A stretch of DNA of 64,000 bases from Cytophagales bacterium. GTDB lineage: Bacteria > Bacteroidota > Bacteroidia > Cytophagales > CCMP332. The stretch lies in NCBI GenBank assembly GCA_028279065.1, contig JANQSY010000022.1:1-64000 (forward strand), read 5' to 3'. Shown in pieces: positions 1 through 64,000 of this stretch; position 1 is the stretch's first letter, and the number at the start of each line of letters is the position of its first letter. The translations under genes and the position numbers were made by a program. Below the pieces are notes generated by a model. It was not told the DNA's origin and did not search any database. It saw only the letters and a program-made list of their open reading frames with translations.

Positions 1-673
1 CGGAATCCGCCTTGTAGATGATACCTGCCATAGTGGTGAAACTGGCTCCCAGCAGAACATCTCCTGCGATGGTACCGAGGATAGGAGTAAGTGTGGCTCC
101 GATAGAAGGTGGTATCATCACTGATTCAACCACGTTCAGGCTTCCATTCGTACCCCTACTTGTCCTCTTGATCTGGATCGCTTGGTTAATGGCTCCAGTC
201 AAAAGAGTAATATCCGGGTTTACCCCGATGGACTCACCCTGAACAGAGGTCAGAACATCTCCACTGGAAAGGTCTCCTTTTGGCACATCACCAGGGATAA
301 TATGATAAGCAAGAACACCTCTAATGATGTCCGGATTGATCAACTCGATCCTATCAGGAAATCCATCTACCATAAGAAGGTTAATGAAAGCATCGTTATC
401 AGGCGCAAACATTGAATACTCAGCTGTGTCTGCACCATTGATAAGATTGATAAGGGCGCTTGCACCATTTCTTACAGAGTCCAGAAGCAAGTATTTTTCA
501 AGAGAATCAAGATTTGCATCATCCTGGATCAATTGCCAAACCGTCTTTGTCGGATTAGAAGGTGAAGGATTATCGTCATCATCATCACTGCAACCCTGGA
601 ATATTCCAGCAATAGCGATGGCAAGGATTGAAACCCAAAGGCCACCTAATTTCAATAAGTTCATTTTTTTCAT
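1..673 (-). CDS. Fasciclin (FAS1) domain lipoprotein, C-terminus cut by window edge
   Basis: Read from the reverse strand. The frame is open from an ATG at 673 to the left edge (about 224 codons). The N-terminus has a hydrophobic stretch followed by GIFQGC and a run of five aspartates. This is a lipobox, with the cysteine as lipidation site, and the acidic residues are typical of surface-exposed Bacteroidota lipoproteins. A FAS1 domain follows, recognised by YSMFAPDNDAF, LAYHIIPGDV and LNVVESVMIPP. A second FAS1-like unit seems to start at the edge (LLGASFTTMAGIIYKAD). FAS1 domains mediate adhesion and ligand binding, so a cell-surface adhesin is likely, but the partner is unknown. An in-frame ATG at 664 is an alternative start. 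Confidence 0.85.
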   Translation of the reverse strand, partial: MKKMNLLKLGGLWVSILAIAIAGIFQGCSDDDDDNPSPSNPTKTVWQLIQDDANLDSLEKYLLLDSVRNGASALINLINGADTAEYSMFAPDNDAFINLLMVDGFPDRIELINPDIIRGVLAYHIIPGDVPKGDLSSGDVLTSVQGESIGVNPDITLLTGAINQAIQIKRTSRGTNGSLNVVESVMIPPSIGATLTPILGTIAGDVLLGASFTTMAGIIYKADS

Positions 674-715
674 AATTGAAGTAGTTATGTTGTCTTCTTT
701 TTCAAAATGGGAGGG

Positions 716-723
716 CAAAGGTA
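716..723 (-). promoter_or_regulatory. Bacteroidota -7 promoter element for the FAS1 lipoprotein
   Basis: The reverse strand reads TACCTTTG, an exact match to the TAnnTTTG -7 element of Bacteroidota housekeeping promoters. Transcription would start near 709, giving a leader of about 36 nt. No clear -33 TTTG is present at the expected distance, so the assignment rests on the -7 box alone. Confidence 0.45.
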
Positions 724-812
724 AGAAACCGAGTAAAGATATTCAGTCTTCCGACTCTGGATTCCCTTCAACATTTAGGCGGAAAAGTACATAACAGGAG
801 TTTCAAAATTTA

Positions 813-844
813 TTTTACTTCCCAATTAATGCGTTCTATCTTTG
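813..844 (+). promoter_or_regulatory. Candidate promoter for the first tandem T9SS cargo gene
   Basis: TATCTTTG at 837-844 matches the TAnnTTTG -7 consensus. A T-rich TTTT stands about 20 bp upstream, where the -33 TTTG would lie. The predicted start is near 851, about 45 nt before the ATG. With the element at 716-723 this makes the 674-894 gap a divergent promoter region. Confidence 0.45.
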
Positions 845-894
845 CGCCATAATCAATATGGAAATCTTATAATCCACTTTTTACAAATCAATTT

Positions 895-2760
895 ATGATG
901 AAAAAATTACTTACAATATTTATCCTTAGCCTTCTTTTATCCTTCCAGTCTATGGCTGGTGGAGGACCTGACGCATATGGCTATGTCTGGTTTGATGACA
1001 CGGATACATCTGCCGTCACATACAGTTGGATCGATATCACAAGCAAGCCTGGTGTTGTCTCTGTCCCTGTCAATGCCGCTCCAGGGGGGCTTGGTGATGA
1101 CAACTCGGCGGGACCTTTCAGCATAGGTTTTGACTTCCACTATTATTGGGCCGACTTCAACATGGTCAGACTTGGATCCAATGGTTGGGTCTCTTTTGGG
1201 AATACAGGAAATATAGCGAGCTGTTTCCCAACGATTTCCAATACCAGTTCTCCCCATAATTACATGGCACCTTTTATGTCAGACCTAAACTGTGGTCCTG
1301 ATGGTGCGACCCCAAACCCCGGTTCGGTCTTCTACTGGACCAACAACGCAGACACCTTTATTGTCAGCTATATCAATGTTCCCTTTTGGACCCAGACTTC
1401 TGCCCATACGGGTTCAAACACCTTCCAGGTTATCCTTACAAATACCGATAGCTCAGTTACATTCCAATATGGTGCGGTTGAGCAATCTCTGACTTATCCA
1501 TGTAACGGTACCGGAACAACAGATTGGAAATTCGTACAGGGTATTAAGGCAATCAACGGAACAACAGGATTACAGGTAAATGCAACCCAGGATAATCTTC
1601 CTGCTGATAACTCAGCCGTTAAGTTCTTTTATCCGGATTCCATCCTTCTTCAGATTGAGGATGCCTCAGCTTTTGCTGCTTTGAACATCGAGAACGGCGG
1701 ACAATTCCTGATGAAGGACGACAAATTTGTTCCCCAGGCTTACGTGGCTAATGTGGGAAATGTGGATATCACTACCCCTACCACTGTTAATGCAGTAGTT
1801 CCTACCCTGGGTTATACCAGTTCGGTTCAGATCCCCGCTATCCTCAAGGGACAGACCTTCCTGGTTCAATTCCCAGATACACTTACCGCGATCAATGTTG
1901 GGGGGCATAGCTTTAATCTGACAATTTCAAATTCAAACGATGCTAATCCAACCAACAACTCAAACAGCACTTCGATCTCTGTAGTAGAACCTGACGGAAA
2001 TGGACATGTGAGGTTGACCTACATTGAAGAAACGACTCCAGGCGGATTGATCTCTTGGGGAGGAGCTGGCCAGGACGGTGCAGGGATCAAGATCGACCCT
2101 CCTTATTATCCCATGGTTATAAGAGGAATTGAGCATTTCGTAACTGCCGATCCAAACTCTACAGGATATACCGGTGGTGTAAGACTTCCGGACCCTAATG
2201 GCGATCCGGGACCAAGCGTGGCCAACGTCGTGGTTCCTGCCGGACAGGTGAATCTCAATGCTTGGCACAGGGTCGATTTCCAGGATTCTGTCAAGATAGA
2301 TTCAAGCTTTATCTACGTGGAATGGCTTCAGGGAGGTGCTGGAACTACTCTTGGGGCAGAAACCCCAGGTGCATATCCTCCAGGAAACAGAACCTTTGAG
2401 GTTATCGCTGGATCGTGGGCACCATACAGGACTGCCGGTTCCGATGCTTTCATTGCAATCTATATAGATACAGCAACCACCACCATGGTTGGAATTCAGG
2501 ATGTTTTCGAAGGGAACGTTTCACTTTATCCAAACCCAAGTACAGGCTTGTTCACTGTATCTGGTGAGGTGAAAGTAGATGGTCAACTGAATTGGGTAAT
2601 CACAGATCAGTTGGGCAGGAAGGTGAAATCCGTTTCTTCGGTAATTCAAAATGGAAGGATCGATACCACCATTGATCTTCATGGTCAGCCTTCAGGTATC
2701 TACTACCTTGTCCTGGGCCAATCAAGCGGACAGAAAGTATTCAAACTGGTTAAGAAATAG
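895..2760 (+). CDS. Secreted protein with type A T9SS sorting domain (tandem paralog 1)
   Basis: A 621-residue exported protein. A signal peptide (MKKLLTIF..., cleavage probably after SMA near residue 22) precedes GGGPDAYGYVW. Residues about 25-225 look like a nidogen-like or jelly-roll beta domain, with GFDFHYYW, GSNGWVSFG, NYMAPFMSDL and YWTNNADTFIVSY. Residues about 275-360 resemble a CARDB-type beta sandwich. A third domain with several glycine-rich turns follows. The final 80 residues (from about 541, VSLYPNPSTGLF to VFKLVKK) are a Por secretion C-terminal sorting domain, which sends proteins through T9SS for surface anchoring. No catalytic motif is recognised. The next gene is a close paralog. 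A second in-frame ATG at 898 could be the start. Confidence 0.85.
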   Translation: MMKKLLTIFILSLLLSFQSMAGGGPDAYGYVWFDDTDTSAVTYSWIDITSKPGVVSVPVNAAPGGLGDDNSAGPFSIGFDFHYYWADFNMVRLGSNGWVSFGNTGNIASCFPTISNTSSPHNYMAPFMSDLNCGPDGATPNPGSVFYWTNNADTFIVSYINVPFWTQTSAHTGSNTFQVILTNTDSSVTFQYGAVEQSLTYPCNGTGTTDWKFVQGIKAINGTTGLQVNATQDNLPADNSAVKFFYPDSILLQIEDASAFAALNIENGGQFLMKDDKFVPQAYVANVGNVDITTPTTVNAVVPTLGYTSSVQIPAILKGQTFLVQFPDTLTAINVGGHSFNLTISNSNDANPTNNSNSTSISVVEPDGNGHVRLTYIEETTPGGLISWGGAGQDGAGIKIDPPYYPMVIRGIEHFVTADPNSTGYTGGVRLPDPNGDPGPSVANVVVPAGQVNLNAWHRVDFQDSVKIDSSFIYVEWLQGGAGTTLGAETPGAYPPGNRTFEVIAGSWAPYRTAGSDAFIAIYIDTATTTMVGIQDVFEGNVSLYPNPSTGLFTVSGEVKVDGQLNWVITDQLGRKVKSVSSVIQNGRIDTTIDLHGQPSGIYYLVLGQSSGQKVFKLVKK

Positions 2761-2781
2761 GTTCTATTTGAGCAAAAGATC

Positions 2782-2820
2782 ATCCCCCGGTTCTTACTAT
2801 TAGGATCGGGGGATTTTTTT
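2782..2820 (+). terminator. Rho-independent terminator after cargo paralog 1
   Basis: Arms ATCCCCCG (2782-2789) and CGGGGGAT (2807-2814) pair perfectly across a 17-nt loop and run into a seven-T tract ending at 2820. The outer arm is shared with the terminator after the second paralog. Confidence 0.85.
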
Positions 2821-2823
2821 TAC

Positions 2824-2854
2824 TTTTCATTGAACCAGGGAATGGTTACCTTTA
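2824..2854 (+). promoter_or_regulatory. Weak candidate promoter for cargo paralog 2
   Basis: TACCTTTA at 2847-2854 matches TAnnTTTG except for the last base, and TTTT at 2824-2827 lies 19 bp upstream. The arrangement resembles the promoter proposed for paralog 1, which would fit duplication of the promoter with the gene. Confidence 0.3.
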
Positions 2855-2890
2855 AATTGATCATTAAGCTCATTTTCAGAACTCATTATC

Positions 2891-4768
2891 ATGAAAAAAC
2901 TACTATACTCTATTTTCCTTATCCCGGTTTGTCTTTTGCCCGCATTTTCCGGAGGAGGACCTGATGCATTTGGCTATGTATGGTATAATGACACAGATAC
3001 GTCAATTGTAGCATACAATTGGATCGACATATCAACTAAGGCTGGTGTTGTAACCATACCTTCAGGTGGTATTCCCCCTGCTTCTCCTGGATTGCAGGAT
3101 GATAACTCCTTTGGATTGATCAATATCGGTTTTGACTTTCATTACTATTGGGGAGATTTCGACCAGCTCAAAGTAGGTTCAAATGGCTGGCTTGGATTTG
3201 CCAATATTGGGAACATAGCGAGCTGTTTCCCAACGATGACCAATACCAGCCCACCACATAATTACATTGCTCCGATGATGTCGGATCTGAATTTTGCGGC
3301 AAATGGCAGCACCCAGAATCCGGGTTCTGTCCAATACTGGACCAATAATGCTGATACCTTTATCATTTCCTATGAAACAGTACCCTTTTGGACCCCGGCC
3401 AGCCCACATACAGGTGCCAATACCTTTCAGGTAATCCTATGTGGTACAGATAGTTCAATAACCTACCAATACGGGGCGGTTGAGCAGACGCTAACCTATA
3501 ACTGTGCCGGAGCCGGTACTACTGATTGGAAATACGTGCAGGGGATTAAAGCGATCAATGGAAGCACAGGATTGATGGTCAATGCAACCCATGACAATCT
3601 TGCCGGAGATAACACAGCGGTTAAGTTCTTTTATCCGGATTCCATTCTCCTTCAGATCCAGGACGCTGCAGCTGATGCAGTATTGAACTCAGATAATGGG
3701 GGTGAGTTTGTATTAAAAGACGAACCCTATGTTCCCCAGGCATATGTGGCTAATGTTGGTAACGTGGACATCAGTACACCGACCACGGTCAACTGTAATA
3801 TCATTGGCCTTGGGTACGTCAGTTCTGTAACCATTCCGGCCATTCTTCAAGGACAGACATTCCTTGTCCAGTTTCCGGATACCCTTGTACCGTCGGTTTC
3901 CGGGGACTTTAGTTTCAGCATGTCAATTTCCAATTCGAATGATGCAAATCCGTCAAATAATTCTACTGCCGCTGAGATCAATGTGGTTGAACCGGATGCC
4001 AATGGCAATCTGCGCTTGAGTTATGCCAGTTCAGCTACTCCACTGGGAGTTTCATGGACCAATGGAGATACGGACGATGGGATCGGAATAATGGTAGAGC
4101 CCCCCTTCTACCCCATGGTGATCCGGAGTTTAGAGCATTTGGTGGTAGCAGATGCCAATAATTCAGGGTATATCGGTGATGTACGTCTACCCGATCCAAA
4201 TGGAGATCCCGGACCAGTTGTTGGATCGGTCGTAGCTCCCGGAGGAACCTTTACCCCTGGTACCTGGAACCAACTGGCTCTTACCGATTCTGTTAAGATC
4301 GATTCGGGAAATGTATATGTAGGAATGTATATGGGCGGAACAGGTGTCACGATGGGTAGAGAAGATGCTACTACAAATCCAAACGGAAACAGAAGCTATG
4401 AGATATTGGCAGGATCCTGGGCCCCTTTGAGGTTCGCGGGCTCTGATTCCTATATCGCCATTTATATCGATACCCCCTCCACCCAGCCTCCTCCTGTCGG
4501 GATCTGGGATATCGCTGATGGAGGCATATCCTTGTTTCCAAATCCTAGCGATGGTATTTTCAGGATCAATGGTAAAACCAAACAGGAAGGAGAGTTTGAG
4601 TGGGCAGTTGTAGACCAATTGGGAAGGACTGTCAAAAGATTATCCACCCGCATCTCCGGAGAATCATTTGGATTTGACGTGGACCTAAGGGATCATGAAT
4701 CCGGAGTTTATTACCTTGTGTTAGGGGACAGCCAGGGGCGAAAAGTCTTTAAACTGGTGAAAAAGTAA
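2891..4768 (+). CDS. Secreted protein with type A T9SS sorting domain (tandem paralog 2)
   Basis: This 625-residue protein aligns end to end with its upstream neighbour. It has a signal peptide, the same GGGPDAFGYVW start to the mature protein, the beta-rich N-terminal domain, the CARDB-like region, the variable third domain and a C-terminal sorting domain from about residue 546 (ISLFPNPSDG to VFKLVKK). By eye well over half the residues are identical, and the N-terminal domain is best conserved. Two stretches are identical in DNA (1213-1235 with 3215-3237, and 1618-1643 with 3620-3645), which suggests a fairly recent duplication or gene conversion. The function is unknown; a surface adhesin or structural role is a guess from the domain types. 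Confidence 0.85.
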   Translation: MKKLLYSIFLIPVCLLPAFSGGGPDAFGYVWYNDTDTSIVAYNWIDISTKAGVVTIPSGGIPPASPGLQDDNSFGLINIGFDFHYYWGDFDQLKVGSNGWLGFANIGNIASCFPTMTNTSPPHNYIAPMMSDLNFAANGSTQNPGSVQYWTNNADTFIISYETVPFWTPASPHTGANTFQVILCGTDSSITYQYGAVEQTLTYNCAGAGTTDWKYVQGIKAINGSTGLMVNATHDNLAGDNTAVKFFYPDSILLQIQDAAADAVLNSDNGGEFVLKDEPYVPQAYVANVGNVDISTPTTVNCNIIGLGYVSSVTIPAILQGQTFLVQFPDTLVPSVSGDFSFSMSISNSNDANPSNNSTAAEINVVEPDANGNLRLSYASSATPLGVSWTNGDTDDGIGIMVEPPFYPMVIRSLEHLVVADANNSGYIGDVRLPDPNGDPGPVVGSVVAPGGTFTPGTWNQLALTDSVKIDSGNVYVGMYMGGTGVTMGREDATTNPNGNRSYEILAGSWAPLRFAGSDSYIAIYIDTPSTQPPPVGIWDIADGGISLFPNPSDGIFRINGKTKQEGEFEWAVVDQLGRTVKRLSTRISGESFGFDVDLRDHESGVYYLVLGDSQGRKVFKLVKK

Positions 4769-4787
4769 TCCATATTCCTCTTTTTCT

Positions 4788-4843
4788 TCCCCCGGGTCCA
4801 TGCTTAAGGAATTTTCCTTGAAGGGGCTCGGGGGATTTTTTTT
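4788..4843 (+). terminator. Terminator after cargo paralog 2, with nested hairpin
   Basis: The outer arms TCCCCCG (4788-4794) and CGGGGGA (4829-4835) are followed by eight T residues. The loop contains a second hairpin, AAGGA (4806-4810) with TCCTT (4815-4819), extendable by CTT/AAG. The outer stem matches the terminator of the first paralog. Confidence 0.8.
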
Positions 4844-4848
4844 AAACC

Positions 4849-4856
4849 TAATTTTG
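4849..4856 (+). promoter_or_regulatory. -7 element upstream of the pterin genes
   Basis: TAATTTTG fits the TAnnTTTG consensus and ends 21 bp before the ATG at 4878. The expected -33 position falls inside the preceding terminator and shows no TTTG, so the call is tentative. Confidence 0.35.
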
Positions 4857-4877
4857 AGCTCGCTTGTTTAAACAACA

Positions 4878-5291
4878 ATGAAGGTCTCTGTAATCAGGAG
4901 GGAAAGATTCAACGCTGCGCATAGATTGTACCGCAAGGATTGGGATGATGCTCGGAATGAGGAGGTGTTCGGGCTTTGCTCAAACCCAAGTTATCATGGG
5001 CACAATTATGAATTCTTTGTGAAGGTTTCCGGTGAAATAGACCATGACACCGGGTTGGTTTATGACCTCAAAAAGCTAAAAGAAATTATCAGGGACAATA
5101 TTATTGATAAATTTGACCATAGGAATCTAAACCTGGACACCCAGGAATTCAAAGATCTTAACCCAACAGCTGAGAATATCGTCAAAGTAATTTACGATCT
5201 TCTTAGGCCCAAGATCGAAAGCGAATTTCAGGTATCCATCAAGCTTTATGAAACAGAAAGAAATTTTGTTGAGTACCCAGCAGATCAATGA
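4878..5291 (+). CDS. 6-pyruvoyl-tetrahydropterin synthase family protein, animal-PTPS-like
   Basis: At 137 residues this has the usual size of the PTPS/QueD family. The zinc ligands His15 (in FNAAHRLY), His40 and His42 (HGHNY) are present. So are the catalytic Cys34, the Asp80-His81 pair (DHRNL) and Glu125 (YET). The segment FGLCSNPSYHGHNY has a C-x5-HGH spacing, which I recall from animal PTPS, rather than the C-x3-HGH of typical QueD. The GEID..TG and DH.NL motifs also resemble the animal enzymes. PTPS converts dihydroneopterin triphosphate to 6-pyruvoyl-tetrahydropterin; QueD makes 6-carboxy-tetrahydropterin for queuosine. The next gene, folE, makes the substrate of either, and the reading frames overlap by 44 bp. 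QueD function is not excluded. Confidence 0.85.
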   Translation: MKVSVIRRERFNAAHRLYRKDWDDARNEEVFGLCSNPSYHGHNYEFFVKVSGEIDHDTGLVYDLKKLKEIIRDNIIDKFDHRNLNLDTQEFKDLNPTAENIVKVIYDLLRPKIESEFQVSIKLYETERNFVEYPADQ

Positions 5292-5937
5292 GTATCTGGA
5301 CGAAGTTGGTGAAAGCCATATCTCCACCTCATATGATACTCCTTTAAGAAGTGATGCTTTTGATCTAAGCGATGATGAAAAGGTGGAGATCATTGAAGGG
5401 CATTTTCGTGCCATAATGGAGACTCTGGGTCTTGACCTTGAGGATGATAGCTTGAAAGGAACTCCCAGAAGGGTCGCCAAAATGTATGTAAAAGAGGTGT
5501 TCAGAGGCTTAAATCCAAAGAATAAACCCCATGCCCGACTTTTTAGCAATAAGTACGATTACGATCAGATGATCGTAGAAAAGGATATTACTTTCTACTC
5601 CTATTGCGAACACCATTTCGTACCAATTTTTGGTAAGGCCCATGTGGCTTATATATCCAGTGGTAAGATCATTGGTCTTAGTAAGATCAATAGAATCGTT
5701 CAATACTTTGCTCAGCGACCTCAAGTACAGGAAAGATTGACCGTCCAGGTTGCTGAGGAAATGAAAAAAGCTCTGCAAACGGAGCATGTTGGTGTGGTCA
5801 TGGATGCCACCCACCTTTGTGTAGCCTCAAGAGGAGTTGGCGATACCAGTTCAAAAACAGGCACTGCTTACTTTTCAGGAAAGTTCAAGGATGAAAACGT
5901 TAAGCGGGAATTCTTAAATTACATCAACGTTTCATAG
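5248..5937 (+). CDS. folE: GTP cyclohydrolase I
   Basis: FolE converts GTP to 7,8-dihydroneopterin triphosphate, the first step of folate and biopterin synthesis. The 229-residue product has the zinc site Cys120 and His123 (SYCEHHFVPI) and Cys191 (HLCVASRGV), plus GLSKINRIVQYFAQRPQVQE and the TGTAYFSG region near the end. Its only upstream ATG, at 5248, lies 44 bp inside the previous gene. The ATG at 5288 is in another frame and the next in-frame ATG falls within the conserved domain. The start is therefore 5248 or an alternative codon such as one of the TTGs at 5266-5271. The overlap implies cotranscription and probably translational coupling with the PTPS-like gene. Confidence 0.93.
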   Translation: MKQKEILLSTQQINEYLDEVGESHISTSYDTPLRSDAFDLSDDEKVEIIEGHFRAIMETLGLDLEDDSLKGTPRRVAKMYVKEVFRGLNPKNKPHARLFSNKYDYDQMIVEKDITFYSYCEHHFVPIFGKAHVAYISSGKIIGLSKINRIVQYFAQRPQVQERLTVQVAEEMKKALQTEHVGVVMDATHLCVASRGVGDTSSKTGTAYFSGKFKDENVKREFLNYINVS

Positions 5938-5940
5938 ACT

Positions 5941-5976
5941 AGCCATATAGCTGGCTCCCCAGGCTTATTAGCCGGG
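5941..5976 (+). other. Two adjacent small hairpins between folE and the S9 peptidase gene
   Basis: AGCCA (5941-5945) pairs with TGGCT (5952-5956). Immediately after, CCC-GGCT (5958-5965) pairs with AGCC-GGG (5970-5976) across a TATT loop with one bulged A. Neither is followed by a T tract, so this is not a standard terminator. It could slow Rho or stabilise the mRNA end. Confidence 0.4.
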
Positions 5977-5996
5977 TGAAATAATTCATAATTAAA

Positions 5997-8366
5997 ATGA
6001 GAAAACCTCTAACCCTACTAGTCTCTCTATGCCTATGCCTTAATGTTGCTCAGGCCATTGCCCAGTGCAAGGGATCCTCTCCCCTGGACCTGAAAACGAT
6101 AATGACAGGCTATGAGTTTATCGGTCAAAGACCAGACAATGCTCGATGGAACCTTTCTTCTACCGGGCTTTACTTTGATTGGAACCCTGAAGACAAACTG
6201 GTAGGAGATAAATATTTCCATGATCTAGGATCCGGTGAGAGCAAAATTGTGGATCCTTCTGAATATGACCTGATGCCACCTCGGAGTTTTATAGAATCTT
6301 CTTCGGGCATGATTTACTATAGCAGTTCTGGTGATATTTTTTCTTTTGAGAAAGCTTCAGGAAGAATTGTAAGGATCACACAAACCTTTGATTATGAAAG
6401 GATCATAGGCCTGGATTCCGATGAAAAAGGAATTTATTACACACGTAGTTCCAATGTTTATCACCTGGATTTTGGGACTGCCAGGACCCGGCAGATCACA
6501 AATTTTTCAAAGGGTAACAAAAGCGGAAAGGAAGAGGATAAAACCTGGATTGAAAAAGAGGAGTTGGAGCTCTTCAAGATCGTGAAAAAGAGAGAGGAAA
6601 CCGAAGAACTCAAAGACGAGATCGAAAAATTGGAGGATGAGGGAAAAGCAAAAAAGTGGTATTACGGAAAGGCTTATTTGACCAGCTTCTCTATAACTCC
6701 GAATGGGCGATTTGTGATCTTCAAAGAGGTAAATTCAAACAAGAATCCCTCCACCAAGGGGATGGATTTTGTGACCAACGAGGGTTATGCAAAGAGCCTT
6801 GATGGAAGGGCGAAAGTGGGATTAAAAAGGGATGACCAAAAGTTGGCGATCTACGATACCCAAAATGACACAGTTTTCTATGCTTCTACGGCACAGCTTC
6901 CAGGGATATATGATAAGGCTGAGTTCCTTAAAGAATATCATCAAGGAAAGGACAAATACATGGATACATATCCCCAACCCAAAGGGGTTTATTTTCATGG
7001 CCCAAAGATCTCTGGGTCCGGAAGGATCGTCATGGACATCAAGTCTTATGACAATAAGGATCGCTGGATAGCGGAACTTGACCCCGAAAAGGGTGAATTC
7101 GTTTCCATTGACCACCAGCATGATGAAGCATGGATCGGTGGACCTGGAATAGTGGGATGGACCTCAGTTCCGGGGAATTATGGATGGTTTGAGGATCAGG
7201 ACAAGATCTTTTTCCAATCAGAGGAAACAGGATTTTCCCACCTATACAGCTATGATCTGAAAACCAGGAAAAAGAAAGCCTTGACCAAGGGGAAATTTGA
7301 AGTTTATGGAGCAGAACTAAACAATGATAATTCTGGGTTCTGGTTGGTTTCCAATGAAGGTGGACCGGCTGAAAGGCATCTTTATTCCCTGGATGTTGAA
7401 AGCCTGGAAAGAAGAAAGATCACCTCAATGCCAGGAAAACATGATATAGAGATCTCACCAGATGAGAAATGGGCGGTTTCAAGATATTCCTACTCCAATA
7501 AGCCCTGGGAGTTTTTCCTGATTCCATTGGAGGGAAATGGGGAAGTAAAGCAGATCACCAGATCAAACAAGCCTGAATTTGAGAAGTATAGCTGGCGAGT
7601 ACCGGAGATCATCAAGTTCAAGGCCGAAGATGGCGAAGAGGTCAGTGCAAGGATCTACAAGCCTGAAAATGCAAAGAAAAACGGAGCCGCCGTGATATTC
7701 GTACACGGCGCAGGTTATCTTCAAAATGTCCATAGTTGGTGGAGCAGTTATTACCGTGAATACATGTTCCACAACCTATTAACAGACCATGGTTATACTG
7801 TCCTGGATATCGATTATAGGGGCAGCGAAGGCTATGGAAGGGATTGGAGAACAGGGATCTACCGCCACATGGGTGGCAAAGACCTCAGTGACCAGATTGA
7901 TGGGGCTAAATACTTGATCGAAAACCAGGGTATTGAGAAAGAAAGAATAGGAATTTATGGAGGATCATATGGGGGTTTCATTACCCTGATGGCCTTGTTC
8001 AAAAACCCTGGGGTCTTCCAGGGCGGGGCTGCCCTAAGGTCCGTAACAGACTGGGCGCATTATAACCATCCTTACACCTCAAATATTCTTAATACTCCCG
8101 AGGAAGACCCAAAAGCTTTCAGACAGAGTTCTCCGATCTACTTTGCGGAAGGACTTGAAGACAGACTATTGATGTTACACGGAATGGTCGATATGAACGT
8201 TCAGTTCCAGGATATTGTTCGTTTATCCCAACGTTTGATCGAATTGGAAAAGGAAAACTGGGAATTGGCATCATTCCCCATTGAGGGACATGGTTTCAAA
8301 GAATCCAGCTCCTGGCATGATGAATACAGGAGGATTTTTGAATTATTTTGTGAAGAGCTGGAATAA
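5997..8366 (+). CDS. S9 family serine peptidase, dipeptidyl peptidase IV-like
   Basis: The protein is 789 residues. A signal peptide (MRKPLTLLVSLCLCLNVAQAIAQ) indicates export, probably to the periplasm. The N-terminal half is a beta-propeller of the DPP4 type, with a charged Lys/Glu-rich insertion around residues 175-225. The C-terminal alpha/beta hydrolase domain carries the catalytic serine in GGSYGG (Ser657), aspartate in GMVDMN (Asp732) and histidine in EGHGF (His765). Such enzymes cut small peptides, often after proline or alanine, and support peptide feeding. It lies 59 bp after folE with no terminator and is followed 36 bp later by a LOG-family gene. Confidence 0.9.
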   Translation: MRKPLTLLVSLCLCLNVAQAIAQCKGSSPLDLKTIMTGYEFIGQRPDNARWNLSSTGLYFDWNPEDKLVGDKYFHDLGSGESKIVDPSEYDLMPPRSFIESSSGMIYYSSSGDIFSFEKASGRIVRITQTFDYERIIGLDSDEKGIYYTRSSNVYHLDFGTARTRQITNFSKGNKSGKEEDKTWIEKEELELFKIVKKREETEELKDEIEKLEDEGKAKKWYYGKAYLTSFSITPNGRFVIFKEVNSNKNPSTKGMDFVTNEGYAKSLDGRAKVGLKRDDQKLAIYDTQNDTVFYASTAQLPGIYDKAEFLKEYHQGKDKYMDTYPQPKGVYFHGPKISGSGRIVMDIKSYDNKDRWIAELDPEKGEFVSIDHQHDEAWIGGPGIVGWTSVPGNYGWFEDQDKIFFQSEETGFSHLYSYDLKTRKKKALTKGKFEVYGAELNNDNSGFWLVSNEGGPAERHLYSLDVESLERRKITSMPGKHDIEISPDEKWAVSRYSYSNKPWEFFLIPLEGNGEVKQITRSNKPEFEKYSWRVPEIIKFKAEDGEEVSARIYKPENAKKNGAAVIFVHGAGYLQNVHSWWSSYYREYMFHNLLTDHGYTVLDIDYRGSEGYGRDWRTGIYRHMGGKDLSDQIDGAKYLIENQGIEKERIGIYGGSYGGFITLMALFKNPGVFQGGAALRSVTDWAHYNHPYTSNILNTPEEDPKAFRQSSPIYFAEGLEDRLLMLHGMVDMNVQFQDIVRLSQRLIELEKENWELASFPIEGHGFKESSSWHDEYRRIFELFCEELE

Positions 8367-8402
8367 GGATTTCAGCTTTTTCTTTCTCCAAAGGATAACA
8401 GG

Positions 8403-9173
8403 ATGAATACTATGGAAACATCAGAATTAGAGGACGGCAGCAGGTTATACCAAACCGAGAAATACTTTCTTGAGGGTCAAAAGAACCACCATCAGGATGT
8501 TAGGATACTTTTCAAGGTCATGTTCGAAACAGGCCACGCCCTATGGAGATTCAGGAACCTGGGGCCGAGTGTAACCATGTTTGGATCAGCCCGGTTCAAG
8601 GATGATAACCCCTACTACAAGCTTGCCAGGGAAACCGCCAAGGAGGTTTCCAAGGTCGGGATCAATGTGATCACCGGTGGTGGACCAGGGATCATGGAGG
8701 CGGCCAATCGGGGTGCTCAGGATGGTGTAGCGCTATCGGTTGGTTGCAACATTGATCTTCCATTTGAGCAGGGCATGAATCCTTATATCGATAAGCATTT
8801 TGATTTCCACTATTTCTTCATCCGGAAGATGATCATGGTAAAGTATTCTTATGCTTTTATCCTTTTCCCCGGTGGGTTTGGGACTCTTGATGAGATCTTT
8901 GAGACGCTTACCCTTATTCAAACCAGAAAGATCAAAAACTTCCCGGTGATCGTAATGGGGCAAGATTTCTGGAACGAAATGACCGATTTCATTAACAAGA
9001 GCCTTATTGAAAAGGGCACAATTAGCCCTGAGGATATCAAGCTTTGGAAAGCGACTGATGATCCGGAGGAAGCCCTTGCCTTTATTGCTGATGCAATGGT
9101 TGAGCGCTTTGGGTTTAACTGGAAGAAAAAAAGTCTTTTCAAATTCCGACCCAGGATTAAAAAAGCATCTTAG
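8403..9173 (+). CDS. LOG family (TIGR00730) Rossmann-fold nucleotide phosphoribohydrolase
   Basis: The 256-residue protein has the family hallmarks GGGPGIMEAANRGA and PGGFGTLDEIFE. The latter is the PGGxGTxxE motif that holds the catalytic glutamate and binds the phosphoribosyl group. Members cleave the N-glycosidic bond of nucleoside 5'-monophosphates; the plant LOG enzymes activate cytokinins this way. The bacterial role is usually nucleotide salvage or housekeeping. The N-terminal 60 residues (EDGSRLYQTEKYFLEGQKNHHQD) are an extension common to the longer, Bacteroidota-type members. It is followed by a terminator. Confidence 0.85.
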   Translation: MNTMETSELEDGSRLYQTEKYFLEGQKNHHQDVRILFKVMFETGHALWRFRNLGPSVTMFGSARFKDDNPYYKLARETAKEVSKVGINVITGGGPGIMEAANRGAQDGVALSVGCNIDLPFEQGMNPYIDKHFDFHYFFIRKMIMVKYSYAFILFPGGFGTLDEIFETLTLIQTRKIKNFPVIVMGQDFWNEMTDFINKSLIEKGTISPEDIKLWKATDDPEEALAFIADAMVERFGFNWKKKSLFKFRPRIKKAS

Positions 9174-9197
9174 AGGAAGATCAAAAGAATCAACCAT

Positions 9198-9216
9198 GGC
9201 CGAAAGGCCTTTTTTT
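9198..9216 (+). terminator. Terminator after the LOG-family gene
   Basis: GGCC (9198-9201), a GAAA tetraloop, GGCC (9206-9209), then seven T residues. A second short inverted pair, GCCC (9219-9222) with GGGC (9229-9232), follows directly. Confidence 0.75.
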
Positions 9217-9303
9217 ATGCCCTTTTTCGGGCGTATGAGGCTATTTTTTGGACTTCAGGTTAATGTGGCACCGGAATTGCAATATCCTGAAAAAAATGAG
9301 GTC

Positions 9304-10887
9304 ATGAAAAATTTAGCAATTATTCTAGCTATGATCATCTGCCATGGAACCATGGCAGCGGAGATCAAAACAAGTTCAAACATCAGTGAGGTTATCGTCT
9401 ACACACAGGGAGCTCAAATAGAAAGGGAGGCCCAATTAAAGGTTGCCACAGGAAGCCATAAGATCCTGATCTCTGACCTCTCCCCTTTTATCCGGGCAAG
9501 TACCATTCAGGTTGAGGGAGATAGGAACATCACCATTCTTTCGGTAAAACATATGAAGGATTACCTGGGAAACCTTGAGGACTCTGAAGAGAAAAAGGCG
9601 TTGATTGAGCAGATCGAAAAACTTAAGGGGGATAAGGTCCTTGAAGAGACAAACATCTCGATCCTGAACGAGGAAAAGGAGTTCTTGAAAGCCAATCGGT
9701 ACATCGGTGGTAAGGACGAGACCCTGGATCCTCAGAAATTCAAGGATTTCGATGAGTATTTCCGATATCGAATGAGGGAGATATCGCTGGAAGTGCTGAA
9801 CAGGCAAAAAAGCATCCAGAACATTGACCAGGAGTTGGCAAAGCTTCAAAATCAGCTGAACCAGATCCAGGGAAGAAATAATCTTCCGGTAGGTCAGATC
9901 GAGGTGAAGGTCCATTCCAAGGGATCTGGGGGCAAATTGACGCTGAGGTATCAGGTAGATAATGCCGGCTGGTATCCAAGCTATGACCTTCGGTTCAACA
10001 GCAAAAACGAGCCCCTTCAGCTAAGCTTTAAAGCCAATGTGAAACAAGGCACAGGAGTCGACTGGGATGGGGTAAAGCTCAGTGTTTCAACTGCAAAGAC
10101 AGAAGTCAATGCTGCTATTCCAGAACTCTATCCATATTACCTGGACTTTTATGACCCTACCCCCTACCTGAGGCAAAGTAGAAAACAGAAGTCCATGGCC
10201 CCGGCTGCCTTTGGAGCAGCTCCTGAAATGGCATTGGAGGCGGATGATTATGAGCCTGTGGTGGTGATCAACAAGCATGTGGCAGTTGAATTTTCAATCT
10301 CAGGAAGGCAGAATATACCTTCTGAAAATAAGTACGAGGTACTCCACATGAAAGAGGAATCTGTGAAAGCCGGGTTTGAGCATCAATGCGTACCAAAGCT
10401 TTCGCCTCATGTTTACCTTGTTGGTAAGATCAGTGACTGGTATGACCTCAACCTAATGGATGGTGAGGTGAATATATTCATGCAAAACTCATTTGTAGGG
10501 AAGTCATTTGTGAACACCGCCCAGTTCAATGATACCATAGATGTATCCTTTGGAGTTGACAGAAAAGTGTTTGTCAAAAGAGAACTGGATAAGGACTATT
10601 CTTCGGAAACCCTTATCGGTGGGAATAAGAAGGTCATCAAGGCATACACCATCAGCAGCCATAATCAAAAGTTGGAATCCATAACCCTGAAGATCTTCGA
10701 TCAGATCCCTGTTTCCAAAAACAAGGAGATCCAGGTATTCAAGGGTGATCTCGCCGGTGGAAAGCTTAATGAAAGCACAGGAAAACTTGAATGGAAGTTA
10801 GATCTGAAAACTCAGGCAAAGAATAAATTCCGATTTGACTATACTATCAAGTATCCCAAGGATAAGCAGGTCCTAATAGGACCATGA
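9304..10887 (+). CDS. DUF4139 domain protein, mucoidy inhibitor MuiA-like
   Basis: I place the start at the ATG at 9304 (527 residues). It gives a clean signal peptide (MKNLAIILAMIICHGTMAA) and lies after the upstream terminator; the open frame extends back to 9007 only by overlapping the LOG gene. The N-terminal part matches the DUF4140 strand-rich domain (EVIVYTQGAQIERE). A charged coiled coil covers about residues 85-195, and then comes the DUF4139 beta domain (GGKLTLRYQVDNAGWYPSYDLR, VDWDGVKLSVSTA). The molecular function of this family is unsettled; the protein is probably periplasmic or outer-membrane associated. The gene ends in an inverted repeat, GGTCC/GGACC at 10869-10883. Confidence 0.83.
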   Translation: MKNLAIILAMIICHGTMAAEIKTSSNISEVIVYTQGAQIEREAQLKVATGSHKILISDLSPFIRASTIQVEGDRNITILSVKHMKDYLGNLEDSEEKKALIEQIEKLKGDKVLEETNISILNEEKEFLKANRYIGGKDETLDPQKFKDFDEYFRYRMREISLEVLNRQKSIQNIDQELAKLQNQLNQIQGRNNLPVGQIEVKVHSKGSGGKLTLRYQVDNAGWYPSYDLRFNSKNEPLQLSFKANVKQGTGVDWDGVKLSVSTAKTEVNAAIPELYPYYLDFYDPTPYLRQSRKQKSMAPAAFGAAPEMALEADDYEPVVVINKHVAVEFSISGRQNIPSENKYEVLHMKEESVKAGFEHQCVPKLSPHVYLVGKISDWYDLNLMDGEVNIFMQNSFVGKSFVNTAQFNDTIDVSFGVDRKVFVKRELDKDYSSETLIGGNKKVIKAYTISSHNQKLESITLKIFDQIPVSKNKEIQVFKGDLAGGKLNESTGKLEWKLDLKTQAKNKFRFDYTIKYPKDKQVLIGP

Positions 10888-10890
10888 TAC

Positions 10891-10914
10891 AAGGGCCTTC
10901 GGGCCCTTTTTTTT
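10891..10914 (+). terminator. Strong terminator after the DUF4139 gene
   Basis: AAGGGCC (10891-10897), a TTCG tetraloop, GGCCCTT (10902-10908), then a T run to 10914. It begins 4 bp after the stop codon and separates this unit from the convergent gliding operon. Confidence 0.88.
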
Positions 10915-10955
10915 GCCCAAACTCCAGACTTTCTGGAACCAAAACGGATGGTAAC

Positions 10956-11906
10956 TTATTCGAAGAAACCTGCAACTGCTGGAAACATGGAGTTTCGGTC
11001 TGAAAGGCGGGCCTCGAACATACTTTCAGAATTAAAGGAGGAGTTAAGAACATATTGTCCGTTTCCCAGATCAAAGCCCTGAACAGTGGTTGGCCCCTTG
11101 CCTTTTTCGTTTATGATCAATCGGAATTCCGGCCCCCTGTCTGCCTTGAATTCATCGTTGAAATCATTGAAGTTCTTCGAAACGATCTTACCCAGATAAG
11201 CATCAACTTTCTCATTATCAACGATTTGATTTCCAACGGCCCAATTAGTGTCCACCCTTTTAAGGACAAATCCTGAATCCAGAGGGTATATGAATTCCAG
11301 GCTCTGGATGCTATCCTTGGTCAGCCTTAAAAAGGTCTTGTTGCGATAAGAATTAAAGTTTCTGTTGAATGTCACGGCCAGAAAGCCTTCTACAGAGTAC
11401 ACCTCATCCTGATCGTTCAAACGGACATAGGAAGACCCTCTTACCTGATTTCCACCTCCCATCTGATATCCTTGCTGCGGAGCCTGGGAGTAGCTGATCC
11501 TTCCGATCATTACATCAGCTAGTAATTCTTGATCCGAATAAACCCTTACCCTGGTAGCAGCTGAGTCTGTTGCATCAAATTCAGACCACTTTTCGGAATT
11601 CTTGGTTGCCAAACGTTTTGGCTTCATATTCATGATCTCAGCAAGCATGCTTTCGGCCAGACCCTGAGCTGCAGGGATCTCAAGGGTTTCATTCTTGATC
11701 CTCCAGGAACCCTGATCCAGAAAAAACTCAATGGTTTCTCCTGATTCAGCTTTTGGGTTGATCAATAACCTGTTTACACCAGAACTATCTATCTCAATAA
11801 GTCTTTCAGGAAATGTCCCTGGTGAACTCCTTTTTCCAAAAAATTTAACCGCCGCAAATACGATCAAAAGTCCTGCGAAAACAGCAAATAGGATTTTTGA
11901 ATTCAT
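10956..11906 (-). CDS. DUF4340 domain membrane-anchored protein, last gene of the gld operon
   Basis: The 316-residue product begins with one transmembrane helix (ILFAVFAGLLIVFAAVKFF) followed by a large extracytoplasmic domain. ERLIEIDSSGVNRLLI, GSWRI and the repeating beta segments fit the DUF4340 family. It is the fourth gene of gldA-gldF-gldG-DUF4340, starting 4 bp after the gldG stop, so it is almost certainly made with the ABC transporter. DUF4340 proteins are often encoded beside GldG-like ABC components, so an accessory periplasmic role in the complex is likely. No enzymatic motif is seen. Confidence 0.8.
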   Translation of the reverse strand: MNSKILFAVFAGLLIVFAAVKFFGKRSSPGTFPERLIEIDSSGVNRLLINPKAESGETIEFFLDQGSWRIKNETLEIPAAQGLAESMLAEIMNMKPKRLATKNSEKWSEFDATDSAATRVRVYSDQELLADVMIGRISYSQAPQQGYQMGGGNQVRGSSYVRLNDQDEVYSVEGFLAVTFNRNFNSYRNKTFLRLTKDSIQSLEFIYPLDSGFVLKRVDTNWAVGNQIVDNEKVDAYLGKIVSKNFNDFNDEFKADRGPEFRLIINEKGKGPTTVQGFDLGNGQYVLNSSFNSESMFEARLSDRNSMFPAVAGFFE

Positions 11907-11910
11907 GGTT

Positions 11911-13419
11911 CTAGCTATAGTTTTCTTCCAATCTTTTCATTCTGATCGACCTTCTTTTTTGGGCCCGATATACGCCGTAAAGGATCACAAGAACAATAGG
12001 TAAACCGAAGTTCAAATACTTTAAAAGCGTTTTAGTCCCGTCCTCAAGGTCTTTTAATGGCCTGCTGATCACTCCCCTGGTCCTGAGGTTGATCAGGCCG
12101 GTGTCATCAGAAAGATAATCTATGGCATTGGCTATGAGGCTAACATTGTCACCCTGAACCTGCTGTCCCTGTCCTCCCCCAACACAAAAATCACCATCGC
12201 TGAATACGGCCATCCTGTATGGCAAACCTGAACTGCTCTTTGACTCAAGCAAACCAGCGATAGTCTGAGGACCCATTCCAAAGTCTGAGTCTGTCCATTG
12301 CTTCTGGATATCAAAATACAATGGTGCCTGCTCCACACCGGATTTTTGAGAGGTTTCCGCAATTACCGTCCAAGATGAATTGGTGTCACCTGAAAAGACT
12401 ATCGGACTGGCAAACTGAAGGATCACGGCCTCTAATCCCTTGGCGATCGGGTGGTCTTTAAAGTTTGAGATTATTGGTAAAAATGGAAACGAAACATTGG
12501 TAGAAAAGGTGAAAAAGCCTTGCTGTTGCTGAACCGCAACAGATCCGCAATTGGCATCGGTTACAAATGAAGAAGAAACAAAAACCCCCTTGCTTTCAAG
12601 CCATTTTCCAAGACCGGTAAAGGTTTGGGTACCCAGGCCTCGTTGTAGATCTGCATCAACCCGGTTGAACCCCACTACAAGATTTCCACCCGTAGCAAGG
12701 TACTGGTCCAATTTGGCCAAATGAGATGGAGGAATGGTGTCCTTTGGCCTGAGAAGAACTATGGTCCTAAACTTCTGAGTTTGAGGGTCGAAAGTCTCAA
12801 GGTTTAGATTCTGTACCGAATAGAGAATTTCCAACTCTGCCCTCAACTGGGCCAGTTGGTTCATTTCTGGCTCTCCATGCCCGGTAACAAATCCAACCGA
12901 TGGCTTATCGATCACCGAAAGTTTCTTGATGGATGTGGTCAGGGCATATTCCATGCCTCCTCCAGGCTCCATAAATGGAATTACCTCGGTTCCTTCACCC
13001 AGGGAGATCTGAGCACCCAAATAGGCCTTTTGCTGCTTGATCTGATCCTTTTCCCTGACATTGATCACCACGGGTCGTATTCCTGCCGCGATCGCCTCCT
13101 GTTCCTTTTCTTCGTTCTCATTGGGGTTGATGAATTCATAGACCACCATTCCTTTGCTAAGATTTGAATACTCGATGAGGAGATCCCTGAAATCCTCCTG
13201 GGTCTTGGCCACATTCGGAGGAAGGTCCTGGGAAAAGAAAGCCTTAACAGTTACAGGGTCATTCAGATCAGCCAAAATATCCCTGGTCGCCTGAGAGAGG
13301 GTATATTGTTTATCCTCGGTCAGATCAAGCCTGAAAAACACCTCTCTTGAAACCAGATTGGCAACAACCAGGATGCCGATCAGCAGAAGCAACGGAATCA
13401 AATATCCTTTCCTATTCAT
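11911..13419 (-). CDS. gldG: Gliding-associated ABC transporter substrate-binding-like protein GldG
   Basis: The ATG at 13419 (MNRKGYLIPLLLL) gives 502 residues. The longer frame to 13476 would overlap gldF. One N-terminal transmembrane helix leads into the characteristic FRLDLTEDKQYTLSQATRDIL segment. A large periplasmic GldG-type domain follows, with GHGEPEM and the DTIPPSHLAKLDQYL region. A second helix (FGLPIVLVILYGVYRAQKRR) lies near the C-terminus. In Flavobacterium johnsoniae GldA, GldF and GldG form an ABC transporter associated with gliding. The transported substrate is not known. The spacing to gldF is 4 bp and to the DUF4340 gene 4 bp. Confidence 0.9.
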   Translation of the reverse strand: MNRKGYLIPLLLLIGILVVANLVSREVFFRLDLTEDKQYTLSQATRDILADLNDPVTVKAFFSQDLPPNVAKTQEDFRDLLIEYSNLSKGMVVYEFINPNENEEKEQEAIAAGIRPVVINVREKDQIKQQKAYLGAQISLGEGTEVIPFMEPGGGMEYALTTSIKKLSVIDKPSVGFVTGHGEPEMNQLAQLRAELEILYSVQNLNLETFDPQTQKFRTIVLLRPKDTIPPSHLAKLDQYLATGGNLVVGFNRVDADLQRGLGTQTFTGLGKWLESKGVFVSSSFVTDANCGSVAVQQQQGFFTFSTNVSFPFLPIISNFKDHPIAKGLEAVILQFASPIVFSGDTNSSWTVIAETSQKSGVEQAPLYFDIQKQWTDSDFGMGPQTIAGLLESKSSSGLPYRMAVFSDGDFCVGGGQGQQVQGDNVSLIANAIDYLSDDTGLINLRTRGVISRPLKDLEDGTKTLLKYLNFGLPIVLVILYGVYRAQKRRSIRMKRLEENYS

Positions 13420-13423
13420 CTCT

Positions 13424-14149
13424 CTAGTTGTTTTGATTTCTCCTTGTAAGTGAAAATTCCGCCAGTACAAGCCCAAGGGTTATTATGGAAAGGAAGTAGA
13501 CGATATCCTTTGAATCAACCACTCCCCTTGTTATGCTTTCGTAATGGTTTGCCAGACTCAGATACGAAAAGATCTGACCAAAAAAGCTGGTAGAATCCAT
13601 TGCCAACATATCGAAAAGCAAATGGAAGAATAATGAGATCAACAAAGCAAAAAGGAACGCAACGATTTGATTGGAAGTAACGCTGCTGGCAAAGATCCCT
13701 ATGCTGATATAGGCAGCACTCATCAGGATCAAACCAAGGTATCCCGAGATAACTCCCCCGTTGTCCAGGTTCCCAATATTGGCCAGGGTAATGACATAAA
13801 TGATGGTAAAGGCAAGGGTAATGCAAATCAGAAGAAATGCACCCAGGAATTTCCCAATGACCAGCTGACGGTCTGTAATGGCCTTGGTAAGCAATAACTC
13901 AAGGGTACCACTTCTCTTTTCCTCCGCCAAAAGCCTCATCGTAATGGCCGGAATGAAAAAGAACAGGGTCCAATAGGCAATTCCGAAGAATCCCCTCAAT
14001 GAGGTTTGACCAATAAGAAAAACATCACCCCCATAGAGCCAGGTAAAAAAACCACTGAAGCCCAGAAAGGCAACGATCAATATGTAGGCCATCAGGGAAT
14101 CGAAGAATGATCCCAATTCCCGGGTCGTTATTGTCCAGATCTGTTTCAT
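13424..14149 (-). CDS. gldF: Gliding-associated ABC transporter permease GldF
   Basis: This 241-residue protein has six predicted transmembrane helices (for example MAYILIVAFLGFSGFFTWL, GFFGIAYWTLFFFIPAITM and FLGAFLLICITLAFTIIYV). The conserved LLAEEKRSGTLELLLTKAIT stretch of ABC-2 type permeases lies between helices two and three. It resembles GldF in length and in the ITTRELGSFFDSLMAYI start. It begins within the last codons of gldA (4-bp ATGA overlap) and would form the membrane channel powered by GldA. Confidence 0.9.
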   Translation of the reverse strand: MKQIWTITTRELGSFFDSLMAYILIVAFLGFSGFFTWLYGGDVFLIGQTSLRGFFGIAYWTLFFFIPAITMRLLAEEKRSGTLELLLTKAITDRQLVIGKFLGAFLLICITLAFTIIYVITLANIGNLDNGGVISGYLGLILMSAAYISIGIFASSVTSNQIVAFLFALLISLFFHLLFDMLAMDSTSFFGQIFSYLSLANHYESITRGVVDSKDIVYFLSIITLGLVLAEFSLTRRNQNN

Positions 14150-15081
14150 CCTTGATTTGTGGTTAATTCTCTAAAAATATCCTCCAGCTTTGTCTGTCCA
14201 GGGATCAATTCGGTAAGGACCCAATTGTTCTTAACACACATTTTGAACACATCTGCTGGAAGGTTTGTGTTTGAGTTTGAAGAAGCCTGAAAGGCGTTTG
14301 GCCTATCAGAGAAAGACTTTACCTCGGAGACCTGCGGAAGACCGCTTAGTTCCGTTTCGACCTTAGCTGTATCGGCTCCCTCAATCTTCAACTGAACAAC
14401 GATCTGGTCCTTTGCCTGATCTCTGAGACTATCAGCTGTGCCGTCAGCCACGATCTTTCCCCGATTGATGATCAATATCCTATCACAAGTAGCCTCGACT
14501 TCGGGAAGAATATGAGTGCTGAGGACAACGGTCTTTTCTTTTCCCAGCTCTCGTATCAGGCTCCGGATCTCAACGATCTGATTGGGATCAAGGCCTGTGG
14601 TGGGCTCATCCAGGATCAGGATCTCTGGATCGTGGATCATTGCCTGGGCCAGCCCTACTCTTTGGCGGTATCCCTTCGATAGTTCCCCGATCTTCTTATG
14701 CTTTTCAGCATTCAGTCCGCATAATTTTACCATTTCTGGTACTCTTTCCTTAATGGAAGCAGAATCCATGTTTTGGAGGTTACCACAAAAGATCAGGTAA
14801 TCGATAACCGGCATATCCAGGTAAAGCGGATTGTTTTCCGGAAGGTAACCGATATGCTTCTTCAAAGCCGTATCAGCCATGGTCAGGGATTTTCCACCAA
14901 TTGAGATATTACCCTCTTCAATGGCCAGAAATCCTGTGATCATTTTCATGGTTGTGGATTTTCCTGCTCCATTGGGACCAAGAAACCCCAGGATCTCTCC
15001 GGTATTTACCTTAAAAGAGATATTATCGACCGCCCTCTGAGGGCCATATCTCTTTGTCAGATTTTCAATTTGAATGTCCAT
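14146..15081 (-). CDS. gldA: Gliding-associated ABC transporter ATPase GldA
   Basis: I use the ATG at 15081 (MDIQIENLTKRYG, 311 residues), not the upstream TTG. Walker A is GPNGAGKST, the signature region reads LSKGYRQRVGLAQA, Walker B is ILILDEPTTGLDP, and the H-loop is STHILPE. The last 90 residues are the C-terminal extension typical of GldA-like ATPases. It is the first gene of the four-gene operon. In the 255-bp gap before the divergent cardiolipin synthase gene I found no TAnnTTTG element on this strand. Confidence 0.9.
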   Translation of the reverse strand: MDIQIENLTKRYGPQRAVDNISFKVNTGEILGFLGPNGAGKSTTMKMITGFLAIEEGNISIGGKSLTMADTALKKHIGYLPENNPLYLDMPVIDYLIFCGNLQNMDSASIKERVPEMVKLCGLNAEKHKKIGELSKGYRQRVGLAQAMIHDPEILILDEPTTGLDPNQIVEIRSLIRELGKEKTVVLSTHILPEVEATCDRILIINRGKIVADGTADSLRDQAKDQIVVQLKIEGADTAKVETELSGLPQVSEVKSFSDRPNAFQASSNSNTNLPADVFKMCVKNNWVLTELIPGQTKLEDIFRELTTNQG

Positions 15082-15345
15082 CGCCTGCAATTTATTTTGA
15101 CCTCTTCCATGTTTTGGTTATTCCAAAGACCGGATGGGATGGGAGGCCAGTCCGATCACGGGCGCAAATCTTTTTATTGTAATCCAAAAAATCAACCCTC
15201 ATGTGCTTTCTTACATATCCTTTAGTTGAATTGGAATAACATAACCTGGTCAATTTCATCATCCTGTTGGGAGTATTCGCTGCCAGATGCAAAATCCTTC
15301 TGAATGGATTTTCCTTGGTAAGGATTCCATGATTAATTTCAAGGC

Positions 15346-16830
15346 ATGGACCTTTTTGGATGGGATTGGGCCAGGATCTGGCAGGGAATTGAACTGGTTT
15401 GGGTCATAGGGATCAATTACGTGCTGGTAGCACTTTTATCGTTTCAGATCCTCCTTGAAAATAAAAACCCTCAAAAAACCTATGCATACCTGCTGGTGCT
15501 ATTCCTTGCACCGTTCATAGGTATATTGGTTTACCTCACCTTTGGCCAAAACTATCGGAGAAAGAAAATGTTTGACCGAAAAAAGGTCACGGACAAGATC
15601 TCCTTCCAGGAAGTAGCCCGAAACAAAAACATTGAGGCCTTTGTAGATCCTTCTGAATTACCCAGAGAAGCCATCCGGCACAATAAGGTCATCCACCTTT
15701 TAAAAAATATGAGTTACTCGCTCCTGAGTACCTTCAACAGGGTAGAACTTCTCATCAACGGAGAGCAGGCTTTTCCTGAAATGCTCCAGGCTATCGAAAA
15801 TGCAAAAAGGCATATCCACCTTGAGTTCTACATTTTTTTGGACGATGAGTTGGGAAACCACTTTGTCGAACTACTGAAAAGGAAAGCAGAGGAGGGAGTT
15901 GAAGTTAGGTTCATTTATGACACCGTAGGGAGCCTTGCCTTGTCCAGGAAATCTATTCAATCAATGAAAAGATCGGGTGTAAAGGTTCACCCCTTTTTGC
16001 CTATTCGCTTTCCGATCTTCGGAAGCAGGATCAACTATAGAAACCACAGGAAGATCCTGGTAGTAGATGGAAAGGTAGGCTTTACAGGTGGGATCAACAT
16101 AGACCGGAAATACGACAATAGGTTGGAGCATGACCTTTTTTGGAGGGATACAAATATTCTTGTGGAAGGGAATGGGGTCTGGTCCCTGCAACTTGATTTT
16201 CTATTCGACTGGACCTTTTGCTCTGACGAGGAGCTTGAATTCAGTGAGAATTTCTTTCCCAAAATCGAGAGGACAAAAGAGCTTCTACCAGTCCAGATTG
16301 CTGCTTCAGGACCCGATTCGGATTGGGCCAGCATTATGCAGGCATTTTTTGCAGCAATCAATCAGGCAAAACGAAATATCAGGATCACAACCCCATATTT
16401 TGTCCCCAATGAAAGTATAACCACAAGCCTTAAAACAGCCTCTTTGGGGGGTGTACAGGTGGAACTCATGGTGCCTTATGAGTCCGACTCCAGGGTGGTT
16501 AGAATGGCCATGAGGTCTTATTTCAGAGGAATGTTGGAAGCCGGTGTGAAGATCTATCAGTACAAAAAGGGATTCGTCCATGCCAAGACCATGACCGTTG
16601 ATGATACTCTTTCATCTGTAGGAACAGCAAATATGGATATGAGGAGTTTCGACCTGAATTTTGAGGTGAATGCTTTCATCTATAATCAGGATTTTACTCA
16701 GCGGCTGATCGATCAATTTGAGAAAGACAAAGAGCATTGTACCCTTCTAACAAAGGAGGAGGTCAGAAAATGGAGTATTTTCCAAAGAATTGAATATTCT
16801 ATTGCAAGGCTTTTTGCTCCTATCCTTTGA
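15346..16830 (+). CDS. cls: Cardiolipin synthase (phospholipase D family)
   Basis: The 494-residue protein starts with two transmembrane helices (VLVALLSFQILLE and AYLLVLFLAPFIGILVYLTFG, the PLDc_N region). Two phospholipase D HKD motifs follow: HRKILVVDGKVGFTGGINI, and HAKTMTVDDTLSSVGTANMD ending in MRSFDLNFE. Bacterial ClsA-type enzymes condense two phosphatidylglycerols into cardiolipin at the inner membrane. The upstream 255 bp contain an AATCCTT/AAGGATT inverted pair (15293-15326) but no clear promoter. Oligopeptidase B follows 34 bp later in the same direction. Confidence 0.92.
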   Translation: MDLFGWDWARIWQGIELVWVIGINYVLVALLSFQILLENKNPQKTYAYLLVLFLAPFIGILVYLTFGQNYRRKKMFDRKKVTDKISFQEVARNKNIEAFVDPSELPREAIRHNKVIHLLKNMSYSLLSTFNRVELLINGEQAFPEMLQAIENAKRHIHLEFYIFLDDELGNHFVELLKRKAEEGVEVRFIYDTVGSLALSRKSIQSMKRSGVKVHPFLPIRFPIFGSRINYRNHRKILVVDGKVGFTGGINIDRKYDNRLEHDLFWRDTNILVEGNGVWSLQLDFLFDWTFCSDEELEFSENFFPKIERTKELLPVQIAASGPDSDWASIMQAFFAAINQAKRNIRITTPYFVPNESITTSLKTASLGGVQVELMVPYESDSRVVRMAMRSYFRGMLEAGVKIYQYKKGFVHAKTMTVDDTLSSVGTANMDMRSFDLNFEVNAFIYNQDFTQRLIDQFEKDKEHCTLLTKEEVRKWSIFQRIEYSIARLFAPIL

Positions 16831-16864
16831 GATATTTTTAGATTCGCCCCCCTAAACATTTTTC

Positions 16865-18913
16865 ATGTCACTAAAACCACCAAAGGCAAGGAAGATCCCT
16901 CATGAAATCAAGGTCCATGGTCATACAAGGATAGATGATTATTACTGGTTGAATGAGAGGGAGAATCCGGAGGTCATCCAATACCTTGAAGAGGAGAATA
17001 ATTATCTCAATGAGTCGCTAAAAGAGGTAGAGAATCTGAAGGAGGACCTCTATCAGGAGATCAAGGGAAGAATAAAAAAAGAGGACGAATCAGTTCCCTA
17101 CCCCAAGGATGGGTATTTCCATTATTATCGTTTCGAAAAAGGCAAGGAATACGCGATCATCTGCAGGAAAGAAGGTTCATTGGAGTCTCCGGAAGAGATA
17201 CTTATTGATGAGAATGCACTGGCCGAGGGGCATGAGTATTTTTCACTCAGAGAATACGACTTGAGCACGGATCAAAGCCTGATGGCATACTCAATTGATA
17301 CCGTTGGCAGGAGGATTTATCAACTACACTTTAAAGACCTGGCTAGTGGGGAAAAATTTGACGAGATCATTGAGGATTGCACCGGCAATGTCTGCTGGGC
17401 AAATGATAACAAAACGGTTTTTTATTCAAAACAAGATCCAGAAACTCTCCGCTCCCACCAGATCTGGAAACATAAGATCGGAACCCATCCTTCTCAGGAT
17501 GTGCTGGTATTTGAAGAGGAGGATGAGACATTTAGTTGCTACATCAATAAAACAAAATCAAATAAGTATCTGATAATCAGTTCGTTTCAAACTGTTTCAA
17601 CTGAATCAAGGATCCTGGAAGCGGATAATCCGGATGGCCAGTTCAGAGTGTTCCTTGAAAGAGAGAGGGATCATGAATATTCAATAGATCATTTTGAGGA
17701 TAAATTCCTCGTTCTCACCAACTGGGATGCTTTGAACTTCCGGTTGATGGAAACTCCTGAAGCAGAAACCGGCATAGAGCATTGGAAAGAAAGGATAGCC
17801 CATCGTGAGGGTGTGCTTATGGAAGATGTGGAGATCTTCAAAGATTTTCTGGTAATCGAGGAAAGGGAAGATGGTTTGACCAAGATCGTGATTGAGGATC
17901 TTAAAACCAGGGAGAGTCATTATGTGGACTTTGGGGAATCGGTCTATACTTCAGGGATCTCGGTAAATGAAGAATTCGACACTGAACTCCTCCGATTCAG
18001 TTATACTTCCCTGACCACTCCCCCATCCACTTTCGATTACAATATGAAGACCAGGGAAAAGACCCTGAAAAAGGAAATGCCGGTATTGGGAGGATTCAAC
18101 AAATCAGAATACTCGACTGAAAGGATCTATGCCAAGGCAGAGGACGGCACCAGTATTCCTATCTCATTGGTTTTTAAGAAAGATCTCTTTTCAAAGGGCA
18201 AAAATCCATGTGTCCTTTACGGTTACGGATCTTATGGGGCCACAATAGACCCTGTTTTTAATTCAGCAAGGTTATCGGTGCTCAACAGGGGATTTGTATT
18301 TGCCATAGCCCACGTAAGAGGAGGACAATTAAACGGAAGACAATGGTACGAGGATGGAAAGCTCCTTAAAAAGAAGAACACATTTACCGATTTTATTGAT
18401 TGCGGGAAGCATTTGATAAAGGAAGGATTCTCCCGGGAAGATGGGTTGTATGCTGTGGGAGGAAGTGCTGGAGGATTGCTTATGGGAGCGGTGGCAAACA
18501 TGGCTCCGGAAATCTTTAAGGGGATCATAGCTCAGGTTCCATTTGTGGATGTGGTGACAACCATGTTGGATGATTCCATTCCCCTTACCACCGGAGAATA
18601 TGATGAATGGGGGGATCCAAACCAGAAGGAGTTCTATGAATACATATTATCATATTCCCCCTATGATAATGTAGAGGAAAAAGAATATCCCAATATGCTG
18701 ATTACCACAGGCTTGCATGATAGCCAGGTTCAGTACTGGGAGCCCGCAAAATGGGTAGCCAAGCTTAGAGAACTCAAAAAAGGAGATCAAAAACTCTTCC
18801 TCTATACCAATATGGCCGCAGGCCATGGAGGGGCCTCAGGGAGATTCCAGAGGTTCAAGGAGGTGGCTCTGGAATATGTCTTCTTCTGTGTCCTGGAAGG
18901 AATTAAGAACTAG
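16865..18913 (+). CDS. ptrB: Oligopeptidase B (S9A prolyl oligopeptidase family)
   Basis: A 682-residue cytosolic-type enzyme without signal peptide. It starts PPKARKIPHEIKVHGHTRIDDYYWL, typical of oligopeptidase B. After the beta-propeller, the catalytic domain shows GGSAGG (Ser534), the aspartate in TTGLHDSQVQYWEP and the histidine in AAGHGG. The S1 acidic-site neighbourhood TTGEYDEWGDPN is conserved, fitting cleavage after Arg or Lys in short peptides. The TAG stop lies in a CTAG palindrome that also holds the stop of the convergent nnr gene, so the two genes overlap by 4 bp. Confidence 0.92.
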   Translation: MSLKPPKARKIPHEIKVHGHTRIDDYYWLNERENPEVIQYLEEENNYLNESLKEVENLKEDLYQEIKGRIKKEDESVPYPKDGYFHYYRFEKGKEYAIICRKEGSLESPEEILIDENALAEGHEYFSLREYDLSTDQSLMAYSIDTVGRRIYQLHFKDLASGEKFDEIIEDCTGNVCWANDNKTVFYSKQDPETLRSHQIWKHKIGTHPSQDVLVFEEEDETFSCYINKTKSNKYLIISSFQTVSTESRILEADNPDGQFRVFLERERDHEYSIDHFEDKFLVLTNWDALNFRLMETPEAETGIEHWKERIAHREGVLMEDVEIFKDFLVIEEREDGLTKIVIEDLKTRESHYVDFGESVYTSGISVNEEFDTELLRFSYTSLTTPPSTFDYNMKTREKTLKKEMPVLGGFNKSEYSTERIYAKAEDGTSIPISLVFKKDLFSKGKNPCVLYGYGSYGATIDPVFNSARLSVLNRGFVFAIAHVRGGQLNGRQWYEDGKLLKKKNTFTDFIDCGKHLIKEGFSREDGLYAVGGSAGGLLMGAVANMAPEIFKGIIAQVPFVDVVTTMLDDSIPLTTGEYDEWGDPNQKEFYEYILSYSPYDNVEEKEYPNMLITTGLHDSQVQYWEPAKWVAKLRELKKGDQKLFLYTNMAAGHGGASGRFQRFKEVALEYVFFCVLEGIKN

Positions 18914-20406
18914 GAAAGCTCGCTAAAAGACCTTCCTAAGTTTTCGATTAGATCAGAAGCTATTAGGCCTTCCGGTCCGCTTTGCTCCAGAAACAAGTCC
19001 CCCGATAGTCCATGCAGAAATACCCCCAGGCAAGCAGCCTCATCCGGCTCATAACCCTGGGCCAAAAGACCGAATATGATACCCGTGAGAACATCCCCGC
19101 TTCCGGCAGTAGCCATCCCCGGATTTCCTGTTGAATTGAAGCATATATTTCCTCCAGGATCAGTAACAGCGGTGTTTGCACCTTTTAGCACCACGATTGC
19201 ATTGTATTTCCTGGAAAATTCCTTTTGTTTTTCCATCCGGTCATAATCGTCTTCCCAATTACCAACTAATCTCCTGAATTCACCGGGATGAGGGGTAAGT
19301 ATGGTCCCCTGAGGGATCATTTTAATTAGCTCAGGGGAGCCTGAAATGATGTTCAATCCGTCAGCATCGATGACCATGGGTGAATTCCACTCTTTAAGCA
19401 ATTCAGCCATCATATCTGTGGTCCCTGCTCCAGTACCCAAACCAGGTCCAACAGCTAACACATCAAACTTTTCAAGGTCAGGGAGGGAAATAATGGCATC
19501 TTCACCCCTATCCTCAGACACCATGGCTTCATTCAGGGTTTCCTGGAGTACGGCCACCCCAGCTTTTGGTGCATGAATGGTCAGCAATCCGATCCCGGAC
19601 CTAAGGGCAGCTCTTCCGGCCAAGGCAGCTGCGCCCATTTTGCCCTTTGAACCGGATATCAACAAGCCATGACCATAACTTCCCTTATGTGAAAACTTTT
19701 TCCTCTTTCTTCTGGCATGCCTGGCATCGTTCAGGTCGAAGAACTTGTACTTTGGTTCTAGCTTTGCGATCTCCTTCTCTAGGATTCCAATGTCTATGAT
19801 GCTGACCTTACCACATAGAGAACCCTGGTAAGGCATAAAAAATGAAAGCTTTGGAAACTGAAATGAAAAAGTATGATCGGCCTTTACAATGGGATCGGAA
19901 CTAATATTGGCATTGTCCCCGAACATCCCGGAAGGAATGTCGATGGAAACCACAAGTGCTCCCGAATCATTGATCCAATCGATAGCTTCTTTATAAACAC
20001 CCCCTGCAGCTCTGCTTAAACCGGAACCAAATATCCCATCGATCACGCAGGGATACTTGGGAAGGTCTTTTAGACCCTCCGCACCATTGATTTCATAGAT
20101 CTTCATCCCCTTTGGGAGCCGATTTAGGTTGATCTTGAAATCCTCAGTTCCTTTTTTGGGATTTATTATTGATATATCAACATTAAGGCTTCTTTCGTGG
20201 AGAATTCTTGCAATTGCAAGGCCATCTCCCCCATTGTTTCCCGGCCCACATACCACAAGGATCGATTCCCAGGTCATTTCAAGGTCTAAAAATCTTTCAC
20301 AAAACCCTCTTGATGCCCGCTCCATGAGATCAATAGAGGGAATTGGCTCATTTTCAATAGTCAATTGGTCGAGCTTTCTGACCTCCTCTATTGATGGAAC
20401 AATCAT
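18910..20406 (-). CDS. nnr: Bifunctional NAD(P)H-hydrate epimerase/dehydratase
   Basis: At 498 residues this is the fused form. Residues about 1-215 are the YjeF_N epimerase (CGPGNNGGDGLAIARIL, VIDGIFGSGLSR). Residues about 230-498 are the ADP- or ATP-dependent dehydratase (YGHGLLISGSKGKMGAA, LTPHPGEFRRL, GNPGMATAGSGDVLTG, where the final GSGD is the nucleotide and catalytic loop). The enzyme repairs hydrated NADH and NADPH. It is encoded 6 bp after valS, probably cotranscribed, and its stop overlaps the convergent oligopeptidase B stop. Confidence 0.94.
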   Translation of the reverse strand: MIVPSIEEVRKLDQLTIENEPIPSIDLMERASRGFCERFLDLEMTWESILVVCGPGNNGGDGLAIARILHERSLNVDISIINPKKGTEDFKINLNRLPKGMKIYEINGAEGLKDLPKYPCVIDGIFGSGLSRAAGGVYKEAIDWINDSGALVVSIDIPSGMFGDNANISSDPIVKADHTFSFQFPKLSFFMPYQGSLCGKVSIIDIGILEKEIAKLEPKYKFFDLNDARHARRKRKKFSHKGSYGHGLLISGSKGKMGAAALAGRAALRSGIGLLTIHAPKAGVAVLQETLNEAMVSEDRGEDAIISLPDLEKFDVLAVGPGLGTGAGTTDMMAELLKEWNSPMVIDADGLNIISGSPELIKMIPQGTILTPHPGEFRRLVGNWEDDYDRMEKQKEFSRKYNAIVVLKGANTAVTDPGGNICFNSTGNPGMATAGSGDVLTGIIFGLLAQGYEPDEAACLGVFLHGLSGDLFLEQSGPEGLIASDLIENLGRSFSELS

Positions 20407-20412
20407 TGGCCT

Positions 20413-23046
20413 TTATTCAGATAGATGCTCAAGCTGTTCTTCCAGGGCTTTGATCTTGATCATGGAATCTTCAAACTTCTTTTTCTCAAGTTCTACCACC
20501 TTTTCAGGCGCATTGGATACAAATTTCTCGTTGCTGAGCTTCCTTTCAATCGATGCGCTGAAGTTTGAAAGGTGATCCAACTCCTTCTTTATCCTGCTCC
20601 GCTCGGATTCCATATCTCTTTTCCCTTCGTAGAGAATAAAAACTTCATCCGTTCCTACCAGGATCTTTATTGACCCTTTAGGTCCCGGATCAAAATCAAT
20701 ACCTGAAAGACCAAGAAGTTTGATAAGGTATTCCGAGAAGTCCATATAGGACCTCTTATTCTTGGAATTGATGTGAAGTTGAAGTTTCTCAGAGTTAGGA
20801 ATATTCTTTTCCCTCCTAAAAGACCTCACAGATCGTATCGCCTTAAGTATCTGTTCTCCTTCTTTCAATAGCACCTCATCGGGGTCCTCTGACTTGGGCC
20901 ACTCCTGGGTTATGATATGCTCTTCATCATTTTCATCCCTTAATGACTTCCACAATTCCTCCGTGATGAATGGGACAAATGGATGGAGCATTCCCAGGAT
21001 ACGTTTAAAATGTGCTTTTGTCTTACCAAGAGTTTCCGGATCTATTCCTCTACCCTTGGGAGGTTTGATCATTTCAAGGTATGAGCCGCAGAAATCATCC
21101 CAGGTTAGCTTGTAGAGGGTCATCAAGGCATCCGATATCCTGTATTTTGAAAAATGATCCTCTACCTGAAGCAATGATTCATTGATCCTCGCTTCCATCC
21201 ATGCACAGGCGGTCTTATGTTCAAATTCAAGATCCTTCTCGATCTCCCAACCATTGATCAGCCGGAAAGCATTCCAGATCTTATTGCAGAAGTTCCTGCC
21301 CTGTTCAACCAACTTTTCATCATATAACAGATCATTGCCTGCGGGAGAACTCAGCAACATTCCAACCCTAACCCCATCCGCACCATATTGCTCAATAAGC
21401 TCCAAAGGTTCTGGAGAATTCCCAAGAGATTTCGACATCTTTCTTCTTTGCTTGTCGCGAACAATTCCGGTCAGGTATACATCAGAAAACGGCTTATCAC
21501 CCCGATACTCATATCCGGAAATGATCATTCGGGCTACCCAGAAAAACAAGATCTCCGGAGCAGTCACCAACACGTTGGTTGGGTAGTAATAATTGATGTC
21601 CTCATTATTCGGATCCTTAAATCCATTGAAGACCGAGATCGGCCATAGCCAGGAAGAAAACCAGGTATCCAAGACATCCTCATCCTGCTGAAAATCAGAC
21701 AATTGCAATGAAGAATCTCCGGTTTCCTTTCTTGCTTTTTCGAGGGCTTCATCCTGGTTCTTGGCAACAAAGGTTTTCCCATCCTTGGTGTACCAGGCAG
21801 GGATCTGATGACCCCACCACAGCTGCCTTGAAATGCACCAATCCCTGACGTTTTCCATCCAATGTCGGTAGGTGTTTTTGAACTTTTCAGGGATCAACCG
21901 GATGGTATCATCCATCACCTTCTTGTACGCAGGATCGGAGATCTCCTTCATGGCAAGGAACCATTGCTTACTCAGGCGCGGCTCGATGATAGCATCAGTC
22001 CTTTCTGAAAATCCAACCGAATTGGCATAGTCTTCTACCTTTTGGAGGCAGCCGGCTACCTTTAGTTTTTCCTCCATGAGATCCCTCGCTTTGAATCTAT
22101 CCTCACCAACAAAGAATTGGGCGGCTTCACTTAGGGTACCATCCGGATTCAAAATGTCTATAATCTCCAGATCATGCCTTTTTCCGATCTCATAATCATT
22201 CTCATCATGAGCGGGTGTGATCTTAAGGCATCCGGTTCCGAACTCCATGCTAACGTATTCGTCCAGTATGATTGGAACCTCTCTTTCAACAACTGGAACT
22301 ATAGCTTTTTTCCCATGAAGGTGCTTAAAACGCTCATCCTCGGGGTGGATACAGATAGCGGTATCACCCAAGATCGTTTCAGGCCTTGTGGTGGCTACGG
22401 TTAAAGATGCATCTCCGCCAGCGATCTTATAATCAACATAATACAGCTTGGAATTCACATCCTTATAGATGACCTCATCATCGCTCAGGGCCGTCTGTCC
22501 AACCGGATCCCAGTTGACCATCCTTAGCCCACGATAGATCTTGCCTTTTTCATAGAGGTCAACAAAAACCTCGATAACTGCCTTGTACAGATCGGGTTCC
22601 ATGGTAAACCTGGTTCTGTTCCAGTCCAGCGAACAGCCGAGTTTTTCCAGTTGCTTCAGGATGATCCCTCCATATTTATTATTCCATTCCCAGGCATGTT
22701 TCAGGTATTCTTCCCTTCCGATATCCCTTTTTTCAAGCCCCTTTTCTCTGAGCATTGCTACCACCTTAGCCTCCGTTGCAATTGAAGCATGATCCGTTCC
22801 AGGCACCCAACAGGTCTCATAACCCTGCTTTCTTGCCCTTCGGATGAGAACATCCTGGATGGTATTGTTCAGCATATGGCCCATATGCAAGACCCCTGTC
22901 ACATTTGGCGGTGGAATTACTATGGCATATGGTTCCTTTTCCGGGTTGGGTTTTGAATAGAAATAGCCCTTGTTCTTCCAGGTTGAATACCAATGCGCCT
23001 CTATAGCATTGGGTTGATAAGTTTTTGAGATCTCTTGCTTTGCCAA
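20413..23046 (-). CDS. valS: Valyl-tRNA synthetase
   Basis: The 877-residue class I synthetase carries the HIGH-type motif in PPPNVTGVLHMGHMLN and the KMSKS motif in RRKMSKSLGNSPEPLELI. The CP1 editing region (TTRPETILGDTA) and a C-terminal coiled coil (LEKKKFEDSMIKIKALEEQ) are also present. It charges tRNA-Val. The frame starts with TTG at 23046 and an in-frame stop lies two codons upstream (23050-23052). No ATG is available before the conserved KTYQPNAIEAHWY segment, so a TTG (or the adjacent ATT) start is forced. Confidence 0.96.
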   Translation of the reverse strand: MAKQEISKTYQPNAIEAHWYSTWKNKGYFYSKPNPEKEPYAIVIPPPNVTGVLHMGHMLNNTIQDVLIRRARKQGYETCWVPGTDHASIATEAKVVAMLREKGLEKRDIGREEYLKHAWEWNNKYGGIILKQLEKLGCSLDWNRTRFTMEPDLYKAVIEVFVDLYEKGKIYRGLRMVNWDPVGQTALSDDEVIYKDVNSKLYYVDYKIAGGDASLTVATTRPETILGDTAICIHPEDERFKHLHGKKAIVPVVEREVPIILDEYVSMEFGTGCLKITPAHDENDYEIGKRHDLEIIDILNPDGTLSEAAQFFVGEDRFKARDLMEEKLKVAGCLQKVEDYANSVGFSERTDAIIEPRLSKQWFLAMKEISDPAYKKVMDDTIRLIPEKFKNTYRHWMENVRDWCISRQLWWGHQIPAWYTKDGKTFVAKNQDEALEKARKETGDSSLQLSDFQQDEDVLDTWFSSWLWPISVFNGFKDPNNEDINYYYPTNVLVTAPEILFFWVARMIISGYEYRGDKPFSDVYLTGIVRDKQRRKMSKSLGNSPEPLELIEQYGADGVRVGMLLSSPAGNDLLYDEKLVEQGRNFCNKIWNAFRLINGWEIEKDLEFEHKTACAWMEARINESLLQVEDHFSKYRISDALMTLYKLTWDDFCGSYLEMIKPPKGRGIDPETLGKTKAHFKRILGMLHPFVPFITEELWKSLRDENDEEHIITQEWPKSEDPDEVLLKEGEQILKAIRSVRSFRREKNIPNSEKLQLHINSKNKRSYMDFSEYLIKLLGLSGIDFDPGPKGSIKILVGTDEVFILYEGKRDMESERSRIKKELDHLSNFSASIERKLSNEKFVSNAPEKVVELEKKKFEDSMIKIKALEEQLEHLSE

Positions 23047-23117
23047 AATTCAAATTTCAATGCGCGAAATTCGTAAATTATGGCAAGGATTGGGGCATTA
23101 TCACCCGTTTAGTTGAA

Positions 23118-23762
23118 TCAAATAGCCTTAAAAAATACGGCTAGTCTCTTCCAGAAGAAATTTGCAAATCTGTATTTAAGGTAGGTGGTTTTGCGGTCCT
23201 TGGTCTTGCCTTTATCCAGGCTCGCATAATTGATATTTGAAGAATCCAACTCAGCGAAATCAAGAAGGCTTTTTGCAGTATCAGGATCCCTTCTGAGGAG
23301 CCTTTCGGTCACCAATGGAAATACAGGATAATCAGCCTCAGCTAGGAATCTGTAGATCCAGGAGATCATCTCGAAATGATAGATAAAGCTTTTCTTTTTC
23401 CCCTTGGCCATCGAGCTAAGAATGATGTCTTCAGGGTTCCTAAAGCAAAAAACAACCTTGATCCTGCGGTTTGTGTATTCCTTCATCTCGTTGATGAACA
23501 TGATCAGGGTCGGAGCTTTTAAGGTTATAACCTTATCGGTAGGAAGTGAATCGAAAAAATCAGTGAGCTCCTTTTTTTTGAATTTCCTCTTCGCTTCCAG
23601 GAAGTCCTGAAGTTCCTTGCTCTCAAATCGGGAGTATCCCATTTTGTATTCCGGGTTGTCCCATAGGTCATCACAATATCCTCCATTATCCATTAAGAAC
23701 TTATTGGTCATGGAGGTAAAAGAATGTGGTACTCCACAGGTTATTATAACCGGCTTATCCAT
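23118..23762 (-). CDS. Sulfotransferase-like P-loop protein
   Basis: A 214-residue protein with a sulfotransferase-like fold. The N-terminal strand-loop VIITCGVPHSFTSMTNKFL corresponds to the PAPS 5'-phosphosulfate loop, and VVFCFRNPEDIILSS matches the 3'-phosphate-binding RNPxDxxLS strand. It would move sulfate from PAPS to an acceptor, perhaps a glycan or lipid, but the substrate cannot be read. The C-terminus is basic and aromatic (RFANFFWKRLAVFFKAI), possibly membrane-associating. A different sulfotransferase family gene is transcribed divergently 125 bp away. Confidence 0.7.
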   Translation of the reverse strand: MDKPVIITCGVPHSFTSMTNKFLMDNGGYCDDLWDNPEYKMGYSRFESKELQDFLEAKRKFKKKELTDFFDSLPTDKVITLKAPTLIMFINEMKEYTNRRIKVVFCFRNPEDIILSSMAKGKKKSFIYHFEMISWIYRFLAEADYPVFPLVTERLLRRDPDTAKSLLDFAELDSSNINYASLDKGKTKDRKTTYLKYRFANFFWKRLAVFFKAI

Positions 23763-23796
23763 AAGAGATTAAAAAGGGGATTCTCTGATCAGGCCG

Positions 23797-23804
23797 CAAA
23801 ACTA
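23797..23804 (-). promoter_or_regulatory. -7 promoter element for the minus-strand sulfotransferase-like gene
   Basis: The reverse strand reads TAGTTTTG, matching TAnnTTTG. The predicted transcription start is about 28 nt before the ATG at 23762. No convincing -33 box was seen. Confidence 0.4.
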
Positions 23805-23887
23805 ATCATTCTGGCAATACAGATATGTGGAGGTCAAGTACCATCTAGTGGTTAATATTGCAATCGGATCAGTCGCCTGATTAAAGC

Positions 23888-24613
23888 ATGGTAAGTCATA
23901 AACATAAATGCATATTCATACATGTCCCTAAAACCGGGGGTCAGAGCGTGGAGTATGCTTTTCTTAATGACCTCGGCCTCGATTGGCCATCCAGAAAACC
24001 TCTCATCTTGATGGAAAATCAGGATGCCAAAAACGGACCGCCCAGATTGGCACATCTGACAGTTGAGGAGTATGTAAGCAAGCATTACCTGTCTCAGGAG
24101 GTCTTCGATAATTACTTCAAATTTTCATTTGTTCGGCATCCTGAAACAAGACTGTTATCCTTCTATAAGTTTTATGGGTATGACCATTACATGGCTCTGG
24201 ATAGGTTCATTGAAAAGGAATTGAACCAACTGATGAAAAGGAGACATTGGTTCCTTCGCCCACAGGTTGATTTCATCTACAAGAACGGAGAATCACTGGT
24301 AGACTTCCTGGGGAAATTTGAGAATTTTCAATCAGATTTTGAGAAGGTTAAGGAGAAGCTTGGAAGACTAGACCTTCATCTGCCGCACGTAAACAAATCC
24401 AAATCCAAATCCTTAGCCGATATCAGCAAAAGGATCTGGAAAGAGCTTAAAAGAAATCCCTTTTACCTTGGAAAGGTAAATCCAGCCATGTTTTTCGGGT
24501 TCGCAAAAAACTCAGGCATCAGCAACAGGTCGCTTGAAACGATCTATTCCATTTATGAGCCTGATTACAAGGCCTTTGATTACAAAAAAGGCATTTTAAA
24601 TTCCAGGGATTAA
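23888..24613 (+). CDS. Sulfotransferase family 2 protein
   Basis: The 241-residue protein begins KCIFIHVPKTGGQSVE, the PAPS 5'-binding loop of the carbohydrate sulfotransferase (Sulfotransfer_2) family. FSFVRHPETRLLSFYKFYG is the 3'-phosphate-binding motif (FVRHPxxRxxSxY). These enzymes sulfate sugars; in bacteria they modify surface polysaccharide or glycolipid. There is no signal peptide, so it would act in the cytosol or at the inner membrane. It is divergent from the other sulfotransferase-like gene, and a GT39-type glycosyltransferase lies 570 bp downstream, which suggests a small glycan or lipid modification island. Confidence 0.85.
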   Translation: MVSHKHKCIFIHVPKTGGQSVEYAFLNDLGLDWPSRKPLILMENQDAKNGPPRLAHLTVEEYVSKHYLSQEVFDNYFKFSFVRHPETRLLSFYKFYGYDHYMALDRFIEKELNQLMKRRHWFLRPQVDFIYKNGESLVDFLGKFENFQSDFEKVKEKLGRLDLHLPHVNKSKSKSLADISKRIWKELKRNPFYLGKVNPAMFFGFAKNSGISNRSLETIYSIYEPDYKAFDYKKGILNSRD

Positions 24614-24621
24614 AAAAGCGA

Positions 24622-24975
24622 TCAGGGGCTGGCCGAAGACATAGTTACCACGAACTTAAGAATCTTCTCCTGCTCGGCTGCATCGATCTTTTCTGTCCCG
24701 GTTTTCTTATTGACCTTGCCTACCATCTCGGGAACAATACCATACCACTCCTCTGTAGGCTCATCAGTGGGAGCATAATATCCATGACACATATTGCAAT
24801 TCTCCACATAAAGGGCCCTTCCCTCGTTCAATTCGGTCAGGGAAAGGTCCGGATATTTTGCCTTTCCTCTGGAAAGGTCTGATTCTGTGGGAGAGACCAC
24901 TTTTGGAGAACAGGCGGAAAAAAGGATCAGAAAAATCACTATGGCCCCTTGGCTCACGTTTAGGAGTTTTCTCAT
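24622..24975 (-). CDS. Small haem c lipoprotein
   Basis: A 117-residue exported protein. The signal ends in a lipobox (LFSAC, lipidated Cys22). A single haem c site, CNMCH, lies at residues 60-64, after the helix LTELNEGRALYVEN typical of small cytochrome c domains. A distal ligand could be Met84 (VPEMVGK) or Met112. It would be a periplasm-facing electron carrier. The nearest respiratory gene is ctaA about 1.7 kb downstream, on the other strand. The stop faces the sulfotransferase stop with an 8-bp gap. Confidence 0.82.
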   Translation of the reverse strand: MRKLLNVSQGAIVIFLILFSACSPKVVSPTESDLSRGKAKYPDLSLTELNEGRALYVENCNMCHGYYAPTDEPTEEWYGIVPEMVGKVNKKTGTEKIDAAEQEKILKFVVTMSSASP

Positions 24976-25180
24976 TTTCGTATTGGTTGAAATGGAAAAA
25001 TAAACACTTTTCCAATCCCCATGAATGAAGCAGCAGTAGTTATTTTAACATTCAAATGCATATAATATCCCTTATCCTATGTTTCCAAGAGTAATATTTT
25101 GTAAGAATCTGAAAAGAAATTTTGGCCAAATCTGGCAGTCGTAAAAAGCTTTCAAACGTCCAAAGGACAAAATTTCATGA

Positions 25181-26569
25181 ATGAATCTACTTCAAAGAGG
25201 CATACTATTCTTTATAATCATCTTTGGATTCGGGCTGCGGCACTATGTTTCAGATGCCTCACAGCTTAGGCCCTGGGATGAGAGATTCCATGCTCTTGTT
25301 GCCAAGGATATTTGGAAATCTCCCTTGAAACCCATGCTTTACAAAAACCCAGTTCTGGAGTATGATTACAGGTATTGGGACCAAAACCATGTCTGGCTGC
25401 ATAAGCCACCATTGACTCTTTGGATCATTGGCACCTCTCTTGAGATCTTTGGGAACCATCCCACCGCTGTAAGGATCCCATCCCTGATATTCTCAACCCT
25501 TTCAATCCTTCTCCTTTTTTTCCTTTCGAGGAAAATAATGAGCGTGAATGCCTCTCTTTTTACAGTCCTGATCTTCTCCCATTATCCTCACGGCATTCTC
25601 CTAGCTTCAGGCCTGAGCCCCACCGATCATGTGGATACGCTATTTGCGTTTTTTATTCTATTAGGGGTGTTTTTAGGCATTGAATGGAAAGAGGATCTCA
25701 GTCCTAAAAGGACGATTTTTCTGGGCTTTATACTTGCTCTTGCTTATCTGACCAAATCCCTTCCCTCTCTTGTTCTTATTCCGGTATGGTACTTAATGTT
25801 CAGCAAAACCCTGCTTCCCACCAGAAGGGTAATCACCGCATTTGTTACCCTGCTTGCAATGGCCCTGATCTTGGTTCTCCCCTGGGACATCTACACCAAG
25901 ACTCATTTTCCTCTTGAGGCTGCAAACGAATCGGAATACAATTGGAGGCACTTATTTGAGCCAATAGAAGGCCACGGTAAACCATGGTCTTACTTTCTGG
26001 CATCGTTGATAAAGAACTTTGGATGGATCTGGATTCTTGCTTTCCCAATTGCCCATTTCCTGATCTGGAGGAAAGGCATAAAGAATTATCTATGGCTCAT
26101 CTCATGGATCTGGATCCCATTGCTCGTTTTTTCGATATCTACAACCAAGATGGAAGGCTACATTTTTATTTCCATTCCAGGATTTTGCATTTTGTTCGGG
26201 ATCATATTGGATTGGATCCTTTCTAACAAAAACAAGCGTCTTGGATTAATCCTTGGGTCAATATTCATTGTCTTAAGCTTGCTGAGACCTTCCTTGGCCC
26301 TATCTAAACTGACCAATAAGAAAAATAGCCGGGATCGGTCAATCGCCTGGCCGAAGGAGTATTCTGAATTGAAGGGTGAATCCGAATTTGTGGTGTTCAA
26401 TGAAAAAAACTATCTCGAGGCCATGTTCTTTTTTGGGGGTACCTTCTACAAATTCCTTCCCAACCGAGACCAATTAGACAAAGCCAGATCAACGGGGATA
26501 CCTGTTTATATCCGTCAGCCAAAAGGGCAAGAACCTGACTCGCTGAAGGGTGCAATTTGGATCCCCTAA
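25181..26569 (+). CDS. GT39/ArnT-like membrane glycosyltransferase
   Basis: The 462-residue polytopic protein has roughly ten hydrophobic segments. The first periplasmic loop carries PWDERFHALVAKD, the acidic DE motif of PMT/ArnT-type (GT-C fold) glycosyltransferases, then WLHKPPLTLWIIG, a conserved motif of this group, and later SPTDHVDTLFAFF. Such enzymes move a sugar from a polyprenyl-phosphate donor onto a lipid or protein on the periplasmic side. The acceptor is not known. The 205 bp upstream hold no convincing promoter; TATGTTTC at 25078-25085 is the nearest match. Confidence 0.8.
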   Translation: MNLLQRGILFFIIIFGFGLRHYVSDASQLRPWDERFHALVAKDIWKSPLKPMLYKNPVLEYDYRYWDQNHVWLHKPPLTLWIIGTSLEIFGNHPTAVRIPSLIFSTLSILLLFFLSRKIMSVNASLFTVLIFSHYPHGILLASGLSPTDHVDTLFAFFILLGVFLGIEWKEDLSPKRTIFLGFILALAYLTKSLPSLVLIPVWYLMFSKTLLPTRRVITAFVTLLAMALILVLPWDIYTKTHFPLEAANESEYNWRHLFEPIEGHGKPWSYFLASLIKNFGWIWILAFPIAHFLIWRKGIKNYLWLISWIWIPLLVFSISTTKMEGYIFISIPGFCILFGIILDWILSNKNKRLGLILGSIFIVLSLLRPSLALSKLTNKKNSRDRSIAWPKEYSELKGESEFVVFNEKNYLEAMFFFGGTFYKFLPNRDQLDKARSTGIPVYIRQPKGQEPDSLKGAIWIP

Positions 26570-26573
26570 TATG

Positions 26574-26589
26574 TTTTGTTCGAACAAAA
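26574..26589. repeat. 16-bp perfect palindrome between the GT39 gene and ctaA
   Basis: TTTTGTTCGAACAAAA is perfectly self-complementary. It starts 5 bp after the GT39 stop codon and about 57 bp before the ctaA ATG. It could be a dimeric regulator site for ctaA or the end hairpin of the upstream mRNA. Confidence 0.5.
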
Positions 26590-26646
26590 ATTATTGTTTG
26601 AATATTCCTTAAACAAGAGCCTAAATGTCATTTTATTTGCGGCCGA

Positions 26647-27696
26647 ATGAAGGATAGGAAACTAATCGGATATTGGTTACTCTTCGGGGCCTTCCTGGTG
26701 ATCTGTATGGTTATTCTGGGAGGATATACCAGGCTTTCCCACTCTGGCCTATCCATGGTGACCTGGAAGCCTATTACTGGTGTCATCCCACCACTCAATG
26801 CGTCTGAATGGGAAGCCGAATTTGAGAGATACAAAGGCTCACCGGAATACATCAAACGGAACTATAACTTCACTATTGAGGAGTTCAAAAAGATCTATTG
26901 GCCGGAATTCTTCCATCGATTATTGGGAAGGCTTGTCGGGCTGGTTTTCTTACTTCCGTTTTTATTTTTCCTTGTCACAAAAAAGATAAAAGAGCGGCGC
27001 CTGATCACGGACCTGATCGTGATCTTCCTTTTGGGGGGATTACAAGGACTTGTTGGCTGGTATATGGTGAAGAGTGGACTAGTAGAAGATCCCAATGTGA
27101 GTCACTACCGTCTTGCAATTCACCTCTCTCTTGCACTCATCCTTTATTCCTTCATTTTGTGGGTATATCTAAAAAACAACCATGGTGAGAACAGAGGAGG
27201 TGGCGACTCGAAAATGCTTTTGTCTACCATGAGGATGCTTTTGGCCTTTACTGTGGTTCAGATCATTTACGGTGCATTCGTGGCTGGACTAAAAGCGGGA
27301 TTGTATTATCCCACATGGCCCATGATGGGAAGTCATCTTCTTCCCCCAGAGGCTGGAGTCGCTGTCGCGCAGGAGGGGATTTCAAGCTTTTTTGAAACTG
27401 CCAGCCTTGTTCAATTTATGCATAGGTGGATCGCAGCCTTCATCTTCGGAATTTCAATATGGCTTTATTACAAGAGCAGAAAATTGACCCTATTCGATAT
27501 CCATAAAAAAATCATTGCAGCCGTACTTATGCTGGTAGGAATTCAGTTCACCCTTGGGGTATTGACTCTCTTATACCATGTTCCCCTTGCTTTGGCCCTG
27601 CTGCATCAGATCGTAGGGGTGGCGTTTTTATCCACTATCATTTTAGGGCTCTTTTTTTTCAGAGAAAAGCCCGTAATAGCTCAGGGAGCTAGTTGA
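26647..27696 (+). CDS. ctaA: Heme A synthase
   Basis: A 349-residue membrane protein of the COX15/CtaA family with about eight helices. It opens with GYWLLFGAFLVICMVILGGYTRLSHSGLSM and WKPITGVIPP. The haem-ligand histidines lie in EFFHRLLGRLVG, HYRLAIHLSLAL, FMHRWIAAFIFG and LLHQIVGVAF. It oxidises the C8 methyl of heme O to make heme A for aa3-type cytochrome oxidase. The central insert ASEWEAEFERYKGSPEYIKRN is typical of the longer (alphaproteobacterial, mitochondrial and Bacteroidota) type. Confidence 0.93.
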   Translation: MKDRKLIGYWLLFGAFLVICMVILGGYTRLSHSGLSMVTWKPITGVIPPLNASEWEAEFERYKGSPEYIKRNYNFTIEEFKKIYWPEFFHRLLGRLVGLVFLLPFLFFLVTKKIKERRLITDLIVIFLLGGLQGLVGWYMVKSGLVEDPNVSHYRLAIHLSLALILYSFILWVYLKNNHGENRGGGDSKMLLSTMRMLLAFTVVQIIYGAFVAGLKAGLYYPTWPMMGSHLLPPEAGVAVAQEGISSFFETASLVQFMHRWIAAFIFGISIWLYYKSRKLTLFDIHKKIIAAVLMLVGIQFTLGVLTLLYHVPLALALLHQIVGVAFLSTIILGLFFFREKPVIAQGAS

Positions 27697-27797
27697 ATCT
27701 GAAATTTTAGTCGCTAAGAGGACAAAAACCCTTGCTCCACCCTTAGGGTCAGAACCTTCCGGCACTGATTTTGATTAAGCATTGTAAACAATTAACC

Positions 27798-28406
27798 ATG
27801 CTTAACCAAAACGATAAAAAAGTAAAGTTCACCATAGCAGGGATGCTGCTCCTGTTTGCATTGGTCCTTTTTGCTTTTAAACCAGCATCTGAGGAATATA
27901 AGGTTGACGTAAAGTCAAGTACAGTTCAATGGACAGGCTATCACCTTGCAAAATCATATGAACATACGGGCTTTGTAAGTCTAAAGTCCGGAAAGCTCAT
28001 CATGGATAATGGAAAGCTGGTGGGTGGAAATTTTGTCCTGGACATGAATTCCATAACCAACACCGACCTCGAAGACAAAAAGAAGAACGCAAAATTGGTG
28101 GGACACCTGAAATCAGACGATTTTTTCAATACGGGCAAGTTCCCAACATCCATGCTTGAAATAAAATCTGCAACGCCAACGGGGAATAACAATTACTCGA
28201 TTAAGGCCGATCTCACCATCCGGGGGATTAGCAAACCGATTGAGTTTGACGCTTTGGTGAAAATGGATGGCAATGGAAAAGTAACTGCAGATTCCAAATT
28301 CAATGTTGAGCGATCACAATATGAAGTGATGTATGGATGGAGTGTGGAGAATGCAATGTTGGATGGAGAGTTTACGTTAGAGGTTAAACTTAGTGCAATG
28401 AAGTAA
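27798..28406 (+). CDS. YceI family protein
   Basis: The ATG at 27798 gives 202 residues; a TTG-initiated longer form from 27771 is less likely. An N-terminal hydrophobic segment (FTIAGMLLLFALVLFAF) acts as signal or anchor. The lipocalin-like YceI domain runs from YKVDVKSSTVQWTGYHLAKSYEHTGFVSL through the ISKPIEFDALV strand to the end. YceI proteins bind isoprenoids in a beta-barrel pocket in the periplasm. A strong terminator follows. Confidence 0.88.
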   Translation: MLNQNDKKVKFTIAGMLLLFALVLFAFKPASEEYKVDVKSSTVQWTGYHLAKSYEHTGFVSLKSGKLIMDNGKLVGGNFVLDMNSITNTDLEDKKKNAKLVGHLKSDDFFNTGKFPTSMLEIKSATPTGNNNYSIKADLTIRGISKPIEFDALVKMDGNGKVTADSKFNVERSQYEVMYGWSVENAMLDGEFTLEVKLSAMK

Positions 28407-28438
28407 AGGTCTTAGTAGCTAGGTTTTGGTTGAGACCG

Positions 28439-28478
28439 CCCCCCATATGCATGGATCAGTTCCTGTATGGGGGGTTTT
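28439..28478 (+). terminator. Terminator after the yceI-like gene
   Basis: CCCCCCATA (28439-28447) pairs with TATGGGGGG (28466-28474) over an 18-nt loop, then TTTT. This nine-pair stem ends the ctaA/yceI-like unit. Confidence 0.8.
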
Positions 28479-28608
28479 CATTTTCAATCAACTAGGATTA
28501 CCGTTTTTTGGATATTGTCGGGCAGAAGGCATTGATAGTCTGCATAATTAATACCTTAGAGCGAACTGAAAACGGCATTTTTAGCAATTCAAGTCAGAAG
28601 AATTAGAT

Positions 28609-29226
28609 TTGGGGCTCTATTCCAAGCACATACTACCCAAGATCATCAACTACACCTGTAGTAGAAAACCAAATATGAAACAGAGGGCAAAAGTGGTCCC
28701 TCTTGCTAAAGGAGAGGTTCTTGAAATAGGGGTCGGATCCGGGCTTAATCTTTCTTTTTACGATCCTCGCAGGGTTGATCACCTTTTGGCAATCGATCCT
28801 AGCAAGGAGATCTGGAACATGAACCAGATAGATACCGACTCCCTTGGATTCGGTTTTGATTTTGAGGAGGCCTATGCTGAAAATCTTCCTCTTGAGAACA
28901 ATAGCATCGACTCCATCGTGACCACGTATACCGTCTGCAGTATCCCAAAGAGGAAAGAGGCCTTTTTGGAAATGAAAAGGGTGCTTCGGCCCACGGGTCA
29001 TATCATCTTTTGCGAACATGGAAGGTCTCCTGAACGATGGATCAAAATGACACAGGATGTCGTAAATCCAATCTGGAAAATCATGGGAGGAGGTTGTACG
29101 ATCAATTTGGATATTCCCAAGGTTTTTGAGGAATGTGGTTTCAGGATAAACCAAATTGATACCATGTACATTCCAGGTTGGAAACCAGCCTGCTTCAACT
29201 ATTGGGGAACAGCCAAAGCCATTTAA
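28609..29226 (+). CDS. Class I SAM-dependent methyltransferase (TTG start)
   Basis: A 205-residue methyltransferase. The SAM-binding motif I is GEVLEIGVGSGLNLSFY, the acidic residue of motif II is in LLAIDPSKE, and the catalytic core continues through VVTTYTVCSIPKRKEAFLEMKRVLRPTGHIIFCEHGRSP. The opening GLYSKHILPKIINYTCS is conserved in this family, which supports TTG at 28609. The upstream in-frame stop (28582-28584) leaves no ATG. Relatives methylate small molecules or phospholipids; the substrate here is unknown. Confidence 0.8.
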   Translation: MGLYSKHILPKIINYTCSRKPNMKQRAKVVPLAKGEVLEIGVGSGLNLSFYDPRRVDHLLAIDPSKEIWNMNQIDTDSLGFGFDFEEAYAENLPLENNSIDSIVTTYTVCSIPKRKEAFLEMKRVLRPTGHIIFCEHGRSPERWIKMTQDVVNPIWKIMGGGCTINLDIPKVFEECGFRINQIDTMYIPGWKPACFNYWGTAKAI

Positions 29227-29274
29227 ATAAAACTCTTTCTAGATACTCCCAGCTTGCTTCGCTGTCATTAGATT

Positions 29275-29289
29275 AGTGAAAATTTCACT
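29275..29289. repeat. 15-bp palindrome just upstream of the S46 peptidase start
   Basis: AGTGAAA and TTTCACT flank a single A. Outer ATTA (29267-29270) and TAAT (29291-29294) could extend pairing into the ATG at 29293. It may be an operator, or an mRNA hairpin covering the start codon. Confidence 0.45.
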
Positions 29290-29292
29290 CTA

Positions 29293-31431
29293 ATGAGGAT
29301 CATTACTTCTCTTTTCTTTTTTAGCCTGTTGTATTTGAATACCAATATCACGGCTCAGACCATTTATGAACCACTACGACTTGAGGATTTGGACTGGGAG
29401 TCCCAGGACTTCGGTCACATGTGGACCTTCGATGCCGTTCCCTTTGAAGACTTTAGGAAAGACCTGAATTTCAGTCCCGACCAGGACTGGCTCGATGACG
29501 TCAGAAAATCTGCTCTTCAATTTGGTCGGGGTTGTTCGGGATCATTTGTTTCGGCATCCGGCTTGATTATGACCAACCACCATTGCTGCCGTGGATATCT
29601 CCTTCAAAGCTTTGAGAACGGAGGAGAAATCCTTGAAAAAGGATATTATGCTGAAAGTGCAGAAAAAGAAGTGGTTATGAAAGGGCTTTACGTGGATCAA
29701 TTGATAGATATCCGCGACGTGACCGACCGTATAGTTTCCGGAATGGAATCCGTTGAGCAGGCTGAAGAAAAAACAAGAGTAAGGGATAGCCTTTCTGCAC
29801 TGATCCAGCAAGAGTGTCAATCCGGTACAGGATTGGTTTGTAAGGTCGTAAAGCTCTATCAAGGGGGAAAATACTCACTCTACACCTATAAGAGGTACAG
29901 CGATGTGCGCCTGGTAATGGCTCCAAGCTTTCAGTTGGCAAGTACAGGCTGGGATTGGGATAATTACACTTACCCAAGGTATGAACTGGATATGGCTTTC
30001 TTCAGGGCTTACGATAGCCTTGGCAACCCTGTAAAAAGCGAAAATTTTTACCAATGGAATTCCGATGGAGCGGAAGTTGATGAACCGGTTTTTGTTGTGG
30101 GTAGACCTGGTTCTACAGCAAGGCTGATTTCCTACCGCGAAATGACCTCATTGAGGGATGTTTCCCTGCCGATCCTATTGGATTATTACAATGCAAGATT
30201 CAAAATGCACTTCAACTACTTCGAGATGCACCCTGAGAAAGCCTCAGAGCTGTTTTCTACAGTTTTGGGTGTTTCAAATGGAAGAAAGAGATATGCGGGG
30301 CGTTACCTGGGCGTCAAGGATAAAATGGTCCAGGCCAAGAAGAAGAAGTTTGAAGAAAGTCTCAAGTCAAATTTAGCAGACCAACCAGAATTGGGAGAAA
30401 AGTATATGGGGATCTGGGAAAGCATAGAAGAGATATTAGATGAATTGGATCCCCTAACCAGGGAATATTATTCAATGTCGCTTCCAAGATCCTGGTTTCC
30501 TTCGGTTTTCAAAACTGCTGAGAACCTGGTAGAATATGGAGAAGAAATGCAAAAGGATCCTGGTGAAAGATCGAAATTCTATAAGAAAGAAAACCTCGCA
30601 TCTACCAAGGAGGGAATCTTTGAGCAAGTTGAGGACAGGGAGATGGATTCTCTAAAGGCTATCTTCCTCAAGGACTTTTGGGAGACATTTGATTATGAAG
30701 GCAAGCCGGAAATACTGGATCTCTTTGAATTGGCAGAGGAGAAAGACCCCCATGGATTTCTTCAGGGACTGACTATTCTTGATGATGAGATTTCGGTCAA
30801 CAAAATGGTCAAGGGCAAGCCTGAAAAGATCCTTATATCAGAGGATAAAATCATTATGGGTGTTTTGGAGATCAGGGAAAGGTTGAGATCCATAGAGAAA
30901 CAAAGAGAACAACTCAGGACAAGACTCTCCATTGAAAACCAAAAACTTGGTGAATTGGTCTTTGCCATTTACGGAAATGACCTCCCTCCTGATGGGACTG
31001 GAACACTTAGGATCAGTGAAGGAAGAGTTCGGGGATATGAATATAACGGAACCCTGGCTCCTCCAAAAACCACCTATTACGGGCTTTACGATCGATATAA
31101 CTCATTTGGGAAAAAACCTTATCCTTGGGGTCTGGATGAGGTGTGGAAAGAACCTCAACCTGGATTTGATCTTTCTACACCTATCAACTTCGTTTCCACC
31201 ACAGACATTGTAGGAGGAAACTCCGGGTCTGCCATTATCAACAGAAATGCAGAGGTCATCGGGCTTGCCTTTGATGGGAACATGGAAGGGATCACCGGGT
31301 ATTACATGTATCTTCCGGATAAGAACCGTACGGTTGGGGTGGATTCCAAGGGTATGATCGAAGCCCTTAGATCTGTCTATAAATACGAGCGGATCACAAA
31401 AGAACTGGAGACTGGCTCCCTGAAAGAATAG
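29293..31431 (+). CDS. S46 family dipeptidyl peptidase (DPP7/DPP11-like)
   Basis: The 712-residue protein has a signal peptide (MRIITSLFFFSLLYLNTNITAQ). The chymotrypsin-like half carries GCSGSFVSASGLIMTNHHC with the catalytic histidine in the His96-His97 pair. The nucleophile is Ser644 in GGNSGSAII, followed by GLAFDGNMEGITGYYMY. S46 enzymes release dipeptides from the N-terminus of oligopeptides in the periplasm and are characteristic of Bacteroidota that feed on protein. The residue that separates DPP7-like from DPP11-like (Asp/Glu) specificity cannot be assigned with confidence by eye. Confidence 0.92.
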   Translation: MRIITSLFFFSLLYLNTNITAQTIYEPLRLEDLDWESQDFGHMWTFDAVPFEDFRKDLNFSPDQDWLDDVRKSALQFGRGCSGSFVSASGLIMTNHHCCRGYLLQSFENGGEILEKGYYAESAEKEVVMKGLYVDQLIDIRDVTDRIVSGMESVEQAEEKTRVRDSLSALIQQECQSGTGLVCKVVKLYQGGKYSLYTYKRYSDVRLVMAPSFQLASTGWDWDNYTYPRYELDMAFFRAYDSLGNPVKSENFYQWNSDGAEVDEPVFVVGRPGSTARLISYREMTSLRDVSLPILLDYYNARFKMHFNYFEMHPEKASELFSTVLGVSNGRKRYAGRYLGVKDKMVQAKKKKFEESLKSNLADQPELGEKYMGIWESIEEILDELDPLTREYYSMSLPRSWFPSVFKTAENLVEYGEEMQKDPGERSKFYKKENLASTKEGIFEQVEDREMDSLKAIFLKDFWETFDYEGKPEILDLFELAEEKDPHGFLQGLTILDDEISVNKMVKGKPEKILISEDKIIMGVLEIRERLRSIEKQREQLRTRLSIENQKLGELVFAIYGNDLPPDGTGTLRISEGRVRGYEYNGTLAPPKTTYYGLYDRYNSFGKKPYPWGLDEVWKEPQPGFDLSTPINFVSTTDIVGGNSGSAIINRNAEVIGLAFDGNMEGITGYYMYLPDKNRTVGVDSKGMIEALRSVYKYERITKELETGSLKE

Positions 31432-31432
31432 C

Positions 31433-31957
31433 TTGGGAACAACTGAAATAATCGAGATCCTTCAGGGGTGGAACGGTAAAGACAATCAGCCTCTCAAAGA
31501 ATTCTATGGCTCCATCGATATGGAATCTGTTATTGGGACCTTGCTCCAGATCGGTTCGGATCGGTTGGATCTGAGGCCGCAGATCACTTGGTTGATAAAG
31601 CACCACCTTGAAAACCATGGGGATGTTAAAAGCTCCCAGATGGAGCACCTAATCATGAAAATCCTGCCAGGGTCTGATTGGGCAACACAACTTCATATTT
31701 TTCAGGTACTTGGCCATTTCGATGATCCCAATAACGAAATTCTCGCAATCATAAGAGCAGAAGCAGAGCGAGGGGTAAGGGGTAAAAACAAATTCCTCAG
31801 GGCATGGTCATATCAGGCTTTATTTTATGTTTCTTCGTTTGAGGAAAGTTTCCGCGAAGAATTGAGGTTCCTTTGTGAAAGAGCCATTCTCGACGAGTCC
31901 CCTTCGGTTAAGGTCAGGTTGAGGGAGATACTGAGATCCATGGAAAAGGCAGGTTAA
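31433..31957 (+). CDS. HEAT-like helical repeat protein, function unknown (TTG start)
   Basis: This 174-residue all-helical protein starts with TTG one base after the S46 stop codon. A later start at an internal ATG (31520) is possible. Segments such as LRPQITWLIKHHLENHG, DWATQLHIFQVLGHFDDPNN and SPSVKVRLREILRSMEKAG have the spacing and Asp-Pro turns of HEAT or armadillo repeats. There is no signal peptide. The tight spacing implies cotranslation with the peptidase, but a functional link is not established. It ends 13 bp from the convergent permease gene. Confidence 0.6.
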   Translation: MGTTEIIEILQGWNGKDNQPLKEFYGSIDMESVIGTLLQIGSDRLDLRPQITWLIKHHLENHGDVKSSQMEHLIMKILPGSDWATQLHIFQVLGHFDDPNNEILAIIRAEAERGVRGKNKFLRAWSYQALFYVSSFEESFREELRFLCERAILDESPSVKVRLREILRSMEKAG

Positions 31958-31970
31958 TCCCAACTTAGCT

Positions 31971-34541
31971 TCACTCATCGCTCAGGAAGATAACCGGATT
32001 CACCCTTGAGATCTTGATCATTTGATAAAGGAGAGTTCCGATGAACACCAACCCACATACGACCAAGGCCAAAACCGCGATCCCAAGGTTCATTTCAACC
32101 CTTGTAGCATAATCATTGAGCCATTCCTGGAGGAAATAGTAAGCCGGCCAGGCCCCAACCAGGAATCCCAGGCCCAACCAAATTGAGAAGCGGCGGGCAA
32201 AAAGGATCAGCAGATCGCTTGTCCTTGATCCATTGATCTTTCTGATCACAATCTCTTTCATCCTTTGCTGAATATAAGTTCCAAGAACACTCAGCAAGCC
32301 AAACACAACCAACATTATGGAAATTGCAGAACCGATCATGGCAATATCCCGGATCTTGATCTCAGCCTTCATTTTTGCTGCATTTGAATCCTCTATCCAG
32401 TCGTAACTAAAAGGGTAAGGATCAAATATTTCATTCCACGCTTTTTCAATTTCAGAAAAGTCCTTACCTGAAAAACTTGGTTTCATTTTGATCAATATCT
32501 CCTGATATGGGTATTGAGGGCTCAAATAAATTACTAATGGAGATCTGTCATATTTCGGAGCATCAAAATGATAATCCCTGACAATTCCGACAATGGTTGG
32601 ATCTACAAGATCGCCGTAACTGAAAGGAAGGGTCTGTCCTATCGGGTCCTCAAGTTCGATCTTGTTGAGGAGGGTTTGATTTATGAGAACACTGTTTTCC
32701 TTATCGGTCTTGAGCGCGGGGTCAAAGTTTCTTCCTTCAATGATCTCCAACTGCAATTGATCCACAAAGTTCTCATCAACGTGTATATGCCTTACCCTTC
32801 CTTTTTCTGCCAGATCCCCAGAAAGAGAAGTTCCATTGTAACCGGAATTCGCCGATATGGATTCAACACCTGGAATACCCGAAGCCAAAATCCTGAATCT
32901 TTCCAATCGGTCCTCTGAATTTGCAGGGAGATCAACACTGATCAACCGTTCATCGCTATAACCCAGATCGAAGTCCAGTAGATAGTTCAATTGGCGGTTC
33001 ACAGTGATAGTTCCAATGATCAGGAATATTGCCAAACCGACCTGTGAGGTAAGAAATACCCTGCTTGCAATATTCTTTCCACCCACCTTATGAGAGCCTT
33101 TCAAAACTCTCACCGTCTTGAATCTTGAAAGTATCAATGATGGATAACTCCCTGACAAAAAAGTTGCAAGAAGAAAAATGGCCAAACAGCCCAGTATAAA
33201 TTTTCCCTTGAAAAGATCAGAATACCTGTAGGGAATCTCAACGAATTCGGAGAAATAAGGCAAGAGGATTCCCACCAGCACAAAAGCTATCATTAGGGCA
33301 AGAATAGTACTGATCATAGTTTCAGTAAAAAACTGATGCCAGACAAAATGAGGCCTTGCACCAAGGATCTTTCGAACTCCCACTTCCCTGCTTCGAATAA
33401 GGAAGTGTCCAAGAGAAAAATTCGAGTAATTCAACCCGGAAATGAAGAGGCAAAGGATGCCCACAATGGAGATCACCCATAAGAGCTCTTCAGAAATGGT
33501 TGGGTTTAGTCCATTACCAGTATATATATCTGTTGCCGAATGGATCTTGTCGAATCTGTGCAGATATAGCCTTCCCTCTCCCTCAGAAAAATCCTCATCT
33601 CCTTCAGAGGCAAGCTCGGTCATTTGCCCGTCAATAGCTTCTACTGAGGCGTTTTCATCCTTTAAGACCAGAAGGTTCATATTTATGTCAAGCCAGTTGG
33701 TCGTCCTTCGTTCATGAACTGTAGTGATCCATTGTTCCATGGGAACCAACAGCCTGGGACTTAAGGTGGAATTGATAGGAAAGTCCTTGATAATACCAAC
33801 AATTGTGAAGCGCTTTTCCTCGTCCTTTAGTGATAAGGTCAGTTCCTCTCTTTCACCGATCTTTTTAAAAAATGATTCAGAAACCACCACCTTCGAAGGG
33901 TCTCCAAAATGGGATTCATTTCCTCTTATCCATTCGAAATCCAGGATTTCAAAAATCTCCGGGTCAACAAAATGAAAGCGTTGATCCAGGTTTTGCTCTC
34001 CTAGTTTTAAGATCCCGTATCCACTTTTGATCCTTGAAGTGGCTTCAATTCCTGGGATCTTATTTGGGAATTCTTCTCCCATTCTATAGGAGGATCCACC
34101 GAAAATTTCTTCCTGACCGGAAAAATTCAATGCGATATTAAGTCTGTATATTCTATCGATCTTTGAATGAAATCGATCAAATGAGAATTGATCGGTAATG
34201 AAAAGATTTGCCAGACATGCAGCAGTAATTCCAAAGGCCAGGCCAAGGATATTGATCGAGGAGTAATTTCTTGTTCTCCAAAGAAATCTTATTCCGGTTT
34301 TAATATAACTCAGGAAAAGGATGAAGCCGGTATTTTCCCTGGAAACCTCAGAAGCATTGATCAATCTCAACGCCTTCACAGTATCCCATATATACCGTCG
34401 TCTCGCATACTTCAATCCCTTTTCTTCCACCCTCAGAGAAAAAAGTTCGTCCATGTCACCCATGAGTTCCTCATAAGTATCCAACGGAAGAAGCTTTTTG
34501 AGAAAGTCAGCAGGCCATTTAGGTGGATCAAATCCCGACAT
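31971..34541 (-). CDS. ABC transporter permease with MacB/FtsX domains and N-terminal prefix domain
   Basis: The 856-residue permease has a cytosolic prefix of about 75 residues (PPKWPADFLKKLLPLDTYEELMGDMDELF). This prefix is characteristic of permeases encoded next to PadR regulators. Two FtsX/MacB_PCD units follow: each has periplasmic domains and four-helix membrane bundles, with REVGVRKILGARP in the first and MKEIVIRKINGSRTSD in the second. There is no ATPase gene adjacent. Such systems are linked to efflux or envelope stress responses. The gene starts inside the padR coding region (14-bp overlap), so the two are translated together. Confidence 0.87.
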   Translation of the reverse strand: MSGFDPPKWPADFLKKLLPLDTYEELMGDMDELFSLRVEEKGLKYARRRYIWDTVKALRLINASEVSRENTGFILFLSYIKTGIRFLWRTRNYSSINILGLAFGITAACLANLFITDQFSFDRFHSKIDRIYRLNIALNFSGQEEIFGGSSYRMGEEFPNKIPGIEATSRIKSGYGILKLGEQNLDQRFHFVDPEIFEILDFEWIRGNESHFGDPSKVVVSESFFKKIGEREELTLSLKDEEKRFTIVGIIKDFPINSTLSPRLLVPMEQWITTVHERRTTNWLDINMNLLVLKDENASVEAIDGQMTELASEGDEDFSEGEGRLYLHRFDKIHSATDIYTGNGLNPTISEELLWVISIVGILCLFISGLNYSNFSLGHFLIRSREVGVRKILGARPHFVWHQFFTETMISTILALMIAFVLVGILLPYFSEFVEIPYRYSDLFKGKFILGCLAIFLLATFLSGSYPSLILSRFKTVRVLKGSHKVGGKNIASRVFLTSQVGLAIFLIIGTITVNRQLNYLLDFDLGYSDERLISVDLPANSEDRLERFRILASGIPGVESISANSGYNGTSLSGDLAEKGRVRHIHVDENFVDQLQLEIIEGRNFDPALKTDKENSVLINQTLLNKIELEDPIGQTLPFSYGDLVDPTIVGIVRDYHFDAPKYDRSPLVIYLSPQYPYQEILIKMKPSFSGKDFSEIEKAWNEIFDPYPFSYDWIEDSNAAKMKAEIKIRDIAMIGSAISIMLVVFGLLSVLGTYIQQRMKEIVIRKINGSRTSDLLILFARRFSIWLGLGFLVGAWPAYYFLQEWLNDYATRVEMNLGIAVLALVVCGLVFIGTLLYQMIKISRVNPVIFLSDE

Positions 34542-34857
34542 ACTGAAAGCTGGGTTTGGTTATTGAATTCCAAAGCTCATCCTTGGCTTCCTTTAATTCC
34601 TTGATAACCTCATAGCCTGCTGGTGTGGCCCAATAGATCCGTTTTCTTCTGCCTCCTCTCTCTGAGGTTGGTTCCCCGAATTGGGACTTTACCAAACCCT
34701 TCCTGGTCAAACGTTTTAGCACCACATGAATGGCAGGTAGGGAAATGCTCTTCTTCAAAACACCTTCATAGTCCTCCACAATCTCCACCCCATGGCATTT
34801 CTCTCTCTTCATTAAAATCATCAGTATTATCTCTTCCAGTGAACCGATCGATTCCAT
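34528..34857 (-). CDS. PadR family transcriptional regulator
   Basis: A 109-residue winged-helix protein. SLEEIILMILMKREKCHGVEIVEDYEG is the PadR recognition region, SLPAIHVVLKRLTRKGLVKS the HTH and start of the wing, and RGGRRKRIYWATPAGYEVIKEL the wing and dimer helix. It overlaps the permease gene by 14 bp. PadR proteins in such pairs repress their own operon and respond to drugs or envelope signals. Two near-identical 16-bp direct repeats lie immediately upstream (34861-34909) and are probable operator sites. Confidence 0.88.
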   Translation of the reverse strand: MESIGSLEEIILMILMKREKCHGVEIVEDYEGVLKKSISLPAIHVVLKRLTRKGLVKSQFGEPTSERGGRRKRIYWATPAGYEVIKELKEAKDELWNSITKPSFQYVGI

Positions 34858-34860
34858 TTT

Positions 34861-34909
34861 ATTAATATTTGTTTAAATAATGGATTCAATTATATTAACA
34901 TTTGTTTAA
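34861..34909. promoter_or_regulatory. Paired 16-bp direct repeat upstream of padR, probable operator
   Basis: ATTAATATTTGTTTAA (34861-34876) and ATTAACATTTGTTTAA (34894-34909) differ at one base and are spaced 33 bp start to start, about three helical turns. They begin 4 bp upstream of the padR ATG. The gap to the divergent DUF1801 gene also contains them, so both directions could be controlled. Confidence 0.55.
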
Positions 34910-34998
34910 TTAATCCGAAAAACCGTCTGATTATTTCTCTTAAAGGTCTATTTCTATTTCGAACGGGATTTTCGGAACTTTCTTGAAAGAAGAATAAA

Positions 34999-35595
34999 AT
35001 GGAACGCTATACCTCCGTGGATGACTACATAAACGCGCAATCAGCAGAAAGAAAGGATCTACTCGAAAAGATCAGATCCATTTTGAACTCTACTGCATTG
35101 GAGGAAACTGTCAAATGGGGAGCCCCAGCATATACCTATGAAGGGAAAACCCTGGTAGGAATGGGCTCCTTTAAAGATTTTGTAGCTATCTGGTTTCATC
35201 AGGGAGCACTGTTGACGGACAGCCATAATAAACTGATAAATGCCCAGGAAGGGGTTACCAAGGCCCTTAGACAATGGAGATTAAGTTCAGAAGAGGAGAT
35301 CGATGAAGGCCTGATAAAAAAGTACGTGGAGGAAACTCTGGAAAACCACAGGCAGGGAAAAGAAATAAAGCCTCAAAAGGCAAAAGAACTCTTGATTCCC
35401 CCAGAATTGTCTAAGGCATTGGAAATTCACAAGGAAGCAAGGATCATATTCGAGGGCATGAGCAGATCAAAACAAAGGGAATACGCCGAACATATTGCCG
35501 AAGCAAAAAGAGAAGAAACCAAAAAGTCGAGGATTGAAAAGATACTTCCGATGATCCTTTCAGGAAAAGGGCTTTATGACAAATACAAAAAGTAA
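34999..35595 (+). CDS. DUF1801 plus YdeI-type C-terminal domain protein
   Basis: The 198-residue protein has an N-terminal DUF1801 domain (YTSVDDYINAQSAERKDLLEKIRSIL, then ETVKWGAPAYTYEGKTLVGMGSFKDFVAIWF). Its C-terminal tail, REYAEHIAEAKREETKKSRIEKILPMILSGKG, is shared with YdeI/OmdA-type proteins. These are small cytosolic proteins with an SH3-like or YdhG-like fold and unknown biochemical role. It is transcribed divergently from padR across a 141-bp region with the direct repeats. A second YdeI-related gene lies at 49023. Confidence 0.78.
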   Translation: MERYTSVDDYINAQSAERKDLLEKIRSILNSTALEETVKWGAPAYTYEGKTLVGMGSFKDFVAIWFHQGALLTDSHNKLINAQEGVTKALRQWRLSSEEEIDEGLIKKYVEETLENHRQGKEIKPQKAKELLIPPELSKALEIHKEARIIFEGMSRSKQREYAEHIAEAKREETKKSRIEKILPMILSGKGLYDKYKK

Positions 35596-35687
35596 AAGAG
35601 CCTTGGTTTTCTCCTTGATCATCCGTTGGTATAAATTTTTGACATTTAAGACTGTATTTGAATATTATTGTTTACAAACATTTTGAT

Positions 35688-37625
35688 ATGAAAAAGTATT
35701 ACCTACTATTCCTTTCATCATTTTTTATAATGACTGCTTTTGGTCAAGTCAAGATCAAAAAAAACCAGCCGAAGGTTAAAGCCTACTCAATAAAGAACCC
35801 TGATCAGGAGACCTATCTTCTGGCACCTCCTACCCTGGTTACTGCAACAAAAAAAAGCTCATCGAATTCCTATGGTGAGGAGGTCGGAACCACCTATTAC
35901 GATCTCCAGACAAATGGGACAATGCCATCCAGAGTCCAAATGGCCCCAAATGGTGGCATAACAGCAATTTGGACAAAGGGCCAATCAGTGACCCCAAGCG
36001 GGGCTGCTCGAAGGATTGGTTATAATTACTACGATCCCACAACAAGCCTATGGATCGGTGAGGACACTATTGGAGGTGCTGGAATTGGAAGTGCAAGCAG
36101 AAGAGGTTGGCCGTTCTTAATGACCAATGAGGGGCCTGAAGATGTTATTGGTTCACATTCACCTAACGGAAGGCATTATCGCCCGGTAGCGGGAAGCGGA
36201 TCCTGGCAAAATGATCTTCTTTCAAATATTTCCGATTCCGTGAATTCAACCAACCCCTATCAAACCGGTTGGGGTGGTGGAGCAGCTGCCACCGGAGACA
36301 CCATTCATCACATCGCGGCCGCTTATATCTATCCAGGAGACAAGCTTCTGGCTTTCAAATACTCAAGATCCCCTGATAATACTAATACCTGGGATATTCA
36401 GGACAGGATTCTTCCAGGAATGGACTCAGTTATCTGGGGAAACACCGTTGGAAACAATGTTTATGATGCCTTTTCTATTGACGCTTACGGAAACACAGTA
36501 GCCATAGTATGCGGTGGATGGGACCAGGACATCCACTTTTGGAAATCGACTGACCGCGGTGAAACCTGGACCCATAATATCATCTTTGACTTCGATACTC
36601 TGTTCGCATTCAGGGCCACTGACGGATCTCATCAGCATTTGAACATTGACGAAGGATTGGCCCTTGCCGTAGATTATACAGGCCAGGCACACATAGCCGG
36701 TGGAATGGTTGGGGTCATTTCTCCTGCAGGACAACTTGGAGGAGGCACCACTTTCCTTCCATTCCAATCCGGAATGGTTTATTGGAATGAGAGCATGGGA
36801 TTCAACCATTATCTGGATGATACCCTGTCCAATGATCAATTCATTTTGATCGAATATGTGGATGAAAATGGTGATGGCGTAAACTCCACTCCCTTCACAT
36901 TTGACTCGGTTAGCCGCTTCTTTAACCATGGACTTCTGGCATTCCCAGCTCTCTCAATTTCCGAAAATGGTGAGGTGGTCCTTTCCTGGAGTGGAGTGAG
37001 AGAAGATACCAAACTCCTGGGGATCGGTCTTGCTCCAGGGGATGTTACTCCTGGAGTCGCTAAGATCCATCGGGATATTTATTCCTGGGCATCATGCGAT
37101 GGCGGTACCACCTGGATCGTGGATTCAATTAGGAACGTGGCCGACGATATCGCCGGTGTAGGAGGAGGAATAGGAACCCCTACCGAGGATGATGTTTTCC
37201 TTCAGGCACAGACAAGGATCGGACCTGACAAGACTGTGAGAATGCTTTTCCAAACTGATGGAAAAAGCGATCTCTCATGGGATGGGACTCCAAATGAGAA
37301 CTCTATAGTCTATTACACTTTCAATGTAAGTGAAGTAGGGTGCATTAGTGGATTGAATGATGAAATTGAAAAGATCCAATCCTGGAACGCTTTCCCCAAT
37401 CCTGCTAAGGATCAGTTGAACCTTGTCTTGGACCTTAAAGGATCAGCCAGATATGATGTTACTTTGACAAATCTCTTAGGTCAAAGGATGCTCTCCAAAT
37501 CTGTCGATCTGAACAAGGGAAACAAATTGATACGCCTGGATATTTCTCAGGTTCCAAAGGGAGTGTATCTGGTAAGTCTCAACTCACTTGAAAGTTCTAC
37601 TTCCAAAAAGATTATAATCGAATAA
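35688..37625 (+). CDS. Secreted sialidase-like-fold protein with type A T9SS sorting domain
   Basis: The ATG at 35688 gives 645 residues and a good signal peptide (MKKYYLLFLSSFFIMTAFGQ). The frame can be extended to a TTG at 35658, which would spoil it. The body contains DIHFWKSTDRGETWTHN and YSWASCDGGTTWIVDS. These are S-x-D-x-G-x-T-W Asp-box repeats, seen in beta-propeller (BNR/sialidase-like) exo-enzymes and cell-surface proteins. From about residue 564 (SWNAFPNPAKDQ) to the end is a Por secretion sorting domain. Catalytic residues of a sialidase are not evident, so the substrate is unknown. It is a third type A cargo, unrelated to the tandem pair. Confidence 0.83.
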   Translation: MKKYYLLFLSSFFIMTAFGQVKIKKNQPKVKAYSIKNPDQETYLLAPPTLVTATKKSSSNSYGEEVGTTYYDLQTNGTMPSRVQMAPNGGITAIWTKGQSVTPSGAARRIGYNYYDPTTSLWIGEDTIGGAGIGSASRRGWPFLMTNEGPEDVIGSHSPNGRHYRPVAGSGSWQNDLLSNISDSVNSTNPYQTGWGGGAAATGDTIHHIAAAYIYPGDKLLAFKYSRSPDNTNTWDIQDRILPGMDSVIWGNTVGNNVYDAFSIDAYGNTVAIVCGGWDQDIHFWKSTDRGETWTHNIIFDFDTLFAFRATDGSHQHLNIDEGLALAVDYTGQAHIAGGMVGVISPAGQLGGGTTFLPFQSGMVYWNESMGFNHYLDDTLSNDQFILIEYVDENGDGVNSTPFTFDSVSRFFNHGLLAFPALSISENGEVVLSWSGVREDTKLLGIGLAPGDVTPGVAKIHRDIYSWASCDGGTTWIVDSIRNVADDIAGVGGGIGTPTEDDVFLQAQTRIGPDKTVRMLFQTDGKSDLSWDGTPNENSIVYYTFNVSEVGCISGLNDEIEKIQSWNAFPNPAKDQLNLVLDLKGSARYDVTLTNLLGQRMLSKSVDLNKGNKLIRLDISQVPKGVYLVSLNSLESSTSKKIIIE

Positions 37626-37629
37626 CAAT

Positions 37630-37654
37630 AAAGCCGGCTAAGCCGGCTTTTTTT
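37630..37654. terminator. Terminator shared by the T9SS cargo gene and the convergent DUF4249 gene
   Basis: AGCCGGC (37632-37638), loop TAA, GCCGGCT (37642-37648), with extra A-T pairs and a T run on the plus strand. In the reverse direction the hairpin is followed by TTTATTGTT. The DUF4249 stop codon lies at its edge, so it probably serves both directions. Confidence 0.85.
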
Positions 37655-38588
37655 ATGGATTCTTTGGAGGTAGGTTATCCGGGTCTAACCATTCTGATCT
37701 CTGACTAACTGTGGCTACATTGAAAAACCCCACGACCCTATTTTCCCACTGACCCGTTGCAATCAGATTGGTAGGGAGGTTGGCCAGAGGAACAGCAAAC
37801 AACTCCCCAAACCCACCTGGTCTGTCAATCTGTTCCTGTGCCTGAAGGAAAAAGTTGAAGGCATCTTCAGAAATGGAATGGATCTCAACCCGAATTGAAT
37901 CACCTGGCAAATAGGCTGGTTTCAAGGAACCATCCTCATTTTCATCCAGAGGATTGATGGATGTCCTTATAGGCAAAATGAAATTCTGACCATCTACATT
38001 GCTCCCGGCAGAAAATGCCGCATCATAGGCAACGTTGATCTCGCCAGGCAGGTTGAGAAACGCTCCGTTTTTAAAGGTCTTTATCCAATAGGTATCTCCA
38101 ACTCCCTGTGGGTCAACGGCAAAAAATTCTGCCACGTATCCTTCAGCATTAAAAGGGGATTCCTCCTCATAGGTAAACTGAATGGTATCAATTTCGGGCA
38201 CCCTTCCCATATAAACAGTTGATGTTATTGTGGAATTACCTGTTTTTATCTCCAAGGCATACTCTCCTCCAACCCTTCCAAAAGTTGAGTCTGGATCTGC
38301 CGGGGTCCAGACATAATATCCTGCTTCGTTCTTCTCTGTGAATATATAAACCGTTCCAAGATCATCCTTGATCTCAACAGAAGCATTTCGAACCGGAGGT
38401 AAAGTTGAAGCAGTAAAATATGGAAGACTATTGGCTATTCTGATGACCTGCTCCCCCGGTTGGTCTGTAATGAAAGCATCAACAAGGATCTGTGGATCTG
38501 CGGTTTCCAAGTCAGGAGTGATCTCCTTTTCGCATGAGAAGAAGACACCTGCCAGAAGAATGAGAATGGAAAATCTTAAGCTCTTCAT
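37653..38588 (-). CDS. DUF4249 family lipoprotein, partner of the TonB receptor
   Basis: The ATG at 38588 (MKSLRFSILILLAGVFFSCEKE, 311 residues) gives a lipobox with Cys20 or so. Residues after it (DPQILVDAFITDQPGEQVIRI, then SVEIKDDLGTVYIF) are the DUF4249 beta-rich domain. The family is encoded beside CarboxypepD_reg/TonB-dependent receptors, and here the TonB receptor stops 4 bp upstream. It is likely an outer-surface lipoprotein that captures ligand for the receptor. The ligand is unknown. Confidence 0.87.
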   Translation of the reverse strand: MKSLRFSILILLAGVFFSCEKEITPDLETADPQILVDAFITDQPGEQVIRIANSLPYFTASTLPPVRNASVEIKDDLGTVYIFTEKNEAGYYVWTPADPDSTFGRVGGEYALEIKTGNSTITSTVYMGRVPEIDTIQFTYEEESPFNAEGYVAEFFAVDPQGVGDTYWIKTFKNGAFLNLPGEINVAYDAAFSAGSNVDGQNFILPIRTSINPLDENEDGSLKPAYLPGDSIRVEIHSISEDAFNFFLQAQEQIDRPGGFGELFAVPLANLPTNLIATGQWENRVVGFFNVATVSQRSEWLDPDNLPPKNP

Positions 38589-38592
38589 CTCC

Positions 38593-40980
38593 TTAGAATT
38601 TAAAATTGTATGAAAACGCTGGAACAATGGATCCAATTATGGCCACCTGAACCCCGGTACTTGGTACCGGCTGCCCCATAGCTGGTCTGCCACCCTGCTG
38701 AGTGAAATAGATCGAGAATGGATTCTCCCTTCCATAAAGATTATAAACCCCGAACACCCAGTAATCCTCGTTCTTCCTGGGTTTTCCTTTCTTTTCTTTT
38801 TTCCCCTTTAAGGTAACCGAAACATCCAATCTGTGATAGGCCGGGATCCTGAGATTGTTTCTGGAATTATTTCCATTATGTGGGATCAAATATCCTTGCA
38901 CCTCATAACGGTCCGTAGGCCACGTGGAGGGGGTTCCGGAGATGAAGGCAAAATTGGAGGAAAGTGACCAACGTTCGTTGAAATTATAGATCACGGTTAA
39001 TTTCAGGTTATGTCTTTGGTCAAACCTTGTCGGATACCAGGTGCCATTATTGATCCCTTCGGTTTTCAGTTCTGTCTTTGCCAGGGTGTATGAGGCCCAA
39101 CCTGTGAGTTTTCCCTTTTGCTTTTTGACAAGGAACTCCAGGCCATAGGCCCTGCCCTCCCCTGAAAGAAGATCGCCTTCAAGGAATTCATTTATAAGCA
39201 GATCCGCACCATCAATGTATTCAACTTGATTCTGCGTTTGCTTGTAATAACCTTCGACGGACACCTCATACTCATTATTCTTAAGGTTTCTGAAGTAACC
39301 CAGTGCTATCTGGTCCCCGATCTGCGGGTCGATATTATTGGTGGAGGGATTCCAAACATCCAGGGGAATTGAAGCGGTCCGGTTAGAGATCAGATGAATA
39401 TATTGGGCCATCCTATTGTAGCTGGCCTTGATCGAGCTGTATTCATTGATCTTATACCTGATGGCAAGCCTTGGCTCAAAATTGTTAAACGACGAAACCA
39501 CCTCCCCACTTTCCGCCTCATATGAGTTGACCACAGGCCTTCTTTTACCTGGTTCTACATCGCCATATTCATAAATGGTACCAGGGCCAACATAGCTGAA
39601 CATCGACCACCGGAGGCCATACTCAGCGCTCAATCTTGTCCCTAGAGTTTGCTTGTTTGAGACATATAGAGCTCCCTCATATGAAAATCTTTCATCCAGG
39701 CTGATATTGGTTTCTTGGTTTGAACTTACCGTGGTCGCGTCGGCTGGGTTAAAATCATATCTGATTATCTCTCCACCGAAAGAGATCTCATTTTTGGCAT
39801 TGAGATACCAGGAGAAATCAGGTTTTACGGTGATCGTCCTGATCCGGGATTTCCAATCGAACTTATCAGAAGGGGTATCACCAAACTCCAATTTATAGTC
39901 ATAATCAGCATATATAGCGCTGATATTCATGAACAGCCTGCTGCTCATCAGGTGATTCCACCTAAAGGTAAGGGTTGAATTACCCCAACTGAAACCCTGG
40001 TTAGCATCGAATTTAAAATTATCCCTTCCTGTGTATCCGGATAGATAAATTCTATCCTTATCCGAGAACTTGTAGTTTACCTTACCTGTGATATCATAAA
40101 AGTTCAAAGCCCCACCATCCGAAAGGACGTCCACAAAGGGCCTTGCAATTACATCGATATAGGATCTTCGGGCAGCAAGGATGAATGAAGATTTATCCTT
40201 TACTATTGGGGCATCCACCGCGATCCTGCTAAAAATGGTTCCCACCCCACCCTGCACACCTAATTTCTTGGTACTGCCCTCCTTCATTTGGATATCGAGG
40301 ATGGAGGAGATCCTTCCTCCATACCTTGCTGGAATCCCTCCCTTATACAGCTTGAGATCTTTTACCGCATCAGGATTAAATACTGAAAAGAACCCCAGCA
40401 TATGTGAGGAATTATATACCGGAGCTTCATCCAATAGCACAAGATTTTGGCCTACACCCCCACCCCTCACATTAAATCCAGAAGCACCTTCACCCACAGT
40501 CGATACCCCTGGAAGGGTCCTTATACTATTGATCACATCCGCCTCGCCAAGAAAAGCAGGGATCTTTTTTATGGTTCTTGCATCCAGTTTCTCCACACTC
40601 ATTCCGATCCTGGTAATATTCTCATCCAAGGCCTCAGAAGTGATAACTACCTCCTCAAGTTCCTTCCCTTCCAGCCTCATCTCAACATCAATAGACTGAT
40701 TTGAGTTAAGGGAAATTGGCATTTTTTGTGTCAGGTAACCCAAATAAGAATAAACTAGGGTGTACTCTCCTTGCGGAAGAGTAAGTGAATAAAACCCATA
40801 GGTATTTGAAATAGCACCCTGTGTAGATCCTTCTACCACCACAGTTGCCCCGATTAGTGACTCACCATCACTCGCATCCTTAAGGTACCCGGAAATTGTG
40901 AAGTTACCCTGAGCGATCCCTTGAAAAGCCACAAACAAAAAGAAAAGGGAAAGCAATCCCTTATGAGAAAAAAAACGCAT
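38593..40980 (-). CDS. TonB-dependent receptor with carboxypeptidase-regulatory-like domain
   Basis: The ATG at 40980 gives 795 residues. A signal peptide (FFLFVAFQGIAQG) is followed by a CarboxypepD_reg-like domain at residues about 28-110 (ISGYLKDASDGESLIGATVVVEGS). The plug follows (GVSTVGEGASGFNVRGGGVGQNLVLLDEAPVYNSSH), then the 22-stranded barrel ending in an aromatic C-terminus (AFSYNFKF). It imports a ligand across the outer membrane using TonB energy. The DUF4249 partner suggests one of the specialised Bacteroidota uptake pairs, not SusCD. A -7 promoter element lies at 41094. Confidence 0.92.
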   Translation of the reverse strand: MRFFSHKGLLSLFFLFVAFQGIAQGNFTISGYLKDASDGESLIGATVVVEGSTQGAISNTYGFYSLTLPQGEYTLVYSYLGYLTQKMPISLNSNQSIDVEMRLEGKELEEVVITSEALDENITRIGMSVEKLDARTIKKIPAFLGEADVINSIRTLPGVSTVGEGASGFNVRGGGVGQNLVLLDEAPVYNSSHMLGFFSVFNPDAVKDLKLYKGGIPARYGGRISSILDIQMKEGSTKKLGVQGGVGTIFSRIAVDAPIVKDKSSFILAARRSYIDVIARPFVDVLSDGGALNFYDITGKVNYKFSDKDRIYLSGYTGRDNFKFDANQGFSWGNSTLTFRWNHLMSSRLFMNISAIYADYDYKLEFGDTPSDKFDWKSRIRTITVKPDFSWYLNAKNEISFGGEIIRYDFNPADATTVSSNQETNISLDERFSYEGALYVSNKQTLGTRLSAEYGLRWSMFSYVGPGTIYEYGDVEPGKRRPVVNSYEAESGEVVSSFNNFEPRLAIRYKINEYSSIKASYNRMAQYIHLISNRTASIPLDVWNPSTNNIDPQIGDQIALGYFRNLKNNEYEVSVEGYYKQTQNQVEYIDGADLLINEFLEGDLLSGEGRAYGLEFLVKKQKGKLTGWASYTLAKTELKTEGINNGTWYPTRFDQRHNLKLTVIYNFNERWSLSSNFAFISGTPSTWPTDRYEVQGYLIPHNGNNSRNNLRIPAYHRLDVSVTLKGKKEKKGKPRKNEDYWVFGVYNLYGRENPFSIYFTQQGGRPAMGQPVPSTGVQVAIIGSIVPAFSYNFKF

Positions 40981-41093
40981 CAACGCTTGGAAGTGGGTTA
41001 AATGTTCTTGTAAATCAAACCAGAATTAGAAACAGATATTGTCTTGATTTGTTTAATGGGATAAAAAAATGGTTAAGCGATGTAAGGAATCAA

Positions 41094-41101
41094 CAAATTT
41101 A
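41094..41101 (-). promoter_or_regulatory. -7 promoter element for the TonB receptor/DUF4249 operon
   Basis: The reverse strand reads TAAATTTG, a TAnnTTTG match. Transcription would begin near 41087, leaving a leader of about 105 nt. It is adjacent to the stop of the upstream bestrophin-like gene. Confidence 0.35.
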
Positions 41102-41104
41102 GGA

Positions 41105-41875
41105 TCAGCTCAGCATTTTTGAGAAGTCCTCCACATCAAATTTAATATCATCTTCACCAACTTGATCAAACGGATTTTCAAGATGGTCCTGGATATTATC
41201 AAGACTGACCAAAATAAAGCTGAACATAATAGGCATCATGTACTTCAGATTATAGCTGTATTGCTCAGCCATATGTTCAAATGTTGGCCCGTACAGGATG
41301 GGAAAAGAATAAATAAATACCTTGCTATAAGCTCTAAGTGTGATCGGAGTTCGATAATGAAGGATTACCTTCATCTGCTCGAGTGAAACGGCAAGTTTAC
41401 TCAAGTACTGACTCACCCTGGAAACCTCACCCGAGGGCAATCCCATATCCCTGAATTTCAGAATGATATTTGAAAGCTCAGACAGATCTAGAAAAAGCTG
41501 CTTCTCAAATCTCTCTATATCCTCTTTTGGAGCAATAAACAGCGCCCTTAGGGTTCCATAAGTTTCAATGATCTTGTTTTTCATCTCCTCTGAAAAACCA
41601 TTCCTGTCCGGATCTACCCAATCCCTGGAAGCGAAATACAATGCTAAAAGGTGGGCTTTAAAATCCCCGAGATATTGAAGAGCCCGTTCCCTCCTTTTGT
41701 AAGCGCTACCAATGGAGAATACGACAGGAAATACAATGGCAATACCAATTAGAGTAAGAGGAAAATTCGCAACTATTCCAAACTTTCCACAGATCCAAGC
41801 GGAGCCCACGGCAACTAACATTACCACGAAGGTCTTGTAGTTGATGATTAGAAATAAGCTCTTAAGCACTCTCAT
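41105..41875 (-). CDS. Bestrophin-like anion channel family protein
   Basis: The 256-residue membrane protein has hydrophobic helices near residues 8-30 and 38-58 and two more around 205-240. The segment FILVSLDNIQDHLENPFDQVGEDDI corresponds to the acidic, conserved region at the end of the bestrophin membrane core. RDWVDPDRNGF may be the counterpart of the conserved central segment. Bacterial bestrophins are pentameric channels; selectivity differs between members. Similarity is moderate, so a more distant relative is possible. Confidence 0.65.
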   Translation of the reverse strand: MRVLKSLFLIINYKTFVVMLVAVGSAWICGKFGIVANFPLTLIGIAIVFPVVFSIGSAYKRRERALQYLGDFKAHLLALYFASRDWVDPDRNGFSEEMKNKIIETYGTLRALFIAPKEDIERFEKQLFLDLSELSNIILKFRDMGLPSGEVSRVSQYLSKLAVSLEQMKVILHYRTPITLRAYSKVFIYSFPILYGPTFEHMAEQYSYNLKYMMPIMFSFILVSLDNIQDHLENPFDQVGEDDIKFDVEDFSKMLS

Positions 41876-41949
41876 AATAGGGGGTTTGAAATTATAAAAA
41901 AGGAATCAATGGAGATAGGATCTTGTAGCTAGATTTTCCTCAAGCCTTC

Positions 41950-41968
41950 TATATTTGATGATCAAATA
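41950..41968 (+). promoter_or_regulatory. Symporter promoter (-7 element) overlapped by a 17-bp palindrome
   Basis: TATATTTG (41950-41957) matches TAnnTTTG and predicts a start about 12 nt before the ATG at 41976. Overlapping it is TATTTGAT-G-ATCAAATA (41952-41968), a perfect palindrome with eight-base arms. A repressor bound there would block the promoter. Confidence 0.5.
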
Positions 41969-41975
41969 ATAAAAA

Positions 41976-43292
41976 ATGTCAAACAACAGGGAGCATTTCA
42001 ATACCCAAATAGGATTCATCCTCGCCTGTGTAGGATCCGCAGTTGGCCTTGGAAATCTATGGCTGTTTCCCTGGCGACTCGGCCAATATGGAGGTGCTGC
42101 ATTCCTTATCCCTTACTTGCTTTTCGTGTACCTGATCGGTGTGACAGGTCTTATGGGTGAATATGGCCTAGGCAGAATGACGGGTAAAGGGCCCATGGGA
42201 GCATATGATCATGTCTTAAGGAAAAGAGGGTTTCTCTTTGGAAGGACCATGGGAACATATCCTGTGATCATCACATTCCTGATCACCATCTTCTATTCTG
42301 TGGTTACAGCCTGGGTAGTGAGATATGTTTGGGAGGCAATTTTTCCCAGCTTCCTCGACAAGCCAGATTTTGGAGCCCACTTCAACGAGCTGTTTGAAAC
42401 GAGCCCGGCTATTATTTGGCTTGGGGTCTGCCTTCTGATTATCGGATTGATCCTTGGAAGGGGGGTAACCAAAGGCATTGAAGGTATAAACAGGATAATC
42501 ATGCCAGCGCTGTTTCTTGTGTTGTTGATCATGATAGTCCGGTCTGCGACTCTCCCCGGTGCCGGCAAAGGATTTGAATACCTATTAAGCCCTGATTGGT
42601 CACAGCTGACCAAACCCATTACCTGGGCTATGGCATTGGGACAGGCCTTTTTCTCTGTTAGCCTTATGGGAGCAGCGATGGTGGTGTATGGCAGTTATCT
42701 AAGCCGTGACACTGATGTTCCCTATTCCTCTTTTCTTACAGCCTCCTTTGACACTGTAGCAGCTTTAGCAGCTGCACTGGTGATCATTCCTGCGGTCTTT
42801 GCTTTTGGAATCGATCCTGCAGCCGGTCCGCCACTGGTGTTCGTGACCATGCCTGAGGTATTCAAGAATATGCCTGGGGGCTATATTTTCAGCATGATGT
42901 TCTTTGTGGGGGTCCTCTTCGCGGCTATTTCCTCCCTGATGAGCATAATGGAAGTAGTGGTGGATGGTTTCATGGATCAGTTCAACACAAGCAGAAAATT
43001 CAGTGTTGCAATCGTAGCGACACTGGCCTTTATTCTTGGAATTCCCCTGGCAGTGGATCTTGACAACCTGAGTTTGATCGTCGATTTTGTCTCCATCTAT
43101 CTGATGCCCATTGGAGCCGTGCTTGCTGGCGTGGTCTTTTTTGCTATCAATCCCATTTCCGAAACACGAAATGAAATCAATGTTGGATCAAAATACCCCG
43201 TAGGCAAATGGTGGGAACCAATTGCCCGCTACATCTTTATCGGGGTATCGCTTCTTGTGGTGATCCTTCAAATGCTTTACCAGGTAGGTTAA
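41976..43292 (+). CDS. Sodium-dependent transporter of the NSS (SNF) family
   Basis: At 438 residues it has the size of bacterial NSS members with eleven helices. The first helix reads FILACVGSAVGLGNLWLFPW, the sodium and substrate-binding GSAVGLGNxWxFP signature, and is followed by NPSF-equivalent and FFSVSLMGAAMVVYGSY regions. NSS proteins import amino acids or related compounds with sodium. The substrate cannot be told from sequence. The TAA stop overlaps the convergent gene's stop in a TTAA. Confidence 0.93.
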   Translation: MSNNREHFNTQIGFILACVGSAVGLGNLWLFPWRLGQYGGAAFLIPYLLFVYLIGVTGLMGEYGLGRMTGKGPMGAYDHVLRKRGFLFGRTMGTYPVIITFLITIFYSVVTAWVVRYVWEAIFPSFLDKPDFGAHFNELFETSPAIIWLGVCLLIIGLILGRGVTKGIEGINRIIMPALFLVLLIMIVRSATLPGAGKGFEYLLSPDWSQLTKPITWAMALGQAFFSVSLMGAAMVVYGSYLSRDTDVPYSSFLTASFDTVAALAAALVIIPAVFAFGIDPAAGPPLVFVTMPEVFKNMPGGYIFSMMFFVGVLFAAISSLMSIMEVVVDGFMDQFNTSRKFSVAIVATLAFILGIPLAVDLDNLSLIVDFVSIYLMPIGAVLAGVVFFAINPISETRNEINVGSKYPVGKWWEPIARYIFIGVSLLVVILQMLYQVG

Positions 43293-43657
43293 GCGGGATC
43301 TATCTTTGTATCCGTTGAAACCGATCCCTCCTCAGGAGGATACCATCCACATCTGTGCGCAAACCTGGACCTGAATTTCTCCTGTTGCTCAGGGGTCATT
43401 TTTTCCCATTTCTGCATCATCTTAGCCTTCCAATAGCCATGTTTCCTATGTCTCCATCCCCCTCTGAAAAACCCACCAAAAAGGATCTTGCTCAACACAA
43501 GTATTCCAAGGGCCTGGACCCAGCTGATGGGTGAAACCCCAAACAGGTCCGGAATCAACCAGTTCCAAAGACTCATTACCAAGTAGGAAAACAGAAATAC
43601 AGCTAAGGAAACAAAGACCAAAAATTTCAAACCTCTTAATAACCAAAACCTTTTCAT
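43289..43657 (-). CDS. Small membrane protein downstream of an ECF sigma factor
   Basis: The 122-residue protein has two hydrophobic helices (LKFLVFVSLAVFLFSYLVMSL and WVQALGILVLSKILFGGFF). A basic, aromatic segment (RGGWRHRKHGYWKAKMMQKWEKMTPEQQEKFR) and an acidic C-terminus follow. I do not recognise a named family beyond its appearance beside ECF sigma genes. It starts 11 bp after the sigma gene stop. By position it could be a membrane-bound regulator (anti-sigma-like) or an effector, but no anti-sigma zinc motif is visible. Confidence 0.7.
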   Translation of the reverse strand: MKRFWLLRGLKFLVFVSLAVFLFSYLVMSLWNWLIPDLFGVSPISWVQALGILVLSKILFGGFFRGGWRHRKHGYWKAKMMQKWEKMTPEQQEKFRSRFAHRCGWYPPEEGSVSTDTKIDPA

Positions 43658-43668
43658 ATCAATTCTAT

Positions 43669-44217
43669 TTATTCAAATAATTCATCGTAAACATCTCTTA
43701 ATCTCTCTCTCAAATGGAGAACCGCGTATCGCTTTCTGGAAAGAAGGGTGTTAAGAGGCACTCCTGTTTCCTCTGAGATCTGCTTGAAACCCTTGCCCTC
43801 AAATTCATGAGCCTCGAAAACGCTCCGTTGTTCCTCAGGTAGTTCCTCCAAAGCATCCTCAAGGGCATCAAGGGTCATTTCCCTGAATAGTTCTGAGTCC
43901 GGATCATTTTCATCTACAAGAAGATCAGTGATAAAGAATTGTTCCTCCTCGTCACCCCCAAAATTCAATTTGCTTTGGGGAATGGCCTTCTTTTTCCTGA
44001 ACCAATCATTTACCTTGTTTCTTGCAACTGCAAACAACCAGGCTCCCACCCTTTCAATAGGCACCATTAACCTATAGGCCTCTACCAATTGATGAAATAC
44101 ATCCTGAAGAATATCCTCTGACAGATCATCATCCCCTACCTTCCCCTTTATGAAATTCCTCAGTCTTGATCTTTCATTATCAAAAATTCTGGATATCTCT
44201 TTATCCTGTTCAGCCAT
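43669..44217 (-). CDS. ECF-type RNA polymerase sigma factor
   Basis: The sigma-70 region 2 spans FDNERSRLRNFIKGKVGDDD, EDILQDVF and GAWLFAVARNKVNDWFRKKK. Region 4 runs from LEELPEEQRSVFEAHEFEGKGFKQISEETGVPLNTLLSRKRYAVLHLRE. I use the ATG at 44217 (182 residues). ATG 44247 and a TTG at 44271 are in frame, so the start is uncertain. It is an alternative sigma factor for a regulon that cannot be named. The 44218-44348 region upstream has no TAnnTTTG. Confidence 0.88.
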   Translation of the reverse strand: MAEQDKEISRIFDNERSRLRNFIKGKVGDDDLSEDILQDVFHQLVEAYRLMVPIERVGAWLFAVARNKVNDWFRKKKAIPQSKLNFGGDEEEQFFITDLLVDENDPDSELFREMTLDALEDALEELPEEQRSVFEAHEFEGKGFKQISEETGVPLNTLLSRKRYAVLHLRERLRDVYDELFE

Positions 44218-44348
44218 TCCGGTCTTTATGGAAACTATTCCTTCCATTGAAGGTACAGTCGATCCAGTCAAGAAAATATTTTAAAGAAAATTCTAAAGCT
44301 TGGCTAATACTCAAAAATGGAGCCACACGGACCACTTAGGCCTATTTG

Positions 44349-46412
44349 TCAGTAGGCTCTTAAGAACTCGAAAAACTCCTTTTGGGCTCTGATTGGTTTC
44401 GTAGACCCTCCTTTGTTGAATGGATTGCTTTGGGTCTTATTGATGATCCTTTGATGTGTATTGTCTTTCAATTGAAGATCCAATAAGGTCTTCAACTGCA
44501 GCCTGTGGTCAGGATCGGTTATGGGGAAACCCACTTCCACTCGTTTGCTAAGGTTCCTATGCATCCAATCTGCAGATGCCAGGTACATTTTTTCCTTACC
44601 ACCATGATGGAACTGAAATATCCTTGCATGTTCAAGGTATCGATCAACCAGACTGTAAACCTTTATGTTCTTACTCCATTTAGCGTCCCCCGGAACAAGG
44701 CAGCATATTCCTCTTACGATGATCTTGATCTTCACCCCAGCCATACTCGCCTGGTACAACTTCGAGATCATCTCTTTATCCTCTAGGCTATTCATTTTGA
44801 GGATCATACTGGCCTTTCTTCCACCCGACGCCTCATTTATTTCATGATCAATAAGCTTTGAGAACTCCTTTCTGAGGGTCAATGGAGAAACAAAGATCTC
44901 TTTGAATTTGCCTGGATCCTTTCTGGTCCTTAAAAAGGAAAATACCTTATCCAGGTCGTTGGCAACAACCTTATCGGGAGTGATCAAGGCATGATCACAA
45001 TAGATCTCCGAAGTCTTTTCATTGAAATTTCCAGTCCCCAGATATGAGATAGTACTAAGATGTCTTCCTTTTTTGCGTTTTATCAGGAAGATCTTTGAAT
45101 GGACCTTGAGGTCATCAAAAGAGTAAAGCACTTTCGCCCCTGCCTTGTTTAATCTATCCCCCCAAAAAATATTCGATTCCTCATCGAACCTGGCTTTGAT
45201 CTCATTAAAAACCAATACCTCCTTTCCTTGCTTAGCAGCGATCTCAAGAGCTTTACATACCCCGGAATCTTTTGACACCCGGTATAAAGTGATCTGAATA
45301 GAGGTGACATGCGGATCCTTGGCGGCTTGCATTAAAAGATCGACCACCGGTTGATAGCTCTGATAGGGGAAATGAAGCATCAGTGGGTTCCTACCAACCA
45401 GATCGATAAGCCTGGATCTCTTCTTGAAGGGCTTTGGGATATGAGGAGGCTGAGGTGGGTTACTGTATTTCCTTTTGCTTCCAATAGGAAAAGAAAAGAG
45501 GTCATTGAAATTATGGACCACACCTCCCGGGATCATTTCGGATTTCTTAAGATCAAGCGCATCACGAATGATCTTCAAATGGGCCTTTGATATCCCTCCA
45601 TCATAGAGAAGTCTTGACGGGCTTCCAGTATGTCTTTTAGGTAAGCTCCTAATAACCTTTTCAAGGATGCTGGAACCCTCCTCATCCTCAAGGTACAGCT
45701 CCGCATCTCTCGACATCTTCACCTCAAAACTTGACCGAACCAGATCGTTTGGGAAGATCACCGGAAAAAGGAACCGTACCAGTTCATCAAGAATCATAAT
45801 TGACCTATATCCTCTGAACCGGGGCAATTCCACAAATCTCCCCATTTGTTTTGAAGGTATTGAAAGGAAAAAATAACGCTCGATCCTGGGTTTCTCTTTG
45901 TCGGTAGCCCTTAGAAAGTAATAAAGGCCCTTGTCATCAAGAAAGGGCGTTGGTTTGCCATTTCCTATTGGAATTGGTCTTGAGTATTTTAAAACTTCAG
46001 CCGATATGCTTTTCCTTACGAATTCCTTTTGTTTTGGGCTAAGTTGGGTATGGTTGATCAGCCGGATGTTTTCTTTCTCCAGGGCAGGCAGGATCTCTTT
46101 TTCAAAAATATTTCCAAACCGATCCTGCTGCCTTATAACCTCATCACGGATCTTTTCAAGAAGCTGAACCGGGCTGAATCCTGATATCTTCCCACTCTTT
46201 TCCATCCGAGAGAGCTGTTGGTACAAGGCAACCCGCACCCTGAAAAACTCATCCAGGTTGGATGAAAAGATCGCAAGGAACTTCATCCTTTCGAAAAGAG
46301 GGTTTTCCGCATTTCCTGCTTCCTGTAAGACCCTGGAATTGAATGAAAGCCAGCTTAGATCCCTCCTGAAAAAAGGAGCTCCGTCTTTAGAATTGAAATA
46401 ACCTTTAATCAA
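44349..46412 (-). CDS. ppk1: Polyphosphate kinase 1 (TTG start)
   Basis: The 687-residue protein starts FFRRDLSWLSFNSRVLQEAGN, the PPK1 N-terminal domain signature. The catalytic domains show STISYLGTGNFNEKTSEIYCD and RIFQFHHGGKEKMYLASADWMHRNLSKRVEV, where the phospho-accepting and second histidines sit. It makes inorganic polyphosphate from ATP at the membrane. The frame opens with TTG at 46412, there is a stop at 46416-46418, and no ATG precedes the conserved domain. Adjacent genes are the sigma factor and a divergent lipoprotein. Confidence 0.93.
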   Translation of the reverse strand: MIKGYFNSKDGAPFFRRDLSWLSFNSRVLQEAGNAENPLFERMKFLAIFSSNLDEFFRVRVALYQQLSRMEKSGKISGFSPVQLLEKIRDEVIRQQDRFGNIFEKEILPALEKENIRLINHTQLSPKQKEFVRKSISAEVLKYSRPIPIGNGKPTPFLDDKGLYYFLRATDKEKPRIERYFFLSIPSKQMGRFVELPRFRGYRSIMILDELVRFLFPVIFPNDLVRSSFEVKMSRDAELYLEDEEGSSILEKVIRSLPKRHTGSPSRLLYDGGISKAHLKIIRDALDLKKSEMIPGGVVHNFNDLFSFPIGSKRKYSNPPQPPHIPKPFKKRSRLIDLVGRNPLMLHFPYQSYQPVVDLLMQAAKDPHVTSIQITLYRVSKDSGVCKALEIAAKQGKEVLVFNEIKARFDEESNIFWGDRLNKAGAKVLYSFDDLKVHSKIFLIKRKKGRHLSTISYLGTGNFNEKTSEIYCDHALITPDKVVANDLDKVFSFLRTRKDPGKFKEIFVSPLTLRKEFSKLIDHEINEASGGRKASMILKMNSLEDKEMISKLYQASMAGVKIKIIVRGICCLVPGDAKWSKNIKVYSLVDRYLEHARIFQFHHGGKEKMYLASADWMHRNLSKRVEVGFPITDPDHRLQLKTLLDLQLKDNTHQRIINKTQSNPFNKGGSTKPIRAQKEFFEFLRAY

Positions 46413-46479
46413 GATTCAATTAATATTTTCAAGCAGATCATTCGGCGGTCAATTTATCAGGAAATAGGAAATCAAAGGA

Positions 46480-46509
46480 TTTGAAGGGCATTAAATATTT
46501 GTAACTTTA
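46480..46509 (+). promoter_or_regulatory. Candidate promoter of the heptad-repeat lipoprotein gene
   Basis: TTTG (46480-46483), an 18-bp spacer, then TAACTTTA (46502-46509), one mismatch from TAnnTTTG. The predicted start is about 27 nt before the ATG at 46543. Confidence 0.4.
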
Positions 46510-46542
46510 TTTGGATAACGAGGTCAAAACTTAACAAGAATT

Positions 46543-47124
46543 ATGAAAAAAGCTAAAGTGTTAATTTGTTCCGGATTGATGTTGTTCTTCCTTGGCTGCA
46601 GCCAGGAAAAGTCTGAATCCGAGGTAAATGAGGAAATAAGCGATGCCATGGAGGAAGTAGAGAATGCCATGGAAGAAGTGGAAGATGCCATGGAACAGGT
46701 GGAGGATGCTATGGACGAGATCGAACTCACCCTGGATGAGGTTCCAGAGATCGTGAGACAAGCCTTTGAAGAAGCATATTCTTCGATTGAGGAGGTCGAA
46801 TGGGAAATGGAAGGAGAGTACTTTGAGGCGGAGTTCGATATGGATGGCAAGGAGATAGGAATTTATTTCACTTCTGAAGGTATTGAGATAGCCAAAGAGG
46901 TCGAGATCGAAATGTCAGAGCTTCCTCAAGTGATCCTCGACGCGTTGAACGATGAATACGGTGAATTCGATGTAGATGAGGTAAGCAAACTCAACATGAA
47001 GGATGAGATCCTTTTTGAAATTGAGTTTGAAACCGAGGAGTTGGAAATAGAGATCAAAATGGATGAAAATGGCGGTTTAATAGAAAAAAGAGAATCAAAA
47101 AGGGAAAGAGAGGAGGATCTTTAA
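46543..47124 (+). CDS. Very acidic lipoprotein with heptad repeats and PepSY-like domain
   Basis: The 193-residue product has a lipobox (FFLGC). Residues 35-62 then contain four consecutive seven-residue repeats, near AMEEVEN, which would make a coiled coil with hydrophobic a and d positions (Met, Val). The DNA repeat is 21 bp, four copies, 46645-46728. The rest resembles tandem PepSY-like (DUF2874) beta units (VPEIVRQAFEEAYSSIEEVEWE... and LPQVILDALNDEYGEFDVDEV), which occur in exported proteins. The protein is unusually rich in Glu and Asp. The function is unknown. Confidence 0.72.
   Translation: MKKAKVLICSGLMLFFLGCSQEKSESEVNEEISDAMEEVENAMEEVEDAMEQVEDAMDEIELTLDEVPEIVRQAFEEAYSSIEEVEWEMEGEYFEAEFDMDGKEIGIYFTSEGIEIAKEVEIEMSELPQVILDALNDEYGEFDVDEVSKLNMKDEILFEIEFETEELEIEIKMDENGGLIEKRESKREREEDL
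46645..46728 (+). repeat. Four tandem 21-bp repeats encoding coiled-coil heptads
   Basis: Each unit is close to GCCATGGAAGAAGTGGAAGAT. Copies one and two differ at a few third positions, three and four more. They encode A-M-E-x-V-E-D/N units, so the repeat unit equals two helical turns. Confidence 0.75.
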
Positions 47125-47174
47125 AATTTTGAGCAAAGCTTAAAGGGTACTTCAACAGGACTAGCGCATTAAAG

Positions 47175-47753
47175 ATGAAGGAAACAGGTGATTTCTACCA
47201 TACCGAGGAATCGGTAAAGCAATATTTCGAACTTGCCGAAGGGATTGACGGCAGGGAGTTGATTGAGACCTTAAAGAAATTTCTTCCCAAGGGTAAATCC
47301 ATCCTTGAAATTGGAATGGGACCAGGGAAAGATATGGACATCCTTAAGAGTGATTATGTTGTGACAGGCTCGGATTTCTCCCTGGTTTTTCTTGAAACCT
47401 ACGCAAAAAATAACCCTGAGATAGAGTTGTTAGAGCTGGACGCCAGGGATCTTAAAACCTCAAAAAAGTTCGATGCACTTTATTCAAACAAGGTTTTGCA
47501 TCATCTGTCCAAACCTGACCTGAAGAGGTCAATTGAAAGGCAGGTGGAAATACTCAATTCCAAGGGATTGGTTTGTCATAGTTTTTGGAAAGGAAGCGGA
47601 TCCGAAGAGTATTCCGGAATGCTTTTTCAAAATTACCAGGAAGAGGAAATCGAGAACCTTTTTAGCACCGGGTTCGACATTCTTCATTTAGAACCTTACT
47701 CTGAGATGGGATCTAGCGATTCCATATTGTTGATTGCCACCAAAAAAACATGA
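47175..47753 (+). CDS. Class I SAM-dependent methyltransferase
   Basis: The 192-residue protein shows KSILEIGMGPGKDMDIL (motif I), VTGSDFSLVFLE (motif II), the LLELDARDL stretch and FDALYSNKVLHHLSKPDLKRSIERQ. Binding of SAM is safe to predict; the substrate is not. It is the first of five genes that overlap or nearly touch, ending in the ATGA where the IF-2B-like gene starts. Confidence 0.82.
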   Translation: MKETGDFYHTEESVKQYFELAEGIDGRELIETLKKFLPKGKSILEIGMGPGKDMDILKSDYVVTGSDFSLVFLETYAKNNPEIELLELDARDLKTSKKFDALYSNKVLHHLSKPDLKRSIERQVEILNSKGLVCHSFWKGSGSEEYSGMLFQNYQEEEIENLFSTGFDILHLEPYSEMGSSDSILLIATKKT

Positions 47754-48520
47754 ACTCTAATGGGAATTATTTCGACCCCATAAAGGAGGATCACCAAAGT
47801 GGATCTTCCAGGATCCTAGAGCAGGTGATCTGGGCATGCGAGAAACTCATTGAATCAAATCCGGATAAAAGCAGCCTGGGTCTTGAGCTGCTTCATGAGC
47901 TCGAAAACATCCAATACCATCATCCAGACCTTGTTATCATCAGGCATTTTTCCAATGAACTGGAGAAAAAAAACAAGGTAAAGGATACCGGAAACGGATC
48001 GCTCTTGCAATGGATAGAAGATTATAAATCGGAATGGAGACATGTGAATTCAAGGATCGCAAGGAATTTTCTGGAGATTATCGATCTTCCCGAATTCAGG
48101 GTTCTTCTTCATAGTCATAGCGGCACACTGATCGAATTTGGAAGAGAATTGATCAAAAAGGATCTTCCGATAAAGATCTACCAGACACTTTCCGAACCTG
48201 GAGGAGAAGGGTTAGTACAGGCCGCAGAATTAAAGAACCTGGGAATCGACCCTATTGTCATCAATGACGATGAAATTGAAAAAGTTATCGATGATGTCAA
48301 CCTTGTTCTTTTTGGGGCCGACCAGATATCAAAGAATGCCTGGATCAACAAGGTTGGAACCCTGAATATATCTTCGCATGCTAACAAACATGGGGTTCAG
48401 GTATGGGTCCTTTGTGACTCAAGGAAGATCGTAAACCGGGTTGAAAAAAGCAGGGAGATCTTTGAAGAGATCGGGATTGATTTTGCTACTGGTGTTATCA
48501 CAGAAAAAGTCAAAATATGA
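47750..48520 (+). CDS. Initiation factor 2B-like protein without the isomerase cysteine
   Basis: The 256-residue protein fits the IF-2B fold, with LPEFRVLLHSHSGTLIEFGREL, TLSEPGGEGLVQAAELKNLG and LVLFGADQISKNAWINKVGT. The related isomerases MtnA and ribose-1,5-bisphosphate isomerase use a cysteine in a T-H-C-N-T/S motif and an aspartate in G-A-D-R. Here the first site reads H121-S122-H123-S124, so the cysteine is a serine, while Asp191 is kept. It could be a sugar-phosphate binding protein, a variant isomerase or a regulatory subunit. The gene overlaps the neighbours on both sides by 4 bp. Confidence 0.75.
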   Translation: MNSNGNYFDPIKEDHQSGSSRILEQVIWACEKLIESNPDKSSLGLELLHELENIQYHHPDLVIIRHFSNELEKKNKVKDTGNGSLLQWIEDYKSEWRHVNSRIARNFLEIIDLPEFRVLLHSHSGTLIEFGRELIKKDLPIKIYQTLSEPGGEGLVQAAELKNLGIDPIVINDDEIEKVIDDVNLVLFGADQISKNAWINKVGTLNISSHANKHGVQVWVLCDSRKIVNRVEKSREIFEEIGIDFATGVITEKVKI

Positions 48521-49032
48521 TGGAACCAAATCAGGTGATCGACCAACTCGAGAAAAACCTCGCCACGTTCAAGGCCCTGCTCAATATCGATGATCCGGAT
48601 TTTGCAAAATGGAAAATATCCCCGGAGAAATGGTGTGCACTTGAAATTGTCTGTCATCTGATCGATGAAGAGAAAGAGGATTTTCGAAACAGGGTAAAAA
48701 CCACCCTTGAACAACCAGGGACAGAACCAAGTCCTATCGATCCAGTGGGATGGGTGCAGAGCAGGAATTATCTAGAACAGGATTTCAACTCAAAAAAAGA
48801 AGAGTTCTGCTCTGAAAGGCAGAAATCCATTGAATACTTGAAAAGCCTTGTTCATCCTTCCTGGGCAAATTCCTATCAACACCAAAGCCTCGGGGAGCTA
48901 AGTGCAGAGGTATTCCTGTACAATTGGTTAGCACATGATCTGCTTCATATTAAGCAATTAACCAGGTTGTATTATGATTTTCTCGATCAAAACTCAAACC
49001 TTGACCTCAGCTATGCAGGAAAATGGACCTGA
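48517..49032 (+). CDS. DinB family protein
   Basis: The 171-residue protein is an all-helical four-helix bundle. Histidines that could form the metal site are in EIVCHLIDEE, and LAHDLLHIKQLTRLYYD ends the bundle. DinB proteins of the YfiT type resemble metal-dependent thiol S-transferases; the Bacillus DinB is unrelated to DNA polymerase IV. It starts within the last codons of the IF-2B-like gene and overlaps the next gene by 10 bp. The substrate is unknown. Confidence 0.82.
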   Translation: MMEPNQVIDQLEKNLATFKALLNIDDPDFAKWKISPEKWCALEIVCHLIDEEKEDFRNRVKTTLEQPGTEPSPIDPVGWVQSRNYLEQDFNSKKEEFCSERQKSIEYLKSLVHPSWANSYQHQSLGELSAEVFLYNWLAHDLLHIKQLTRLYYDFLDQNSNLDLSYAGKWT

Positions 49033-49622
49033 ATGAGAACCTTTCACCCAAATTCTTCAAAAATGGATCAGAATTTCGGAGCTGGTTAGAGGAAAATCAT
49101 AAGAACCAATCTGCTGTATGGGTTGGATTTTATAAAAAGAAAACAGGCAAGGAAAGCATTGACTGGCCCGGCTCGGTTGACCAGGCGCTTTGTTATGGTT
49201 GGATTGATGGGATAAGGAAATCAATTGATGATGAAAGCTATAAGATCAGATTCACTCCTAGAAATGCCAGGAGCCATTGGAGCAATGTAAACCTCAAAAG
49301 GATCAAGGAGTTAAAAAAATTAGGCCTGGTAACTGAGGCAGGGCTAAAGGTTTATCAAAGTAGAAAAAAGGATGTTTCGGGCCTTGCATCCTATGAACAA
49401 GGCGAGTTATCATTCCCAAAAGAATTTGAAAAAGAGTTCAAAAAGTCAGCTGAAGCCTATTCATTTTTCAGAACAAAAGCTCCCTCTTATCAAAAGCAAT
49501 GCGGTTGGTGGATAATGTCTGCTAAAAAGGAAGAAACCCGACAAAAAAGATTTCAAATCCTTGTTAATTCAAGTGCAAAAAAAGAACTGGCACCTCCGTT
49601 TAAATTCACAAAAAAGAAATAG
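49023..49622 (+). CDS. YdeI/OmdA-associated family protein
   Basis: The 199-residue protein begins FFKNGSEFRSWLEENHKNQSAVWVGFYKKKTGKESI and continues WPGSVDQALCYGWIDGIRKSIDDESYKIRFTPRNARSHWSNVN, both conserved in the YdeI family. The C-terminal helical part includes ETRQKRFQILV. The biochemical role of this family is not known. It overlaps the DinB gene by 10 bp and ends 2 bp before the SDR gene. Confidence 0.84.
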   Translation: MDLNENLSPKFFKNGSEFRSWLEENHKNQSAVWVGFYKKKTGKESIDWPGSVDQALCYGWIDGIRKSIDDESYKIRFTPRNARSHWSNVNLKRIKELKKLGLVTEAGLKVYQSRKKDVSGLASYEQGELSFPKEFEKEFKKSAEAYSFFRTKAPSYQKQCGWWIMSAKKEETRQKRFQILVNSSAKKELAPPFKFTKKK

Positions 49623-49624
49623 CA

Positions 49625-50224
49625 ATGAAAGTATTAGTAATAGGTGCTTCGGGCACCATAGGTTCTGCAATCGTTGAAGCCTTTTCGGGACACGAAGTGA
49701 TAAAGGCAGGCTATAGTTCGGGAGATGTAACTGTTAACATTGAAGACCCAAAGTCAATTGAAGATATGTACAGAAAAACCGGAAAGGTCGATGCAGTCAT
49801 TTCAGCTACTGGGAAAGCCATCTTCGGGGAGATCACAAAGATTGGTGAAGAGGATGTTAGGATTTCACTTCTTAATAAGATGGGTGGACAGATCAATCTT
49901 GTGAGGATAGGATTGGACTACATTAATGATGGGAGCTCATTTACATTGACCTCTGGTGATCTTTCTCAAAAACCGGCGAAAGACTCAGCCCTGATCACCG
50001 CAGTAGGAATAGGAATTGAAGGGTTTGCAAGGGCAACAGCTCTTTCCCTTCCCGGAAACTCCAGGATAAATGTGGTTAGTCCTTCACTGATCCGGGAATC
50101 TGCAATCAAATTCAATTTACCACTCAAAGGGAGCGTACCGGCTGCCGAGGTCGCTAGCTGGTTTCTGGAATCAGCTACAGGAGAAAAAAATGGTATGGTA
50201 AGAGGGATTGACGGCTGGGAATAA
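49625..50224 (+). CDS. Short-chain dehydrogenase/reductase (atypical active site)
   Basis: The 199-residue protein has a Rossmann nucleotide loop, VLVIGASGTIGSAI, and SATGKAIF in place of the NNAG motif. The active-site serine region reads FTLTSGDLSQKP, but no YxxxK motif follows; the segment that should hold it is SALITAVGIGIEGFARA. This variant occurs in a subgroup of short SDRs. It probably binds NAD(P) and may be non-classical or use another acid. It is the last gene of the operon, 3 bp from the convergent CHU_C gene. Confidence 0.78.
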   Translation: MKVLVIGASGTIGSAIVEAFSGHEVIKAGYSSGDVTVNIEDPKSIEDMYRKTGKVDAVISATGKAIFGEITKIGEEDVRISLLNKMGGQINLVRIGLDYINDGSSFTLTSGDLSQKPAKDSALITAVGIGIEGFARATALSLPGNSRINVVSPSLIRESAIKFNLPLKGSVPAAEVASWFLESATGEKNGMVRGIDGWE

Positions 50225-50227
50225 CAA

Positions 50228-52390
50228 TTATCGCATTAATTCAACCCATCCGGTCCAGGATTCACCTAAGGCTTCGCTGTGCAATTGGTAATAATAGATT
50301 CCCGAAGGCAACCCATATCCATCCCAGTCTTCCTGGTAATTAAAGGATTCATAGACAAGCTTGCCCCAGCGATCGAAGATCTTAAGCTGGGTATTCTTCA
50401 ATTCTCCGATAAACTCAAATCGGTCGTTTTTGCCATCTCCATTTGGGGTTATCAGATTTGGAAGGAAATTAATCGAAGAATTGGTGATCTTCTTGCATTC
50501 CAGTTCAAAAGGGATATTGGTCCTAAAAGTACATCCATCTCCCCGGGTAACATCCAGCCAATGAGCTCCGACCTCACCTATCATAATTGGGCCAGGGCCT
50601 TCTTCCCCGGTGGACCATGCCTGCACCCCAACGGGATTAAGCAATGTGACCTCAGTCTGCCCGGAATTACATGAAATTGAAAGATTTGGCTGATAATTTG
50701 GAAAAACAGAAACCTCAACTTCGTATCTCAAAGTATCACCAGAATAAACGACAAGTTTATCGCTTTCATAAAACCTGATCGCAGATCTGGTCTCCAAATC
50801 AAAAAAGTCATCCAGAGAATGAGAAAAGATCCTCGGATCGGATACATACCAATCCGATACCACAAGACTATCCCCTGGACACAGAATTAGCTTCTGGCAA
50901 TCATTGAGTAGGGTAAAATCCCGAACGTATTTACATCCGAACTTGCTGGTTGTTTGGACCCAATGTTTTCCAAAATTAACCTCCTTGCGCAGGATATCCT
51001 TTTCTCCGTCAGACCACAACACATCTTCGAGGGGATTCAAGATCTCAACTATCCCATAATTCTCGTAGCAAAGAAGACGCAGGTCGATCTCGTAATCAGG
51101 CAACAGGCGAACAAACACCGAGTCCAGGATCTCATAACCCTCAAATAAAAAATACCATGAAGATTTCTTAGGAATTGTGGACAAAGTGGCACCATAGGAA
51201 ATGATGTTCTTTCCATCGGGACCATCGGACCAATACCCATCCAGGACAGTTTGGTCTGTTTCATAAGTGAATGGTTCTCCCTGGCATACCGTATATTCGT
51301 TACAGCGTGTTATTTCGATAGGCAGAGTCTCACCGCAACCCAGAGCATTCTCCACATAAACCCAATGTTGCCCGAATTCAAGGGTTTGTTCCAACACCCC
51401 TGAATTTCCGTTTGACCACATTATTTCCTGGACTTCGTTTCCAGGATCCAGAACCCAAACTTTGGGCTTAGTGCTTTTGCAATCCATGGCAATACTCACA
51501 GCTGGTGGTTGGTTAACCTTGACAACTATGCTATCAATTAGCCCATTTTGATTACTAAGAAAATAGAATTGATCTTGAAGAGGAGCAACTTCAATTACCG
51601 GATCAGTACCGATAATGGGTCCTTGGGGAGATCCAAGACTCCAATAAAATCCGCTATTCCATAATTTGGCCTCTAGAACAAGCGTATCCCCTTTACATAT
51701 CTCTGAAATGCATTGGCTGTAAATGTATGGGCTGAGGGGAGTGAGTTGGATATCATCAATGAATACATAAGAACCGCTCTCTAGTCCGGAATAGTTTAAT
51801 TCGGAATTGGAAAGGAAATTTCCCAATTGGAAGAACTTCTCGTTCCCGTTTGCAGTATAAGTTCCAGACCACTTTTCCCATACATCCGTTTGCGAAAAAA
51901 TTGAACTATCCAATAGGACAAGATTCGGATTTGTTGGCAAGGGACCCCTAATTGGATAGAAGGCGGTGCTCTCCGAAAAGCGGACTCCCAAAGTATTTTT
52001 CGGGAAGGGAAGGTCCCTCACGGGAGAAAGTGCAAACCAGAACTCCATTTGGTAGGTCCGTCCTTCCCTAAGACACTCGTTTAGTTCTGTCTGAATAAAC
52101 TCCCTATAATTATCACGGTAGATCAAGTGGATTCCCGCGTATCCATTGCCCTCATGAGCCGAAAGGTTGTTCGTGAAATTATTTGAGGGAACCGAAACAT
52201 TTCCAAATGAATCGCATGAATTATACAGGTCTGGAGTACCCAAACTGGGGCTATACCAGGGCTGTGCCCGATTCAATTGGGAAATTCCATCAGGGCAAGC
52301 TGTCAATACTTCAAAACTTGGGTTTTCCACCAAATTCTGAGCATTCGAGCAGATCGTAGTCAATATCAAGCCTAAAAGACAGAATCGCAT
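50228..52390 (-). CDS. Secreted protein with gliding-associated (CHU_C, T9SS type B) C-terminus
   Basis: A 720-residue exported protein with a signal peptide (MRFCLLGLILTTICSNAQ). The N-terminal section, with LVENPSFEVLTACPD and YAGIHLIYRDNYREFIQTEL, looks like a carbohydrate-binding or jelly-roll module (GAxL-type). Several cysteine-containing beta repeats follow (VYVENALGCGETLP, VQTTSKFGCKYV, LDVTRGDGCTFR). The last 90 residues are the gliding motility-associated C-terminal domain (NLITPNGDGKNDRFEF, LKIFDRWGKLVYES, DWDGYGLPSGIYYYQL), the type B T9SS signal. It has no catalytic motif. Confidence 0.88.
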   Translation of the reverse strand: MRFCLLGLILTTICSNAQNLVENPSFEVLTACPDGISQLNRAQPWYSPSLGTPDLYNSCDSFGNVSVPSNNFTNNLSAHEGNGYAGIHLIYRDNYREFIQTELNECLREGRTYQMEFWFALSPVRDLPFPKNTLGVRFSESTAFYPIRGPLPTNPNLVLLDSSIFSQTDVWEKWSGTYTANGNEKFFQLGNFLSNSELNYSGLESGSYVFIDDIQLTPLSPYIYSQCISEICKGDTLVLEAKLWNSGFYWSLGSPQGPIIGTDPVIEVAPLQDQFYFLSNQNGLIDSIVVKVNQPPAVSIAMDCKSTKPKVWVLDPGNEVQEIMWSNGNSGVLEQTLEFGQHWVYVENALGCGETLPIEITRCNEYTVCQGEPFTYETDQTVLDGYWSDGPDGKNIISYGATLSTIPKKSSWYFLFEGYEILDSVFVRLLPDYEIDLRLLCYENYGIVEILNPLEDVLWSDGEKDILRKEVNFGKHWVQTTSKFGCKYVRDFTLLNDCQKLILCPGDSLVVSDWYVSDPRIFSHSLDDFFDLETRSAIRFYESDKLVVYSGDTLRYEVEVSVFPNYQPNLSISCNSGQTEVTLLNPVGVQAWSTGEEGPGPIMIGEVGAHWLDVTRGDGCTFRTNIPFELECKKITNSSINFLPNLITPNGDGKNDRFEFIGELKNTQLKIFDRWGKLVYESFNYQEDWDGYGLPSGIYYYQLHSEALGESWTGWVELMR

Positions 52391-52523
52391 CCCTTGACAT
52401 TTTTACTTAAAATATCCCATAAACAGATGAATAGAAAGGTCTTCAGTTTATTTCCAGCTTTCATCCAAAAAATATCCCCCAAAAAGGGTTAGATGAATAT
52501 TGCAAATTACTGAAAATCGAGGA

Positions 52524-52554
52524 ATTGAATTTGAGGAACACATTCCTAGTTTTG
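52524..52554 (+). promoter_or_regulatory. Promoter of the fumarylacetoacetase operon
   Basis: ATTG (52524-52527), a 19-bp spacer, then TAGTTTTG (52547-52554), matching TAnnTTTG. The predicted start is near 52561, 16 nt before the ATG. This is the best complete Bacteroidota-type promoter in the window. Confidence 0.55.
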
Positions 52555-52576
52555 CACTTCATATTAAGTCCCCCAG

Positions 52577-53848
52577 ATGAATAATAAAGATCAAAAGTCC
52601 TGGATAGAAATAAAGCAAGGGTCGGATTTCCCCCTTTATAACCTCCCCTTTGGTGTTTTTAAAACAGCTGGTTCAGAACCCAGAGTAGGAGTTGCACTCG
52701 GCAATAATGTGATCGATCTTTCTGTCCTGGCTGAGCAATCCTTCTTCGATGTCCAGGAAATTTCTGATCCCACTGTTTTTTATGAAGACAACCTTAATGC
52801 CTTCATTGAACTTGGTCAGCCAGCTTGGAAAAAAACCAGGGAGATATTAATTGATCTGTTCTCGGAAGGCAATGATACTATTCCCGGGAACGAAGAACTG
52901 AGGCCAAGGGTAGTATTAGGAATGGACGAAGTAGAAATGTTGCTTCCGGTCCGGGTAGGAGATTACACGGATTTTTATTCAAGCCTCGAACATGCAACTA
53001 ATGTTGGGATCATGTTCCGAGGAAAGGATAACGCCCTCATGCCGAACTGGAAACATCTTCCTGTAGGATATCATGGCAGGTCCGGTTCAATAGTTGTATC
53101 AGGTACCGATGTCCATAGGCCAATGGGACAAACCAAAGCCGATGATGCTTCTTCACCCAGCTACGGACCTTCCAGATTAATGGACTTTGAGCTGGAGATG
53201 GGATTCATTGTAGGAAAGGAAACCGCATTGGGCGAGCAAGTAAAAGCCACGGAAGCCGAGGATTACATCTTCGGTATGGTTCTCTTCAATGATTGGTCCG
53301 CCAGAGACATCCAAAAGTGGGAATATGTTCCCCTTGGACCTTTCTTGGGAAAGAATTTCGGTTCTACTATGTCGCCTTGGGTAGTTACCATGGAGGCTCT
53401 TGAACCATTCAGAGTCGATGGACCTGCTCAGGACCCAAAGCCCCTTCCCTATTTGGAAAATGTAGAAAAAAGCCATTTTGACATAGCTCTGGAGGTGGCA
53501 GTTCAACCGGAAGGGAAGAATGAGACTGTAATTTCAAGATCGAACTTCAAACACCTTTATTGGAGTATTCATCAGCAGCTTGCACATCAAACCGTGAACG
53601 GTTGCAACGTCAGGGTCGGAGACCTGTATGCTTCAGGAACTATCTCCGGACCTACAGAAGATTCTTTCGGATCAATGCTGGAATTGAGCTGGAGGGGTTC
53701 CAAACCAATACCTCTGCAGGACGGGGACGAAAGAAAATTCCTACAAGATGGGGATACTGTAATTATGAGAGGCTCATGTTCAAATGGTGACCTGCACATC
53801 GGTTTCGGGGAGGCCAAGGGGAAACTTTTACCGGTAAAAGGCCAATGA
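52577..53848 (+). CDS. fahA: Fumarylacetoacetase
   Basis: The 423-residue enzyme has the FAH family motifs FYSSLEHATNVGIMFRG, LPVGYHGRSGSIVVSG, GPSRLMDFELEMGFIVGKE and FNDWSARDIQKWEYVPLGPFLGKNFG. These supply the calcium ligands, the catalytic histidine (H in YHGR) and the acidic pair. It splits 4-fumarylacetoacetate to fumarate and acetoacetate, the last step of tyrosine degradation. It starts a two-gene operon with the flavin reductase-like gene (1 bp apart). Confidence 0.95.
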   Translation: MNNKDQKSWIEIKQGSDFPLYNLPFGVFKTAGSEPRVGVALGNNVIDLSVLAEQSFFDVQEISDPTVFYEDNLNAFIELGQPAWKKTREILIDLFSEGNDTIPGNEELRPRVVLGMDEVEMLLPVRVGDYTDFYSSLEHATNVGIMFRGKDNALMPNWKHLPVGYHGRSGSIVVSGTDVHRPMGQTKADDASSPSYGPSRLMDFELEMGFIVGKETALGEQVKATEAEDYIFGMVLFNDWSARDIQKWEYVPLGPFLGKNFGSTMSPWVVTMEALEPFRVDGPAQDPKPLPYLENVEKSHFDIALEVAVQPEGKNETVISRSNFKHLYWSIHQQLAHQTVNGCNVRVGDLYASGTISGPTEDSFGSMLELSWRGSKPIPLQDGDERKFLQDGDTVIMRGSCSNGDLHIGFGEAKGKLLPVKGQ

Positions 53849-53849
53849 G

Positions 53850-54737
53850 ATGACGGTTGATCCAAAAGAAACATCCGTTGCAAAGTTTCATGGTGTACTT
53901 CTGGGAGCGGTAGCGCCAAGACCTATTGCCTTTGCTTCCACCATCGATGCGGCAGGCAATATAAACCTCAGTCCTTTTTCTTTTTTTAATGCTTTTAGTG
54001 CTAACCCTCCTATTCTGGTTTTTTCTCCTGCAAGGCGTGTTAGGGACAACACAACCAAACACACCCTTGACAATGTTCTGGAGGTCCCGGAGGTCTGTAT
54101 CAATATTGTTTCCTTTGGAATGGCAGAACAGATGTCTCTCTCATCCACGGAATATGAAAAGGGTGTGAATGAATTTGAAAAGGGGGGATTTACCCAACTT
54201 CCTTCAGATCGAATAAGACCTCCCCGAGTAAAGGAATCACCAGCTTCTTTTGAGTGTAAAGTATTGGAAGTCAAACCATTGGGAAAAGACGGAGGGGCTG
54301 GAAACCTGATCATATGTGAAGTGCTCCTTGCACATATCTCCGACAACATCCTTTCAGAGGACCAAAGGATCGATCCAAAGAAATTGGACGCAATAGGAAG
54401 GCTGGGCGGAAACTGGTACTCGCGTGCTAATGGTGACTCACTTTTTGAGATCCGGAAACCTTTGACCACACTTGGTATTGGTGTTGACAGTATCCCCGAT
54501 AAAATACGTAGCTCAGAGATCCTCAGCGGCAACGACCTTGGAAGGTTGGGAAATGTTGAAAGCCTTCCTGAAGAAAACGATGTTATTGCTTTTAGAGAAA
54601 ACGAACAGGTAAGTGATATTCTAAATCAGAATTACAATCAAAGGGATCAATTATCCAAAGAACTCCATCTCCTTGCCAAAAATTTCTTGGAGAATGGAAT
54701 GGTAAGGGAAGCCTGGCTTGCTCTGTTGCAGGAATAG
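53850..54737 (+). CDS. Flavin reductase-like (FMN-binding split barrel) protein
   Basis: The 295-residue protein has the split-barrel core at residues about 10-200 (LLGAVAPRPIAFASTID, NLSPFSFFNAFSANPPILVFS and the RDNTTKHTLDN linker), where FMN binds. A C-terminal helical tail of about 90 residues is characteristic of the Bacteroidota form. It is encoded 1 bp after fahA. A role in aromatic or tyrosine degradation, or in supplying reduced flavin, is suggested by position only. Confidence 0.83.
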   Translation: MTVDPKETSVAKFHGVLLGAVAPRPIAFASTIDAAGNINLSPFSFFNAFSANPPILVFSPARRVRDNTTKHTLDNVLEVPEVCINIVSFGMAEQMSLSSTEYEKGVNEFEKGGFTQLPSDRIRPPRVKESPASFECKVLEVKPLGKDGGAGNLIICEVLLAHISDNILSEDQRIDPKKLDAIGRLGGNWYSRANGDSLFEIRKPLTTLGIGVDSIPDKIRSSEILSGNDLGRLGNVESLPEENDVIAFRENEQVSDILNQNYNQRDQLSKELHLLAKNFLENGMVREAWLALLQE

Positions 54738-54738
54738 A

Positions 54739-55968
54739 TCAGACCTGGGCAGCTAGAAGAAGGTCCAGATCCTTATAATTCAGCTTATGGTGCTCACAAA
54801 TGTCGAGATCACAATGTAGGCCCCTGAAAAGATACGCTCCTTTCCTGAACCATTTGTAAGCAGAGACCATCTCACTTACACCACCAAGTTTGCCGGCATT
54901 GATCAAATATGGTGTCAGGATATTTGAAAAGGCAGTACTTGCCGTCCTCGGAACCCTGGAAGGAATGTTTGGGACACAATAATGGATCACCTCATGCTTT
55001 TTAAAAGTGGGTGATTTATGGGTGGTCAGTGCGGAGGTTTCAAAACAACCACCATGATCTATTGATATATCAACAATCACAGAGTTTGGTTTCATTGACA
55101 TCACCATTTCTTCTGAAACCACGCAGGGAGTACGTCCATGAGAGGCTCTGAGCGCTCCAATGACCACATCGGCTTGTGAAATAGCATTTGACAGAGAATC
55201 GGTATCAATGATAGAGGTAGAAACCGGATGGGCTAGGTTATGTTTAAGCCTTCGCAACCGATACAAGCGATTATCAAAGATCTGAACCGAAGCCCCCAGA
55301 CCTATTGCGGATCTTGCCGCAAACTCAGCAACAGTTCCAGCGCCGAGGATCACGACCCTGGTGGGATCAACACCTGTAATACCACCCAGGATCACCCCCA
55401 TTCCGTTTTTGGAACTCGCCAGGTTTTCCGCCGCAATGATCATTGAAGAGTTACCAGCTATTTCACTCATAGCAGCTACCATGGGCTGACTTCCAACCTT
55501 ATCCTGAATGTTTTCCAGGGCTATCGCCGTGATCTTCTTCTCAGATAATTCCAGAAAATATTCCTTTCCCAGGTTTCCAAGCTGTAAGGTCGACATCAGG
55601 AATTTACCCGGCTTCATCAATTTGATCTCATCCTTCGTTGGGGGTTGGATCTTAAGCACGATCTCCGCGCCAAATACCTCCTTCAGATCCTCTGTCACCC
55701 GTGCTCCAGCTTCTGAAAACTCATGGTCGCTGAATTTCGCTTCCTTACCAGCCTGAGATTCAATGATGATCTCATGGCCATTATTTGTCAGAACCGATAT
55801 GTTTTCCGGGATAAGAGGGATCCTGTTTTCCTGCCAGGCGGTTTCTTTCGGGATCCCTATGATCAGTTTTTCCTTTTTCGAAGGAACCTTAAGCAAGGCC
55901 TCCTGCGGATGATACATGGCGCTTTCCTTGGCCAATTCATGAAATCCAGGTTTTGAACCGCTACTCAT
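54739..55968 (-). CDS. ald: Alanine dehydrogenase family protein
   Basis: The 409-residue protein carries the alanine dehydrogenase/transhydrogenase domain: RIPLIPENISVLTNNGHEI, VLKIQPPTKDEIKLM, VILGAGTVAEFAARSAIGLGASVQIFD (NAD-binding Rossmann loop) and the SIDHGGCFETSALTTH catalytic region. It would interconvert alanine and pyruvate with NAD. A 35-residue N-terminal extension precedes the core, which is usual in Bacteroidota. The ATG at 55968 overlaps tsaE by 8 bp. It is the last gene of the porX-tsaE-ald operon. Confidence 0.9.
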   Translation of the reverse strand: MSSGSKPGFHELAKESAMYHPQEALLKVPSKKEKLIIGIPKETAWQENRIPLIPENISVLTNNGHEIIIESQAGKEAKFSDHEFSEAGARVTEDLKEVFGAEIVLKIQPPTKDEIKLMKPGKFLMSTLQLGNLGKEYFLELSEKKITAIALENIQDKVGSQPMVAAMSEIAGNSSMIIAAENLASSKNGMGVILGGITGVDPTRVVILGAGTVAEFAARSAIGLGASVQIFDNRLYRLRRLKHNLAHPVSTSIIDTDSLSNAISQADVVIGALRASHGRTPCVVSEEMVMSMKPNSVIVDISIDHGGCFETSALTTHKSPTFKKHEVIHYCVPNIPSRVPRTASTAFSNILTPYLINAGKLGGVSEMVSAYKWFRKGAYLFRGLHCDLDICEHHKLNYKDLDLLLAAQV

Positions 55969-56407
55969 ATGCTATCAGATCGAGATCCCTGCTTTCATTG
56001 TTTTCAGAGGGATGAAACCGAAACTCAAAATAAGGAAATTCAAGCAAAGGTTTAACCTTTTCAGGCCATTCGATCAGACAGAGTTCCCCGGAATCCAAAT
56101 ACTCTGTGACTCCGATGTTCATCAATTCTTCCAGGCCCTTAATTCTGTAGAGGTCAAAATGGTAGATTACCCTTTCACCATCACCCAGATATTCATTGAT
56201 TATCGAAAACGTAGGGCTCGACACCGAATCTTCAACCTTAAAAAAGCGACAAATCTCTTTGATCAGAGTAGTTTTGCCCGAACCAAGATCCCCTGAGAAA
56301 AGGATGATATTCGATTTTTCAAAGACCTCTTTTATATCCCTTACCAGTTGAGGGTAATCCTTTTGATCAAGTCCTAAATATCTTTTTTGGCTTAAGCCAT
56401 CCCCCAT
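55961..56407 (-). CDS. tsaE: tRNA threonylcarbamoyladenosine biosynthesis ATPase TsaE
   Basis: A 148-residue P-loop protein with FSGDLGSGKTTLIKEICR (Walker A), SSPTFSIINEY and IYHFDLYRIKGLEEL, then LIEWPEK. TsaE works with TsaB and TsaD in making t6A37 on ANN-reading tRNAs. It lies 10 bp after porX and overlaps ald by 8 bp. Confidence 0.94.
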   Translation of the reverse strand: MGDGLSQKRYLGLDQKDYPQLVRDIKEVFEKSNIILFSGDLGSGKTTLIKEICRFFKVEDSVSSPTFSIINEYLGDGERVIYHFDLYRIKGLEELMNIGVTEYLDSGELCLIEWPEKVKPLLEFPYFEFRFHPSENNESRDLDLIAYE

Positions 56408-56417
56408 GGGAGTATCC

Positions 56418-57971
56418 TTATTTGGATACCAAATTTACATAGGGGATTATCATCTCCTCCATTGAAATCCCACCATGTTGGAAAGTATCTGTGTACATCT
56501 TCACATAATGATTATAGTTGTTGGGATAAGCGAAAAAAGAATCCTCTGCTGTAAAAACATAAGCCGATGATACATTTTGCTTGGGAAGCATAAGTTCTTC
56601 AGGATTTCTGGAAACAAATAAGTCCTTGTCATCAAAACTCAGGCTTTTCCCAACCTTATACCTAAGGTTGGAATTCACATTTCTATCCCCCACGATCTTT
56701 ATCGGCTTTTTAACTCTCATGGTACCATGATCTGTGGTAATAAAAAGCTTTGCACCCTTCCCACTCAGTTCTTTGATGAGATCCAGCAACGGAGAGTGCT
56801 CAAACCACGATTTCGTCAAGGAGATGTAGGCGGCCTCGTCCGGAGCTAGTTGCCTGATCATTTCAACGTCCGTCCTTGCATGGGAAAGCATATCCACGAA
56901 GTTGAATACTATGGCGTTCAGGTCATTCTGCATCAGGTTATTGATGGAATCCACCAAAACCTTACCCTGGTTCTGATTGAAGATCTTGTTGTAGGATATC
57001 TTTGCCGAGAGATTATTCCGCTTGAGGTTTTCCTCTAAGAACTTATCCTCGTTCATATTTTTTCCTTCATCATCCAATTCACCAACCCAAAGATCCGGGT
57101 GAAACCTTGCCATGTCCAATGGCATTAATCCGGAGAATAAAGAGTTTCTGGCATACGCCGTTGTTGTCGGAAGGATCGAAAAATACAGATCTTCCTCCTC
57201 AGAATTCCAATACTTTTCGACCTCAGGTTTCATTGCCAACCATTGATCATATCTCAGATTATCGATCACAACCAGGAAAATCGGTTCTCCCTTCCCGAGC
57301 ATTGGAAACACCTTTTCATCCAAAAGCCTGTTGGATAGCAAGGGGCCCGAATTGCCTTTTGAACCAGCCCAGTCCCGGTAGTTGTCCTTGATAAATTCCG
57401 AGAATCGACTGTTGGCATCGGTCTTTTGCATATTGATCACCTCCGCCATGCTCTTATCAATGGTCCCTTCAATCTCAGATTCCCAAAAGACCAGTTTTTT
57501 ATAGATCTCAGTCCATCCCTGGGCATCCATGGTTTCGTTATAGGCCATCGATATTTTTTGAAAATCCTGTTGATAACCCAAGTTGGTTTTTTCAGTTCTC
57601 AGCTTTTGGTTGTCAAGGATCTTCTTAACACTTAGAAGGATCTGCTTAGGGTTAAGGGGCTTAATTAGGTAATCGGTGATCTTGGAACCAATGGCCTGGT
57701 CCATGATATTCTCCTCCTCAGATTTTGTAATCATGACTACAGGCAGATTGGGATGCCTTTCCTTTATCACATCCAGGGCCTCTAAACCGGACATGCCTGG
57801 CATATTTTCATCCAGGAAAACCACGTCAAAACCCTGATTATCACAAAGCTCAATTGCTTCTTCCCCATTATTTACAGAGCTGATCTCATAGCCTTTTTCT
57901 TCCAGAAAAATGATATGGGGCTTGAGAAGTTCAATTTCATCATCCGCCCAGAGAATATTATACTTTTGCAT
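56418..57971 (-). CDS. porX: PorX-type response regulator with PglZ phosphatase domain
   Basis: The 517-residue protein has a receiver domain at residues about 1-120, with Asp10-Asp11, phospho-acceptor Asp54 (VVFLDENMPG) and a lysine in YLIKPL. A helical linker leads to a PglZ/alkaline phosphatase-like domain (residues about 205-517: FLVVIDNLRYDQW, ILPTTTAYARNSLFSGLMP, FITTDHGTM and QHGGISMEEMIIPYV). PorX with the PorY kinase regulates T9SS genes in Porphyromonas and relatives, and nucleotide phosphodiesterase activity has been reported for its PglZ domain. PorY is not in the window. It starts 60 bp from the divergent HD gene. Confidence 0.92.
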   Translation of the reverse strand: MQKYNILWADDEIELLKPHIIFLEEKGYEISSVNNGEEAIELCDNQGFDVVFLDENMPGMSGLEALDVIKERHPNLPVVMITKSEEENIMDQAIGSKITDYLIKPLNPKQILLSVKKILDNQKLRTEKTNLGYQQDFQKISMAYNETMDAQGWTEIYKKLVFWESEIEGTIDKSMAEVINMQKTDANSRFSEFIKDNYRDWAGSKGNSGPLLSNRLLDEKVFPMLGKGEPIFLVVIDNLRYDQWLAMKPEVEKYWNSEEEDLYFSILPTTTAYARNSLFSGLMPLDMARFHPDLWVGELDDEGKNMNEDKFLEENLKRNNLSAKISYNKIFNQNQGKVLVDSINNLMQNDLNAIVFNFVDMLSHARTDVEMIRQLAPDEAAYISLTKSWFEHSPLLDLIKELSGKGAKLFITTDHGTMRVKKPIKIVGDRNVNSNLRYKVGKSLSFDDKDLFVSRNPEELMLPKQNVSSAYVFTAEDSFFAYPNNYNHYVKMYTDTFQHGGISMEEMIIPYVNLVSK

Positions 57972-58031
57972 TGGTCGTTCTTTCTACCTCTTTCATTATT
58001 GCCTTAGCAACGGAAATTTCACTTAAAAATT

Positions 58032-59246
58032 TTGAACAAAAAAAAGATAATTAAGGATCCGGTTTATGGATTCATCACCATTCCGACTCCCCTGCTGCAA
58101 AGGCTGATAGACCATCCTTATTTCCAACGGATGCGAAGGATCAAACAGCTTGGATTAGCGGATCTGATCTACCCCGGGGCAAGCCATTCCAGGTTTAACC
58201 ATGCTCTTGGAGCAATGCATCTGATGAATCTGGCACTCGACAATTTGATATCAAAAGGAGTCACGATCTCTGAAGATGAGGTAGAAGGAGCATTGATTGC
58301 TATCCTGTTACATGACCTTGGACACGGTCCATTTTCGCACGTTTTGGAAAACATGATCATGCCGGGCATCCCACATGAACATGTTACGGAGTTGATCATG
58401 GAAAAACTAAACTCCGAATTCAATGGAAAATTAGATATCGCCCTCAGGATCTTCCGCGGCAAATACAGGAAGAAATTTCTCAATCAACTGGTTTCAGGCC
58501 AGCTTGACGTGGACAGGCTGGATTACCTCGCCAGGGACAGCTTTTATACCGGTGTAGATGAAGGGAAGATCGGAGCTGACAGGATCATAAAGATGCTGGC
58601 GGTAAAAAATGGAGAATTGGTGGTGGAGGAAAAGGCACTTTACAGCCTTGAAAATTTTCTTAACGCCCGTAGATTGATGTATTGGCAGGTATATCTTCAT
58701 AAGACCACTTTAAGCGTGGAGAAAATGTTGGACAGCATTTGGACAAGGGCCCGAAACAACTACAAAAGGTCAGAACTAAGCTGTCAAAATCAAAGTGTAG
58801 AGTACTTTCTGCATAGACCAAAAAGCAAGAAGAGAGTTGAAGCAGAAGAGTTAGAGGCATTTCTTGAACTTGATGATCATGATGTTTGGGCTGAAATAAA
58901 ATCCTGGTCCAGAACGAATGATCAAATACTGAGTGAACTTTGTAAGGGGATCATCAACAGGGATCTTTTCAAGGTGGAATTTCTTGAAAAGCCCGTTTCC
59001 GCAAAGAAACTGGCAGAAAAAAGAGACCTCCTTAAGAAGAAAAAGAACTTCAAGAAGGGTGAAGAGAAATTCTTCTTCAAATCCGGAAGCATTTCCAATG
59101 CCGCCTATATACGATTCAAGGACCACATCATGGTTCTGAAAAGAGATGGCAAAACCATTGACATCGCCGAGGCGGCCGACCTTCCCAATATCAAGGCGAT
59201 AAGCAAAAAGGTCAAAAAGTATTACCTGTGCTACCAAAGTATATGA
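58032..59246 (+). CDS. HD domain phosphohydrolase, SpoIIE/dGTPase-like (TTG start)
   Basis: The 404-residue protein starts with TTG at 58032. The first stop upstream in frame lies at 58005-58007 with no ATG between. The HD site is H52SRFNH57 and H-D in LLHDLGHGPFSH. A DVDRLDYLARDSFYTGV motif follows in the middle, as in HD hydrolases that act on nucleotides or phosphorylated metabolites. The C-terminal part is rich in lysine. Its substrate is not known. It sits between the porX operon and lpxD, a placing I recall in other Bacteroidota. Confidence 0.88.
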   Translation: MNKKKIIKDPVYGFITIPTPLLQRLIDHPYFQRMRRIKQLGLADLIYPGASHSRFNHALGAMHLMNLALDNLISKGVTISEDEVEGALIAILLHDLGHGPFSHVLENMIMPGIPHEHVTELIMEKLNSEFNGKLDIALRIFRGKYRKKFLNQLVSGQLDVDRLDYLARDSFYTGVDEGKIGADRIIKMLAVKNGELVVEEKALYSLENFLNARRLMYWQVYLHKTTLSVEKMLDSIWTRARNNYKRSELSCQNQSVEYFLHRPKSKKRVEAEELEAFLELDDHDVWAEIKSWSRTNDQILSELCKGIINRDLFKVEFLEKPVSAKKLAEKRDLLKKKKNFKKGEEKFFFKSGSISNAAYIRFKDHIMVLKRDGKTIDIAEAADLPNIKAISKKVKKYYLCYQSI

Positions 59247-59253
59247 GCCGGAG

Positions 59254-59285
59254 TACGATCCGGATGGGTCGCCCGTTAGATCGTA
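59254..59285. other. Imperfect 32-nt hairpin in the HD-lpxD gap
   Basis: TACGATC (59254-59260) pairs with GATCGTA (59279-59285). Inside, ATGGG (59264-59268) pairs with CCCGT (59272-59276) with one wobble. No T tract follows. A further short CCGGA/TCCGG pair (59248-59263) overlaps it, so alternative folds exist. Confidence 0.4.
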
Positions 59286-59337
59286 ACTGGAATTGTATTA
59301 GAAATGGTTTGAAAAGGCCATGAAGGCCCTAAAAAAC

Positions 59338-59345
59338 TATATTTG
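59338..59345 (+). promoter_or_regulatory. -7 promoter element of the lpx operon
   Basis: TATATTTG matches TAnnTTTG and lies 18 bp before the lpxD ATG at 59364. No clear -33 TTTG is at the right distance; TTTG at 59308-59311 is 26 bp upstream, somewhat too far. Confidence 0.45.
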
Positions 59346-59363
59346 CAGCATTATTGAAGAACT

Positions 59364-60413
59364 ATGGAGTTTAGCCTAAATCAGGTTGCCAAATTGATAA
59401 ACGGAGAGGTAGAGGGAGATGGAGAAGTAAGGGTTAACAATGTGGGCAAAATCGAAGAAGCAGGGCCAGGACAAATATCCTTTCTCGCCAACGAAAAGTA
59501 TGAGCCAATGGTGTACGAGACCAAGGCTTCTGCTGTGATCGTTTCCAAGGATTTTAAACCAAAAAAGGAGATCAAGGCCGCATTGATCCGGGTAAAGGAT
59601 CCCTATATGGGCTTTACCGATCTGTTGTCAGAGGTGGACAGGCTGATGTCACTTTCTAAGGTCGGGATTGAGGAGCCCTCAAAAATGGGGCAAAAAGTGA
59701 CCCACGGAGATGGACTTTACCTCGGGGCTTTTTCGTACCTCGGAGACAATGTCAAGTTGGGAAAGAATGTCAAGATCTACCCTCAGGTCTATATAGGGGA
59801 TAATTGCCAGATCGGAGATAACACCATCCTTTTTCCTGGAGTGAAGATCTACAAGAATTGCATAGTTGGGAGCTACTGCACTTTCCATGGCGGGGTAATA
59901 ATCGGTTCAGATGGTTTTGGCTTTGCGCCACAGGAAAATGGCACATACAAGAAAATTCCACAAATAGGCAACGTGATTGTTGAGGACCATGTTGAGATAG
60001 GAGCGAACACGACCATCGATTGTGCCACCATGGGTTCCACCGTGATCAAGAAAGGTGTAAAGATCGATAACCTCGTAATGATCGCTCATAATGTAGAATT
60101 GGGAGATGATACGGTTATTGCAGGACAAACCGGCATTGCGGGATCCACCAGGGTGGGGAAAAATGTAGTAATGGCAGGACAAGTTGGGCTTGTGGGTCAT
60201 ATCAATATTCCAGATAAAACCACCATCGCCTCAAAGTCAGGAGTAAGCAATACGATAAAGGAAGCTGGCACTACTGTATTTGGATACCCTGCTATGGAAA
60301 TTAACGATTACAAAAGGGCTTTTGTCGGTTTCAGAAGGCTTCCTTCCCTCCTAGACCGGGTAAGAGAACTTGAACAAAAAGTGATAAATTTGGCCCCTGC
60401 TGAGGGAAAGTAA
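59364..60413 (+). CDS. lpxD: UDP-3-O-acylglucosamine N-acyltransferase
   Basis: The 349-residue LpxD has the N-terminal uridine-binding domain ([20 protein letters not shown]) and the left-handed beta-helix of hexapeptide repeats ([29 protein letters not shown]). The catalytic His is in [24 protein letters not shown]. It adds the second N-linked acyl chain in lipid A synthesis. The stop is directly followed by the lpxC start at 60414. Confidence 0.96.
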
Positions 60414-61799
60414 ATGCATATAAAACAGCATACCATTAAAGAGGAGGCCACACTTGAGGGGGTTGGTCTTCATACAGGACATAGAACAAAGTTGACTTTT
60501 TGTCCTGCCGGACCCGATCACGGAATCCAATTCCAACGGATAGATCTACAAGATGAGCCCATAGTAGAAGCAGATGCAGATTATGTGACCGATGTTTCCA
60601 GAGGTACTACTCTTGAAAAGAATGGAGCAAAGGTAGGAACGGTTGAACACCTCCTTGCTGCCCTGGTCGGTTTGCAGATCGATAATGTTCTGATCAAGAT
60701 CGATGGACCCGAATGTCCAATTCTGGATGGCAGTTCCGGGCCCTTCATTGAGGCCTTGGAAAAAGTTGGAATGGAAGAGCAGAATGCCCTAAGGAACTAT
60801 TTTGAGGTCCCTCATTCTGTTACTTACAGGGACGATAATAACAATGTCGAGATCGCGGCCCTTCCACTTGATGAGTACCGGGTTACTGTGATGGTGGACT
60901 ATAATTCTCCGGTCCTGGGTAGTCAGCATGCCAACCTCACCAATATTGATGATTTCAAAAAAGAGATCTCCGCAAGCAGGACATTTTGTTTCCTTCATGA
61001 GATCGAAGAACTATATAAAAAGAACCTGATCAAGGGAGGGGACCTGAACAATGCCATCGTCATTGTGGATAGGGTGGTCGAGGATGGAGAACTTGACTAC
61101 CTCGCCGACCTTTTGAACAAACCCAAGGTATCCGTTGCGGACCAGGGTATATTGAACAACATCGAACTAAGATATAAGAATGAACCTGCCAGGCATAAAT
61201 TGCTTGATATGGTTGGCGACCTTGCTCTTGCGGGAAGGCCATTAAAGGCCCAGATTCTAGCTGCCAGACCTGGGCATGCCTCAAACGTTGAGTTTGCCAA
61301 GATGCTCAAAAAGGTAATGAAGCAATCTTCCAGCCTTGGGCCGGAATATGATCCGAGGAGACCACCGGTTTATGAAGCTCATGAGATATATAATCTGCTT
61401 CCGCACAGATATCCATTTCAATTAGTTGATAAGATCATCTACCTGGATGATTCAAAGGTGGCAGGCGTAAAAAATGTGAGCCTTAATGAGCCTTTTTTTC
61501 AAGGCCATTTTCCTGATAATCCGGTTATGCCCGGAGTCCTGCAGGTTGAGGCAATGGCTCAATGCGGTGGAATATTAGTCCTAAATAAAATTGATAAGCC
61601 CAATGATTATTGGGCTTATTTTCTTGGGATTGAGAATTGTCGCTTCAAAAGGATGGTAAGGCCAGGAGATACATTGGTATTTAAATGTGAATTGATTTCG
61701 CCATTAAAGAGAGGCATTGCCAAGATACACGGCCAGGCTTACGTAGGTGGAAAACTTGCATGTGAAGCGGTTGTGATCGCGTCCCTTGTAAAAAAATAG
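60414..61799 (+). CDS. lpxC/fabZ: LpxC-FabZ fusion: UDP-acyl-GlcNAc deacetylase/3-hydroxyacyl-ACP dehydratase
   Basis: The 461-residue protein joins two enzymes. Residues 1-about 300 are LpxC, a zinc deacetylase committing to lipid A (TVEHLLAALVGLQIDNV, RHKLLDMVGDLALAGRPLKAQILAARPGHASNVEF, with zinc His and Asp and catalytic His). Residues about 315-461 are FabZ (LLPHRYPFQLVDKII, QGHFPDNPVMPGVLQVEAMAQ, with catalytic His and Glu), which dehydrates hydroxyacyl-ACP in fatty acid synthesis. The fusion is typical of Bacteroidota and ties lipid A to fatty acid flux. Confidence 0.97.
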   Translation: MHIKQHTIKEEATLEGVGLHTGHRTKLTFCPAGPDHGIQFQRIDLQDEPIVEADADYVTDVSRGTTLEKNGAKVGTVEHLLAALVGLQIDNVLIKIDGPECPILDGSSGPFIEALEKVGMEEQNALRNYFEVPHSVTYRDDNNNVEIAALPLDEYRVTVMVDYNSPVLGSQHANLTNIDDFKKEISASRTFCFLHEIEELYKKNLIKGGDLNNAIVIVDRVVEDGELDYLADLLNKPKVSVADQGILNNIELRYKNEPARHKLLDMVGDLALAGRPLKAQILAARPGHASNVEFAKMLKKVMKQSSSLGPEYDPRRPPVYEAHEIYNLLPHRYPFQLVDKIIYLDDSKVAGVKNVSLNEPFFQGHFPDNPVMPGVLQVEAMAQCGGILVLNKIDKPNDYWAYFLGIENCRFKRMVRPGDTLVFKCELISPLKRGIAKIHGQAYVGGKLACEAVVIASLVKK

Positions 61800-61800
61800 A

Positions 61801-62589
61801 ATGAGTCAGCTCTCAGCAAATATTCATCCTAATGCGCGAATAGGTGAAAATGTGGTCATAGAACCGTTCGCCACGATTGAAGGAGATGTTGAGATCGGGG
61901 ATGGTTCCTGGATAGGCCCCAATGCGGTAATTGGAAATGGGGCCAGGATCGGGAAGAACTGTAAGATCTTCGCTGGAGCCGCTGTATCAGGGGTGCCACA
62001 GGACCTGAAATTTGGAGGAGAGGAAACCACATGCGAGATCGGAGATAACACCGTGATCAGAGAGTTTGTAACCATCAGCCGAGGAACAACAGACAGGCAT
62101 AGAACCGTGATAGGAAGCAATTGCCTCCTTATGGCCTATGTTCACATAGCCCATGATTGCATTATTGGGGACCATTGCATCCTAGTAAATAGCGTTCAGG
62201 TGGCAGGGCATGTTATTATCGAAGATTTTGCCATCATCGGAGGCACCACGGCCGTTCACCAATTCGTTAGGGTCGGATGCCATGCTATGATTGCCGGGGG
62301 ATCCCTGGTCAGAAAGGATGTTCCTCCTTACATAAAAGCTGGCAGAGAACCCCTTGCATATAGCGGTGTAAATACTGTTGGATTAAGGAGAAGGGGATTT
62401 ACCAATGAAATGATCAATCAGATCCAGGATATCTATCGAGTGGTTTACCAGGATGGTCTAAACAATTCAAAAGCTATGGAGATCCTTAACAATGAGATCC
62501 CCCAAAGCAAGGAAAGGGACGAGATCATTAACTTCATTTCAAAATCAGAAAGGGGAATAACCAAGGGTTATACCCAAACGATGAAATGA
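61801..62589 (+). CDS. lpxA: UDP-N-acetylglucosamine acyltransferase
   Basis: At 262 residues, LpxA has the beta-helix of hexapeptide repeats (NARIGENVVIEPFATIEGDVEIGDGSWIGPNAVIG). The catalytic histidine region is AYVHIAHDCIIGDHCILVNSVQVAGHVII. GLRRRGFTNEMINQIQDIYRVVY begins the C-terminal helical part. It adds the first acyl chain to UDP-GlcNAc. The start is 1 bp after the lpxC/fabZ stop and the gene overlaps the ABC gene by 4 bp. Confidence 0.96.
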   Translation: MSQLSANIHPNARIGENVVIEPFATIEGDVEIGDGSWIGPNAVIGNGARIGKNCKIFAGAAVSGVPQDLKFGGEETTCEIGDNTVIREFVTISRGTTDRHRTVIGSNCLLMAYVHIAHDCIIGDHCILVNSVQVAGHVIIEDFAIIGGTTAVHQFVRVGCHAMIAGGSLVRKDVPPYIKAGREPLAYSGVNTVGLRRRGFTNEMINQIQDIYRVVYQDGLNNSKAMEILNNEIPQSKERDEIINFISKSERGITKGYTQTMK

Positions 62590-63191
62590 TCATCAAGACT
62601 TTAAACCTGGGCAAAAGGTTTGGAGTTCAGCACATCATCCGGGACTTGAACCTGGAATTCTCTTCTGGAAACTCTTACGCTATCACGGGGCCAAATGGAA
62701 GTGGAAAATCAACTCTACTAAAACTTCTTTCAGGAATTTTGCCCCCATCTAAAGGCAAGGTCCTTTACCTGGATTCAGGATCAGAAATTCCCCACGATAA
62801 ATGGTATGGATTGATATCAGTGGCTGCACCATATATGGATGTCATAGAGGACTTTACACTGGATGAAAGTCTGGATTTTCATTCCAAGTTCCTCAAAAAA
62901 CCAAAGAAGGAATGGAAGGAAAAGATCCTTCAGGACCTGAAGTTCAAAGGGGTCGAAAATAAATTGATAAGAGACTTCTCTTCTGGAATGAAGCAAAGAT
63001 TGAAGTTAAGCCTTGCTTTCAATTCCGACTCTCCTATTGTCTTCCTCGATGAGCCAATGACCAATCTTGATAAACAGGGTCAAGAATGGTACCTAAGCTC
63101 GCTCCAGCAAAAAAAAGATGGAATTTTGATCGTATTCTCAAATAGACAGGAGGAATACCGGCAGATTGAAAAAACCATTGCTCTTTCCTAG
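62586..63191 (+). CDS. ABC transporter ATP-binding protein encoded without a permease
   Basis: The 201-residue ATPase has Walker A GPNGSGKSTLLKLL, signature SSGMKQRLKLSLAF, Walker B IVFLDEPMTNLD and a short C-terminus. It overlaps lpxA by 4 bp and is followed by no permease: the next gene, on the other strand, is a sodium symporter. A role in export of a lipid A precursor or in cell envelope assembly is a guess from position. The stop is nested with the symporter's stop in a CTAG. Confidence 0.86.
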   Translation: MIIKTLNLGKRFGVQHIIRDLNLEFSSGNSYAITGPNGSGKSTLLKLLSGILPPSKGKVLYLDSGSEIPHDKWYGLISVAAPYMDVIEDFTLDESLDFHSKFLKKPKKEWKEKILQDLKFKGVENKLIRDFSSGMKQRLKLSLAFNSDSPIVFLDEPMTNLDKQGQEWYLSSLQQKKDGILIVFSNRQEEYRQIEKTIALS

Positions 63192-64000
63192 TCCATTATC
63201 CTATCGCGGAAAAAGATAGAGAACAGGAAAGAAAGCAGGATCACCAAAAAGCACCCGATCATATTGTACCATAGGTAGCCAACCTGTTCCGAAACCAAAA
63301 GAAATAAAACCACCACTGTTATCTGAGCCAAGATACCACCTAGAAATATAGGGAGAGCCTGGCTTTTCTTGAAAAGAAAGGTGGTCAGAAATAATCCTAA
63401 AATTGTTCCGTAAAATATTGATCCTAAGATATTTACAGCCTCAATAAGGTTTTCCAACAAATGCGCAAATAGGGCAAATAGGATTGCAAGAACTCCCCAG
63501 AAAAAGGTGAAGACCTTGGAAGAATTCAGGTAATGGTGATCGGTTTCATGCGGGCTGATCACCCGTTTATAAAAGTCCATTGTGGTCGTCGAGCCAAGGG
63601 CATTCAACTCGCCAGACGTAGAAGACATAGCAGCTGATACAATGACGGCAATTAGAAGGCCAATGATCCCGTGAGGAAGGTAATTCAGTATAAATCTGAG
63701 GAAAACAAAATCGGAATCCTTCGCATTGGGATCATCTGAATTCTTTATTACCAATTCCTTTGCCCTATCCCTTATCCTTATGCTCTCATCATAATTTTCG
63801 CGTGCCGCAATCAAATATTGCCCTGCATCTTCCTTACCTTCTTTTTTTGACTGAATAAAACCTTCTATGCTTGCCTTCTTTTTCCTGAATATATTTTCAT
63901 GGCTTCCCCTCAATTCCACAATCTCTCTAGCGGCCTTGCCATCGGGAATGCCATTCAGGGCATTTTCATTAAAGAGCAATGGGGGTTGAAAAAACTGGTA
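63188..64000 (-). CDS. Sodium:solute symporter (SSS) family, N-terminal part beyond window
   Basis: The frame is open at the right edge (271 codons seen). Helices such as YLPHGIIGLLIAVIVSAAMSS and VFTFFWGVLAILFALFAHLL, and the SGELNALGSTTTMDFYKR motif, are typical of the SSS family (SLC5-like). The loop EIVELRGSHENIFRKKKASIEGFIQSKKEGKEDA is a charged insertion. It would carry a solute in with sodium; the substrate is unknown. The frame reads on through YQFFQPPLLFNE at the edge, so the internal TTG at 63979 is not the true start. Confidence 0.83.
   Translation of the reverse strand, partial: YQFFQPPLLFNENALNGIPDGKAAREIVELRGSHENIFRKKKASIEGFIQSKKEGKEDAGQYLIAARENYDESIRIRDRAKELVIKNSDDPNAKDSDFVFLRFILNYLPHGIIGLLIAVIVSAAMSSTSGELNALGSTTTMDFYKRVISPHETDHHYLNSSKVFTFFWGVLAILFALFAHLLENLIEAVNILGSIFYGTILGLFLTTFLFKKSQALPIFLGGILAQITVVVLFLLVSEQVGYLWYNMIGCFLVILLSFLFSIFFRDRIMD

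Follow-up and report, generated by a model that had tools for sequence, protein, structure and literature searches.

Tandem T9SS cargo paralogs in a Cytophagales bacterium, with a terminator doubled along with the gene and possible patchy gene conversion

Two neighbouring genes of a Cytophagales bacterium, here called A and B, are best explained as tandem paralogs of a T9SS surface protein family, in which coding sequence and terminator were doubled together, gene conversion later acted on part of the pair, and the locus was gained within the lineage. We regard this account, taken as a whole, as fairly probable, and its parts differ in strength as described below. Both genes lie in a window of 64,000 nucleotides (contig JANQSY010000022.1, assembly GCA_028279065.1), the whole stretch that was analysed. 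Among the papers that a literature search listed, none describes the pair.

The gene pair and its terminators

The features of the duplicated block are as follows.

895-2760, + strand: ORF A, 621 aa, T9SS cargo
2891-4768, + strand: ORF B, 625 aa, paralog of A with 61.8% amino acid identity
2782-2821, + strand: terminator following A, a stem of 13 bp that includes CCCCCG/CGGGGG, with a T tract after it
4788-4843, + strand: terminator following B, a long stem whose outer part is again CCCCCG/CGGGGG, with a T tract after it
837-844, + strand: TATCTTTG, possible promoter of A, fitting TAnnTTTG in a scripted pattern search, 51 bases before the start codon of A

The two ORFs stand head to tail as immediate neighbours, and their proteins align end to end with 383 of 620 residues identical; nucleotide identity is 63.1%. 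An earlier reading of the DNA made from the letters only (the sequence-only reading) had described two 620-residue proteins aligning throughout, of which the alignment stands but the exact length does not. Within its own genome, B is the only full-length match to A, the other 12 matches being confined to the tail region.

Both terminators fold well, with z scores of -5.5 (A) and -3.1 (B), and their right arms match at 19 of 20 nt. The pattern CCCCCGN{10,40}CGGGGGATTTTT occurs at two places in the 3.59-Mb assembly, one behind A and the other behind B, in agreement with the earlier observation that both terminators have this outer stem and a T tract; a stem one step shorter, CCCCG/CGGGG, was found at two other places. 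Downstream DNA of 15 relatives, read by eye, did not have the CCCCCG/CGGGGG frame. Since the frame is found in the assembly at A and B only, gene and terminator were doubled together. No similarity was seen between the DNA upstream of A and that upstream of B (shuffle p 0.70), so that the duplicated block comprises the coding sequence and the terminator; the proposal that a whole transcription unit was duplicated holds for these two elements and fails for the upstream DNA. A promoter common to A and B was rejected on the same comparison. The -7 element consensus of Bacteroidota is TAnnTTTG, and the candidate TATCTTTG is weak as a promoter of A because this consensus occurs 25 times in the window with both strands counted.

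Domain composition and probable function

Protein A consists of an N-terminal hydrophobic leader (recognised by eye), a NIDO-like domain, a CARDB domain, a beta domain between the CARDB-like domain and the tail, and a type A sorting tail.

2524-2757, + strand: C-terminal sorting tail of A (T9SS type A), residues 544-621
4532-4765, + strand: C-terminal sorting tail of B (T9SS type A), residues 548-625
958-1641, + strand: N-terminal NIDO-like domain of A, limits approximate; in B the corresponding domain runs from 2951
1642-1992, + strand: CARDB-like domain of A, residues 250-366, predicted fold

Both tails exceed the cut-offs of the type A cargo profiles, with 36.1 (A) and 32.8 (B) bits for Pfam PF18962 (cut-off 27) and 36.5 and 33.5 bits for NCBIfam TIGR04183 (cut-off 23). 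The T9SS translocon gene sprA (TIGR04189) is present in the genome at 2348 bits against a cut-off of 200, and the same profile found no match in 14 control genomes. In these respects A and B are like other type A cargo; they differ in that the family combines NIDO-like, CARDB and beta domains and no enzyme domain was recognised in A or B. A sequence search of the PDB with the family alignment returned the sorting tail of 5jvk (0.00047). Matches to legumain in that search (0.0067 and worse) were weak and were taken as chance.

The N-terminal domain was modelled poorly, both within the full-length model of A (residues 13-253) and alone (mean pLDDT 27.9), so the fold search with the full model informs only on residues 256-366. 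Direct matches to Pfam NIDO (PF06119) reach 15.0 bits in A and 12.8 bits in B, below the cut-off of 25, for which reason we name the domain NIDO-like and not NIDO. These matches cover profile positions 76-120 (77-120 in A). The A/B profile also finds proteins across the phylum, and six of the eight scanned (L084-L089) exceed the NIDO cut-off at profile positions 1-60, so that the two matches are collinear. By this linking argument, NIDO-like appears to be the best name for a domain that the sequence-only reading had left without one.

The predicted model of residues 250-366 (pLDDT about 70-88) matches the CARDB structure 3idu with Z 13.8 and rmsd 2.2 over 107 aligned residues, and we assign this predicted region to the CARDB fold. 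Pfam CARDB (PF07705) matches two of seven family members, the best at 6e-05, whereas A and B have no match to it at E 1.

In T9SS cargo the tail is removed by cleavage, and the protein is either attached to the surface or released. By analogy with their family, A and B are probably surface-anchored adhesins: they would carry a Sec leader, be exported by the T9SS, lose the tail and be fixed to the cell surface, where the NIDO-like, CARDB and beta domains may act in adhesion or matrix binding, as the first two of these domains suggest.

Relatives and age of the duplication

Both trees, one of 17 rows and one of 35, place A and B as sisters with support 100/100; together with the terminator frame found, within the assembly, only at A and B, this bears out the earlier claim of a tandem duplication. 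Near copies (L060, L062), members of the same lineage as L059-L062 (L117-L121) and duplicate places or split or partial genes (L129, L135, L136, L139) were dropped before the 35-row tree; L064, L065 and L071 stand outside both trees. A and B fall together in a group with G008 and sequences of other orders (95/96), not with the f9 sequences of their own order, and their nearest sequences have about 40% protein identity.

A profile search of contigs with A alone gave nothing, and with the alignment it gave seven loci. At E 1e-25 the A/B profile matched 11 of 389 other genomes in the order sample. In the class sample it matched 98 of 394 genomes, usually with one copy and with all rows outside the order of A and B. 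At 1e-10, 19 genomes of the order sample matched, eight with the N-terminal domain only, as did 23 of 394 in the phylum sample, mostly with the N-terminal domain inside proteins of 1100-2200 aa. Two other adjacent pairs, L133 (G783:C53) and L134 (G880:C6), are sisters with support 98/95 and 100/99, so tandem doubling has happened more than once in this protein family, the two further cases being in other families of the class. As an event, the duplication of A and B is of a common sort, and the proteins belong to a widely distributed family.

Four-fold sites of A and B are identical at 66 of 193 positions overall, which is saturated. Four ortholog comparisons between this genome (G000) and G001, a relative of the same genus, are equally saturated (16/35, 24/76, 48/124 and 22/66; together 110/301). 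Dating of the duplication by synonymous sites was therefore rejected, and the saturation of A and B does not show old age.

Outside Bacteroidota, in records titled Zixibacteria and Calditrichaeota, proteins combine the N-terminal domain of this family with a tail of T9SS type (L063, 5890-8142, and L065, 5869-9819). In G852:C402 (L129/L135), a family member of 1000 aa is directly preceded by an ORF of 335 aa that has only the N-terminal part and may be a truncated second copy.

Uneven divergence between A and B

The two coding sequences have not diverged evenly.

895-1725, + strand: residues 1-277 of A, synonymous sites still B-like by codon and four-fold-site identity
1618-1643, + strand: 26-nt stretch in A, exact copy at 3620-3645 in B
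1213-1235, + strand: 23-nt stretch in A, exact copy at 3215-3237 in B

At identical residues, codon identity in residues 1-277 is 93/177 against 68.8 expected, and 78/161 against 62.4 when the two identical stretches are removed; it is 56/148 against 52.2 in residues 278-530 and 13/45 against 15.6 in the tail. Four-fold sites, for which the expected identity is 0.24-0.27, agree at 38/85 positions in residues 1-277 (32/79 without the stretches) and give no signal beyond residue 277 (24/86 and 4/22). The best split of divergence falls after residue 286, with permutation p 0.0034 with the stretches and 0.046 without them. Uniform divergence along the gene was thus not what we found, retention being confined to residues 1-277 and the stretches; the patchy homogenisation proposed from the sequence-only reading has moderate support from the regional retention, the contrast being weak when the stretches are left out.

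The 23- and 26-nt stretches that had been pointed out earlier are exact and longer than null models give. With codons drawn independently (5000 draws for each of two codon tables), a longest run of at least 26 with a second of at least 23 has p 0.0002, and with codon pairs shuffled 20000 times within each amino acid both runs jointly have p 0.0018. The longest nucleotide run alone has p 0.012-0.031 across nulls, and the longest run of identical codons alone p 0.10. A genome search that allowed up to three mismatches gave no second place for either stretch beyond the pair, and a repeat element or uptake sequence as their cause was rejected for that reason. Patchy gene conversion between A and B has moderate support from these comparisons and would account for the pattern.

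Genomic site

The pair lies between a divergent gene on the left and two genes on the right.

2-673, - strand: left neighbour, N-terminal part of the protein, presumably fasciclin-like; its counterparts in G001 and G002 flank PTPS directly
4878-5937, + strand: right neighbours, a PTPS family gene (4878-5291) and the GTP cyclohydrolase I gene folE (5248-5937)

Two relatives of the same family were compared at this site, G001 (same genus) and G002, and the PTPS and GTP cyclohydrolase I genes are conserved in both. In G002 a single contig carries PTPS and the left gene in divergent orientation, separated by about 0.2 kb and without A and B. In G001 the start of the left gene lies 0.2 kb before PTPS on contig C260, which begins in the first codons of that gene (MRKFDFFKLSG there, resembling MKKMNLLKLGG here); as the contig breaks in the left gene, an empty site in G001 is very probable although not seen whole. 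Neither genome has a full-length homologue of A or B anywhere. From these comparisons the pair, or a single ancestor, was probably gained in the lineage between the left gene and PTPS-folE. A gain is the shorter account, and two losses are possible. As to an insertion signature at A and B, it was rejected, the left flank (661-960) and positions 4766-4890 sharing no 9-mer.

Alternative explanations and proposed mechanism

How much of the uneven divergence needs conversion? In a plain tandem duplication the 5' part would simply be more constrained and the two runs would be chance in conserved motifs. The runs do sit in such motifs (IASCFPT and VKFFYPDSI), the next longest identical run is 13 nt, and protein identity is higher as well in the more conserved 5' part, where a slower rate of change could look like conversion; the single longest run reaches p 0.031 and the regional contrast without runs only the p 0.046 given above. 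Against this, both runs jointly have p 0.0018 or less, four-fold sites outside the runs exceed the expectation of 0.27 in residues 1-277 and not elsewhere, and neither A nor B compared with 15 relatives has a comparable codon excess in the first part (largest z 1.84). We therefore hold duplication without conversion to be a serious but somewhat less probable reading. The comparisons above show that the block of coding sequence and terminator was doubled head to tail and that the two copies have since diverged to 62% protein identity. On the reading that includes conversion, parts of the first 830 bases were likely overwritten after the first divergence, and both the identical stretches of 26 and 23 nt and the lower divergence of the 5' part would stem from this.

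The place of the duplication can also be questioned, as the pair might have been duplicated elsewhere and have come ready-made by horizontal transfer. The empty site of G002, and very probably of G001, would fit, as would the sparse occurrence of the family in the order relative to the class sample and the grouping of A and B with other orders and G008; however, the nearest possible donor has only about 40% protein identity, A and B do not stand out from the window in base composition (GC 0.466 vs 0.437; GC3 0.44), flanking direct repeats of at least 9 bases are absent, neither the plasmid collection nor viral contigs (searched by patterns) gave a match, and two losses are also conceivable. 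Arrival as a finished pair is in our judgement rather unlikely, while a gain of the pair or of one ancestor between the fasciclin-like gene and PTPS-folE is likely. That A and B are instead old, separate orthologous lineages kept side by side, as the saturated four-fold sites could suggest, is very improbable: the two are closest to each other in both trees, the saturation of the G000/G001 orthologs deprives that argument of its force, and separate A and B orthologs, the finding that the sequence-only reading had named as pointing to an old duplication, were not seen in relatives, most of which hold one copy while A and B group together.

Relation to known systems

A report on Porphyromonas gingivalis describes how genes for surface proteins exported by the T9SS undergo exchange and rearrangement, and it names gene conversion as a capability of that species (PMC5266723). 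That precedent concerns many genomes and acts between strains and adhesin domains, whereas for A and B we infer conversion from one pair in one genome. With A and B there is a clear example of duplication that took in both a T9SS cargo gene and its terminator; their family is one that Pfam does not recognise as a whole, that is common in the class and that has two further sister tandem pairs. If the conversion is real, it would be a route by which bacteria of this kind could vary their surface proteins with the sorting tail kept. A bolder extension, which we consider quite unlikely, is that the gained pair put two strong terminators between ancestral upstream DNA and the PTPS-folE genes and goes on copying its outward, NIDO-like half between the two genes while the remainder drifts, which would make it a small engine of surface variation.

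Observations on neighbouring genes

In G001, locus L112 (C294, 3824-6065) has three adjacent matches to the left gene, which suggests a local array there. Next to folE, the window holds an S9-type peptidase gene (5997-8366) whose C-terminal 221 residues are far more conserved than the rest: 202 of 221 are identical in G001, with 347 of 599 before them, and 172 of 221 in G002, with 229 of 559 before them.
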